In this document: positions 1 to 46,167 of the stretch, in pieces
Layout: every line of letters begins with the position of its first letter
How positions within the stretch are numbered: position 1 is the first letter of the stretch
IMG/VR virus record: IMGVR_UViG_3300032397_002786
Location: 1 to 46,167 of that record
Strand: one strand, 5' to 3'
DNA: 46,167 nt
Origin: a virus
Position numbers and translations under genes: made by a program
The notes under the pieces: generated by a model
What the model was told of the DNA's origin: nothing
Databases searched by the model: none
The model's input: only the letters and a program-made list of their open reading frames with translations

Positions 1-1
1 A

Positions 2-2278
2 ATTAATCTTACATCATATAGAACAAATTCCGTAGTTGGGTTATTTCATGATGCGAAGGATCACAAATTAACCGATCCAAAAATACCTGATAAAAATGCA
101 ATATCAAGTGGAAACTATACAATTGGTGTTTCAAAAAATTATTCAACACTCACCTCTGCATGGGCCGACCTTGATAATCTTCAGGGAGACTTAAACTTCG
201 ATCTTCAAACTGCGATAACACAAACAGTGGCAACGAGCGGGTCCGCTGTTCTACACGGACACACTCTGTCACACACAAGCAATTATAAACATTACGGCGA
301 TCCAACCAGAGATGTAAACCTTGTCAGTGTGAACTATAACGCATCAATGTGCCGTCTTGAGTTTGAGGGGCCGGGGACTCTTATATTTTCAGATTGGTAT
401 ATGAAAAGGGTAACAACCGAGACGCCCGGAAGCTCTGCAGATTTTAAACTTCAGAATACCGATATTGCATTGGACATATACTTTAGCAACATTATGCACG
501 ATGGAAACGGACTTATAAATGGGTGTCTTTATTCTTATGATGTTACCCCTACAATTTATTTAAAAAATTTTAAAGTATGGGATTGTAATGATGCTGGATT
601 TTATATAGAAAATGGAAATGCAAATTCTGTTTATGAAAACATCACAATTTATAATAGTACGAACTATTGGGGATTTCGTGTTGCAAGCGGGCAACCCGGT
701 AAAGCTAATAGAATAGCGTCGTTTGGTGGCGCCGATGGTGATTTCGACATGGGGTCCTTTTCTATTTTTAATAAATGCGCATCAAGTGACGCGAGCGGAT
801 CAGAGGCTGGGTTAAGAAACCTTGTTGCGGCGAATTGTTTTGTTTCACTCGACGATACCAATACTGAATTTTTAAAAATCAAATCATCTGGCGCCTTGGC
901 TGGAGGGGCGAATTCCACATCTTATCTTGTAAACAATGTTGTCGATATAGCTGGATATTCGCGCCCATCAACCGGATCGATATATTCAGTTGGCGCTAAT
1001 GAGCTTGAGAATACTTCAGTATCACCTTCAGCATCAACGTCTCCATCATCGTCTCCGTCACCTTCAACCTCTCCAAGTTCGAGCGAGTCGGCATCAAGAA
1101 GTCCGTCGTCATCATTGTCTCCAAGCTCAAGCGCATCCTCATCCGCTAGCCCTTCGTTGAGCCCATCCTCATCGGTATCGGCTTCAAGATCGCCAAGTTC
1201 AAGCGCATCCATGTCTTTAAGCCCATCGTCATCAGTGTCGCCGTCTATTAGCCCAAGTTCGAGCGTATCGCCTTCTATAAGCCCTTCGTCATCAGAATCT
1301 GCATCAACGAGTCCATCATCGTCGAGCAGCGCATCACAGTCACCAAGTTCAAGCGCATCACAGTCAGTGTCGCCAAGCTCGTCGCCATCGCCATCTACAA
1401 CCAGTACGCCAAGCTTTAGTCAATCGCCATCATCTTCTGAATCGTCGTCAGTATCACCATCATTATCCCCTTCGTCTTCCGAGTCATCGTCGATGTCACC
1501 TTCGTATTCACCATCAGGTTCGTATTCGCCATCAGCTTCGACATCGCCATCGATATCTCCAAGTAGAAGTATTTCTCCTTCTGTGAGCCCTTCTGGATCA
1601 ATATCAGCATCATTAAGTCCATCATCTTCAGCTTCATCTTCCAGATCGCCAAGCTCAAGTATGTCTAAGTCAAGGAGCCCGTCATCGTCAGCTTCAGCTT
1701 CAAGAAGTCCATCCGGATCAATGTCACCATCATCATCTATGTCTGCGTCCGAATCTCCGGCTCCACCAGTCCCTGGTGAAGTTTACTTTTATGACTGCGC
1801 CATCAAAGCTGGAAACGTATTCGCTCATCAGACGCCAAACTTTGTTTTGACGATGTCTCACTGCGAGACCAATAAGCTTGAATCTTCATATGATCCAACG
1901 GTAGCGAGTAATTGTAATTTTGAATCAGAGGCGCTCGATACATTGCCAGAAGCTTTTATAGCGGCAGAGTTTCCCGCCAATATCGGAAGCTTTATCTACG
2001 ACACTTATAACATACAGAATGATGGATCTGGAATAACATTCTGGACAGACAACGACATCTTGTATGGTATGTTAGGGACATTGAGATACGGGATAGGATA
2101 TTTTTACTTTTATATATCTGTCCCAAATCCAAGTACGCCGAATCCGATTATTAAAACATCCACTACAGATAATAATTTCCCACCAAAATGGGAAACCACA
2201 CTGCTACAAGCGCATAACTTATTGGGTGTTCCAGAGACTGTGATTAAAAAATGGAATTCAGCAAGATACGGGGTATAG
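2..2278 (+). CDS. Beta-helix virion/tail-fibre protein with long Ser/Pro linker (5' partial)
   Basis: The frame is open to the left edge of the window, so the true start lies outside; a GTG at 227 is only an internal candidate. Roughly codons 75-335 have short alternating hydrophobic/Asn/Gly strands typical of right-handed beta-helix phage fibre proteins. From about 1014 to 1760 the protein is almost purely Ser, Pro and Ala in a loose SPSSSxSxSPS pattern (about 250 residues), presumably an extended flexible linker. A compact C-terminal domain of about 170 residues follows. It is the first of a tightly packed virion run; the next gene starts 1 base after its stop. A tail or fibre role is inferred from composition and neighbours. 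No catalytic motif is visible. Confidence 0.75.
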   Translation: MNLTSYRTNSVVGLFHDAKDHKLTDPKIPDKNAISSGNYTIGVSKNYSTLTSAWADLDNLQGDLNFDLQTAITQTVATSGSAVLHGHTLSHTSNYKHYGDPTRDVNLVSVNYNASMCRLEFEGPGTLIFSDWYMKRVTTETPGSSADFKLQNTDIALDIYFSNIMHDGNGLINGCLYSYDVTPTIYLKNFKVWDCNDAGFYIENGNANSVYENITIYNSTNYWGFRVASGQPGKANRIASFGGADGDFDMGSFSIFNKCASSDASGSEAGLRNLVAANCFVSLDDTNTEFLKIKSSGALAGGANSTSYLVNNVVDIAGYSRPSTGSIYSVGANELENTSVSPSASTSPSSSPSPSTSPSSSESASRSPSSSLSPSSSASSSASPSLSPSSSVSASRSPSSSASMSLSPSSSVSPSISPSSSVSPSISPSSSESASTSPSSSSSASQSPSSSASQSVSPSSSPSPSTTSTPSFSQSPSSSESSSVSPSLSPSSSESSSMSPSYSPSGSYSPSASTSPSISPSRSISPSVSPSGSISASLSPSSSASSSRSPSSSMSKSRSPSSSASASRSPSGSMSPSSSMSASESPAPPVPGEVYFYDCAIKAGNVFAHQTPNFVLTMSHCETNKLESSYDPTVASNCNFESEALDTLPEAFIAAEFPANIGSFIYDTYNIQNDGSGITFWTDNDILYGMLGTLRYGIGYFYFYISVPNPSTPNPIIKTSTTDNNFPPKWETTLLQAHNLLGVPETVIKKWNSARYGV

Positions 2279-2279
2279 A

Positions 2280-4646
2280 ATGAAGAGCTACGATACAGAC
2301 ATAACTACCCCAGTAAAATACTGGGATTGGCTAACGACATTTTTTGATTATCTTTCTGATGAGGATAGAGAGCTGTTTGAAAATTTCTGGAATGGACTTA
2401 CAACGTCCGGAAATGTTTTAATAAAAAAGGCTAATCGTCTTCTTAACACGTCGGCGCCAGAGCATTCTTCTGAAAATCTATGGGAAGATTTTTATGAAAT
2501 CCAGGTCGGCCCATTTCATTCTAAACCGGTCATACTCGATCCGACTCTGACGGGTCAAAATTATCTCATTCGTCCGATTTCAAAAATACTCATTGAGCCC
2601 CAATATGAAAATGACATCAATCCGGTTTACCATGATGCGATAGAGATAACCGCGAGTGATTATTACAAAATTCGATCAATCGGATTGGAATGTTATGTGG
2701 TGGTTAAAGTTAAGAACGATTCCATTCCCGATCGGTACTTCAAAGTTTTTAATTTATTGTCATCGGAAGAGGCCACTGAAAGAGCGGAGTATGCCGAAGT
2801 TGATGTCAGCGTAAATGATGATGACACCTCAGATCTTATTGGCAGGATAGCATTTGAGAGCAAGGTGTCATATTCGATATCAAATTTTAACGTGTCGTTT
2901 ATTGATGATGTATCATCTCCGGTGGCCACCTGGGGTTCCACATCGCTCGTCATCAATACTAATGGCCAGTCGGTTGAAAGTATTATCACAGCCGCAAACA
3001 TATACAATTCAAACTCATGGGCCACACTGTCAAATAAATCTGGTTATAATACCATAGATGGTGTTTTGGTTAGAAAGCAAGTAGCACCCGTATTTCAAAC
3101 CAGTCCCATAAAATTTCACGATCTTCCAAATTTTAGATATTGGTCAACAGATAGCGGGAGGCACTACCCCGGATCTGGCATGGTGTGGAAATGGTTTGAT
3201 GGGCTTAATAATAGTTCTCCAGATGCCAGCTCACACATTGGAAATTCTTATTACGGAGAATACATTGAAGACCGGTCTAAAAATAAATACATTGTTGTTG
3301 TCGATGGCGACCTGTCGTACATTGGCGACAACCCGTTTTCTATCTATTTCACGACCGGTAGGGCATACGATATTGATAGCTGGGTCATATACCTCCCACA
3401 ACTCCACACCCATATAACAGATGGGTATCCGATAGAATTCAAGCTTGATGCAGACTATTCTGTTTCAGATAATATTGTCGAATTCAAACACGATATTGTC
3501 GCTTCCGGGGAAGTATCGAGCGAAGATATTTTATATTGTAAAAAAGCGGAAATTATAGAACATTTTCTTTATGAGATGTTCGGTAACCTCGTAGGTATTC
3601 CGGATTGGTCGATATATAACCATAACAATTTTTCAGGCAAGGCGGCCATCAACAGCGCACTGCTGTCGCTTCAAAATGTGAGTAGCCGGCAAGACTACCA
3701 GCGAGCATTAAACGCTTACTACGGGCTTCCTATAGCTCCACAGAACAGCAAGGTAATAGGCCTATACGAATCTTATGGATACAAAATATCCAGCATACGC
3801 GGAACGGGTGTAACCCTTGAGCTAAAGCCAGGGTCGGAGCTTCACCAATTCGTACAAGATGGTGGAAGATTTTTTATAGAGGACAAGCCTGATGCGATTA
3901 TCTTTTCTGTAACTAACCGCTTAACTGGCGAAATTCAAATGAAGGATGCCTCTTTTTTGGCTGTTGGTGACGAAATGCACATCAAACTTCGCAATCGATT
4001 TATCCTTCGAGACATTTATGCCGAAACCGTCGACGACGCAGCCTACATCACAATTTATAGCCCAGAGGGACACGCTGCCATTCAGCACCTGATAGACGTT
4101 ACCAACACACTTTCTAATGGAAAGAGCTGGCCAGAGATCCTGATTTACGATACAGAGAAACTTGAGCATAACTACAATGGGATTTACCATATCACATTTG
4201 CTGAGCCATTCGGTGGAAATGGCAAGATGGCGAAGCTGACTCTTTATAAAAAGCCGAGCAATGGCGAACCGCTTTATAACGACTATGTTGGCGGGGATGG
4301 GATACAGGAAACTGATATTTCGGCACGGCATGGTTCGGTTCACATTCCGTGGCCAACTCACAAGTTCCTGTATCTCCTTATGGAAAATAATGAATACTTC
4401 AAAGCATACCTCGACGCCCCGATAGATACGATTTTTGATGACGAGGATTCGGTTGAGCAATATCAAATCCTGGCAAGAAACGTATCAATATTGACCAAAG
4501 AAATGTTCATGAAATGGGTGCAATTTGATAATTTTAAAAGGTATAATGGAATCAACCTGGAGTCGGATTCGCTCGAGGTAATAAGGGCGCTTCCGGGGGC
4601 CATTTTTGGAAATTATTTCCCGAGTAGTTATGTAGAGACGAAATAA
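2280..4646 (+). CDS. Large virion protein, unknown fold
   Basis: A 788-residue protein that I do not recognise. It begins one base after the previous stop, so translation is probably coupled. The N-terminal 60 residues are rich in aromatic and acidic residues (WDWLTTFFDYLSDEDRELFENFW) and probably helical; the remainder is mixed beta-rich sequence without low-complexity repeats, signal peptide or membrane segments. Its place between fibre proteins suggests a tail, baseplate or fibre-attachment component. That is inference from position only. Confidence 0.7.
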   Translation: MKSYDTDITTPVKYWDWLTTFFDYLSDEDRELFENFWNGLTTSGNVLIKKANRLLNTSAPEHSSENLWEDFYEIQVGPFHSKPVILDPTLTGQNYLIRPISKILIEPQYENDINPVYHDAIEITASDYYKIRSIGLECYVVVKVKNDSIPDRYFKVFNLLSSEEATERAEYAEVDVSVNDDDTSDLIGRIAFESKVSYSISNFNVSFIDDVSSPVATWGSTSLVINTNGQSVESIITAANIYNSNSWATLSNKSGYNTIDGVLVRKQVAPVFQTSPIKFHDLPNFRYWSTDSGRHYPGSGMVWKWFDGLNNSSPDASSHIGNSYYGEYIEDRSKNKYIVVVDGDLSYIGDNPFSIYFTTGRAYDIDSWVIYLPQLHTHITDGYPIEFKLDADYSVSDNIVEFKHDIVASGEVSSEDILYCKKAEIIEHFLYEMFGNLVGIPDWSIYNHNNFSGKAAINSALLSLQNVSSRQDYQRALNAYYGLPIAPQNSKVIGLYESYGYKISSIRGTGVTLELKPGSELHQFVQDGGRFFIEDKPDAIIFSVTNRLTGEIQMKDASFLAVGDEMHIKLRNRFILRDIYAETVDDAAYITIYSPEGHAAIQHLIDVTNTLSNGKSWPEILIYDTEKLEHNYNGIYHITFAEPFGGNGKMAKLTLYKKPSNGEPLYNDYVGGDGIQETDISARHGSVHIPWPTHKFLYLLMENNEYFKAYLDAPIDTIFDDEDSVEQYQILARNVSILTKEMFMKWVQFDNFKRYNGINLESDSLEVIRALPGAIFGNYFPSSYVETK

Positions 4647-4658
4647 CTATATTTATAG

Positions 4659-4680
4659 TATAATATCTCTGAGGAGAGCT
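4659..4680 (+). promoter_or_regulatory. Possible -10 element and strong RBS before the 4682 gene
   Basis: The 35-base gap after the 788-residue gene is AT-rich and contains a perfect TATAAT at 4659-4664, followed by GAGGAG at 4671-4676 ahead of the ATG at 4682. No convincing -35 box is visible, and the -10 match lies only 18 bases before the ATG, so the promoter call is weak. The ribosome binding site is clear. Confidence 0.3.
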
Positions 4681-4681
4681 C

Positions 4682-5083
4682 ATGCAAATAGATACGACCA
4701 CCCGATCAGCGATGATCGATGTTCTGAAAACAAAGCTACTTGCGAGCACGATGCTCATAAAATTCTACACGAATCTTGATGCAGTAACCCCGATATGCGC
4801 AGTACCATTTGGAGGCTTCACATCGATAGCCATAGGTGACAAGATTGGGTATAAGTTTGTGGATTCTTATGGCAACAACGTTTTAAGGGGAGCGGTTACC
4901 GCTTCGGGAACAGTGGCTTATTTCGTTATTCATACAACAGATGTTACACCGGTAGAAATAATCCACGGGACTGTTGGAGCGCTGTCGACAACCAAAGACA
5001 TCAGGTTTAATAGCATAAACTGGAACACAAGTTCAAATATTACGATTACCGATTTATCAATCATAATGTTGCAAGGGGCGTAA
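4682..5083 (+). CDS. Small beta-rich virion protein
   Basis: A 133-residue protein starting at an ATG behind a strong GAGGAG site. It is beta-rich with short Gly/Ser/Thr turns. The C-terminal pattern of alternating I/T/D/L residues (SSNITITDLSIIM) resembles the small strand-rich accessory proteins found among phage tail-fibre genes. No family is recognised. It is followed after one base by the next fibre-like gene. A minor tail or fibre-associated role is inferred from neighbours. Confidence 0.65.
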   Translation: MQIDTTTRSAMIDVLKTKLLASTMLIKFYTNLDAVTPICAVPFGGFTSIAIGDKIGYKFVDSYGNNVLRGAVTASGTVAYFVIHTTDVTPVEIIHGTVGALSTTKDIRFNSINWNTSSNITITDLSIIMLQGA

Positions 5084-5084
5084 A

Positions 5085-6422
5085 ATGCAGACCTCAGTAT
5101 TTAGTCAAATATTGTACCATTCTCTGCGCGGCGAGCAGATGTATGGTGGAACGTTATCGGTTGATGAATTAATCGTCCCGACCGAAGAGGTGGGGCCTGC
5201 TAATGGTAGGGGATCTATTGATGGCAAATATTTTGATATTGGATTTAACAGCCCGATAAATTCAGTTAGGGCAAAAAGCATAATAGTATATCCGTTTGTC
5301 TCATCAAACTTTTCCAGTTTCATTGTTAAAGATAATGCAAACAGATCTCTAATCGAAATATCTCAGGAAGATAGCGCACCAGGAATTAAACTTTATGATG
5401 TCGTTGGCGGTGTATGCGCTTACATTTCTAACGGAGTGGCATCATTTACCAAAGCCCTTATTGGATCAAACGATCTAAACGAAATAACTCAAGGGGTAAA
5501 TTTTAGAGCTATTGGTTATTCTGTGATGGATTTTTTAAAAGGACAAAGCGCAAATTTCGACTATACTGTTACCGCGCAAGATTTTACTGTCCCATCATTG
5601 ACTTATGGGTTTGCAGCCTTAGGTTCCCGAGTTGAAGACGAACTCTATCCATGGTATTCTAATGATATGCTCCCCCTTGATCTTTCAGGCACAGGAAGGC
5701 TGACAAATACAATTGTTGGTGAGCTCGGGAAGATGGGAGATAGTACCACACTAAGTTTGACTCAGTGGGGCTATTTGGCATCAATGCAGAATGTTTCAAC
5801 GGCTTCGAGTCCAATATTTGTAAATGTTGCTGCGACTAAATTTTCAGGAATGATCGACCCTAGCCCCGCAGGACATACGATAAGTGATCTTGAATACTTT
5901 ATAAAAAATTATCGAGAATACCCAGAGGCTGCAATTGCATACACAGTAGGCGCTGGATGGTCTGGAACGATACAGCTAAGAATCTCTGTAATTGGAAAGC
6001 TGTGTACTATGGTAATAACCCCTACACTATACCAAGACAGCGATCCATCCAATTCTCCAGGATTGGTTTATATCTCGTCCCTAGCAGCCTCAAACTCAGC
6101 TAGAACTGAAAAATTAAAGATTGATTTTTCTAATAGTAAATATTCTATCATAATGGCAAATATTGGGGCTACAACATGGAAACGTCCATCATTTGAATTC
6201 AGAGGATCAACGCAAATAAATTCTAATACTACAATAGCGGTTAATTTATGCGCTGCAGCTCCAATAGCGTCAGACCCGTATTTAACAATTGGTCTTATGG
6301 GTCCAACGGTTGGTCAGGAAACTGGCGGTTCATATAATTGTCAACCTATAAGCTGGGCCTCATCTACAGGCGGTCAATATTTAAGATTTTATCCGCAAAC
6401 ATGGACTTGGTTCGTAGCATAA
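5085..6422 (+). CDS. Tail-fibre-like protein
   Basis: A 445-residue protein. Residues about 222-245 contain a segment of the form LTQWGYLASMQNVSTASSPIF, which matches a recurrent trimeric tail-fibre motif in phages (LTxxQWGYLxxxxQxVxTxxSPTF). The C-terminal half is a beta-rich domain with many aromatic and Gly residues, as in receptor-binding tips. There is no transmembrane segment. It lies one base after the 133-residue gene. A host-recognition or fibre role is likely; the receptor is unknown. Confidence 0.7.
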   Translation: MQTSVFSQILYHSLRGEQMYGGTLSVDELIVPTEEVGPANGRGSIDGKYFDIGFNSPINSVRAKSIIVYPFVSSNFSSFIVKDNANRSLIEISQEDSAPGIKLYDVVGGVCAYISNGVASFTKALIGSNDLNEITQGVNFRAIGYSVMDFLKGQSANFDYTVTAQDFTVPSLTYGFAALGSRVEDELYPWYSNDMLPLDLSGTGRLTNTIVGELGKMGDSTTLSLTQWGYLASMQNVSTASSPIFVNVAATKFSGMIDPSPAGHTISDLEYFIKNYREYPEAAIAYTVGAGWSGTIQLRISVIGKLCTMVITPTLYQDSDPSNSPGLVYISSLAASNSARTEKLKIDFSNSKYSIIMANIGATTWKRPSFEFRGSTQINSNTTIAVNLCAAAPIASDPYLTIGLMGPTVGQETGGSYNCQPISWASSTGGQYLRFYPQTWTWFVA

Positions 6423-6437
6423 GGAGCTGAACAAATC

Positions 6438-7001
6438 ATGAGACTTCCACAAGTATTAAACTTTTCAACATTGACCCCCGATCAGGTTATAGCAGTTGAC
6501 GGAGCCAATGTCATTGATGATACAACACAGGAACAGCTTGGGCAAACTCTAACACTGATCCCTGTGAATATTGATATTTACGGTTTGGCATCAGCTTCAC
6601 ATGTTGGCACTTATGCGGCATATCTTGAATATGAAGCAACAGTTGATTGGTGGATTATACGAACATTGTATTTTTCTCAATACCTTTCAGATCAGGAAAA
6701 GTATGTAGCCACCATTACCGACCCCGGGCTTGCCAATAATATGCGGTTGATCAAAGTCCATGAGTTCAGCGTTGACAATGGTGGACTTGAGGCCACATTG
6801 ATGAGGCTCCCATTTCAAGTTGAGATTGGTGACGGTGAGGCTTGGATACGATGGTACAATACCGAAGGTGACTTCGCATTCCCTCAAGCCGCTTTATACA
6901 AGGCCCCTTTGTACCAAAATGGAGTTGGAACTACACCAGCTACCGACCCAGCGAGAGTAACGCATCGCGGAGCCGTTATAGTCAATCCACAATCGGAGTA
7001 A
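6438..7001 (+). CDS. Virion/tail-associated protein, unknown
   Basis: A 187-residue protein with an AAGGAGCTG site before its ATG. It is mixed alpha/beta with many aromatic residues in a central segment (EATVDWWIIRTLYFSQYL). I do not recognise it. It sits between a fibre-like gene and a Gly/Ala-rich gene in the same cluster, so a structural or fibre-accessory role is the simplest guess. Confidence 0.6.
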   Translation: MRLPQVLNFSTLTPDQVIAVDGANVIDDTTQEQLGQTLTLIPVNIDIYGLASASHVGTYAAYLEYEATVDWWIIRTLYFSQYLSDQEKYVATITDPGLANNMRLIKVHEFSVDNGGLEATLMRLPFQVEIGDGEAWIRWYNTEGDFAFPQAALYKAPLYQNGVGTTPATDPARVTHRGAVIVNPQSE

Positions 7002-7006
7002 ATATT

Positions 7007-7714
7007 ATGAATCAACTTTTTGAAATGTACAAACGGGCAGAGCTTCAAACAAAAGGGCCAACCCCTTTGTATGATAGGCACAAAGTTCCTCTTTGGAAAA
7101 CATTCATCGCAGGAGCCGACCCATCTGGTGTAAGTACATTTAATATTGCCCGCAGGGCCTCTAACCACAAGGAGAATCAGGTCGTAGGAACTACGGCTGG
7201 AGTTATCAGTGGTGTTGCTGCATTACCATCGGCCGTTAGCGGCATGATTGGTGGAGTTAAAGGGGCGATAAAAACACATGGCGGTATTAAAAAAAGAATT
7301 ATTGGTGCCGCTCAAGGTTTTGGAATAGGCGCTATTAGTCCGTACAAACAAATATATCATGGATTCGCTGCAGGAAAAGCCCTTGGGGAATCTAAAAGAC
7401 TTGGCAAAGTTACCCCTGAAGCTCTTCATCATATACAAAACGTTTTAGGTATTGAGATGAGCGGTAAGTCAAGTCAAAGACTTTCAAACCTATCATCGTT
7501 AATAGGCAAATCAAAAACATTTCGCGAAGGCGCTGGCAAACTTCAAAAATATGTTGGTGGGCAAACAAAAATGATTGCCGCAGGGTTTGGTGCCAGCGGT
7601 GCGATTGGTGGACTATCGTCTTATGTCCAATACAATCAGGGCAAAGATATTGGCGACAAAGAAATAGCTTTTAACAGGAAGATACGCGGCCTTGAAGCTC
7701 AAAAAAAAGCATAA
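7007..7714 (+). CDS. Gly/Ala-rich basic protein, possibly membrane-active or internal virion protein
   Basis: A 235-residue basic protein. Residues about 63-85 and 182-205 are long Gly/Ala/Val/Ile stretches (for example VVGTTAGVISGVAALPSAVS) that look like glycine-zipper or weak membrane segments, separated by Lys/Arg-rich helical sequence. Such segments occur in phage proteins that enter membranes during DNA ejection, but also in disordered internal virion proteins. No enzymatic motif is visible. The function is inferred and uncertain. Confidence 0.6.
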   Translation: MNQLFEMYKRAELQTKGPTPLYDRHKVPLWKTFIAGADPSGVSTFNIARRASNHKENQVVGTTAGVISGVAALPSAVSGMIGGVKGAIKTHGGIKKRIIGAAQGFGIGAISPYKQIYHGFAAGKALGESKRLGKVTPEALHHIQNVLGIEMSGKSSQRLSNLSSLIGKSKTFREGAGKLQKYVGGQTKMIAAGFGASGAIGGLSSYVQYNQGKDIGDKEIAFNRKIRGLEAQKKA

Positions 7715-7723
7715 AGGGTAATC

Positions 7724-10700
7724 ATGATTGCAGGAAAATCTTACAGTCTCGCAAATCCAATTCTTGGTTCTGCGGCCTTTAGCGATGGTTTAAGGGCCGC
7801 TTCTTCATTTGCCACTCTTTCGGTGGGAACCCAGATAGATCCATCCACTCCATACCAATACGTTCGTCAGCCGGCAAACGGCGATGATGTAACGGTCACG
7901 ATAAAGAGTGGCGTCATAACATTCTCCCATCCACAATCGCATCCATACGTTGGCATTGGCGATACTGTTGTTTTTACAGATGGCCAGGTGGCAACCACCG
8001 TTTATCTGAATAAAAAAATATCCACAAGGAAATGGGAAGTTCGTGGCGGATCATCGTTCGGTGCTCCAGATGATGTTATCGAGGCGCAGACTCTCGTAAA
8101 AATAGATAAGACGTTCCCCGGTATACGTGAAGCGATTGATGGATCGACCAGTGGAGCACTTGCAATAATAGGAAATAGTGTTCTGGCAAGCCAAGTCAAT
8201 GCAGTAGCATTAAGGTGCCAGCTTCGCATAGCGATGTATGAAATGAGCGAGGAGATAACAACTGATGCTGTGGCCCTCGTATCTGTGGATGGGTGGACTA
8301 CTGACGAAGAGTGCTGTGTAAAGATTTTTTGCCCAAGCGATATAAAATCAGAATGCAACAGCGACCAGAGACACAAATACGTTTTGGATAAGAACAATGA
8401 CAAGGTTGGAATATCACTTGTCAGCAACTATACGATAATTCAGAGTCTTTGTTTTGATGGACACAGTCGCTCCGATAACAAGATGATCGATTATAATTCA
8501 ACAACGCTTTCCAAAACAAAAATACTTGATTGTAGATTTTATGATTGTGGATACGGCATTACGTCTACAGAGACCCCTGCCGACAATCAGGTAATTAAAG
8601 GAAACACTTTTTACGATATCGCCTTTGACGCTATTGTCATGGCGCACAGCCGCGTGAATATCTACAGTAACACAATAGTTTCTTGTGCCGGGTTCGGAAT
8701 ACATCTTACCGGTAATACCGGAACCTGCAGGATAGTAAATAATCTTGTACAGGGGTGTGATACGGATAGCGACATTGTCGCTTATAGCCAGTCTGACGAT
8801 ATCGCCTGCTGTATAGTTGATGACAATTCTATTCCCAACAATGCCGGGAATATGAAGAACACAACCGTTCTATTTAAAAACGCAGCAGCCAAAGACTATC
8901 GCCTCGATGTCAGGGCTATCAACCCAGCAATTATCAGCGGAAGTGATTTGTCAGAAGATGCTTATTACGCTTTTAACACTGACGCTTTTGGTAACAAGAT
9001 TGATGAGTCCTGGTCGATCGGATCACATCATTTCGTAAGAGAGCTTAGGCTGGCCGCCGGATACCCTTCAACCACCGACTTAAAGACAGATACATCTCCA
9101 CTTACAGCGTCGATGTCAGAAATGGGTTTGCTCACATTCAGCGAGCCGCAGGTAAATGAAAATTTGTGCGCAGGATGTGTAGTTACTCTTTTTGGCGGCG
9201 TTACAGTGTTACTGTGGGAAATGGTTGATAGTTCAAATTGGAAAGTGACAGATACCACGACCCCGGGCCGAGGAGATTTTACATTAGTCGGATCGTTAAG
9301 CGTACTTTCGATCAAGGTTGCATTTGAAGGCGTGTATTCAGCATTAACACAAGGGATAGCCAAGCCTTATGGTGATGGCGATATTCTTGATTACTTGTCG
9401 ACCGATACATCCATAGATGCGGTTACCGACGATATTAAAATCGTTCTAAACTGTTCTTATGGAGATGTCAACAAGGGCGCCGAGATAAATGGATCATTTG
9501 ACGAAACAAGAAACATTACTGTTAAGGCCCCAAACCTTCCAGGAGTCGATTGTAATATATCCAGAAGGCATAATGGAAAATTTGATAATTCAAAGTTCTA
9601 TATTCAGGCGTCAAGTAATATCTTTGATGGGTTTTCAATTTATTCAGACTTTGTAACCATTGACGGGATGCAAATATATGCAATAAATAATGGAGTTTCA
9701 GTGGTTAGGGGGCATAGTTTTAGCATCATCAATAATATTATATCTGGCGCCGGTGACGACGGAATCAAGATACAGACTGGTGAGGAAAGCGAAAGATCAA
9801 TAATAGTCAACAATATTATTTATGGATGTGTTGGCGCTGGGATAGATGTATTCCAGGGGGCGTTTACAGCCCAAAACTCTCATCTCGCGATTTATAATAA
9901 TACCATCATATGCAAGGGTCAGGGAATTTACATATACTCGCTCCCTGATGTTGGTGTCTCACTTGCAATTAGTATCAAAAATAATTTGGTCCAAGGGTTC
10001 CCGACTGTTGGGGTTGGACTTATAGAGATGCTAAAATCGACACCTGATTATCAGGGAAAAAATTATCAAATCACGAATTTTAGCAATGAGTTGATGTCAA
10101 TTGATTCGTGTTGGAGCGAAGACGACTCGACGACCAAATATGGTGGATTTAATAACGGATCAGCCCTGAGGATAAGGTTTCGTGACAGGGCGGCAGATGA
10201 CTATCGAATAACTTTCTCGGATTCGTTATTGATGGAAAACGCCGAAGAGCTGTCAGCGGATGGATTTTATAATTTCGATAATGATATTAAAAATTCCAAC
10301 AGATCAATTATCAAATGGAATGTTGGCGCTGATAATTTTTCAGTATCCTCAGCCAAAGAGTCTCACTTCTCTGTCGGAATAAACACTCAGAATTTGGATC
10401 CCGACTCGCCAGGAAGAACGGCGACAATTTCGGATAGCATCATAACATTTGATGGTGACGGAATATCGGCCGCTGTTGGCGTTGGTGACAAGGTTGAATT
10501 TGCATATGTCAGCGCCCCAATGGTTACGCTGTATTGTTATCTTGCCGAGAAGGGCAATAATAAAATATGGGTCATCAGGACCAATGAGGGATCGCAATAT
10601 CCTTCAGAAGGGCCCATTGTCGTTGCAAGTATTAAAAGAGTGTCAGATACCCTTGAAAATGCTCTTGACGTTGGCGGTACAGAAAAGATTTACAATGAGC

Positions 10701-13700
10701 TTGGTGGGACTACAAAAGACATAGGTTCAATTTTTACAAAAGTGTTCGTGTGGTGCTATAATGATGGGGCCGACACATCAGCCGGACCAGTAATAGATGG
10801 ATGGAATGGGTCGATCGCCTATCCAATGATTGTATCTGTTCCATGGGATATTGCGACTCAGTGCAATACGCGCCAGAGACATTTTGGTGTTTGGTCAGTA
10901 GATTCGTTTTCACTATCACCGGCAACAGGTGACGGTTTCACAATATCAAGCCCGTGTGTCCATATAGACGGTTTCCAAATTGAATGCTCAAATGGGGACA
11001 ACGGTATTTTGTGCAATCAATCCGGCACCACGGCTGGAAATAATCTTATCAAGAACAATCTCATTCGAGATACAAAGAATGGTATCTATATCGATAGTAC
11101 CTTTGCAATAGCTCAATGCGCCATTCTAAATAATATTATCTATGGAACTTTTGAAACCGGTATCTACGCTCTCAATGGATATGTTTACAATAACACAATC
11201 GTCAGCCCATCAGTTCTCGGTGTGTCTGGATTAGCTGCCGCTTCTGGCGAGCTCAGTGTAATAAATTGCCTTGTCACAGGGGCCCCTTCGTCGGGATGCT
11301 TTGCGATAAATAAGCTCAATGCCGGATTTTATAATTGCATTAGCCAAGACACAACTGCTAATGGAACGAATTGCGTTGCCAATGTTGTTGGGATTAATTT
11401 CGCCGACGCAGCGAATGATGATTATCATTTAAGGCGAGATGATTGGGTTGCATTAAATTACGGAATGCAGCTTAAAACATCATTCGTCTGGTTTGAATTT
11501 AATTCAGATATCGATCTCGAAGCTCTTAATGGTTCATACGATGGTTATACCAATTGGAGCATTGGGGCTGATAGCAATCCAAATATGGAAACCGTTAAAT
11601 TGTATTTCTCAGCCAGTGCTGAAAATACTGCAGATCTTTCCGAACCATCAACAAAGGTTTATATTTCCGGCGGATCAATGGTTTTTGATACACCCCAAGA
11701 TAATGATAATCTTGGAATTGGCGACGAGGTAACATACGATACCAATAAGGTGTGTTATCTTTATCAAAAGATTTCCACAACACAATGGTTAGTAAGGACA
11801 AAGTACGGATTAAACCCGGATGACATCGGCCTTACAACACCAGTCGACCTTGAAACAATTAAGCATAAATTTAATGCAACTGATATAGAAGCTTTCTTGA
11901 CAACAGTTAGAGCGTTTTTATCAATTTCTCCAACCAATTTTACAGATTTAATAAAGGCGAAGTATCAGATCAATTTTCCATTTTACAAATCAACATCGAA
12001 AATAGGGCAGCATGTTTATATTTATGGGTTCGTGACAAATGAAGACTGCTATTTCAGATTGTACACTCCTGATGATACAATCAATGAGTGCAATACGAGG
12101 CAGAGATACAAGGGATGGTATCAGGCAGAAGTGCATACAGATGCAGTAGTATTTGAGCCGCCAGACACTCTTTACGATCATCCGGAGGCGGGATATCAAA
12201 TACAGGTAAGCCAAAATTATACTGTTATAGAGGGTGTGGTGATTAATGCAAAAGCGTTAACATACACAAGCAATAATGGCATCAATATATTGGAATCTGT
12301 TGGCTGCAAAATAATTGGATGCACCATCATAGAGGCTAATTTCGGAATATTGAGTCTTAGTGATTTTTATTTGGTTTTATCTTATAGAAAAATTATTGCA
12401 AATAATATCATTATCCGGCCAACAGTTATTGGAATCCAGGGTGGCGGTGACGATATCATGTACAATAACACCATAATCTGCTCTGGTGCTTACTTTGGGT
12501 TTATGAATTTTTCAGCAGATATTTTAATAAACAATATTGTTCAAGGGGCCGCCTCTCAAGATTATTATACTCCAAATTTTGTTACATACTGTCTTAGTTC
12601 AGACGCATCTGCCGGGACTGGAGAAGGTTGCATAATCAATTCTCAGATTTTGTTTGCAACTTATGGGATTGATAATGATGACTATCATTTGTCAGCAAGT
12701 GATAGTGTGGCAAGAGGGTCTGGCAAGCAACTTGTTTACAATAGTAACTACAAATTATCCGTTGATGCATCTAATTTGCCACGCGGTAAAAGGTGGGATC
12801 TTGGAGCCCTGGAATTTGAAACAAGACACGTTTATTATTCTGTAGGATTAAATCCTAATAATTTAAAATCAAATCCATTAGGGGTTTTGGGTTTTGAAAT
12901 AACAAACTATGTCGGAGATCGGCCAGTAGAAGGCTATAGCATTATTACATTCTCATCAGACCAGATCGACGTTGGAGTCGGAGTTGGTTGTGAAATAACA
13001 TCTACAAACTCTGATGATTTTCCGGACGGATGTTTTATTAGCGGGAAGATTGATTACAAAAATTGGTACGTTACCGATAAGAGTGGCTACGCCATACCAT
13101 ATGGTAGTGGCGAGGTGTCATCTATAAGAAGAGCATACGCAACACTTGGCGTTGCCATTGATGAAATATTTACGAATAAATTATCAAGCGATCTTATAGG
13201 AGAGCAGGTCCAGGTTAGCATTGCATGTTACAAAGACTATCCTGATTCGTCAACTGCCACTGTTTATTTTTTAAATTGTGATTCTGATTTTAATCTTATA
13301 ATATATGCGCCAACAGACACTGAGCACGAAGTAAACTCCAACCAAAGTCATGGTGGAGATCCATCAAATGGATACAAAATATTGGGAAATTATAATGATA
13401 CCGAATCAAACTGGTCTATCAAAGTAATTGGAACGTCGTATGTTGAAATTGAAGGCTTGGTGGTAATGTCGCCATACAATATCAAAAGTAATGGCATTTG
13501 GATAGATTATGGAAAGAATTATTATCTATCAAAAAACATTGTGCATGGTTGCACTGGAGACGGAATAAAAACGAGTCAGCCGCTTCCTCAGAGTTTAGAC
13601 TTCATCGTCAATAATCTTGTGTTTAATTGCTCTGGTGATGGCATATCAACCGGGTCGAAATATGACTCAAGTGGATCAAAGACATTCATATATAACAACA

Positions 13701-15589
13701 CTGTTTATAAATGCTTCAGAGGAATACATTTTTGGAATAATGCTGACGCTCAATACTCATCCATTTTAGGAATATGCATTAACAATATATGCCAGGAATC
13801 CTTGCTTAAAGATTATGTAGAGGAGTATCCGGCTCTGGGTATGACTTTGCAAATATCGTATTGCACATCAAGTGACGATACTGCTAATTTCTACGGCGGA
13901 TCTATTAATGATACGAATAAGATCGTTCAATTTATTGACAAGGTCGGTATGAATTTTAATCTACTGCCGCAAGTAGATTATTCTGCAATAGATAACGGAA
14001 GAGACCTTTCCGACATTTCAATAATAGCGTTTGCCGATGACATTCAGTATAAGAATAGAGAACCTGGAATGTGGGACCGTGGCGCATTTGAAATTGTATC
14101 AATTTCAGGATCTGGCGAGCTTACGGCCGGACCGGTTGGAATTGAAGGGATATGCTTTGCCAGCAAGACCATACCGATACTTGAATTACATTTGAGAAAA
14201 GAGGGTTACGAGCTTCCCGATGTTGAAAATTTCTACTCCATAGATGTTGACGGAATACTCGGTCGCCCATCGATAAATACATTTCTTGCCGCCAACAGTG
14301 CGTATAAATCATATAGCATCGTCGTCTATGTCCAGGGCGGAGAATCATTTGCCGGACAATTTGTTTTTGGACCACGCACCGGGGCGAAAACCGTTATCGT
14401 AAAAACTTGGCCGGCCGAAGAGCATCTTGGCCCAGCATCAATTTTATATGAAGAGTACCTTGTTGATGCGACATCTAAGCAAAGCGTATTGACATTTGAA
14501 GATCTTAAACTGTATTGCGGAAATAATACATACGATAATAATTATATGATTATTACCGCAGGCGCCACGCAAAAGTTAAGATTCATCCAATGCATTGTTC
14601 AAATTAATAGGGACGCAATTGTTGACATTACCGATTGCGTGGTACAAGTTGTGAGCTCGATATTGATATATAGAAATAAATACGACCAGGACAACATGTA
14701 TCTTGCGAACAATGATTTGATTTCCGGCAACTACATGTACAACTCAATGGTTCTGTCTTATAGAACTTCAGATCTTGAGTTTCAGTTGAGTCGATTTGTT
14801 TGCGATGATATCGTCTCAAACTGTCTGTCTTACAATTATTCAAATGGCGGGTTCGCTTTTACGAATCCTTCTACAAAAGTTATTAATTGTCTGCAGGATA
14901 CCGACCCATTTATAAATGAATTCAGTTTAACCACTCGGCTGTTTGATATATCAACAGTTATGGTGTCTCCATTTATGCTTGATAACGATTCTCCCGCAAT
15001 CAACGCTGGTGATAATTTATTGGTAGAAACGTCGACAGACATTGGTGGCAATGATAGAATATTTAATTTTGGAGTTGTCGATATTGGCCCAAGAGAATCT
15101 GAAATTCATCATCTTGAATTCAAGTCTCAATCAATAGCATCTGTTTTTCAAGATAAGATTTTCATTAATTTTGAAACGAAAGAATGTTTCTTTGCCGAGT
15201 CAGATCTGGTATTAAAAGATTTTTACCATCAGTTTGACGGTAGCATCGGGTATCGCGAAGAGTTCATTCGAGAGTCTAAAATCGTCATTACGCTGAAGTC
15301 TGTCGAGTCGGACTTCTCCATCAAAACGGATAAAATAGACACATTGGTTAATTCATTCGAGGCTTACTACGATGCCAATGCGATGGCTATCATAATAAAG
15401 AAAGACGCAAAGATATTCGGTAATCTATTCAGCAATATTTTTCTTGATGGAAGATTTATTTTTGAATTTGATGAGATTACCCATACGCTTTCAGTTTATA
15501 TTAATGATACTTATAACAAGGGTGCGTCTGGTGACAAAAACCCTGTTAAGAATGTAAAATTTGGTGGAACGGCACTTGTACTGAAATAG
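7724..15589 (+). CDS. Giant five-module right-handed beta-helix virion protein
   Basis: A 2621-residue protein made of five similar modules starting near residues 25, 441, 881, 1292 and 1703. Each opens with a beta segment of the form ITF...VGxGDxV...W.V, then a segment carrying a C-N-x-x-Q-R-H-like motif (near residues 209, 607, 1045, 1453 and 1868), then Asn/Ile/Gly-rich beta-helix turns such as IINNIISGAGDDGI. The fifth module has V in place of the Cys and S in place of the Arg. A unique C-terminal region of about 500 residues follows. The motif and helix type are common in large fibre or appendage proteins of uncultured phages. A long tail appendage or host-surface binding role is likely. 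I see no clear active site of a polysaccharide lyase. Confidence 0.75.
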   Translation: MIAGKSYSLANPILGSAAFSDGLRAASSFATLSVGTQIDPSTPYQYVRQPANGDDVTVTIKSGVITFSHPQSHPYVGIGDTVVFTDGQVATTVYLNKKISTRKWEVRGGSSFGAPDDVIEAQTLVKIDKTFPGIREAIDGSTSGALAIIGNSVLASQVNAVALRCQLRIAMYEMSEEITTDAVALVSVDGWTTDEECCVKIFCPSDIKSECNSDQRHKYVLDKNNDKVGISLVSNYTIIQSLCFDGHSRSDNKMIDYNSTTLSKTKILDCRFYDCGYGITSTETPADNQVIKGNTFYDIAFDAIVMAHSRVNIYSNTIVSCAGFGIHLTGNTGTCRIVNNLVQGCDTDSDIVAYSQSDDIACCIVDDNSIPNNAGNMKNTTVLFKNAAAKDYRLDVRAINPAIISGSDLSEDAYYAFNTDAFGNKIDESWSIGSHHFVRELRLAAGYPSTTDLKTDTSPLTASMSEMGLLTFSEPQVNENLCAGCVVTLFGGVTVLLWEMVDSSNWKVTDTTTPGRGDFTLVGSLSVLSIKVAFEGVYSALTQGIAKPYGDGDILDYLSTDTSIDAVTDDIKIVLNCSYGDVNKGAEINGSFDETRNITVKAPNLPGVDCNISRRHNGKFDNSKFYIQASSNIFDGFSIYSDFVTIDGMQIYAINNGVSVVRGHSFSIINNIISGAGDDGIKIQTGEESERSIIVNNIIYGCVGAGIDVFQGAFTAQNSHLAIYNNTIICKGQGIYIYSLPDVGVSLAISIKNNLVQGFPTVGVGLIEMLKSTPDYQGKNYQITNFSNELMSIDSCWSEDDSTTKYGGFNNGSALRIRFRDRAADDYRITFSDSLLMENAEELSADGFYNFDNDIKNSNRSIIKWNVGADNFSVSSAKESHFSVGINTQNLDPDSPGRTATISDSIITFDGDGISAAVGVGDKVEFAYVSAPMVTLYCYLAEKGNNKIWVIRTNEGSQYPSEGPIVVASIKRVSDTLENALDVGGTEKIYNELGGTTKDIGSIFTKVFVWCYNDGADTSAGPVIDGWNGSIAYPMIVSVPWDIATQCNTRQRHFGVWSVDSFSLSPATGDGFTISSPCVHIDGFQIECSNGDNGILCNQSGTTAGNNLIKNNLIRDTKNGIYIDSTFAIAQCAILNNIIYGTFETGIYALNGYVYNNTIVSPSVLGVSGLAAASGELSVINCLVTGAPSSGCFAINKLNAGFYNCISQDTTANGTNCVANVVGINFADAANDDYHLRRDDWVALNYGMQLKTSFVWFEFNSDIDLEALNGSYDGYTNWSIGADSNPNMETVKLYFSASAENTADLSEPSTKVYISGGSMVFDTPQDNDNLGIGDEVTYDTNKVCYLYQKISTTQWLVRTKYGLNPDDIGLTTPVDLETIKHKFNATDIEAFLTTVRAFLSISPTNFTDLIKAKYQINFPFYKSTSKIGQHVYIYGFVTNEDCYFRLYTPDDTINECNTRQRYKGWYQAEVHTDAVVFEPPDTLYDHPEAGYQIQVSQNYTVIEGVVINAKALTYTSNNGINILESVGCKIIGCTIIEANFGILSLSDFYLVLSYRKIIANNIIIRPTVIGIQGGGDDIMYNNTIICSGAYFGFMNFSADILINNIVQGAASQDYYTPNFVTYCLSSDASAGTGEGCIINSQILFATYGIDNDDYHLSASDSVARGSGKQLVYNSNYKLSVDASNLPRGKRWDLGALEFETRHVYYSVGLNPNNLKSNPLGVLGFEITNYVGDRPVEGYSIITFSSDQIDVGVGVGCEITSTNSDDFPDGCFISGKIDYKNWYVTDKSGYAIPYGSGEVSSIRRAYATLGVAIDEIFTNKLSSDLIGEQVQVSIACYKDYPDSSTATVYFLNCDSDFNLIIYAPTDTEHEVNSNQSHGGDPSNGYKILGNYNDTESNWSIKVIGTSYVEIEGLVVMSPYNIKSNGIWIDYGKNYYLSKNIVHGCTGDGIKTSQPLPQSLDFIVNNLVFNCSGDGISTGSKYDSSGSKTFIYNNTVYKCFRGIHFWNNADAQYSSILGICINNICQESLLKDYVEEYPALGMTLQISYCTSSDDTANFYGGSINDTNKIVQFIDKVGMNFNLLPQVDYSAIDNGRDLSDISIIAFADDIQYKNREPGMWDRGAFEIVSISGSGELTAGPVGIEGICFASKTIPILELHLRKEGYELPDVENFYSIDVDGILGRPSINTFLAANSAYKSYSIVVYVQGGESFAGQFVFGPRTGAKTVIVKTWPAEEHLGPASILYEEYLVDATSKQSVLTFEDLKLYCGNNTYDNNYMIITAGATQKLRFIQCIVQINRDAIVDITDCVVQVVSSILIYRNKYDQDNMYLANNDLISGNYMYNSMVLSYRTSDLEFQLSRFVCDDIVSNCLSYNYSNGGFAFTNPSTKVINCLQDTDPFINEFSLTTRLFDISTVMVSPFMLDNDSPAINAGDNLLVETSTDIGGNDRIFNFGVVDIGPRESEIHHLEFKSQSIASVFQDKIFINFETKECFFAESDLVLKDFYHQFDGSIGYREEFIRESKIVITLKSVESDFSIKTDKIDTLVNSFEAYYDANAMAIIIKKDAKIFGNLFSNIFLDGRFIFEFDEITHTLSVYINDTYNKGASGDKNPVKNVKFGGTALVLK

Positions 15590-15600
15590 GAATAATCATT

Positions 15601-18600
15601 ATGAATGTGGTTAATTCAAAAAGATCTACTCCGCAGGGAGATGTCATCGGATCGTTTTCAGAAGATAATAAATTCGTGGCAAGCGGCGTAGCGAAGGGAT
15701 ATTGCACAGACTCATATTCATGGATTGCCGATTTCAGATCCAAGGCTAAGAATAATGTTTTCCTGAATCCACACATAGGATACATTTCTTTTTTTAGCGA
15801 TAAGGAAATTTTATACGAGGAGCTGGGCAATGTAGCTTCTCTACAAAGCGCGTATCCGTTCATTTCTACCTACATAAGGCAAAAGCTGCCCCCGCATAGT
15901 TTTGAGATGTCGAAGATGCAATATTCCCGCATAAGCAACAAAGGTGCGGAATTTGATTTGATAGAATATACAAATCCATCGGATCAGATCAAATCACCAA
16001 AACTTGCGGACTCCGACCTTCCAACGCCGGAGCCGATTGAATACAATCATGGGTTCTGGAGGGCGCCAGCTTTTTATGCCTCTGGATATCGCGTGCGTCT
16101 TGATAGTGCGCGTCAACCTTATGGGTTGGATTTTTATGACATATACTACTGGGGAACCCCCAAAAGCATTTACACTATTTTAAATCTCGACAGTTCGGAA
16201 TTGAACCTTGGAAACTTTTGGAATAGTATCTACAGTTCAGAGAATAGGGCGTTCCATCAGATAGTAGACCTTATTGGTAATACCGGTGATGATCTGCTGG
16301 AAGACAATTACGATTCTGTTAAAAGAATAACGGATGTTAAATTCAACATCGCCAATTCTAAGCTATTCTATTTCGAAAACAGCTATGAGTGGATTTGCTA
16401 TTACAACGACTCTCAGCATTACTCTGAAAGAAAATACTCTCCGTATTTAGGTCTGGTTAATCTTTATTTTTTAAATCAAAATGTCGAAAACGGTGATGTG
16501 TATTGGCCAGGAATTGTTGATTGGAAACAAATATATCAGGAGCCCACATATGGTGCGTTTGTCGGTTTTTTTCCACAGATAATTCGCGGTCAGATTGTGG
16601 AACCGGCTAAGATAATTTCGTATTGGGGCGCATACAGGGCTGGAAAAGTCTATACGAGCGGTCAAATGGCGATAAACATGGGAGTTACCAATGGTGAACC
16701 TGATGACCAATCGCGCATAACATACAGCGCCTGCCGCCACATGATCAACCAATATGACAACGAAGAAAATTATTCTATTCATAAGAAAACGGATACCGAT
16801 TATCTTTATGGCGGAATCGATGTTGATACCGAAAGAAACAGGAGATATTCATCGGTTGTAATGACCGAGCCCTACATGGTAACGGCGCCAATATGTGATG
16901 GTGAAATTGTCGGGTATATGTTTGTCGATAAAAATGGATCGCCAATCACAGAAGCAAATCCATTTAACGCCACCACAAAACCTGAGTTGTTTTTAAAGAT
17001 AAAGGCCACTAAAAATATAGTTACCGAAATAGATCGCCTGATCAGCGCCAATGATACAAACACAGACATCATTAATACTTTGGTTTTTGGTGATGTTTTG
17101 TCATCTTCGAGATATTTGCAATTATTGACAGATGTGAAATATTACAATAACTTTCGCGATGCATCGTATTCTTCTAAGTCTGTATTTATGGGAAGACAGG
17201 ACGACTGCCTTGACGATCTTGTTGGTATTGCGGCTTCTAATAATTACGGAACCGTTGGCAAGGGGACGCATAAAGAATTTTCAATTCCCGTCTTTGGAAG
17301 CGTTATCAACTCTGATAGTTATAGCGATAGCAATATTAAAGTGAATGGGATGGGGTTGGTTTCAAAAATTGTTTACAATCCAATAAGTGCAACCTGGAGT
17401 ACAATTACTGATCTCAACATGTACTGCTCCAACTATTCTGCAAAAAATTCAAACGTTCCATCTGTTAAAGATCCTATTGGGAACGAGCAAAAGGTTCTGC
17501 TCAGCACCCCAGAGACTGCTATTACTGCCATTGTTGATGGTGAGAGATTCATGCCTATGATTAAGCTATCCGGAATTAACGGATATATTAAAATCATGGG
17601 GAGGAATCCTTTCTTCAAAGTATCAAGGGCAAAAGACGGAAGGTATGAGGTGATTTATAATGTTGAATTCCCATACTGCCCTGGATCGTACACCGAACGT
17701 ACATTAATGAATTTTTCTGATTATAAAGAGACTTGGGTTTTAAAAAAGATCTCTTATATCAATGCTGGTCCAAGAACCACCGATAGCACCAACAGGATCG
17801 ATGTTTCAAACGATCGCTACGCTCCATTTGTAGACGATTCATTCTGTGCTCATGCGCTCTTTAGACAGTATGCGGCTGATGGATACGTGTCCACAGCATC
17901 GTTTGAAAACGGGGGCGGAACTCAAAACATAGATGCTTTAACCCAAAAGAATTTAATTTCATACCCTGCAGACCTGGTATGGATGAACGCTTCATACAAT
18001 CTTTTGTCATTGACAAAATCAAGAGTAGAGTATGCGAGAAGATATGGCACTTATGATGTGTGGATGGATTTTAATGACAAAGACGTAAAGCTGATGGGTC
18101 TATTTGACAATAGAAAATGGAAATTTGATAAAGACAGATACAGCTCTTATATTGGAAGGGAAAACGCTTCCAATGTATACGAGATAGATGTCTCCGCTTT
18201 GTTCGAGGATTTTACTCAATATCAGAAGAGCGAAGCTGCTATACCGGACATGAAAAGATGGCTGTACGCTTATTTTGCCGGCTTTGCAAACATGATGGCG
18301 AACGCCGACATGGAAAACAATGATAGCAAGGTTGGGAGCGCTAACGACATAATCACCGAAAAGATAAACACGCTTTCAAATAACGATTTGACATCTGACC
18401 AATCTGAGTCAAACCTTGTCATTGAAATATGGGATGACCTTGCAGATCTTGGAAATAATAATGAGGCATCCGCATCGGTCAGCCCATCCGCGTCCGTCAG
18501 TCCGTCGGCATCGGTCAGCCCGTCCGCATCGATTGCTCCGTCTGAGCCGAAGTACGAATTAACCGCAACATCAAAAGTTGTTGCTGGATTCGGAACAGTG

Positions 18601-20415
18601 TATCAGATAAAAGCGCTAACTGATTTTGGAGATGTTGTCACGGACGATTTGGGCGGATGGATCCAATCAGAGGATAATCTGTCGCAATCTGGAGATTGTT
18701 GGGTATATGATGACGCCGTCGTTGGAAGCACAGCATACGTTAGCGATAATGCGAAAGTCAAAAATGATGCATTCGTGTGGGGCGATGATACATCCAATCC
18801 GACGGAAATAAATATTTCTGATAATGCTGAAATATATGAGTTTGCCGACATTGAGACAACCAGCACCGGTCTATACAGCGGAATAAAAATAAACATATAC
18901 GGGCACGCAAAGATTCATGGGCATGTGATGATAAGTGCCGTTTTGGCATCGGTTGATATTTATGGTGACGCTGCAATGTATGACAATGCGTCGGCGTGGG
19001 ATGGCGTTTCAATATCAGATTCAGCAAAAATATTTGGCGACGGCATGGTGTACAATCATGCAACGGCTTCCGGGAGCTGCCAGATATACGAAAACGCCCA
19101 GGTGTACGGATCAAACGTATTGGTGACCGGAAGAGCTTTGGTACATGGTAGCAGCCAGGTGTCTTATGGATCAACCGTTCAGGACGACGCTGATATTTAC
19201 GGTACCGCTATAATTGATGCTGGTGCAACGATCAAGGATCACGCAGCCGTCTACGACCAGGCTATGGTGTATGGCTGGGACGATATGAACGGTGTGTTCT
19301 CATATCCGATCGTGTCTGGTTTTGCTGAAATATATGGGACTGGATCTGTGGCTGGCGCAGCTTTGGTTTACGGGTTTGCCAAAGTATTTGGAACCGGATA
19401 CGCGCTGGTCTGGGAGAGCACCCAGGTTTATGATTTTGCGCAGATATCGGGAACATCGACAATAGATAAAAACGCTATCGTAAGAAAATGTTCCGTAATT
19501 ATTGATCAGAACGTCGGGTTGGATGAAATTATAGAAACGGCGTGCCCGGAAACTCCTCCGGTTGTCGCGCCAGGCCCGAATTATGGCAATTGGCGCCCGA
19601 TATCGACTGTCAGCCACGACACCATCAAGGTCCCAGAGAAACTCATCCTTGACAATGTGAACATCAGTCATATTGCGGACAGTACCGAGGATGGTATTCA
19701 ACACGTTTTTGATACAGTGAATGGCGCCATATACTATGCGTGCATCGGGTACATCCAGGACGGGTTGTCCTTTAATTTCCCAATCGATGTTCACTACGGT
19801 CTTGATAACGATTTGCTTGCCGAAAAGTACAATCTGGTTCTTTATTACAAAGATGAAAAATATGCGTACCACGTAGTCTATATTACAACAATGTCAGACC
19901 CGGATTCTGCCGGAAGACAATTGTACAAAGTTTACTTTTATCGTGATAACGACGATCCGGTTCCACCCACCTTAGATCCGATTGATTATGAGTCAACTGA
20001 TATTGGGCCACTTGCTATTTACGAGCCTAAAAAACAAATCAGTAAAAACATTTCATTTGATATAAATTCCTCATCGGCTGTGGATGGGATCGATTTAAAT
20101 ATTATTCGAAAATTTATCGACATTAAAGTCGATACCGATCGATATGTGTTGAATCAGAAGATGTACTTTAGAACTCGGGTTATTAAAAAGAAAGTGGACA
20201 ATTATGACGCATCGTTCGAATCCGAGGATGTGTCGATAATTCAATACAATGGAATCAAAATAGACACGGCGTCAGATGAGAACAAGCCATACATTAATGA
20301 TCCATGGCATGTGGATGGCGGCGGATATGAAAATGAATTCGATTGGACTAAGGTTGTTTCAAAAGAAATCGTTAGAAAGTTGGGCACAACGTATTTCAAA
20401 GTAGCTTCGAAGTAA
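15601..20415 (+). CDS. Large virion protein with Ser/Pro linker and polymer-forming-type repeat domain
   Basis: A 1604-residue protein. Residues 1-950 are a mixed, aromatic-rich structural region I do not recognise. A short linker with the repeat SASVSP occupies about residues 955-982. It is followed by a domain opening with LGGWIQSEDNLSQSGDCWVY (about residue 1016), a well-known entry motif of phage proteins. Next come 20-odd short repeats with pattern (A/I)x(I/V)(Y/F/H)G(x)A to about residue 1310, expected to form a solenoid. A 290-residue C-terminal domain ends the protein. It is probably a fibre, baseplate or decoration protein. Confidence 0.75.
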   Translation: MNVVNSKRSTPQGDVIGSFSEDNKFVASGVAKGYCTDSYSWIADFRSKAKNNVFLNPHIGYISFFSDKEILYEELGNVASLQSAYPFISTYIRQKLPPHSFEMSKMQYSRISNKGAEFDLIEYTNPSDQIKSPKLADSDLPTPEPIEYNHGFWRAPAFYASGYRVRLDSARQPYGLDFYDIYYWGTPKSIYTILNLDSSELNLGNFWNSIYSSENRAFHQIVDLIGNTGDDLLEDNYDSVKRITDVKFNIANSKLFYFENSYEWICYYNDSQHYSERKYSPYLGLVNLYFLNQNVENGDVYWPGIVDWKQIYQEPTYGAFVGFFPQIIRGQIVEPAKIISYWGAYRAGKVYTSGQMAINMGVTNGEPDDQSRITYSACRHMINQYDNEENYSIHKKTDTDYLYGGIDVDTERNRRYSSVVMTEPYMVTAPICDGEIVGYMFVDKNGSPITEANPFNATTKPELFLKIKATKNIVTEIDRLISANDTNTDIINTLVFGDVLSSSRYLQLLTDVKYYNNFRDASYSSKSVFMGRQDDCLDDLVGIAASNNYGTVGKGTHKEFSIPVFGSVINSDSYSDSNIKVNGMGLVSKIVYNPISATWSTITDLNMYCSNYSAKNSNVPSVKDPIGNEQKVLLSTPETAITAIVDGERFMPMIKLSGINGYIKIMGRNPFFKVSRAKDGRYEVIYNVEFPYCPGSYTERTLMNFSDYKETWVLKKISYINAGPRTTDSTNRIDVSNDRYAPFVDDSFCAHALFRQYAADGYVSTASFENGGGTQNIDALTQKNLISYPADLVWMNASYNLLSLTKSRVEYARRYGTYDVWMDFNDKDVKLMGLFDNRKWKFDKDRYSSYIGRENASNVYEIDVSALFEDFTQYQKSEAAIPDMKRWLYAYFAGFANMMANADMENNDSKVGSANDIITEKINTLSNNDLTSDQSESNLVIEIWDDLADLGNNNEASASVSPSASVSPSASVSPSASIAPSEPKYELTATSKVVAGFGTVYQIKALTDFGDVVTDDLGGWIQSEDNLSQSGDCWVYDDAVVGSTAYVSDNAKVKNDAFVWGDDTSNPTEINISDNAEIYEFADIETTSTGLYSGIKINIYGHAKIHGHVMISAVLASVDIYGDAAMYDNASAWDGVSISDSAKIFGDGMVYNHATASGSCQIYENAQVYGSNVLVTGRALVHGSSQVSYGSTVQDDADIYGTAIIDAGATIKDHAAVYDQAMVYGWDDMNGVFSYPIVSGFAEIYGTGSVAGAALVYGFAKVFGTGYALVWESTQVYDFAQISGTSTIDKNAIVRKCSVIIDQNVGLDEIIETACPETPPVVAPGPNYGNWRPISTVSHDTIKVPEKLILDNVNISHIADSTEDGIQHVFDTVNGAIYYACIGYIQDGLSFNFPIDVHYGLDNDLLAEKYNLVLYYKDEKYAYHVVYITTMSDPDSAGRQLYKVYFYRDNDDPVPPTLDPIDYESTDIGPLAIYEPKKQISKNISFDINSSSAVDGIDLNIIRKFIDIKVDTDRYVLNQKMYFRTRVIKKKVDNYDASFESEDVSIIQYNGIKIDTASDENKPYINDPWHVDGGGYENEFDWTKVVSKEIVRKLGTTYFKVASK

Positions 20416-20449
20416 ACGAATATTGTATTTTGATTGTGGAGGCAACGAG

Positions 20450-21535
20450 ATGATATCCAATTTAAGATCGAGGTCTATAGAGGGTCACATCGCCGACAGC
20501 GCTGGCAATATTTTAAGAAACGCGCAAGTCGTTATAAAACAACCTACTCCGGCAATCAGTTTTACGGTCGACTCCGTACAATCTGACGACGACGGGTACT
20601 TTGTATCGAAGCCTCTACCAAACGGAATCTATGATATTTATGAATCCGGCATAAGAGTGTCTCGGGTAATTCATTATGCTGTTGGGGCTGGGATACCATG
20701 TTTTAAGGCTGATCAGGAAAATTTTGACATCACAAGGACCGGCCAGTTTCAATCTTATGCAAACGCAACTCCGCCGACCCTGAATCAATTCAAGGCATTC
20801 ATTCAAATAGAGCCATCGTTTGTCGACGTTTCCTTATATGGAAGCCTTTTCCAGATTTATGATCGGTCTATTTTGGTTAATCCTATACCGAACGGCGACA
20901 CCAACGAGCTTCATTATATCGCCGCGTTTCACGGTTTTAATTCAAATTCAAGAATTACCACGACACGGTTTGATGTTGAGTATTTTGCTCCGCTCACATC
21001 GTTGTCATCAACGTACAAAAGAATTCGATGGGCTGGAGTTCCCGGGATACGTTTCTATAAAGACTCTCGATTAGTTTTGCCTCTTGATTATTTTTCCATA
21101 GTTCCAAACCTCCCCAAGACAGATTTAAGCTTTGGAACAGGAACGATTGGTGTAACAGCTTCAAGTGGAAGTTTCTTTATTACAGAAACTGCAGTTGGGG
21201 TTTTTACGAATTTATTGGCCGATATCTCCATAGGTGATATTGCGAAATGCCAGATTGAAGATTCTGGCAAATACTGGTATGGTATTGTGACAAAGATATC
21301 ATCCTCGGGGTCGTACAACCAAATAGAACTTGAGCCGTGGAAGAGTTCCAGGTTCCCGGCAGAAGAAGCTCTGGTTTCGGGCGATTTTATTAAAAGAATT
21401 TATCTTTTTGATGGAATGTTTTCCAACATAATGGCCATCGATGATGAGGCCAATTCGAGGTTCTGCGTAACCGAAAATAATTCAGCACAAAACAATTCCA
21501 CAGAGCTGTATAATTATAATAATTACGTTTTATAA
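20450..21535 (+). CDS. Virion protein with N-terminal carboxypeptidase-regulatory/Ig-like domain
   Basis: I choose the ATG at 20450 because GGAGG lies 8 bases upstream; a TTG at 20423 has no such site. The product is 361 residues. The N-terminal 70 residues (IEGHIADSAGNILRNAQVVI ... DDDGYFVSKPLPNGIYDIY) have the pattern of a carboxypeptidase-regulatory or CNA-B-like beta-sandwich, used in phage virions as an adhesion module. The rest is beta-rich and unrecognised. It lies in the virion gene run. An adhesion or tail role is inferred. Confidence 0.7.
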   Translation: MISNLRSRSIEGHIADSAGNILRNAQVVIKQPTPAISFTVDSVQSDDDGYFVSKPLPNGIYDIYESGIRVSRVIHYAVGAGIPCFKADQENFDITRTGQFQSYANATPPTLNQFKAFIQIEPSFVDVSLYGSLFQIYDRSILVNPIPNGDTNELHYIAAFHGFNSNSRITTTRFDVEYFAPLTSLSSTYKRIRWAGVPGIRFYKDSRLVLPLDYFSIVPNLPKTDLSFGTGTIGVTASSGSFFITETAVGVFTNLLADISIGDIAKCQIEDSGKYWYGIVTKISSSGSYNQIELEPWKSSRFPAEEALVSGDFIKRIYLFDGMFSNIMAIDDEANSRFCVTENNSAQNNSTELYNYNNYVL

Positions 21536-21571
21536 GGGTGGCATGTAAACTTTTTCTACAAGGGGTAACGA

Positions 21572-21973
21572 ATGACGGACTTGCAGTTTAACCAGTTGAA
21601 TGATACTCAAAAGAAAATGGTGGCGATCGCATTTCTTTTGGATCATCCGACTCAGAGACCCGAGGGGTCTGGACGTTTTTTTGACAAAATTGAAAAATAT
21701 GAGTCTTCCGCAAACGAGACAAATAACGCTATTCGCCAGGCGCAAAAGAGCATTCAGGAATTAAAGCAACAGCTCGACCAGATTGTCGGATCAATCAATG
21801 CGGTATCTATGCTTGTTGCAGAGGAGTTGCCTGAAGAAAAATTAAAAGAATGGTGTATGGCTTTTGATCTTGATGAAAATGGCCAGCCGGCAATCAAAAA
21901 ACAAAAACCTGTTGGCCCTCCGGATATCGCTGGACACACAGCGCGCAATCAGAAACCACTGATCGTAAAGTAG
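21572..21973 (+). CDS. Small coiled-coil protein
   Basis: A 133-residue protein with an AAGGGG site before its ATG. It is predominantly helical; residues about 28-75 show heptad-like spacing (EKYESSANETNNAIRQAQKS and onward) suggesting a coiled coil. The C-terminus is Pro/Lys-rich and probably disordered. No family is recognised. It lies in the virion run and could be a fibre chaperone, scaffold or small structural protein. Confidence 0.6.
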   Translation: MTDLQFNQLNDTQKKMVAIAFLLDHPTQRPEGSGRFFDKIEKYESSANETNNAIRQAQKSIQELKQQLDQIVGSINAVSMLVAEELPEEKLKEWCMAFDLDENGQPAIKKQKPVGPPDIAGHTARNQKPLIVK

Positions 21974-21982
21974 GAGTTCATA

Positions 21983-22930
21983 ATGAGACGCGTCAATGTT
22001 AAGAATAATCTGAAGCAAAGATTGAATGAGATACTTGGAACAGATAGTAGCTCAACCGCTAACGAGCATGGCGCGTATGATATAACCACATGGTCGATTC
22101 AGGCGGCAATGCTTTCCAATCTGGAGAGGATTGTCGCCGCTATCGCCAGCGGTGCAGACTACGGAAGACCGTTAAAGGGTCTTGTGATGTCCGTCGATAG
22201 CGGTTTGAGATTTACCATTTCAAGCGGAATAGGGTTTACTACTGATGGCAAAATCATAAAATTGAATGTGCCGATTTTTGTGAACGCTTTGCAAAATCAA
22301 ACTGATGGTGTTGGAGTTTATCTTAAGCACTCTCTTGGCGTGCTCACTCAGTCCTCTGATGCTGGTGGGAAATCAACCGGATTCATAGGATCTGGCACAT
22401 CAAAAGAGATGGTATATGATGACTTTGCGACAGCTCAGATTAGCTCATACTCACAAGGGGCAATTGATTCCATAGTGAAGCAGTTGGCGGTTGCCCCATC
22501 TCCGTCTGACGGGTATGTCTATCTTGGAACAATATTTACTAGCAGCTCCGCCATTACATCAATTGAAAATTCTGTAACTCGCGGTATCGCCGATCCCGGT
22601 GATAGTTATAAAATTCTTACAGGTGATATGGTGGATGAACGGGAGATTATTGTTTTGGAAACCGCCGATCTACCCAGCGGATGGGATATGAACAACGTGG
22701 TTGTGATTGGTGGGAAAATATACAATCCGACAACCAAGGTAGCGTCAATATTACCCGTTTGCCAAGTTGATGAGATAGATGGGCAGAATATAACAATATT
22801 GGTAGACTGTTATGCCTATTTAGAAATCGTATCTACCGATAACGGTCCGGCTCTTCAAATAAAAAATGATAAGCTAAGCAATACCCTCTTAACCGGTAAA
22901 TACAGAATCGTTATTCAAAATGCACCTTGA
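21983..22930 (+). CDS. Putative baseplate/tail protein
   Basis: A 315-residue protein. The N-terminal half has a helix (about residues 30-60) followed by the strand-turn pattern GLVMSVDSGLRFTISSGIGFTTDGKI, which resembles receptor-facing baseplate or tail-spike adaptor domains of phages that begin with a helix and a beta-prism-like fold. The remainder is beta-rich. Its stop codon overlaps an upstream in-frame ATG of the following gene, although the better start of that gene is at 22945. The assignment rests on pattern and neighbours. Confidence 0.6.
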   Translation: MRRVNVKNNLKQRLNEILGTDSSSTANEHGAYDITTWSIQAAMLSNLERIVAAIASGADYGRPLKGLVMSVDSGLRFTISSGIGFTTDGKIIKLNVPIFVNALQNQTDGVGVYLKHSLGVLTQSSDAGGKSTGFIGSGTSKEMVYDDFATAQISSYSQGAIDSIVKQLAVAPSPSDGYVYLGTIFTSSSAITSIENSVTRGIADPGDSYKILTGDMVDEREIIVLETADLPSGWDMNNVVVIGGKIYNPTTKVASILPVCQVDEIDGQNITILVDCYAYLEIVSTDNGPALQIKNDKLSNTLLTGKYRIVIQNAP

Positions 22931-22944
22931 TGCAAGGAGTATTT

Positions 22945-23637
22945 ATGCATTACGCTCTTAAGGGAAAATATCCAATAGAAACCCTCGATCAGCTTACAAA
23001 AACGGCTGAATATTTTGATAAATTCCTTACTCGATTTGATCCAAAAGAAAGAGTTATGGTTGCTTGTAATATTGAAAAAAGAGCCGAGGAACTTAACACA
23101 TATGTCGACAAAGACTGGATTAAAAATTATTCTCGATTTGCAAATAATCGAGAGACGATTTCTCCAGATTTCCATAACAATATGGAATTGAGAAAACAGG
23201 CGTGTTTTAACAAAAAGATAGACATAAACGGAACTCAGGTTGATGCTGTCATGTTGCTGAATCGAATAGAGGGCGAAATCGATAAGCATGGAGGAATGAT
23301 TGTTGTCGATGAGCTTCTCGATTTTGACAAATTGGCCGGGCTCGAGTATCAGTGGGACAAGTCAATACTTGATCCAATCATGACAGTTTATGGAAGCGTT
23401 GTTGATGCCGAGTTCGATGCTGTAAAAGTTGCCGGTGATTATACCGACTATGATATTAAAAAATTGGCACTCGACGCAGACGCCATTTCAATCATAGCTA
23501 AAAAAATAGGAAATCGAGAATCAAATAAATTCTTTAAGCATCCCATTGCAACGTCTAAAGAAATTGGATTTCAAGGATCTGAAACGATAGAGCAACTCCT
23601 TAACGAAAAAGAGAGAAAGAAAAAGCAAAATGGCTAA
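22945..23637 (+). CDS. Virion-block protein of unknown function
   Basis: A 230-residue mostly helical, charged protein. I choose the ATG at 22945 because AAGGAG stands 5 bases upstream; an ATG at 22927 lacks a site. It has no membrane segment or known catalytic motif. It overlaps the next gene by 8 bases and lies two genes before the portal gene, where phages commonly encode head maturation, head-tail connector or internal proteins. There is not enough pattern to choose among these. Confidence 0.65.
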   Translation: MHYALKGKYPIETLDQLTKTAEYFDKFLTRFDPKERVMVACNIEKRAEELNTYVDKDWIKNYSRFANNRETISPDFHNNMELRKQACFNKKIDINGTQVDAVMLLNRIEGEIDKHGGMIVVDELLDFDKLAGLEYQWDKSILDPIMTVYGSVVDAEFDAVKVAGDYTDYDIKKLALDADAISIIAKKIGNRESNKFFKHPIATSKEIGFQGSETIEQLLNEKERKKKQNG

Positions 23638-24373
23638 GCTTTCTCAGTCTTTATATGAAGCCCATATGATGGGGGATGTTGAATCCGAAAATGTGATCAA
23701 ATCTCAAATGGAATTGCGTGCTCAAAACGCAAAGCCAAAAGAAAATGTTGTTCAGTTTAACACTGTATTAAATGATGACAGATCTTCCGTAAAAAGAATT
23801 TATGATTTCCTCAACAGAGAGTTGGGCCCCGATTGGTGGGAATGGGAAATTGAAACTATCGACCACATGCTGTGGGTAAAATTCTCTGTAGCTCTCGAGG
23901 ATGTAAATCGAGATAAGGTTCATGCTATTCGGCATCTGTGCAACAACGACCAGCCGTTCTGGGATTGGTACGAGTTCAACCAGTTGGCATTATCATTTTC
24001 AGGAAGCATGGCTGATTTTGAATTTCTTAAAAAGCCATCGCCCGGGATGATAATCAATGCTGTGAAGTCTATGAATTATATTCGTCCCGATCGTAAGGGA
24101 CAGTTTAACGATGATGTTGTAAAATATATCTGCATCATGCTCAAGGATGATGGGATATATGTTCCACCGCCATCGCTATTTGATTTGATATCAAAGAAAT
24201 TTTCAGAATTTGTTTCTCCGAGAATGAATAATCTATTAACATGGAAAGAGATTTATAAAATCTACCACTCCATGGTTAATAAGAAAACATTTGATGCAAC
24301 AGAAGAAGTTGAATACATACAGGCCAGGAGAATTTTCTCGGCTGAAGCTGCAGCTCTCTCATACGGATCATGA
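23630..24373 (+). CDS. Virion-block protein of unknown function, next to portal
   Basis: A 247-residue protein whose ATG overlaps the end of the previous gene by 8 bases, so the two are probably translationally coupled. The central part is Trp-rich (LGPDWWEWEIETIDHMLWVK and later PFWDWYEF), and the rest is helical. No family is recognised. The close coupling to the upstream gene and the position 8 bases before the portal gene suggest a head-assembly or connector role (inference). Confidence 0.65.
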   Translation: MAKLSQSLYEAHMMGDVESENVIKSQMELRAQNAKPKENVVQFNTVLNDDRSSVKRIYDFLNRELGPDWWEWEIETIDHMLWVKFSVALEDVNRDKVHAIRHLCNNDQPFWDWYEFNQLALSFSGSMADFEFLKKPSPGMIINAVKSMNYIRPDRKGQFNDDVVKYICIMLKDDGIYVPPPSLFDLISKKFSEFVSPRMNNLLTWKEIYKIYHSMVNKKTFDATEEVEYIQARRIFSAEAAALSYGS

Positions 24374-24381
24374 GGTAATAT

Positions 24382-26481
24382 ATGGGCTCTTTTGACGACC
24401 TTTCCGGCGGCACAATCATAAGTCCAGCGAGTGGAACCGGATTGCAGGGTGGTGGTAACGTTCAGGTTTCATTTTCTCGAGGATCGATTCGATACGACTC
24501 GCCGTTCCTCGACATGACAAGCACTTTCATTCCCAAAACGATTAAGGGCATTCTGAAATTTATTGCGGCATACGTGGTGAGCGATGGGTTACTCTCTCAG
24601 TGCATTACCAAGATGTCAGAGTACCCCATCACAGATTTGATTTATAAAGACGAGGATCACTCTGCTTTAAAAGATGATGAGACCATCAAAAAATGGAAGT
24701 TGATTCTTGAAGGGTCGATGAACGTTATTCGGTCACTCAAACAGGCTGGCATGGATTATCATGCGTATGGCAATTCTATCATATCAATCAACTATCCTTT
24801 CAAGAGAATGCTGACTTGCCCAAAGTGCAACAAGAAGCACACTGCGGATGGACTCAAGGCGAGATTCCAGAATTTCGAATTCAAAGCCAAGTGCCCGTTA
24901 TGTGGATTTGAAGGAAAGATGGAAGCCCATGACATGAATACCAAGGAGATCAATAAGCTTGGCATTGTTCATTGGGATCTTCTCTACATTGACATCAAAT
25001 ACAATTCGATCACCGGTGATCATTTTTATTATTACACAATCCCGTCCGACATTCAATTTGCGATCCGGCGTGGCGACATGGATATCATAAACAGCACCCG
25101 CCTTGAGATCATCAACGCTGTAAAGACACGGAAACAGCTCAAATTGATGGCGGATAATGTATTCCACTGGAAACGCCCTGGACCTCAATACATAGTCCCT
25201 GGCGAGCGCGGATGGGGCATTCCGGCCGTTATGGCGGTACTGAAGGATATCTTTCACACCAAAGTGCTGAAGAAGGGAAACGAGATGATCGCTTTCGATC
25301 ATATCGTTCCTTTCCGCCTGCTTTTCCCACAGGGTACCGGCGATGTCAGCCCGCACGCAACCATCAGCCTTTCAGATTGGCGAACCAAGATCGAACAGGA
25401 GATACGAAGATGGAGATCGGACCCGAACTATATATCCATTGTTCCGATACCGCTGGGAATGCAAAACTTCAGCGGGGATGCGCGTCTTTTGATGATTACT
25501 CCGGAAATCAGGGCGACAGAGGATACGATCATTACGGGTATGGGGATGATCCCGGAAATAATTCGCGGGGGTGCTTCGTGGTCTGGGAGCAACGTTTCAC
25601 TCCGCGTTATCGAGAACTCGTTTCTCAATCACAGGGCTGACGCTCAGGATATGCTTGATTTTATCGAGAGGAATGTATCCAATTACATGGACATTCCAAA
25701 GGTTGGAATCAAGATGGCAGACTTCAAAATGGCTGACGATCTTGAAAAGAAACGCCTTATGATTCAGATGGCGACAACCATGGGCGCCGACTCAATCATT
25801 TCAAAGCCGACAATCCAAAAAGAACTCAATATCGAGCCTGATAAAGAATATAAAAACATTCAGGAAGATTTGAAGCGCCGCGTAGAACTCAAGGTGCAAG
25901 AGGCTGAGGGTGTTGCAGAGGCTCAGGGAGCAGCATCCATCATCAATGCCCTGTATGCCGCAGATGCCCAGGTTGAGCAGCAGAACAGGCTTAAAATGAA
26001 TCAGCAAGAGAGCATGGCGAAGGATGACGTTGAAAGCCAAAAGGCCAGCGATCAAAACTCTCAAGGAGTCGCTCAAGAGGTTGCTCAGTTGGCTTCAAGT
26101 AAGGGCAAAGACCCCAATATGATTTCGTTGCCAAGAATGATTCTGCTGCTCACTCAGAGGTTCACGAAGCTTGCAAAGATCGATCCCGATGAGTTTAAGC
26201 TTAGAATGCTTGCGATGAAAAATTCAACTCCAAGTCTCTACGAAGAGATATATCGCAATCTGAAGGAAATGAATATTATCGCTGCGGATACTATGATGGG
26301 CGTTCAGACCGCAGCAACCGCAACAACCGGACAGATCCCTCAATACTCTCAGGGTGGAGTTACTGCAGAAACCCCGGCAACCGCTGTCGAGACGCCCGCA
26401 GACCCCGGGGAACTATTGGATAAGGGAAACGGTCCACTACCAGAAGCGAGGCCGCCACGGTCTCCTAAAGCGCCGATATAA
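24382..26481 (+). CDS. Portal protein with zinc-ribbon insertion
   Basis: A 699-residue protein with a portal-like arrangement: N-terminal helical wing, a segment with AYGNSIISI (about residue 128) typical of portals, a central region with a DNVFHWKRPG-type strand, and a long Gln/Glu/Lys-rich helical tail (about residues 500-600) followed by a low-complexity Thr/Pro/Ala C-terminus. Two CxxC pairs at C146/C149 and C171/C174 form a clear zinc-ribbon inside the wing, an insertion seen in some large-phage portals. Portals form the dodecameric ring through which DNA is packaged. Terminase and capsid genes are not in this window. This is the last gene of the + strand block. Confidence 0.65.
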   Translation: MGSFDDLSGGTIISPASGTGLQGGGNVQVSFSRGSIRYDSPFLDMTSTFIPKTIKGILKFIAAYVVSDGLLSQCITKMSEYPITDLIYKDEDHSALKDDETIKKWKLILEGSMNVIRSLKQAGMDYHAYGNSIISINYPFKRMLTCPKCNKKHTADGLKARFQNFEFKAKCPLCGFEGKMEAHDMNTKEINKLGIVHWDLLYIDIKYNSITGDHFYYYTIPSDIQFAIRRGDMDIINSTRLEIINAVKTRKQLKLMADNVFHWKRPGPQYIVPGERGWGIPAVMAVLKDIFHTKVLKKGNEMIAFDHIVPFRLLFPQGTGDVSPHATISLSDWRTKIEQEIRRWRSDPNYISIVPIPLGMQNFSGDARLLMITPEIRATEDTIITGMGMIPEIIRGGASWSGSNVSLRVIENSFLNHRADAQDMLDFIERNVSNYMDIPKVGIKMADFKMADDLEKKRLMIQMATTMGADSIISKPTIQKELNIEPDKEYKNIQEDLKRRVELKVQEAEGVAEAQGAASIINALYAADAQVEQQNRLKMNQQESMAKDDVESQKASDQNSQGVAQEVAQLASSKGKDPNMISLPRMILLLTQRFTKLAKIDPDEFKLRMLAMKNSTPSLYEEIYRNLKEMNIIAADTMMGVQTAATATTGQIPQYSQGGVTAETPATAVETPADPGELLDKGNGPLPEARPPRSPKAPI

Positions 26482-26521
26482 GGACTACAGCAGCCACCCT
26501 TCGTTACCTCCGCTGTGGTTC

Positions 26522-26554
26522 GGGCTGGTCGGGTCGCAAGACCCGGCTGGTTTT
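26522..26554 (+). terminator. Intrinsic terminator of the virion gene block
   Basis: About 40 bases after the portal stop. Perfect 6-bp core CGGGTC (26530-26535) / GACCCG (26540-26545) with a GCAA tetraloop, extended by wobble pairs to about 11 bp, then TTTT at 26551-26554. It faces the convergent - strand genes. Confidence 0.65.
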
Positions 26555-26563
26555 ACCTGATAG

Positions 26564-26599
26564 CTAAAAAAAAGTCACTGGGGTATTTCTACCCCAGTG
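26564..26599 (-). terminator. Intrinsic terminator for the small-gene operon
   Basis: Perfect 10-bp stem (26576-26585 with 26590-26599). On the - strand the loop reads GAAA and the stem is followed by an eight-T run. It sits 30 bases past the stop of the 26629 gene. Together with the neighbouring + strand terminator it separates two convergent transcription units. Confidence 0.8.
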
Positions 26600-26628
26600 C
26601 TACAAAAAGATTATTCTTAGGCTCGGAT

Positions 26629-26961
26629 TCAAACCCGAACCGCATCAGGCTCCCTACTTACACCTGCGGGTATCCGATTCGTTGTGGTCATGGAATCGGC
26701 GACACCAATTCGTTTAGCGACCCTCTTGATCGCTTCGAAGCCATACGAATATTCTATTCCAAAAACCGTAGAGCATGAGACAGCCAGCCTTTCACCTTGG
26801 AATTCTATAAATACGAAAGACTGCCAATTGATTCCATCAGGATCGATCGGGTCTTCATAAACTTTTTTCAAGTCTACTTTCCCATCGTATGCGTCGTCTG
26901 GATCATCGTCATTGCTTTCTAAGAAATCCTTCACCTCTTTATATAACTCGATTGCTTTCAT
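26629..26961 (-). CDS. Small acidic protein, unknown
   Basis: A 110-residue protein with an AAGGAG site 6 bases before its ATG. The N-terminal half is acidic (ESNDDDPDDAYDGKVD) and the C-terminal half more basic. No family is recognised. It is the last of four small - strand genes between two terminators. Such genes in phage accessory regions are often early host-interaction proteins, but nothing here identifies a target. Confidence 0.55.
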   Translation of the reverse strand: MKAIELYKEVKDFLESNDDDPDDAYDGKVDLKKVYEDPIDPDGINWQSFVFIEFQGERLAVSCSTVFGIEYSYGFEAIKRVAKRIGVADSMTTTNRIPAGVSREPDAVRV

Positions 26962-26970
26962 GGAATCTCC

Positions 26971-27177
26971 TTATTGTTCGGATTTTATCATAATATTTAC
27001 GATATCCCTTGGATGAATCGTTTCCCTTTCTTTAGAGCTTACTACCGACCATTTGTGAACAGCTCCGTTATTAATTTTCTTTGTAGAATTGCTGGGAGCC
27101 GATTCGAGCCCATCCGGTCTTTTTGCAAACACTATTTTCCCAGTTTTAATAAACTGGAACAAACTGACACAATCCAT
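26971..27177 (-). CDS. Small protein, unknown
   Basis: A 68-residue basic protein. It ends with MIKSEQ and the stop is embedded in a CAATAAGGAG sequence that serves the next gene. The same gene end and ribosome binding site arrangement recurs at 27412-27435, suggesting the ends of the two genes arose by duplication. Its own upstream binding site is weak (GGGGAT), so the start is uncertain. No family is recognised. Confidence 0.45.
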   Translation of the reverse strand: MDCVSLFQFIKTGKIVFAKRPDGLESAPSNSTKKINNGAVHKWSVVSSKERETIHPRDIVNIMIKSEQ

Positions 27178-27186
27178 CGCTATCCC

Positions 27187-27408
27187 CTATCTGGCGAATA
27201 TCGCCATCCTTAGATGATATCCGCCGTCATTGTCAACCCTATCAACCCTTCCGTCTGTGCGAAGTTGTAAAACCTCACTCCATTCTAATTTTTCGTTATC
27301 GTCGCACGGCTTAACTCTCAATACAGTTAAATCGTAGTGTTGAGTCCAATCCGTTCTGACCAACACTTTACCAGTTATATTCTCGAATTGCTTCGATGTC
27401 ATACGCAC
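27187..27408 (-). CDS. Small protein, unknown
   Basis: A 73-residue protein with AGGAGGT 5 bases before its ATG, placed 3 bases after the stop of the 27412 gene, so the two are probably co-translated. Two short beta segments (GKVLVRTDW, LTVLRVKPCD) suggest a small beta domain. The segment TDGRVDRVDNDGGYHLRMA is Gly/Asp-rich. No family is recognised. Confidence 0.5.
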   Translation of the reverse strand: MRMTSKQFENITGKVLVRTDWTQHYDLTVLRVKPCDDNEKLEWSEVLQLRTDGRVDRVDNDGGYHLRMAIFAR

Positions 27409-27411
27409 CTC

Positions 27412-27747
27412 CTATTGCTCAGATTTTATCATTTGGCTCCATACTAGTCTTCCAGCCTCACCCCACCCTGCACTCTCTGCCCAATCTTCGGCTGCATCCT
27501 TTGAAAGAAATGGACCAACTGGTCCACTGTCAGCCCCGCCATTGATCCATGCCTGGACATACCAGGACACAGCGTCATCAGTGGAATATTTATATTGATA
27601 AAACATTCTATCGACCCTTTCGTCCCACGGCATCACAACCTTCCTTGGTTGTGACGATTTGTGTTGCGGGATATGATCCCATAACAAATCGTCGATAAGG
27701 TATGCCGGTTTTCCAGTAACAAGTTTTCCATCCATTGATGCTGTCAT
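27412..27747 (-). CDS. Small protein, unknown, first of the small-gene operon
   Basis: A 111-residue Trp-rich protein with GGGAGG before its ATG. It ends in SQMIKSEQ, the same six-residue end as the 26971 gene. It lies just downstream of a possible extended -10 promoter (27785-27803) and a terminator of the preceding operon, so it probably starts a new transcription unit. No family is recognised. Confidence 0.55.
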   Translation of the reverse strand: MTASMDGKLVTGKPAYLIDDLLWDHIPQHKSSQPRKVVMPWDERVDRMFYQYKYSTDDAVSWYVQAWINGGADSGPVGPFLSKDAAEDWAESAGWGEAGRLVWSQMIKSEQ

Positions 27748-27784
27748 ACGCGCCTCCCAGCGAGTTGTAAGAAGTTAATTCTTC

Positions 27785-27803
27785 CTACACTATAGTTATA
27801 CCA
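27785..27803 (-). promoter_or_regulatory. Possible extended -10 promoter for the small-gene operon
   Basis: On the - strand the intergenic segment contains TGGTATAACTATAG, an extended -10 (TGn-TATAAC). It lies between the terminator of the ubiquitin-like operon and the first small gene. No good -35 is visible, as expected for some extended -10 promoters. Confidence 0.35.
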
Positions 27804-27836
27804 GATTTTCGCCTTTTCTAACCAGAACCTGATAGC

Positions 27837-27860
27837 TAAAAAGAGGCCCCTTTCGGGGCC
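27837..27860 (-). terminator. Intrinsic terminator of the ubiquitin-like operon
   Basis: Stem of 6 G:C pairs (27845-27850 with 27855-27860). On the - strand the loop is GAAA and the stem is followed by TCTTTTT. The sequence after the T-run (AGCTATCAGGT) is shared with the terminator at 26564. Confidence 0.8.
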
Positions 27861-27882
27861 GATATTTCGACAGAAAGTCTTA

Positions 27883-28206
27883 TCACACCGTTGGGTGTTT
27901 CTGACCAGGCTGATACAGATCCTGAGTTTGAATTAACTCTAGATACGATTTTTCGAATTCCTTCACATCGTTTGTTTCAATAACTGAACCGTCGTCGCCC
28001 AATAAACGCATTACGATACCATCTGCAGGATCGACGATTACCGGTTTTGTCTGAGAGAAGATGTGTATGAGCATCGATTCTTGACGAACCAATGTCTTAG
28101 AATCCTTGACGTATTTGAACCTGATACAACTGACAGACCCCAAAGGTATAACTAGACTTTCGATCGAATTTGATCCGATGTCCAGAACATGAATTGTAGC
28201 ACCCAT
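27883..28206 (-). CDS. Small unknown protein ending the ubiquitin-like operon
   Basis: A 107-residue protein. I choose the second of two adjacent ATGs (28206) for its better spacing from AGGA; 28209 is nearly as good. An upstream in-frame start at 28257 would lie inside a strong hairpin and is unlikely. The sequence looks like a small beta-rich domain (GATIHVLDIGSNSIESLVIP, FKYVKDSKTLVR) with a helical acidic segment before a disordered C-terminus. I do not recognise it. As the last gene of the operon it could be a partner, substrate or regulator of the conjugation system (inference). Confidence 0.6.
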   Translation of the reverse strand: MGATIHVLDIGSNSIESLVIPLGSVSCIRFKYVKDSKTLVRQESMLIHIFSQTKPVIVDPADGIVMRLLGDDGSVIETNDVKEFEKSYLELIQTQDLYQPGQKHPTV

Positions 28207-28234
28207 CATTTTCCTTTTAAAACATGGAATGCAT

Positions 28235-28258
28235 GATGGGAGGGTTTCCCCTCCCATC
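28235..28258 (-). other. GAAA-capped hairpin between ubiquitin-like gene and downstream gene
   Basis: Perfect 10-bp stem (28235-28244 with 28249-28258) with a GAAA loop on the - strand. No T-run follows directly, so it is more likely an mRNA-stabilising or processing hairpin, or a leaky attenuator, than a full terminator. Confidence 0.6.
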
Positions 28259-28276
28259 CTCTATAGATCCTTTGGT

Positions 28277-28789
28277 TTATGCTGCCAGGCGGCGCAAAAA
28301 TTTAATCATTTTCGATACGAAATTGCCCTTCACAACCTGTGAGCAGATCACGCGGACCTTGCCACTTGTCGGACGAGCGAGGACGGTGTCGGCTGAAACG
28401 GCCTCATTGACACCGGAGATGCGGAACTCGTAACGGGGCTGGCCGTTGGTCAGAAAGAACTGAGCACGCTCTTCGGTCTGGAGCTGCTCAATGACGGACT
28501 TGATTGTCATGCCATCCGTTGCCGGAAGAGAAATCGAACGGCCGCCGCCAAGGCGGAAGATCTCGACTTCAAACGGGTCCAGGTTGCCCTTGACCATTTT
28601 GGCAATAACGATGTCGTCGCCATTGTACAGAACCGTATCCTTCGTAACGCGATTGGTCCGGCGCATTACTTCGCCATCAACAAACGCGCGTCCGGCCTGC
28701 GTGAAAAGTTGCCCAACGGTCGAACCGGGGGCCATTGCGAATGACTGAATTTCGGTATTGAGCTGAATAATACGAACGAAAATTTCCAT
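28277..28789 (-). CDS. Tandem ubiquitin-like (double beta-grasp) protein
   Basis: A 170-residue protein with two beta-grasp repeats: residues 1-69 and 70-156. The first has the ThiS/MoaD/ubiquitin-like pattern: strand MEIFVRIIQ, helix GSTVGQLFTQAG, then TVLYNGDDIVIAKMVKGN. The second repeats it and ends in ICSQVVKGN, so both units end in VKGN (residues 66-69 and 153-156). A basic tail of 14 residues ends in RRLAA; there is no C-terminal diglycine. The gene lies 26 bases after the E1-like gene in the same operon. It is the probable modifier of the pathway, similar in place and size class to the ubiquitin-like protein of PRTRC cassettes. It might need processing, or be joined by another chemistry. 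Start supported by AAAGGT upstream. Confidence 0.65.
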   Translation of the reverse strand: MEIFVRIIQLNTEIQSFAMAPGSTVGQLFTQAGRAFVDGEVMRRTNRVTKDTVLYNGDDIVIAKMVKGNLDPFEVEIFRLGGGRSISLPATDGMTIKSVIEQLQTEERAQFFLTNGQPRYEFRISGVNEAVSADTVLARPTSGKVRVICSQVVKGNFVSKMIKFLRRLAA

Positions 28790-28815
28790 GATACAAGATA
28801 CCTTTCGATTTGAAT

Positions 28816-29586
28816 TTACATGTTAGGCATTGCCAACACTGGTTCTCCGCCGAAACATCGCAGATAGAAAGATTCGGGATACAATGAGAACTGCACTTCG
28901 TTCCACATGTGAACCCCTTCGCCTTTTCCACCGTTAAGATTGTCAAGGCCGTAACTAATGTTGAAGTGTTGAATTACTCTTCCCACAGCCAGGCTTGCCA
29001 AAAAACTGACTGTAGAGACAATGGACTGACTGGTCCCGCACGCAGAAGCCTCGGCAACGTCATCATCATATAACGTCCTTTTCCATTCTTCGACATGGCC
29101 ACCGTTATTCGGGTTGAACGAGTAGATTCGACCTTCTCGTAATCCCATTCGCGTCTCGATCAGGAGGTCTGTCCCAAACGCGAACCTCAAGTGTTTTTCG
29201 AAGATAGCTTTGCGTGAAGACATCGTGTCTGTTAAGAGAAAAATGTATGTTGACTGGATCAAATTAGATGGCGTATTGTCGTCGACCATCTGATTGTACG
29301 CCTGGATCTCGAAGCCGCATTTCCGTAAGATTACCTCTTTCAACGCTTCGACTTTAGGCTTACCGATATGGCTTTCTTCGTAAATCTGATTGGACAGATT
29401 ATGCGCCTCAACCACATCGCCGTCAAATACTTTCAGGATTCCCTGCCCGCCGGGTGAGTCACCCCATCCCATTTGGGCAAGGAGTAGCGCAAGGTATGAA
29501 CCTGTCGCGCCGGCCCCAATCAGGGTTATTGATTTATTTTTTATTTGAGCCGGGTCCATAAGACCAAGCTGTCTTGAATAGTCCAT
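28816..29586 (-). CDS. E1/ThiF-like adenylyltransferase (ubiquitin-like activating enzyme)
   Basis: A 256-residue protein. I choose the ATG at 29586 because GAGGAG stands 7 bases upstream and it follows the JAB stop by one base. Rossmann motif GAGATG (24-29), DGDVVEAHNLSNQ (55-67; the D-x-D...N...Q nucleotide-binding signature), the conserved Lys in GKPK (K78), and LLTDTMSSR (D120, R125) are all present. C183 in SACGTSQS sits in the crossover loop where E1 enzymes carry the acceptor Cys. The zinc-binding CxxC pairs of MoeB/ThiF are absent, as in PRTRC and phage E1-like proteins. Predicted to adenylate the C-terminus of the ubiquitin-like protein and pass it to the E2-like partners. Confidence 0.85.
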   Translation of the reverse strand: MDYSRQLGLMDPAQIKNKSITLIGAGATGSYLALLLAQMGWGDSPGGQGILKVFDGDVVEAHNLSNQIYEESHIGKPKVEALKEVILRKCGFEIQAYNQMVDDNTPSNLIQSTYIFLLTDTMSSRKAIFEKHLRFAFGTDLLIETRMGLREGRIYSFNPNNGGHVEEWKRTLYDDDVAEASACGTSQSIVSTVSFLASLAVGRVIQHFNISYGLDNLNGGKGEGVHMWNEVQFSLYPESFYLRCFGGEPVLAMPNM

Positions 29587-29587
29587 T

Positions 29588-30499
29588 TTAAAACTCCTCG
29601 TATGTTCGTAGAAGTTCCTGAACATCTTTGGCGTTTTGTTCATCAAATTTATCAGGTAGGTTCAATTTTGTTTGTACAACACTACGAACACCACTATTGT
29701 TGCTAATGATTGTGGCACCATTATTCGGAAGCGGCGGCGTATAGACGCGAGTACGGTTGTATCCACCATTATAATAATCTTCGCCATACATCGTGCCTTG
29801 TGCTGTATAACTTTTGGTAGCAGGGGCGTTTTCTTTCTTAAGCGCCTCCACCTTTTCCATTATTTGTTTTTTCTCAGGATCAGATTGTATGACCTCGAGA
29901 ATCTGTACAAGCTTCAAAGTTGAAGCAAGGTCGGAGTCCAATGTGTTTTGGATACTTGTAAGTTTTGCAGTGAGCTCATCCTCCACATTGACCTCCTCTT
30001 GCTTCCACACTATGTTATCAAATTGAATTTGCTGATTGTAATCAAAAAACGAAACCGCCATAAGATAATGTTTGTTCACGATGACGCGAATAACATTATT
30101 CTTTGTCGATTGCATTCTTGTAAGGGCTTGTGTATCATCTTGGCCAGATGCAAACACGCCCATAGTGTTGTGGGAATGTGCCCACATAGCCATTTTATTA
30201 ATATCATCTTCTCTTTGGTGATTAATAAGCCACTCCATGACATCGTTCTCACCTTCCGGTGAAATTTCGCATGTGGCAGATGTTATCAATTGGTGTTTTG
30301 GATAGAATATATCCCTCACATAAAATGCGTAATTCTCTAATGTGTCGACGACTCCATAGAAACCGATTTCTTCGGAATGAGCGTCGACCATGCATTCTAT
30401 CCACTTCAACGCCTTACTGGAAAAGATAATGGTCGGGGGCATTTTCTTTTCAGGTGCAAGGATTTTGTAAGTGGCTTTTTCAGCAACATTTTTCATCAT
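29588..30499 (-). CDS. JAB/MPN (JAMM) metalloprotease
   Basis: A 303-residue protein; ATG at 30499 overlaps the upstream stop by one base (TGATG). The JAMM signature is complete: Glu in EEIGFYG (E43), then HSHNTMGVFASGQDD giving HxHx7SxxD with H108, H110, S118 and D121, which bind zinc. This family removes or trims ubiquitin-like proteins. The catalytic domain covers about residues 20-165. A helical segment (about 170-225), a Gly/Asn/Tyr-rich linker and a short helical C-terminus ending in ELLRTYEEF follow. Located between the E2-like and E1-like genes, as in PRTRC and type-6 prokaryotic ubiquitin-like cassettes. Deconjugation or maturation of the tandem modifier is the likely role. Confidence 0.85.
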   Translation of the reverse strand: MMKNVAEKATYKILAPEKKMPPTIIFSSKALKWIECMVDAHSEEIGFYGVVDTLENYAFYVRDIFYPKHQLITSATCEISPEGENDVMEWLINHQREDDINKMAMWAHSHNTMGVFASGQDDTQALTRMQSTKNNVIRVIVNKHYLMAVSFFDYNQQIQFDNIVWKQEEVNVEDELTAKLTSIQNTLDSDLASTLKLVQILEVIQSDPEKKQIMEKVEALKKENAPATKSYTAQGTMYGEDYYNGGYNRTRVYTPPLPNNGATIISNNSGVRSVVQTKLNLPDKFDEQNAKDVQELLRTYEEF

Positions 30500-31926
30500 C
30501 AAACTCCACCTCCAACCTTAGGGAAGTTGAGTATCTTGGAACCCCACGCATCATTCGGATCGGGGTTTTTGATAAACCGGATGATGAGCTCAACTACAAG
30601 AATAATATTCTTTGCAATGAGCGCTTGGTGAATTTGGGCAAACACATTGCCAAAACATATTTCACCTTCTCTTACATGGCCGCATTCCCATTTGGAATTG
30701 CCGTTGCCATTATTAATACAATATTGATGTGTCAGATTTTTGATCTTAACCGGACGACCGGCTGTCGATCCAGGATCAGTTTCACATAACAGTAGCATCA
30801 GCGAAAGGTTAATTTGCATTTCGCCAATATCAAATATTTGTGTGCGCCCGCGATCATCCGTAATCGGATCGGAACGCAAACGGTTTGTCAGAATAATCAA
30901 ATCGCCAGTATCGGCCGCGATATAAACCTTTTTGATATCGCCACCATAAGCGCTTAATTGATCGATTTGCGCTTTGACTCTCTGGACCTTTTCATTTTCA
31001 ACGACCGGCTTCATCAGAAGATTTATTTCATTCTGAATAATGAGCGATCGTCTCATAATTTTTTCGAGCTCGGCAAGTTTGGACGAAACCATTCCGGCCT
31101 GTGTCGAAACGTTGTTCCTCAATGTTTTTGCGATCTCTACCGGCACCTGTTCAGTAGGAACTTCCCCGGGCAGAACGTAATTGGCAACGGGAACTATCCC
31201 TGTACCATTAACCTCTTCTTCCTCTTCTTCTCCTATCTGCGGCTCTACTATGTTATCAATGTTAATCCTTGTAAGACGCTCTACAGCTTCAGCTACAGGC
31301 GCCGGTGGGGTAGGAGCGGTATGTACAAACGCATCGGGAAACCTTCCAGCAGGGGCACCGACACCGCCACCGCCACCGACACCGCCACCGACACCGCCAC
31401 CGCCACCGACACCGACACCGACACCGCCACCGCCACCGACACCGCCACCGACACCGCCACCGCCATCGCCACCGCCACCCGTTACAACCGCCTGATATTG
31501 ATATGTAGCACCAATCGGGCGCGGGGCGCCCATATCGACACCAACAATAACATCATTCGGCCTCTGGTGCTGATTGTACGCATTGTCCCATCCCGATTCT
31601 CTCGCTGCTGTCCTGATCTCTTCATCAGTAGTTGGCCGCAATCTCCGTCCGGTAAGCGTATCAACACCAGGCAATGTTAATGGCGCCCGCTGCTGCTGAA
31701 CTAACCGGCTGCATAAATAATCGCCAGCTCTATCTCTTGAGAAATCAAGAGGGCCAGCAACGTTCTGCAGCCTTTCTTTTGCACGTTCGGTAGCTTCGGA
31801 ATACATAAATGATAATTGCAAAGAATTATTTGCAAGTTCATTAATCCCTGTTACGAGACTAATGACATCTGGCGGCAAATTATCAAATGTAATGCCTGTT
31901 CCACTATCAATAATAATTTGATACAT
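30499..31926 (-). CDS. E2 (UBC)-like protein B with Gly-rich linker
   Basis: A 475-residue protein. Residues 1-148 are helical and unknown. Residues 150-190 are a nearly pure Gly/Val linker coded by a GC-rich microsatellite. Residues 231-238 are a Glu run, and 260-320 look coiled. About 330-470 read as a UBC fold: strands KKVYIAADTGDLIIL and IFDIGEMQINLSL, then CGHVREGEICFGN with candidate catalytic C424 and H417 in the HPN-like place, then a helix and NPDPNDAWGS, matching the PNPxDP region of E2 enzymes. The C-terminus aligns by eye with the neighbouring 646-residue protein (DIGxxxI, HVxE..GxxCxGN). Probable ubiquitin-like carrier or ligase. The E2 call rests on motifs, not a profile search. 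Confidence 0.6.
   Translation of the reverse strand: MYQIIIDSGTGITFDNLPPDVISLVTGINELANNSLQLSFMYSEATERAKERLQNVAGPLDFSRDRAGDYLCSRLVQQQRAPLTLPGVDTLTGRRLRPTTDEEIRTAARESGWDNAYNQHQRPNDVIVGVDMGAPRPIGATYQYQAVVTGGGGDGGGGVGGGVGGGGGVGVGVGGGGGVGGGVGGGGGVGAPAGRFPDAFVHTAPTPPAPVAEAVERLTRINIDNIVEPQIGEEEEEEVNGTGIVPVANYVLPGEVPTEQVPVEIAKTLRNNVSTQAGMVSSKLAELEKIMRRSLIIQNEINLLMKPVVENEKVQRVKAQIDQLSAYGGDIKKVYIAADTGDLIILTNRLRSDPITDDRGRTQIFDIGEMQINLSLMLLLCETDPGSTAGRPVKIKNLTHQYCINNGNGNSKWECGHVREGEICFGNVFAQIHQALIAKNIILVVELIIRFIKNPDPNDAWGSKILNFPKVGGGV
31355..31480. repeat. GC-rich CACCGC-type microsatellite inside the E2-like gene
   Basis: About 126 bases of imperfect CCACCG/CCACCGACA repeats in an otherwise AT-rich region. 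In the coding frame they give the Gly/Val linker at residues 150-190. Such tracts change length easily by slippage. Confidence 0.9.
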
Positions 31927-31938
31927 CCATTATTCTCC

Positions 31939-33879
31939 TTAGATTGAAATGTTAAGAGGTATGGCGTCAGCCAACATATCATCAAATTTTTGTTCTGTCT
32001 CAGACTTTTCCTCAGGCTTTTGATACAGAGGGTCATCATCCATCAACGCGGTATGCTCAGAAACTTCGGGCCACGAACTTATATATTGCCCCGCACCATC
32101 GCCAGTATTAGCGCTTTGCAGGAAGATCAATATTTGATAAACCAGATCGAAAAGGTTTCGATTTTTATAAGCTTCCGTGACACCGACTGTCAGATTCCCA
32201 TGACATGCGTGCCCGTCTTCGAAGACATGAGGGGCCTGCATACTCGGATTCATTCCCATACCTTGAAACTTTGTATTGTAAATACGAACGGTATTATTGA
32301 CATCATACTGCGTATCAAGCATTCCTATCGTTATGTGAAACATACCGATATCATGCCATTTCTTTGTTCGTTCGTCTTTAGCATACAGATTCTTGGTATA
32401 TACATGAACCGTACCGTTCTTGATGAAAACCGCATTTACTTTGTTGATCGCCATCGTATCGTTGAAATTTGTTTTGGCCTTTTCAGCCTCCTTTTCTTCA
32501 AATGATTTGATATCAAATGCCGATATCTGATCATTATAACGAGTCATTAATTTTGCAGACTCCATGGCAAGGCTGGTGTATTTTTTAAACAATGAAACCT
32601 GCTCTTCGTGAAGAGCTTTAATTCCGTCAAATACCGATCTCGCAGACTTCATTGAATACTCAACATAAGAATCCATATTATCAGAACTGAATTCTTTAAA
32701 ATATCCGCCATCAATTTCGAATAATTTTTCTCGAGAAAAAGATGTTGAGAATCGATTTCCGATTTCAAGCATAGCTCTTGAGAAAAAACTATTGGTCTCA
32801 TTGTCGGGTTGAAATAAAAGAAAGATAATGTGTTTATCTTTTACAGCCCATATTGCCCCAGTATAGAAGTCTTTAAAAATCTTGTCATACTTGAAGAATG
32901 GGCTATTTTCTCTCATTTGGTATATTTTGGCAATCCTCTCTTCTTTTTCAGCTTTAGAAAGATGATCGTCGCCATTAATCTTTTTAATCCTGTCGTTTGA
33001 TGCATTGTTTCCACACACTTTAAAAATTTTTCTCAGCTCTTTTCCAAGGCATATCGTTAATCCCGCCCTGCCTTCATAAAACCCACTGCTGGACGCTGTC
33101 GGATTAATTATTATAGTGTGCTTTGCAGTATCAACAGATTGTTCATCAGATCTTTTAAATGTCTTAATCATAATGTCAAAGTGAATTGTATAAATAATAT
33201 TTCTCCCAATCGCCTTTGACAATTCTTTTAAGTCCTCTATCCTGCCGTCTCCCATTCCCGTATCGAATACGACATAATGCCCTTCGTGTTCTATTTTCTT
33301 TAAATATCCACCAAACAGGCCTCCATCCATAAATAACAGGTTGATATACTTCTCTCCAGGAATCACCGGTTTAGGAATCTCAATCGGTATTGGAATTGGT
33401 GCTATCGATTCAACAACAGCTTGTTCATCTTCCGATGCTGGAACTTCCGCTGTTGCATTTGCAACATCATCATTGTGTTGATGTGCCCCTCTTTCTCTTC
33501 CTATACGGTGAAGTTCCTTCATTTCCAATAATTGATTTTGGATATGATCAATCAAAAATCTCGGATACTGCATATCCATAAATTTTTTGAAATATGAATG
33601 TTCTTTCACACCACCATCGGTAAGAGAGTAGAGGATTGTTTCATCTTCCCAGAACCGCATAAGTAGAAGTCTCATCCCGCTTACACATGACCCAATCTGG
33701 CTAACATGAACATCGTCTCTATCCCCATCCCATATGTGGGTGAAGAAATGATCCAGGTAAATGAAATCATCTTCATCAATGATGTGGACCATTTTCCCGT
33801 CTGGCATTGAATATGGCTCATACTCAAATCCAAGCGCAGAAGTGATCCACGTTTCTACGAACGCATACAGTGAATTCAT
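31939..33879 (-). CDS. E2 (UBC)-like protein A, PRTRC-B-like, first gene of the operon
   Basis: A 646-residue protein with GGAGGT upstream of its ATG. Residues 1-130 and 175-460 are unrecognised alpha/beta regions joined by a Pro/Glu-rich linker (about 140-172). A helical segment runs about 405-475. Residues 480-605 resemble the prokaryotic E2 family D seen in PRTRC protein B: strands NAVFIKNGTVHVYTKN and HDIGMFHITIGM, then QAPHVFEDGHACHGN with candidate catalytic C559 and H551, a helix NLFDLVYQILIFLQS, and a closing SSWPEV. The same order and spacing recur in the next gene. It leads the operon 46 bases after the motif at 33925. Probably accepts the activated modifier from the E1-like protein. 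Confidence 0.6.
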   Translation of the reverse strand: MNSLYAFVETWITSALGFEYEPYSMPDGKMVHIIDEDDFIYLDHFFTHIWDGDRDDVHVSQIGSCVSGMRLLLMRFWEDETILYSLTDGGVKEHSYFKKFMDMQYPRFLIDHIQNQLLEMKELHRIGRERGAHQHNDDVANATAEVPASEDEQAVVESIAPIPIPIEIPKPVIPGEKYINLLFMDGGLFGGYLKKIEHEGHYVVFDTGMGDGRIEDLKELSKAIGRNIIYTIHFDIMIKTFKRSDEQSVDTAKHTIIINPTASSSGFYEGRAGLTICLGKELRKIFKVCGNNASNDRIKKINGDDHLSKAEKEERIAKIYQMRENSPFFKYDKIFKDFYTGAIWAVKDKHIIFLLFQPDNETNSFFSRAMLEIGNRFSTSFSREKLFEIDGGYFKEFSSDNMDSYVEYSMKSARSVFDGIKALHEEQVSLFKKYTSLAMESAKLMTRYNDQISAFDIKSFEEKEAEKAKTNFNDTMAINKVNAVFIKNGTVHVYTKNLYAKDERTKKWHDIGMFHITIGMLDTQYDVNNTVRIYNTKFQGMGMNPSMQAPHVFEDGHACHGNLTVGVTEAYKNRNLFDLVYQILIFLQSANTGDGAGQYISSWPEVSEHTALMDDDPLYQKPEEKSETEQKFDDMLADAIPLNISI

Positions 33880-33924
33880 TACATTTCACCTCCAATTGTT
33901 TTAAATTAAAATTAAATTCCCTCT

Positions 33925-33939
33925 ATAATTGTTATTACA
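33925..33939 (-). promoter_or_regulatory. Shared upstream motif TGTAATAACAATTAT (ubiquitin-like operon)
   Basis: Read on the - strand, this 15-base motif followed by AGA lies 46 bases before the first E2-like gene. An identical 15-mer lies 22 bases before the ssDNA-binding-like gene at 45526-45540. An exact 15-base match at two gene starts in the same orientation suggests a phage promoter or operator. Confidence 0.45.
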
Positions 33940-33959
33940 TATTGGGTTTTAAAATAACG

Positions 33960-34139
33960 TCATTTTTTAATTATTGGGCCAAAGCTTCCGCACCAAGAAT
34001 CATATATTACAGGCGGAAAAATACCTTCCCATTCGCCATTTATTTTTTTTGCTACGGGAGGGTTTTTTCTACATTGAAACTCACCATCGTCGGTGACTCT
34101 TAAAAAAAAACAAATATCGCATCGTTCTTCATTTTCCAT
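33960..34139 (-). CDS. Small Cys-rich (probably metal-binding) protein
   Basis: A 59-residue protein. I choose the ATG at 34139, 7 bases after GGGGG; a TTG two codons upstream is possible. The pattern CDICxF...FQCRxNPP...WCGSF gives four cysteines in a CxxC...C...WCG arrangement, familiar from small phage and bacterial zinc or iron-sulfur proteins of unknown role. It overlaps the end of the VRR-NUC gene by 11 bases and is the last gene of that operon. Confidence 0.6.
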   Translation of the reverse strand: MENEERCDICFFLRVTDDGEFQCRKNPPVAKKINGEWEGIFPPVIYDSWCGSFGPIIKK

Positions 34140-34473
34140 CGCCAATCCCCCTTTTTAAAAAATAAGGCACAAGCCCGACATTGATTTTAAGAACAATCCA
34201 TTCATCCCATGAAAAGCATGTGAAGGCTTTACCCCCACACGCATTTATCTTTGCAATCTGAAACTTCTGAATTTCAGAAACTCTTCCCAAGACCGGTCGT
34301 TTAGTTTCAACAAAGACCTCCCCGCTTAATTCTGTTGTAAAGAATATATCGGGGATACCGTCTTCGTTGGCGCTTTCGATTTTGAAACACATACAATCTT
34401 TTTGGAGCGATCTAAGGTCTTTGAGGATCTTGCTTTGCAGAATCGACTCACGTTGAGGGGGTTTCTTTCCCAT
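34129..34473 (-). CDS. VRR-NUC family nuclease
   Basis: A 114-residue protein using the ATG at 34473; in-frame starts further upstream (up to 34509) lie inside the preceding gene. The small VRR-NUC fold of the PD-(D/E)xK superfamily is visible: RESILQSKIL helix with E9, GIPDIFF with D42, VFVETKRP with E56 and K58, and a C-terminal GGKAFTCFSWDEW strand. Phage members cut branched or structured DNA, for example during recombination or replication. It overlaps its upstream neighbour by 26 bases and sits downstream of the SNF2 helicase and HTH genes. Confidence 0.8.
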   Translation of the reverse strand: MGKKPPQRESILQSKILKDLRSLQKDCMCFKIESANEDGIPDIFFTTELSGEVFVETKRPVLGRVSEIQKFQIAKINACGGKAFTCFSWDEWIVLKINVGLVPYFLKRGIGDGK

Positions 34474-34891
34474 ACACATCATCTCCAAAATCAGCTTTAA
34501 ACTCTTCATTAAACGGAACGAATGTTTGCATCGTCACATTCGGATTTGTTGATAAATATAACCATCCGCCAGGGACTCTCATCACCGACATAGATGGGCT
34601 TAATTGGAATTCTTCTCCAATATCCATAGAGTAGATTTTTTGTGACAACTCCATGTGTTTCGACATGCGGTCCTCATCATAATTTTTTGGCTTGAAAGAA
34701 AGCATTTTCTTTTTAACTTCAGAGAATTTATCTTCCAGCCAGCATTGAATCCATTCTTCTTTGCTTTCGTAGTCCAACCCTGGGCCTATCGATTCTTCCA
34801 TATCGACTTCGACGACTTCCTGGTCGTATGCTTCGTGCGCAAGGTTGACGATCACCTGTTTCAAAAAACCCGGATTATTAAGAATGCTCAT
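34448..34891 (-). CDS. Acidic helical protein, unknown
   Basis: A 147-residue acidic protein with GGAGG before its ATG. The first 70 residues are helical; the rest contain short strands (MSVMRVPGGWLYLS). It overlaps the HTH gene by 4 bases (ATGA) and the VRR-NUC gene at its other end, so it belongs to the helicase-nuclease operon. No family is recognised. Confidence 0.65.
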   Translation of the reverse strand: MSILNNPGFLKQVIVNLAHEAYDQEVVEVDMEESIGPGLDYESKEEWIQCWLEDKFSEVKKKMLSFKPKNYDEDRMSKHMELSQKIYSMDIGEEFQLSPSMSVMRVPGGWLYLSTNPNVTMQTFVPFNEEFKADFGDDVYGKETPST

Positions 34892-35181
34892 TTGGCCTCC
34901 ATCTTTTTTATAATCCTATGCACTGTCATTCTTGTTAAATTGTACTTTTTGGCTATATCAACTTTAGGCATCATTCTCATCGAATAGTCTGTATATATCA
35001 ATTTGTTCCGATTTATTTTTGTATCGGACACTTTAAATATTGGAAGATCAAACCTCTTCCTAAAAGCAAATACATACTGCCTGGTGACGTTTAAAAATTT
35101 AGCCATCTCAACGTCGGTTTTATACGTTTTCTGTAATGTGATAAACTGCGCTTTTGAGATGGTAAAAGGAAGCTTTTTCAT
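34888..35181 (-). CDS. Small double helix-turn-helix protein
   Basis: A 97-residue basic protein with two helix-turn-helix-like segments: residues about 23-48 (VEMAKFLNVTRQYVFAFRKR) and about 73-95 (VDIAKKYNLTRMTVHRIIKK). The repeated pattern xxxIAKxxNxTRxxVxxxxKK suggests internal duplication. Start and stop overlap neighbouring genes by 4 bases each (ATGA). Probably a DNA-binding regulator or replication accessory factor; no partner can be named. Confidence 0.7.
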   Translation of the reverse strand: MKKLPFTISKAQFITLQKTYKTDVEMAKFLNVTRQYVFAFRKRFDLPIFKVSDTKINRNKLIYTDYSMRMMPKVDIAKKYNLTRMTVHRIIKKMEAK

Positions 35182-37001
35182 ATTTGAGATATACCTCTTT
35201 TAAGGATTATTTTTTCCATTGCACCTTTATTTTTAAGAACTCTTGAAAGTTCTGATAATGTCAAAGCCAAATCTTGTTTTTGCATTAATGACATTAATGC
35301 TATTTCATCAATTGTGTTCTCTGTGACAAGATCTATAACTGTCACCGTTTCTTTCTGGCCCTTCCTGTGCTGCCGGCCCTCAGCTTGATCCCTTGTAACC
35401 CACGATCTGGAGTTGCTGAAGAATACTTGATAATTGGAATATTGGATATTCTGCCCGACACCCATTTTTCTTGGGTTGGCAACCATATACAACTGTTTGG
35501 CGGATTCCCATAATCTTACTTTGCCAAATGCATCATCATCGCCATAGCATGTAAGGCAAGATCCTTTCCCAAAGGCTTTGTCAATTGCTTTCACTATTAG
35601 CTGTATCGCCATGGTGTAATTTGTCCAAATGATAATTTTTCTATCCGATGGAATGTTTATCAATGTATCAATCAATAGATTCATTTTTGGATTTTCATCC
35701 AGTATAATCGTGTTGCTTATATTCTTTTCAGATCCGGTAAGTTGATCCATCTCGTAACGTGTATTGATGTAAAACCCGGATGCTATCTGATGAAGTTTGC
35801 CCTGCAATGTCAGAGCCGTCTTAGCTCCTATTTGCCCTTCACAAGAATTGTCACAGCACCCCTGCTTATTACATTTTCCGCACATATCATCAATAACAGC
35901 AACGAGGTCCGCAGACATTTCTTTATAAAGCTTTTCCTGCCCTCCGTGCATTTTGCATGTATACTTCTGTCTTATGAGTGGTGGGAGGTCAAGGCAATCC
36001 TCTTTCTTAAACATGACCGATAGATCTCCAGTTATCTTTTTTATCTCTTCGTGGGCGCCTGGAGAGGCTATCCACACATACTGATCCGGATCTACGGCGT
36101 ACATGTATCTTCTCCTGAACTCATCATAGTTCGCATACGGGACGGTGTCGGCGCCAAGGAATCTAAATGGCATATAGAATGACATTGTGTTGTTGGCGTG
36201 AAGTGTTCCGGTAACGATATACTTGTAAGGAGAATTTTCAAAAAGCCTTATTATTGATTTTGTTTGCCGGGACTTTGGGCTTCCAAGTCTGTGCGCTTCA
36301 TCGAGAACTATCATTTCAAAAAAACCTTCTGATATATACTCCTCAAGAGCAAACATAGATTCGTAATTTGAAATGTATATATGGTACTCTTTGTTTCTCT
36401 TTTTGCTGTTAAATTTCCGGTTAAGAATTTTGTTCGCTTGTTCCGATCCATTGAGAACAACGCCCTCAAGATGAGGAACCTGAACTTCCATTTCTGCGAG
36501 AACATTCTTCTTAAGATCGGAAAGAGTGATGACAAGGGCGCGCTTAACGACGCCCTTCTCAATCCTTTTGTCGATAGCCCACAGATACGGACCAGTCTTA
36601 CAGGTTCCAGGGTCTGCGATAATCGATGCTGCGTCAGAATAATATATGGCATTAAACATTATCTTCTGGTGTGCCATCACATCAGGGTATAGTCCCCTGT
36701 AATTATAATCAAATTTGATATCTTTTTCAGAGTATTGATTCTTTATTCTCTGAATATTTATAACACGCTTTTTATTTTTTTCTACTAATTGATCGATTAT
36801 GGTTTTTGTTGAAGAGTCGCAACTTATACCATAACGATCGAATTTCGAAATTAATATCGATGCCTTGAGAGGTATCCTGATCTTATTTTGATTACGAAGT
36901 TTGTCGCCACCCATGACAGATTGCATGGACAGCAAAAGATCCATATCATCACATTCAACCACAAAGCTATTCTTGTCCAACAGAGAAATTTTTACACCCA
37001 A
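35178..37001 (-). CDS. SNF2-family DEAH helicase/translocase
   Basis: A 607-residue superfamily-2 ATPase. A TTG start at 37001 behind GGGG fits best. Motifs: Q-like region DVMAHQKIMF (about 108), an unusual Walker A DPGTCKT (130-136; Cys where Gly is usual), VITLSDLKKN (157-166), DEAH (234-237), TGTLHAN (264-270), WTNY (459-462), GVGQNIQYSNY (514-524) and motif VI RDQAEGRQHRKGQ (537-549), which is SNF2-type. A Cys cluster CGKCNKQGCC (374-383) with C387 between the lobes could bind zinc. Phage members act in replication or recombination-dependent initiation. Overlaps the upstream gene by 10 bases. Confidence 0.88.
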   Translation of the reverse strand: MGVKISLLDKNSFVVECDDMDLLLSMQSVMGGDKLRNQNKIRIPLKASILISKFDRYGISCDSSTKTIIDQLVEKNKKRVINIQRIKNQYSEKDIKFDYNYRGLYPDVMAHQKIMFNAIYYSDAASIIADPGTCKTGPYLWAIDKRIEKGVVKRALVITLSDLKKNVLAEMEVQVPHLEGVVLNGSEQANKILNRKFNSKKRNKEYHIYISNYESMFALEEYISEGFFEMIVLDEAHRLGSPKSRQTKSIIRLFENSPYKYIVTGTLHANNTMSFYMPFRFLGADTVPYANYDEFRRRYMYAVDPDQYVWIASPGAHEEIKKITGDLSVMFKKEDCLDLPPLIRQKYTCKMHGGQEKLYKEMSADLVAVIDDMCGKCNKQGCCDNSCEGQIGAKTALTLQGKLHQIASGFYINTRYEMDQLTGSEKNISNTIILDENPKMNLLIDTLINIPSDRKIIIWTNYTMAIQLIVKAIDKAFGKGSCLTCYGDDDAFGKVRLWESAKQLYMVANPRKMGVGQNIQYSNYQVFFSNSRSWVTRDQAEGRQHRKGQKETVTVIDLVTENTIDEIALMSLMQKQDLALTLSELSRVLKNKGAMEKIILKRGISQI

Positions 37002-37468
37002 TTAAAATACCCCGTTTTAATGTTTCTGTTCTCAACAATGCAAACCATTTGGAGGATCTTGTCATCACTCCATTTTTTAATATCTATTACATACCGAAAC
37101 TCTGTTCCGCCCGAAGTGTTTTTAGAATTTTCCTTAGTATAATTTCCCTTACTTCTCGCATCAGCTAACAGTGTAATGATAAATGATTTCAAGTTAGATG
37201 GCAGTATCAGACTCTCTGCTGCTCCATTTTTGAAAACGTCATTAAATATTTCAACGCTTTCGAGGGCCAGCGTTTCCAATCTTTCAGAAATTTGCTTAAA
37301 CGCGTGAGCAGAAATGTCTATTCCAAATCCGCCATCAGATTCCGGACCGGACAGATCCGATTTTAATTCAGAAACGATTCTTCTCATATTATGAATTTTC
37401 AATTCTGCGGAGGAGAGCTCCGAAACCATTTCTGCGTATTCAAGATATTTTTCTTCAAGAGATGCCAT
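36992..37468 (-). CDS. Helical protein upstream of the helicase, unknown
   Basis: A 158-residue protein with strong predicted helices in residues 1-45 (EEKYLEYAEMVSELSSAELK and onward) and 60-95, followed by a beta-rich C-terminal part. It overlaps the helicase start by 10 bases and the upstream gene end by 14 bases. No family is recognised. Tight coupling suggests a DNA-metabolism accessory role. Confidence 0.65.
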   Translation of the reverse strand: MASLEEKYLEYAEMVSELSSAELKIHNMRRIVSELKSDLSGPESDGGFGIDISAHAFKQISERLETLALESVEIFNDVFKNGAAESLILPSNLKSFIITLLADARSKGNYTKENSKNTSGGTEFRYVIDIKKWSDDKILQMVCIVENRNIKTGYFNWV

Positions 37469-38150
37469 CGTTTATTTTCTCCTTAAAAATAATCATTCCG
37501 TATGGACATAGATTATCCTGGATAGTAGTTTTGTAAATAAAGTTTGATAATTTTTTGCAAGCGTTTTCGGCTAAATACATCATCGTATTAGCCCTTCCGG
37601 TACACACGCCAAATTTACATTTCCTTATGCTAATCGATCGATATGAATTGAAAGGCGTAATGTAACAGTTTAGGATCCCTTTTTTAAAATATTCATAATG
37701 AACTCTATCAAATGCTAATCTGCTCACCAATACTTTGTTGTCAAGATGCTCGTCTATGTATTTCTTTGGAAAGACAAACGCTCCAGACTCTGTAATATGC
37801 GGCAGGTCATTATACCTTACCGGATCAAGTTTGATGAATTCAAAATTAACAGGTATTATTCTAAATATTTCATCTTGAGTTGAAAAGATTTTTTCAACAC
37901 AGAATCTAACAGTTTTTCCAATAAACTTTGTCAGGAATGCCGGAGTGCGAATAAATGTGTACTTGTCTCTATAAATTCTTAACCAACACTTAGATACTTT
38001 CTTTCCCGTACATCTTCCAACAGTGATCACATACAAATTTTGGCGATCGATCTCGTAATTTAATACTATATGATCAACACCATTGATCGCCTCTAATATT
38101 TCAGGATCAAAAATATATAACCTGTTTGATTTTATTTCCTGTTCTGTCAT
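37455..38150 (-). CDS. Basic Cys-containing protein, unknown
   Basis: A 231-residue basic protein, first gene after a terminator and therefore probably first in the helicase operon. Alternating strands fill residues 1-130; a C-terminal part has several Cys residues (CKFGVCTGRANTMMY ... CKK). No known motif is recognised. Its start ATG follows AAGGA-like sequence. Confidence 0.65.
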   Translation of the reverse strand: MTEQEIKSNRLYIFDPEILEAINGVDHIVLNYEIDRQNLYVITVGRCTGKKVSKCWLRIYRDKYTFIRTPAFLTKFIGKTVRFCVEKIFSTQDEIFRIIPVNFEFIKLDPVRYNDLPHITESGAFVFPKKYIDEHLDNKVLVSRLAFDRVHYEYFKKGILNCYITPFNSYRSISIRKCKFGVCTGRANTMMYLAENACKKLSNFIYKTTIQDNLCPYGMIIFKEKINDGIS

Positions 38151-38163
38151 TTAGTTTCCTTGT

Positions 38164-38195
38164 TAAAAAAATGGAGGGGCCATTAGACCCCTCCC
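38164..38195 (-). terminator. Intrinsic terminator after the exonuclease gene region
   Basis: On the - strand GGAGGGG/CCCCTCC (38188-38194 with 38173-38179), 7 bp with an 8-base loop, is followed by an A and a seven-T run. It ends transcription from the exonuclease gene before the 38150 gene. The 204-base gap around it holds no other gene I can support. Confidence 0.8.
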
Positions 38196-38354
38196 AGCGA
38201 ACATCAGTATATTCCGAATAGGCTCATAATTTTGATAACAAACACGTTTGTCACCATATGACTAATACATCTGTAAATTAAGAATAGATCAGAAAAACGC
38301 ATCATTCCCCCTTTTGGTTTGCGACCTCGGGGAAGACCGCAACCTACTCGGGAA

Positions 38355-40484
38355 CTATGCGTTTATAAATCCTTTTCCTTTTGCTTCATCTTGCGTGAAC
38401 GCTTCAAACATCATTTTGGTTTTCTCTTTTGAAATCGAATCAAGCTCTTCTTTGGTTAGAACAATTCCTTTTTCCTCAAGGAATGTTGCCAGGTTTGATC
38501 CGGAAATGTTGAAATAATTAATGAAACTCGTCATTTCAAACTTCTTATTTAGAAGAAGAAGGACTGTGTTTTTCGTGTCGTATTCGCGATATCGAGCGGC
38601 CCAGAAATCAAGTTTTGCATTTTCATCAATTTTGATAGGGTCTTCGCATTGCTTGACAAACGATTTACACAGATTGGTAAGACGTTTATTTTCAGCATTA
38701 TTTGTTTCGATTCTTTTCCACGCCGCCCTGCATTCTTCAATTGTCGATACTGCGCACGCGAAAGGATCGTCAAGCTTACCAGATATCTGTTTATTGAATA
38801 ATGGGCAAACCCCTTCTTCTCCAAGAAAGCAAGTGTGGCAATACTCGTTTCTTGTCGGATTAAAAGCTGTCCCATCAGTCTTCAGCATCTCTTTTTCTAT
38901 ATTCTGGATAGACGAATTAATCCATTCAAGTGCCTGATTAGCAACTTCTTCTGGATCTGATATTTCGTATTCCACCGTCTGTCCAAATCGAATATAATCA
39001 ACCCGAACTATTATCTTGTTAAAGCTTCCCTTTGGAAGAAATTTGCATATTAAGAGCACATACGCCATTGTCTGGCGGTCCTCTTTAAGTTCCTTCAGGC
39101 TCATCATCTTTCTTGAACTTTTGTAATCAGTTATGATTACATAATAATTCAAATAGCTTATGAGGTCTATGATACCCCTGAAGAACGCCTTATTGGAATT
39201 GAAATCATCAAGCGGATTCCACTCGCGGTCGAATACGAGTTTCTTTTCCATCAGAATCAATTCGCCAGGCATTATTGAGAAATCTTTTAGGCTATAAAAT
39301 CTTCCCATGATAGATCTGGATTCTGTGATCACATCGGCGTCGTTGCAGTTATAATAAGAGATGGCCTTCTCGATCATTTTATTATAAGTGTCAAGGTCCG
39401 GCATTGATGGGTGATCATAAGAATCTTCTTTGATGGTGTGGTCTATTGTGTATATCAGATCAGCAACATTCTTCATTGTTGGTAAACACACGCAGATCAT
39501 ATTTAGATTATTGTAAATGAATTCACAAAAATCATGGATATTTTTTATATCCTGCTTGGTTGATTTTATAATATCGTCGGTGAGATGAAAGTTCGTGAAT
39601 TTCAAAAACTCACAAAGCTTATTTTTAAATGTTTGCTTATAGCACCATTCTCCGGCCCACTCCGCAACTTTGTGGCATATCTTTCCAGTTTGGAAATAAG
39701 TTTTATTTGGCTCCTTAAAGCCTTTGATGTATTGCATGTACCATTTAAACGGACACTGGTTGAAAAGATTGACTCTTGAATAAGAATACGACTGAGTGAT
39801 CATCATCTTCCTATCATTTTCGCTAGGAAGTATCCCAAGCTTCACAGTATTTGAATCATCAATGTCAACAAGTTCTTTGATAAGTTTAGACTCTTGTGAC
39901 ATGATCTCTTTCACATGGGCGTCGGCTGAAAACAAAGGAAGTTCAGCTCTTCGCACTCTTTCTTTTTCATCAAGCACATTGATCTTGCAATGAAGCTTAA
40001 TAGTTTGAAGAACGTCATATTCAGATCGGTGTGCAGCTTTGTCATCCCAATCAATATTGATCCTTAAGCACGCTGTCTTCAATTTGTTGCTGCCGCTGAA
40101 TCGTTTTCGACACTCATTCAGCGTGTCTACAACTTTATCAAGTTTGATCTTCAAAAACTTAGAATCAAATGAGATAATGTTGTGCCCAGTGGCAGTTCTT
40201 GTTCCGATGAACTCAGCGATCTCCTCCCGTACACCATCAGATAGATAGTTGGGACTATCTTTAACCATCTCCCATGTAATGTGGTTAACTGCTGTGGCCT
40301 CGGCCGGAATAAATCCAGCCACTGGCCGACAGAGTTTAGATATGATTCTTCCCACCTGGCCATTGAGATTATATTCGGCAGCCGTAACCTCAATCACTTC
40401 ACATTTTTTATCATCAAGGCCAGTTGTCTCAACATCAACACATACGAAATTGTAATCTAAACACACAAAATCGAGTTCTGACAT
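38355..40484 (-). CDS. DnaQ-like 3'-5' exonuclease fused to a Cas4/RecB-like nuclease
   Basis: A 709-residue fusion. Residues 10-175 are a DEDDh exonuclease: DVETTG (D17, E19), GHNIISFD (D107) and HRSEYD (H152, D157). Residues about 232-570 are a PD-(D/E)xK nuclease with iron-sulfur ligands: SRVNLFNQCPFKW (C244), TGKICH (H271), GIIDLI (D440), IITDYKSSR (D453, K455) and a C-terminal CHTCxxGEEGVC (C549, C552, C560). This is the Cas4/AddB arrangement. A helical tail of about 140 residues follows. The probable job is end resection or degradation of DNA in phage recombination. Start behind AGGGAG. The preceding gene ends at the adjacent base. Confidence 0.85.
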   Translation of the reverse strand: MSELDFVCLDYNFVCVDVETTGLDDKKCEVIEVTAAEYNLNGQVGRIISKLCRPVAGFIPAEATAVNHITWEMVKDSPNYLSDGVREEIAEFIGTRTATGHNIISFDSKFLKIKLDKVVDTLNECRKRFSGSNKLKTACLRINIDWDDKAAHRSEYDVLQTIKLHCKINVLDEKERVRRAELPLFSADAHVKEIMSQESKLIKELVDIDDSNTVKLGILPSENDRKMMITQSYSYSRVNLFNQCPFKWYMQYIKGFKEPNKTYFQTGKICHKVAEWAGEWCYKQTFKNKLCEFLKFTNFHLTDDIIKSTKQDIKNIHDFCEFIYNNLNMICVCLPTMKNVADLIYTIDHTIKEDSYDHPSMPDLDTYNKMIEKAISYYNCNDADVITESRSIMGRFYSLKDFSIMPGELILMEKKLVFDREWNPLDDFNSNKAFFRGIIDLISYLNYYVIITDYKSSRKMMSLKELKEDRQTMAYVLLICKFLPKGSFNKIIVRVDYIRFGQTVEYEISDPEEVANQALEWINSSIQNIEKEMLKTDGTAFNPTRNEYCHTCFLGEEGVCPLFNKQISGKLDDPFACAVSTIEECRAAWKRIETNNAENKRLTNLCKSFVKQCEDPIKIDENAKLDFWAARYREYDTKNTVLLLLNKKFEMTSFINYFNISGSNLATFLEEKGIVLTKEELDSISKEKTKMMFEAFTQDEAKGKGFINA

Positions 40485-40910
40485 TTACACTCCCTTTTCG
40501 ATATCGGAACCAATCCTTGCTCTAAATGCAACATTTACCTTTTTTGTCAGGTTGACAAGAAATTCAACATCTGAAATATTAGAACAATTTTTCTCTATCA
40601 GATAGGTGATACCTTCTGCAATTTGTGCCAATTCAACTTCATCAAATATGCAAACGACTTCCGTCACATCGTTTCTCAAAGAAATGCCCGTACCTTCTTT
40701 AACCGCGTTTTCAATTTCAATAACACGATTGTAATACTCTACTCTCATATCCGATTCTTTTACAACTTTCTTCTGGAGAGTCGAAATATCTTTAGCGTGC
40801 TTTTCTTTTAGTTTTGTTATCCTTTCCAAAACAATATGTTGCCAGATCCCAAAACCAATAAAAATAATTGCAACAATGATCGAAAAACTCATCCCCGGAC
40901 TCATATGCAT
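40485..40910 (-). CDS. Membrane-anchored coiled-coil protein
   Basis: A 141-residue protein with AGGAGG before its ATG. Residues 7-28 form one hydrophobic membrane segment (MSFSIIVAIIFIGFGIW), followed by a charged coiled-coil helix (about 30-70) and a smaller C-terminal domain. The topology resembles phage spanins or membrane-linked replication factors, but no lipobox is visible and it stands among DNA-metabolism genes rather than lysis genes. Confidence 0.65.
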   Translation of the reverse strand: MHMSPGMSFSIIVAIIFIGFGIWQHIVLERITKLKEKHAKDISTLQKKVVKESDMRVEYYNRVIEIENAVKEGTGISLRNDVTEVVCIFDEVELAQIAEGITYLIEKNCSNISDVEFLVNLTKKVNVAFRARIGSDIEKGV

Positions 40911-40919
40911 ACCTTCCTC

Positions 40920-41123
40920 CTAATGACCATGAAGTTCTTTTAATTGTTTTAAAATACCATTTGATTGCCCAGAATCACAGAACAAATGGATGTTCATTTT
41001 TATCCATCCGTAATCATCTAAATTGTCAAGTGGCATGCCAATCGTCGTCATATACATTTTCAAATTCTCGTACCGTGTCACCCACGAATCCACCACGACG
41101 GGTACATCTTTTGTTGTATCCAT
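40920..41123 (-). CDS. Small protein, unknown
   Basis: A 67-residue protein. A GGCAGGT just before the ATG is a close but usable site. It overlaps the end of the next upstream gene by 98 bases in another frame, so either the overlap is real or the upstream gene ends earlier through a frame shift in the sequence. No family is recognised. Confidence 0.5.
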   Translation of the reverse strand: MDTTKDVPVVVDSWVTRYENLKMYMTTIGMPLDNLDDYGWIKMNIHLFCDSGQSNGILKQLKELHGH

Positions 41124-41337
41124 ACCTGCCGCCTTTCTGGATAAAATTGGTTTTTCTACTCCTTTCTTTTACTATAATATAATCATCATCCAACACGTAA
41201 AAATGCAGATAGAAATTATTTTTACTCACATGCACTCTTACGCATTTGAATTCGGCTTTTATTACCTCGAAAACCTTTCCTACCTTATCGTTATACCACG
41301 AATTTGGTAAAGAACATTTTGCAATTTTTATTTTCAC
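41026..41337 (-). CDS. Small protein with probably frame-shifted or overlapping C-terminus
   Basis: A 103-residue reading frame starting at a GTG (41337) behind AAGGA. The first 60 residues (KCSLPNSWYNDKVGKVFEV ... FYVLDDDYIIVKE) look like a genuine small phage domain family with a typical length of about 60-65. The last 40 residues are basic and Gly/Arg-rich and overlap the following gene by 98 bases, which is unusual for this genome. A single-base insertion or deletion near 41130-41160 would shorten it. Confidence 0.5.
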   Translation of the reverse strand: MKIKIAKCSLPNSWYNDKVGKVFEVIKAEFKCVRVHVSKNNFYLHFYVLDDDYIIVKERSRKTNFIQKGGRYGYNKRCTRRGGFVGDTVREFENVYDDDWHAT

Positions 41338-41402
41338 ATAAATTCCTTTTTAATTAAAAAAAATGATAAAACTAAAATCAAACTGTAGAGAGTATGTTGG
41401 GA

Positions 41403-41669
41403 GCCGAACGGCCGGCTAGGTGCGGCATAGGCGAGACGATATTAAATTGCGGCGACACAGGCGAAGCCGCATGGCGCAGGAGAAATAGAGACCGTGATTG
41501 TGTCAGGATCAGTTGCTAATTTTGGCGAAAATTAGCAACTGACGCAGCCTGAGAATTCCCGTTACCGCGAAGCGTGTAGGGAATTCGAACGGTCCCGACA
41601 AATCCGGTCTCTATTTCTCCGGTAGCAAGTTTAATATCGTTGAGCGCCGCATCTAGAAAGGCCGTCGGC
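41403..41669 (+). ncRNA. Structured RNA candidate A, ~270 nt with long-range closed helices
   Basis: Inside a 413-base stretch without a gene. Nested helices close the whole element: 41403-41406/41666-41669, 41409-41413/41660-41664, an 11-bp helix 41416-41426/41646-41656 with one G.U, then 41435-41446/41630-41641 and 41447-41450/41625-41628. Within it are a 6-bp hairpin (41448-41453/41466-41471, alternative to part of the last helix), a perfect 16-bp helix 41479-41494/41605-41620, a 15-bp hairpin with GGCG loop (41509-41523/41528-41542), and an 8-bp hairpin (41553-41560/41579-41586) containing GCGAAGC. The wobble pairs fit only the + strand. It may be a regulatory or scaffold RNA; a DNA-level dyad (origin or packaging site) is the alternative. 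Confidence 0.7.
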
Positions 41670-41750
41670 GTACAACAGGAGCGATACACCACAAACTACT
41701 TATTACGCGGCATATGAAACACATGCCAAATAATCTTTATATCATTTTTT

Positions 41751-42137
41751 TTAATTGGAAGTTTCTACGTTTAATCCACACATGCCGGACTCTTTTTCAC
41801 CGGTCATTTCATCAAATTTCCCCATCTTGTCACATGTAACTTTCATATTTTTTCGATCTACACAAAACTTCACCCCGCGAAACGAGAAGTGCATAAATTG
41901 ATCAAGTTCGTCAGATGAATCCTGACCGATCAATGTTTTGCCAGTTGGCAACCCCTTATGTATTTCTTCAACTTGCTTGACGGACATTGATATTACACAT
42001 CCATCAGCATTCTTTGGTTCTCCATTAAAGTCGGTTGAATTCTTTAAAAACTCAACAAGATCGACATCTGGATTTTTGGCATAAGTCACGAAAAATGTGA
42101 CCAACGCATTCCCTTGTTTGGATTGTTTTTTAGCCAT
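41751..42137 (-). CDS. Small protein between the two structured elements, unknown
   Basis: A 128-residue protein with AAGGAG before its ATG. The N-terminal half is mixed; the segment FRGVKFCVDRKNMKVTCDKM looks like a small beta hairpin with two Cys. No known family. It is the only gene between the two structured RNA candidates and is coded on the strand opposite to the predicted RNA orientation, so it might be affected by antisense transcription if RNA A reads through. Confidence 0.6.
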   Translation of the reverse strand: MAKKQSKQGNALVTFFVTYAKNPDVDLVEFLKNSTDFNGEPKNADGCVISMSVKQVEEIHKGLPTGKTLIGQDSSDELDQFMHFSFRGVKFCVDRKNMKVTCDKMGKFDEMTGEKESGMCGLNVETSN

Positions 42138-42176
42138 ACTTCTCCTTTTTTTGGTGCAATAAAACTTGATTGAAAT

Positions 42177-42264
42177 GGTAACGTTACCTCAGCTCATCGA
42201 ATTCAGATAATTATCCCAGTCTGGGATTATTTGTATTTTCCCCGAAGGGGAAAAGGCATATGCC
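42177..42264. other. Cluster of palindromes upstream of RNA candidate B
   Basis: In 88 bases: a perfect 12-base palindrome GGTAACGTTACC (42177-42188), a hairpin 42213-42227 with a TTATTTGTATTTT tail on the + strand, an 8-bp hairpin 42236-42254 that gives a C(UUCG)G tetraloop on the - strand, and a perfect palindrome GGCATATGCC (42255-42264). It could hold a terminator, an operator or part of the RNA. A weak GATAAT -10 lies at 42206-42211. Confidence 0.55.
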
Positions 42265-42644
42265 AGAAGAAACTTCGGGCGCCCTTTACAACTAATATTG
42301 CACTTTTTATAACTAATATTGATGTTTCTTTTTGCACGTTGACGAGCGGTGCATGTGTAGAGGCGACGGGACCCCTCGAGATATTCAATAGCCATCCATG
42401 TGCTAATTGAATGTCGAGAGGACGGTCCGGAGACTCGAAACATGCTAAGCGTGTCAACGTTCAACAAGAAACCCCCATCACCATTTCCGGTGACATTGCT
42501 GTAACAGCAATTTAACGGAGACTTATAAAATTCATTCGCATTACTTGATAGACTTGGACCGTAAAATCGCGAGAGCAAGGGAGAGCAATATGTGTCTTTT
42601 CGGCGAATCGAGACGTTAAGAAATGCACCAGAATGACGAGCGGA

Positions 42645-42717
42645 GCTGGATGCCTAAGGACGGTCAGCTCGGAGCCTGCGAAGAGCTGTAAGTCCTAAGG
42701 CCTCCAGCGGCGCAGGC
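42645..42717 (+). other. H-type pseudoknot 1 of RNA B
   Basis: Four stacked short helices (42645-42649/42704-42708, 42652-42655/42698-42701, 42658-42661/42692-42695, 42666-42669/42684-42687) leave loop bases GCCTGCG (42674-42680), which pair perfectly with CGCAGGC (42711-42717) just 3' of the stem. Confidence 0.75.
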
Positions 42718-42727
42718 ATTCGGTAGC

Positions 42728-42930
42728 ATTTTAGTCGAGATTGCCGAACTGACACATTTGGTCGATCGGTTCGTATACGAAATAAGAGCTTCAGAAGCGA
42801 TACAGGTGCAGATCGAAGCGCCCGGAAATGAGCCCAGAGGGAGAAGATCCGAACAAGTTCCATGGTACAACTTGTTGTAATAATGGAACTTGGGTCGGAT
42901 CTGATCCCCGGAGGCGAATTTTAGTCGAGA
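42728..42930 (+). repeat. Repeated loop sequence ATTTTAGTCGAGA (two copies)
   Basis: The identical 13-mer occurs at 42728-42740 and 42918-42930. The first copy is the loop of a 7-bp hairpin (42719-42725/42742-42748). The second lies just inside the stem that begins with CCCCGG. Repeated loops in different domains suggest a tertiary-contact or protein-binding module. Confidence 0.65.
42846..42901 (+). other. Long hairpin arm of RNA B
   Basis: Three stacked perfect helices: GATCCGA/TCGGATC (7 bp), AAGTTCCAT/ATGGAACTT (9 bp) and ACAAC/GTTGT (5 bp, 2-base loop as written). Confidence 0.8.
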
Positions 42931-43013
42931 GCAAACCTGTATCGTGAGGAAGTTCTTATTTCGTAGAATGCTCGAGCGTTTTACGCACGCCGGGGTGATA
43001 GCTGTTCTACCTG

Positions 43014-43085
43014 GGAGATGGTGTATGGAGTGACTAATATTGTAGAGCTTGCGAAACAATATTAGGATCGCAAGTAACCATCTCC
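43014..43085 (+). other. H-type pseudoknot 2 of RNA B, inside a 9-bp stem
   Basis: Outer helix GGAGATGGT/ACCATCTCC (43014-43022/43077-43085) encloses CTAATATTG/CAATATTAG (43034-43042/43057-43065). The loop segment CTTGCGA (43048-43054) pairs with TCGCAAG (43068-43074) just 3' of that stem. All 25 pairs are Watson-Crick. Confidence 0.85.
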
Positions 43086-43211
43086 AAGGTGCAAGAATAG
43101 CGTGGCACCAAAAACATTTACCCACGACGAATCGTCGTAGTCGGAATCATTTCGGTAATCGATTCCGAAAATACTAATGCGATTAACACAACTAAATTGA
43201 GAACCAGAGAG

Positions 43212-43331
43212 ATGAGCGGGTACCCTAGGGATCAACCGGTTACCTCGCTGTTGCATCGAGGGTGAGCCCGTCAGCGAACCCTGATGCAACGAGCGGAGGT
43301 CACCGGTAGATCCAGGGGGTACCGGGCTCAT
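43212..43331 (+). other. 120-nt rod-like hairpin of RNA B
   Basis: A long rod from ATGAGC/GCTCAT at the ends through GGTACC, GGATC/GATCC, ACCGGT/ACCGGT, CGCT/AGCG and GTTGCATC/GATGCAAC, with only single mismatches and bulges. Confidence 0.85.
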
Positions 43332-43392
43332 ATCGCGCTCTTACTGTAAGCACAGCCCATAAGAAACTTATGGAAAGAGCAATGTTCTTGTG

Positions 43393-44490
43393 TTATTTAC
43401 TATTCAATAAAACGTCAGTAGCCTGTTTACTTAAATCAGCAGGTATTGTGGTGCTGACAGTTTCTGCTTCGGATGACAAAACCTCTGCAGCAATCTCCTC
43501 ATCACCACCGTCTGATGAAAAATTCACAGCCACCTCTCTTTGATCATCAAGGCTCAAAGGAACAGCTTCCGCTTCAGATGCATCGAAAGACGCCCTGGAT
43601 GCTTCCAGGAGCTTCTCGCTTGCATTGCTGAGCATTGATATGGTTCCAGCCTCTCCGATCAGCCTAGCCATCTTTGAGCGGGCCGCAAGACCCCTCTTGA
43701 TCGGCTCCATAAGAGCCTCAATATATTCAGTGGTCGGCATGATGTCGGTAATGAATACATCTTTGCCACCAGACTTTATTTTCCGATGTATAAGGAACAG
43801 TTTGGCACCAAAGATGCCATCATAAACAAGTTGTTTGCCGGCTTCCATTTGCTTCACCATATGTGCCGCCTTTGAAAGCGTTGATAGGTTGGAGAAAGTT
43901 GACTCGGCGCCCATGATTGTATTGATGCTTCTTGTCTCGAAACGATACGGATTTGGAGCAAGATCAATTGTTGGATAGCATTTCAGCAAACCCATCTGTT
44001 TGCATTTGCCTTCTTTGAAATCAGGACAGTCGTGGAATAAACATCCACCCTGTTCTTCAAAACGATTCTCCCATTTTCTTTCACCACCACGGACGATCAA
44101 ATGTTTTGCGACTGTTCCTCTGCCATGGCTTCTGCATAGCAAACCCTCACTCTGATTGTATTTTGCCAAATAGCTTTCCCACTGATCCTCGGGCTTTTGG
44201 TCAAGACAGCAGATTTCAATTCTGCGAGGTTGTGGATTGTTATTGTTAACCTGCTCAAGAATTTTCTGAACTTCCTGGTTTAGAATCCACTCTTTGATCG
44301 GTATGATCTCACCTGACCCCGTTCGCTGGTTGCGCGTGATCTCTTTAAGGATTCGGAAGAATCCACACGCTACGGGATAATTACCTTTGTTTGGCGGTTC
44401 TTTCGGTGCGTATCCGGCCGAGATCTTGCCTCGATACCGAACGATCTTTATTAGATCCCCATTCTCTTCGTGTGTCATTCCTTTTATCAA
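43393..44490 (-). CDS. Gp3-like recombination directionality factor-type protein
   Basis: A 365-residue protein, TTG start at 44490 five bases after AGGAGG (an ATG four codons on is possible). The order KIxRYRGKI ... GFFRILKE ... LLCRSHGRGTVAKH ... GGCLFHDCPDFKEGKCKQMGLL ... YRFETRSINTI resembles the phage proteins grouped with phiC31 gp3, with Cys residues C119, C150, C155, C163 and C171 likely binding metal. The C-terminal 80 residues are acidic and Ser/Ala-rich. Members act as excision factors with serine integrases, but many large lytic phages carry homologues next to ssDNA-binding genes, where the role is unknown. No integrase is in this window. Confidence 0.5.
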   Translation of the reverse strand: MIKGMTHEENGDLIKIVRYRGKISAGYAPKEPPNKGNYPVACGFFRILKEITRNQRTGSGEIIPIKEWILNQEVQKILEQVNNNNPQPRRIEICCLDQKPEDQWESYLAKYNQSEGLLCRSHGRGTVAKHLIVRGGERKWENRFEEQGGCLFHDCPDFKEGKCKQMGLLKCYPTIDLAPNPYRFETRSINTIMGAESTFSNLSTLSKAAHMVKQMEAGKQLVYDGIFGAKLFLIHRKIKSGGKDVFITDIMPTTEYIEALMEPIKRGLAARSKMARLIGEAGTISMLSNASEKLLEASRASFDASEAEAVPLSLDDQREVAVNFSSDGGDEEIAAEVLSSEAETVSTTIPADLSKQATDVLLNSK

Positions 44491-44662
44491 GAAAGCCTCC
44501 TACGTTGCTGATGTAAAAAAAATAGGGAACGCATACTCTTCTTTTGGTGTCATAATATCGCGGCCGCAATTTCTGACTTTCGGGTTGCCCCTGAGCTTTC
44601 GCCACAGTTGAAGAGTACCCTTTCAAAAAATGCAGATTGAGCTCAAAAAGCATTTTTCTTAA

Positions 44663-44782
44663 TTTACCATTTTTATCTGCGTTCCCATTTATACCACCTA
44701 TACCCGCTGCCAGGTGAGCGTCGATCGACGGGACAGGATGTTCCCCACTTTCATGGGATACTCACCAGCCTGTGATGGTAAA
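44663..44782. ncRNA. Structured intergenic element C, ~120 nt
   Basis: The 294-base gap between two genes contains a closing helix TTTACCAT/ATGGTAAA (44663-44670/44775-44782). Inside it, GGTGAG/CTCACC (44713-44718/44761-44766) encloses three hairpins: CGTC(GATC)GACG at 44719-44730, a bulged hairpin at 44731-44744 and CCCA/TGGG at 44744-44757. This gives a four-way-junction outline. It begins right at the stop of the ssDNA-binding-like gene on the - strand, so it could be its 3' UTR or a leader for the next gene. No known riboswitch or ribozyme core is recognised. The rest of the gap holds nothing I can support. Confidence 0.5.
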
Positions 44783-44784
44783 AT

Positions 44785-45504
44785 TTAAAAGTCCTCAACC
44801 TCCGGAACGTGAGGAATGTCGGCCGGCCCATCACCATGATCCACGATTGACGCGAATGATGGTGCGGTTGCCGCCGGAATCTGCATATTGCTCTGTTGAG
44901 CCGCAGCAGTTGCGTATGTTGAGCTGTGATCGGTCGGCAAAGCTTTCGTAAATGATTTTACGGCAATGTTGCCCTTCTTGTCGTAATCGACAACTGCCAT
45001 CACTTTGTTTTTCATCTTGTGATCTTTCACAAGAATGAACGTCTTGTCTTTTTTCTCGAATGTCGGGATGAGCCACTCATCGATCCAATCGGGAGTCAAA
45101 TTGATTTTTGTGCAGCCAGTAAGCGTGATAAGCTTCGGCTTGGTAAAACTCATGATCTTGTCGGCAGTGTCCTGATCAAAGGTATCTCCGCCGGGGCACA
45201 GTGTAATGTTGGAAAAGATTGATGCGCCTTTGGGGACCTTATCGGTTCCATCGACGACCTTCAAAACCACAGTCATGTTAAGACTTTTCTTCTCATCAGA
45301 TATGTAGAGTTCGGGAAATTGACGATCTTTCCCTTCTTTAGTGAATGCGAATGTTGCCACTTCGCACAAATAATTCCCGGGAAGATCGATCGGTACGGTC
45401 TTCCTCTCTTCGCCGCTCGCGCCATCCATTGCTGCCTGAGCAGCCTTGAGCTGTTCGGATTTCTGATCGGCAAAAAACTTTCCAGCAATCTCGTTCATAA
45501 ACAC
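44785..45504 (-). CDS. ssDNA-binding-like protein with acidic C-terminus
   Basis: A 239-residue protein. Residues about 38-190 form a strand-rich, OB-like domain (GNYLCEVATFAFTKEGKDR ... LNMTVVLKVVDG ... TFILVKDHK) like the DUF669/phage SSB group. A low-complexity Ala/Gln/Ser linker leads to an acidic end (DIPHVPEVEDF), as SSBs use to recruit partner proteins. Start behind AGGAG. The 15-base motif found before the ubiquitin-like operon lies 22 bases upstream. It probably coats ssDNA in replication or recombination, next to the directionality-factor-like gene. Confidence 0.6.
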   Translation of the reverse strand: MFMNEIAGKFFADQKSEQLKAAQAAMDGASGEERKTVPIDLPGNYLCEVATFAFTKEGKDRQFPELYISDEKKSLNMTVVLKVVDGTDKVPKGASIFSNITLCPGGDTFDQDTADKIMSFTKPKLITLTGCTKINLTPDWIDEWLIPTFEKKDKTFILVKDHKMKNKVMAVVDYDKKGNIAVKSFTKALPTDHSSTYATAAAQQSNMQIPAATAPSFASIVDHGDGPADIPHVPEVEDF

Positions 45505-45525
45505 TCCTGTTGGTTAAATGCTTCC

Positions 45526-45540
45526 ATAATTGTTATTACA
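45526..45540 (-). promoter_or_regulatory. Shared upstream motif TGTAATAACAATTAT (ssDNA-binding-like gene)
   Basis: Exact 15-base match to the motif at 33925-33939, in the same orientation, followed by GGA where the other copy has AGA, 22 bases before the ATG. Confidence 0.45.
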
Positions 45541-45559
45541 AGTTTAAAATCATAATAAC

Positions 45560-46167
45560 CTAAAACGGCAAATCGTCCTCAATAACGTATGTTGATGGAG
45601 CCATTTCGATTTCAATGGGTTTGTATTGTGATATGAATCCCTCAACATCAGATGATATTCCCTTTACCTGCTCCCAGTCTAAATCAACGATTCTTATGGG
45701 ACCACCCCTTCCCCAAAAATCATATTCGATTCTTATCGGGTCTACTTCAAAGCCGATAGGCTCAGGATTGAATATCGCGAGTTTCTTTAGAAGAGATGGT
45801 GGCACGCGCTTTCCCTTGTGCGCCGCCTCAACCTCTTCGTCTGATGCTCGCAGAACATTCAACATATGCAAAGTAAACCAATCCTGATCTTCATCAAGGA
45901 AGGGAAATACGGAATGAATCTGAAGATACAGTTTCATCCCAGGCGTTGAGTTTATCACCTCCGATATCATGGTTTCTTTGTTAGCGTCTGTAAATTCTAC
46001 CGCCCTAAGAAAACACATGTATTGATCGTACAACAAAGGTTTTGATTCGCACCTTTTGTTCTTAATATAAAAATCACAAAGGGCCTGTATGTTTTTCATT
46101 TTCCAGTCAGCCCAATCAATATCTTCCTTTTTGCGCAGTCTTTCTGTTAATCTCTGCAAATTTTTGC
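45560..46167 (-). CDS. Replication-associated protein with SSB-like acidic tail (5' partial)
   Basis: The reading frame stays open to the right edge of the window, so the start is probably outside; a TTG at 46159 is only an internal candidate. About 200 residues are visible, helical at the N-terminal side with a beta-rich second half. The C-terminus EDDLPF is nearly the SSB tip (DDDIPF) used to bind replication proteins, although this protein is not a recognisable OB fold. It lies directly upstream of the ssDNA-binding-like gene. Function unknown; a replication or recombination partner is likely. Confidence 0.55.
   Translation of the reverse strand, partial: KNLQRLTERLRKKEDIDWADWKMKNIQALCDFYIKNKRCESKPLLYDQYMCFLRAVEFTDANKETMISEVINSTPGMKLYLQIHSVFPFLDEDQDWFTLHMLNVLRASDEEVEAAHKGKRVPPSLLKKLAIFNPEPIGFEVDPIRIEYDFWGRGGPIRIVDLDWEQVKGISSDVEGFISQYKPIEIEMAPSTYVIEDDLPF

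What the first reader, a model, noticed from the sequence alone, without database searches (positions are those of the whole stretch)
27837..33940. A complete phage-encoded ubiquitin-like operon with its own promoter motif and terminator
Six - strand genes encode two E2-like proteins, a JAMM protease, an E1-like enzyme, a tandem ubiquitin-like protein and a small unknown protein. They lie between a shared upstream motif (33925-33939) and a clear terminator (27837-27860). JAMM and E1 motifs are complete. The nearest known set is the PRTRC cassette of plasmids and phages (E1/ThiF, JAB, E2-family-D, ubiquitin-like), but I know of no PRTRC-type set with two E2-like genes. Such a pathway could modify virion or host proteins or block host ubiquitin-like defences such as Bil or CBASS Cap2/Cap3. 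These roles are inference.
Basis: partly seen in the sequence, partly recalled or inferred. Interest (0 to 1): 0.93.

Follow-up and report, generated by a model that had tools for sequence, protein, structure and literature searches.

The report
Phage ubiquitin-like operon, two E2-like genes
A family of large, uncultured bacterial viruses carries a complete set of genes for attaching ubiquitin-like tags to proteins, with two E2-like enzymes and a double tag whose two halves end in the same invariant letters, KGN; the set is conserved in every related virus that could be checked, and no such virus-encoded pathway turned up in the papers I could search.

Summary
The six minus-strand genes keep the same order in 14 distinct phage lineages (18 IMG/VR contigs including the window), near the same portal-like gene. 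Every contig of this lineage with enough sequence has the operon. A 34-base promoter-like element lies upstream in 11 of 11 loci checked, and a clear terminator closes the unit.

E1 is certain (ThiF, E = 7e-22). JAMM is near certain: the motif is invariant and the protein is homologous to other phage JABs. The 170-residue protein is a tandem ubiquitin; its model's best PDB matches are linear di-ubiquitin and ISG15 (E about 6e-7). Both of its repeats end in KGN in 14 of 14 lineages, usually at the very C-terminus. The two E2-like genes are paralogues with an invariant His and Cys. Their profile matches UBE2D2 better than any of 383 decoys, Cys on Cys, but the one model made gave no UBC fold, so the fold is inferred.

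Best reading: a dedicated phage Ubl conjugation and deconjugation pathway, expressed with the replication module. Targets are unknown. It fails the curated PRTRC tests and differs from BilABCD. An ATG-like two-modifier, two-E2 scheme is the most novel reading not excluded.

The parts
33925..33958 (-). Promoter-like element GTTATT-N15-TGTAATAACAATTAT. Half-sites GTTATT/AATAAC form a dyad.
   Evidence: Present upstream of the first operon gene in 10 of 11 loci plus a degenerate copy in L018. Exact 15-mer also at 45526-45540.
31939..33879 (-). E2a: 646-aa protein; C-terminal E2-like domain (about residues 478-612) with APHVFEDGHACHGNL, catalytic Cys559 predicted; N-terminal region of unknown fold
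   Evidence: Motif conserved in all homologues, Cys invariant; profile match to UBE2D2 above all decoys; structure not informative.
30499..31926 (-). E2b: 475-aa protein; C-terminal E2-like domain (about residues 330-475) paralogous to E2a, GHVREGEICFGNVF, Cys424 predicted catalytic; low-complexity Gly/Val linker
   Evidence: hhalign E2a vs E2b 98.2%, E=3.8e-14; His417 and Cys424 invariant.
29588..30499 (-). JAMM/JAB metalloprotease, 303 aa from ATG 30499; E44, H108-S-H110-x7-S118-x2-D121
   Evidence: Residues invariant in the aligned homologues; profile vs phage JAB L006 E=7.9e-11, FpV4 6e-4; Prok-JAB only weakly.
28816..29586 (-). E1-like adenylyltransferase, 256 aa from ATG 29586; RQ, GxGATG, D55/D57, K78, D120, Cys183; the usual NLxRQ Arg is Asn
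   Evidence: Pfam ThiF E=6.6e-22; invariants; PDB profile hits UBA6, ThiF, UBA5, Cap2.
28277..28789 (-). Tandem ubiquitin-like protein, 170 aa, two beta-grasp domains each ending in KGN, plus a 14-residue tail
   Evidence: AlphaFold2 pLDDT 83.6; Foldseek PDB best hits linear di-ubiquitin, polyubiquitin, ISG15, E=5.6e-7; repeats homologous E=9.4e-9.
28583..28591 (-). First KGN (residues 67-69), end of Ubl domain 1
   Evidence: Invariant in 14 of 14 lineages.
28322..28330 (-). Second KGN (residues 154-156), end of Ubl domain 2; exact C-terminus in 9 of 14 lineages
28235..28258 (-). Perfect 10-bp hairpin GATGGGAGGG-GAAA-CCCTCCCATC between Ubl and the small gene, no T run
   Evidence: Read directly from the sequence.
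27883..28209 (-). Small protein, about 108 aa from ATG 28209, function unknown
   Evidence: Positional homologue in the other loci, weakly conserved.
27837..27860 (-). Intrinsic terminator
   Evidence: 6 G-C pairs, GAAA loop, TCTTTTT.
34129..34509 (-). VRR-NUC nuclease just upstream, conserved neighbour (outside the operon)
   Evidence: Pfam VRR_NUC E=2.7e-6; same place in most relatives.
35178..37001 (-). SNF2-type helicase, conserved upstream neighbour (outside the operon)
   Evidence: Pfam SNF2-rel_dom E=1.4e-16; synteny.
24382..26481 (+). Portal-like gene, convergent neighbour that marks the lineage (outside the operon)
   Evidence: 57-92% identical in 21 loci; weak portal PHROG match in one member.

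Best explanation
This is a self-contained ubiquitin-like conjugation and deconjugation pathway that is a core part of one large-phage lineage. Proposed cycle: the JAMM protease trims the tandem Ubl precursor after the Gly of KG-N (at the C-terminus and probably at the internal junction). The E1 adenylates the freed C-terminal Gly and takes it as a thioester, probably on Cys183. The Ubl passes to the active-site Cys of the E2-like proteins E2a (Cys559) and E2b (Cys424), which deliver it to target proteins chosen by their large N-terminal regions; no E3 gene is seen. The JAMM protease reverses the conjugates. The unit has its own promoter and terminator at the end of the replication gene block, so it is probably made early and acts on replication, host-takeover or host-defence proteins. 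Shown: gene content, order, conservation, invariant catalytic-type residues, Ubl fold (model), promoter-like motif. Inferred: every enzymatic step, the E2 fold, the cleavage sites, the timing and the targets.
For: E1: ThiF E=6.6e-22, invariant ATP-site and Cys residues. JAMM: invariant E-HxH-S-D set, homology to phage JABs. Ubl: confident model, top PDB hits linear di-ubiquitin and ISG15, repeats homologous, KGN ends in 14 of 14 lineages with a nil or 1-21 residue variable tail. E2: two paralogues with invariant His and Cys; profile vs UBE2D2 E=3.8e-4, best of 383 decoys 0.009, Cys aligned on Cys; match to an E2-like protein of a Xanthomonas jumbo phage E=9e-5. Operon conserved in 14 lineages and in every adequately sequenced portal-bearing contig. 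Own promoter-like element and terminator. JAB processing of a tandem Ubl is known for BilA/BilC (PMC11354881) and Cap3 cuts at the C-terminus of its Ubl-like substrate (PMC10097602).
Against: No UBC fold from the AlphaFold model of E2a and no Pfam E2 hit in any member; the E2 call is by sequence pattern. The HPN Asn of canonical E2s is His here. The E1 has Asn where ThiF/MoeB/E1 carry the NLxRQ Arg, so activity is not assured. Ubl ends in KG-N, not GG. No target, host or expression data.
Confidence: 0.78

Rival explanations
1. The tandem Ubl is a single ISG15/BilA-like modifier used whole. Only the C-terminal KGN is trimmed and conjugated, as in BilABCD; the internal KGN is a linker or recognition remnant, and E2b is an accessory or scaffold E2. 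(This is a rival about the details, compatible with the pathway as a whole.)
For: BilA and ISG15 are tandem Ubls used whole (PMC11354881); ISG15 and linear di-ubiquitin are the best structural matches; one E1 and one JAB as in Bil.
Against: The internal junction keeps exactly the same KGN as the C-terminus in 14 of 14 lineages and lies in a low-confidence, flexible linker; E2b keeps its Cys in every homologue seen.
Confidence: 0.4
2. The pathway is a counter-defence device: the phage JAMM and Ubl interfere with host Ubl-based immunity (Bil, CBASS Cap2/Cap3), or the phage conjugates its Ubl to host immune proteins.
For: Bacterial Ubl systems defend against phages (PMC10097602); an early location fits.
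Against: It is a core locus in the lineage rather than a variable accessory; a full E1-E2-E2 set is not needed just to strip host conjugates; no host is known.
Confidence: 0.2
3. The Ubl and E1 serve sulfur transfer (ThiS/MoaD-like) for a cofactor, tRNA or DNA modification rather than protein conjugation.
For: Single-domain E1 of ThiF size; weak sequence hits of the Ubl to ThiS and SAMP2.
Against: Two Cys-bearing E2-like genes and a JAMM protease have no place in thiamine or molybdopterin sulfur transfer; no metabolic enzymes in the operon (Iyer et al. 2006, PMC1779556, make the same argument).
Confidence: 0.08
4. The E2-like proteins are not E2 enzymes: the CxG and His motif belongs to another fold and the operon lacks conjugation activity.
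For: No UBC hit by structure or Pfam.
Against: HPN-x4-G-x-I-C register, downstream PNxxD motif, decoy test, operon context with E1, Ubl and JAMM.
Confidence: 0.12

Closest known systems
BilABCD (bacterial ISG15-like defence operon)
   Same: Tandem two-domain Ubl, separate E2, JAB/JAMM protease and E1 genes; JAB processes the Ubl C-terminus (PMC11354881).
   Different: Carried by phages as a core locus, not by bacteria as defence; two E2-like genes; a small single-domain E1 (BilD has two adenylation domains); KGN at the end of both Ubl repeats; E2 His lies before the Cys (BilB has its CEHH residues from the Cys onward). Bil sequences were not compared directly.
PRTRC cassette of plasmids (ThiF, A = JAB, B = Prok-E2_D, C = Prok_Ub)
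   Same: E2, JAB, ThiF in that order; size of the E1; a PRTRC-C example has TKG at the end of its beta-grasp domain.
   Different: ThiF model 34.6 bits vs cut-off 144.75; E2 and Ubl not matched by Prok-E2_D or Prok_Ub, which do match real PRTRC-B and -C; no C, E, F homologues seen; two E2s; tandem Ubl at the 3' end.
Phage E1 clusters of crAss001 (gp76-gp79), Flavobacterium phage FpV4, MT835544 and Xanthomonas phage PhiXhv-12
   Same: Phage-borne E1 with JAB and/or E2-like neighbour; FpV4, crAss001 and PhiXhv-12 clusters lie among DNA-replication or repair genes; E1s also lack the NLxRQ Arg.
   Different: One E2-like gene and apparently one Ubl domain each (read by eye); E1 only 27-32% identical.
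PolyUbl operon type 6e of Iyer et al. 2006
   Same: Repeated Ubl domains with E1 and JAB.
   Different: There JAB is usually fused to E1 and the E2-like domain lacks the Cys (PMC1779556).

Membership tests
E1/ThiF superfamily | ThiF domain, GxGxxG, Asp/Lys ATP-site residues | tested here: met
   Pfam ThiF E=6.6e-22; invariant residues.
E1/ThiF superfamily | NLxRQ arginine | tested here: not met
   Asn in all members aligned; also absent in four other phage E1s read here. A typical, not a required, feature of the superfamily.
JAB/JAMM metalloproteases | E...HxHx(7-8)Sx2D motif | tested here: met
JAB/JAMM metalloproteases | Match to Prok-JAB (PF14464) above cut-off | tested here: not met
   Best E 0.068 in 2 of 8 members; the homologous phage JAB of crAss001 reaches 20.4 bits vs 25.
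Ubiquitin-like beta-grasp proteins | Ubiquitin fold | tested here: met
   Model pLDDT 83.6; 80 PDB hits at E<=0.001, top ones di-ubiquitin and ISG15.
Ubiquitin-like beta-grasp proteins | C-terminal Gly exposed after processing | tested here: inconclusive
   Invariant Gly followed by Asn and 0-21 residues; cleavage not testable here.
UBC/E2 enzymes | Active-site Cys in HPN-like motif, PN..D motif downstream | tested here: met
UBC/E2 enzymes | UBC fold | tested here: inconclusive
   Low-confidence model, no PDB match.
PRTRC system | PRTRC ThiF model above cut-off | tested here: not met
   34.6 vs 144.75 bits.
PRTRC system | Prok-E2_D (B) and Prok_Ub (C) proteins | tested here: not met
   No hits; positive control met.
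BilABCD | Tandem Ubl, one E2, JAB, E1 with paired adenylation domains | tested here: not met
   Two E2 genes, 256-aa single-domain E1; Bil sequences themselves were not compared.
BilABCD | Anti-phage defence | not testable with these tools
   Needs infection assays.

The most novel reading that the evidence does not exclude
The tandem Ubl is a true polyprotein: the JAMM protease cuts after KG at both repeats and releases two different modifiers, activated by one shared E1 and handed to two dedicated E2s. This would be a phage counterpart of the eukaryotic ATG8/ATG12 pathway (one E1, two Ubls, two E2s). In the single-E2 phage clusters read here, the Ubl looks single-domain.
Probability: 0.25. 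Interest if true: 0.95.

Novelty: new variant of a known kind. Interest (0 to 1): 0.8.

Why it matters
Ubiquitin-like conjugation in bacteria is now known mainly as anti-phage defence. A complete conjugation and deconjugation pathway that is a fixed part of a phage lineage would show the opposite use: a virus modifying proteins during its own infection cycle. The two-repeat KGN precursor with two Cys-bearing E2 paralogues gives sharp, cheap predictions (cleavage after KG, E1 and E2 thioesters), and bears on how multi-modifier pathways such as ATG8/ATG12 could arise from simple prokaryotic cassettes.

Tried and rejected
Pfam, PHROGs, NCBIfam and PADLOC scans identify only the E1. Single-protein tblastn of E2a against known phages and the first viral scan found nothing; the E1 route worked. 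A genome-contig scan gave only two partial E1 hits in MAGs, not followed. AlphaFold of E2a was too weak and Foldseek returned noise. A profile of both E2 domains found no PDB relative. Sequence comparison of the Ubl and E2 with PRTRC, crAss and FpV4 counterparts was at about shuffle level, except the Xanthomonas phage E2. Considered and rejected: sulfur-carrier pathway, degenerate remnant (ruled out by conservation), PRTRC membership.

Full report
OBSERVATION. The window is a linear, probably incomplete IMG/VR virus record. Relatives found through the E1, E2a, JAB and portal-like proteins lie on contigs up to 208 kb. In 14 distinct lineages the order is E2a, E2b, JAB, E1, Ubl, small gene; one contig starts inside E2b and therefore lacks E2a. 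The small gene is weakly conserved and was recognised by profile in only some loci, by position in most others. Between the window and L003 the genes are 40-79% identical in protein, with near-saturated synonymous change (pS 0.66-0.85) and much lower nonsynonymous change (pN 0.13-0.37). This is purifying selection on all six.

CORE LOCUS. The convergent neighbour is a 690-704 aa portal-like protein (portal assignment weak). Searching with it gave 21 loci. Every one with enough adjacent sequence has the operon nearby, or about 12 kb away on the same contig in one case. Contigs without it are about 5 kb long or end 1.8 kb past the gene (L050, whose close relative L051 has the operon). Upstream neighbours (SNF2 helicase, HTH protein, VRR-NUC nuclease) are conserved too. 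So the operon sits at the 3' end of the replication and recombination block, facing the structural block.

TRANSCRIPTION UNIT. Upstream of E2a, 10 of 11 loci carry GTTATY-N15-TGNAATAACWAYWAT (with small variations) and the eleventh a degenerate copy; resampled sequence gives 0-0.05 per locus. The window has a second copy at 45526-45559, just upstream of another minus-strand gene. The GTTATT/AATAAC halves form a dyad, and the right end resembles a TATAAT box; whether it is a promoter, an operator or both is not known. A strong terminator closes the unit.

E1 AND JAMM. E1: Pfam ThiF E=6.6e-22. ATP-site residues and Cys183 are invariant. The NLxRQ arginine is Asn in all members aligned, and other phage E1s lack it too; this is unexplained. 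JAMM: all motif residues are invariant; the profile matches a fecal phage JAB (E=7.9e-11) and the FpV4 JAB (6e-4) above shuffles; crAss001 gp77 is recognised weakly as Prok-JAB.

UBL. The alignment-based model has pLDDT 83.6. The best PDB matches are linear di-ubiquitin, Naegleria polyubiquitin and ISG15 (E=5.6e-7 and up, 80 at E<=0.001). Among viral models the best is an uncultured Caudovirales protein (E=1.5e-6), and a crAss-like phage protein appears at 4e-3. The two repeats are homologous (E=9.4e-9). Both end in K-G-N in 14 of 14 lineages, in flexible stretches after the last strand. The protein ends exactly there in 9 of 14; elsewhere a 1-21 residue variable tail follows. A constant tripeptide at both repeat ends, followed by nothing or a variable tail, is the pattern of a processed polyprotein; cleavage itself is inference.

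E2a AND E2b. Their C-terminal domains are paralogues (98.2%, E=3.8e-14) sharing an invariant His, Cys-x-Gly and Asp. The E2a motif APHVFEDGHACHGNL lines up without gaps with HPNINSNGSICLDIL of UBE2D2 (P, G, C and L identical), and E2b has NPDPND where E2s have PNPDD. The joint profile scores UBE2D2 at E=3.8e-4 and UBE2N at 0.0043, against 0.009 for the best of 200 shuffles and 183 unrelated ORF products; UBE2I (0.0096) is at the decoy level. The three reference sequences were checked letter by letter against PDB entries. A Xanthomonas jumbo phage protein also matches (E=9e-5). The one AlphaFold model (pLDDT 62.6, below 50 around the Cys) gave no PDB match. The UBC fold is therefore likely but not shown.

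MECHANISM. Best-supported cycle: JAMM trimming at KG-N, E1 adenylation and thioester, transfer to E2a/E2b, delivery to targets, JAMM reversal. In three other phage lineages (crAss001, FpV4, PhiXhv-12) and in PRTRC plasmids, E1 clusters lie near replication, repair or partition genes, which favours a replication-stage or host-takeover role over virion assembly; this is inference.

KNOWN SYSTEMS. In parts list it is closest to BilABCD (tandem Ubl, E2, JAB, E1; PMC11354881), but it has two E2s, a small single-domain E1 and a different E2 motif, and it sits in phages. It fails curated PRTRC tests (positive controls). Iyer et al. 2006 (PMC1779556) described bacterial operons and phage-tail Ubl-JAB pairs but, in the parts I read, no such phage operon. 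My literature searches were limited to open-access papers, so novelty is 'not found', not 'proven'. The comparison with ATG8/ATG12 rests on my own knowledge of that pathway.

LIMITS. No host, expression, target or biochemical data. Lineage counts treat near-identical contigs as one and rest on E1, E2a, JAB or portal seeds.

Noticed in passing
window 28235-28258 (- strand): Perfect 10-bp hairpin GATGGGAGGG-GAAA-CCCTCCCATC between the Ubl and the small gene, without a T run; it may protect the upstream mRNA or set gene dosage.
   Followed up: no
window 45526-45559 (- strand): Second full copy of the 34-base promoter-like element, about 22 bases upstream of the ORF at 44785-45504; suggests a small regulon.
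   Followed up: partly
window 28816-29586; L006, L007, L008, L009: Phage E1-like proteins of five lineages lack the NLxRQ arginine of MoeB/ThiF/UBA1 (Asn or Gly instead).
   Followed up: partly
L008 2817-6693 (Xanthomonas phage PhiXhv-12): Likely Ubl ending in SGG, an 892-aa E2-like protein (HPH...GSLCLGS) and an E1, between DNA ligase and two topoisomerase genes; E1 annotated as thiamine biosynthesis protein, the other two as hypothetical.
   Followed up: partly
L009 (crAss001 gp76-gp79) and L007 (FpV4): Probable Ubl-E2-JAB-E1 clusters annotated as hypothetical, metalloprotease and thiamine biosynthesis proteins, next to primase/toprim and uracil-DNA glycosylase genes.
   Followed up: partly
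window 227-26481 (+): The structural-side proteins tested have no PHROG match at E<=0.01 and few Pfam matches, so this phage lineage looks very divergent from described phages; the 2621-aa protein has beta-helix repeats.
   Followed up: no
L006 6954-8291: Reverse transcriptase-like ORF just downstream of the E1 in fecal phage MT835544, possibly a diversity-generating retroelement (read by eye only).
   Followed up: no
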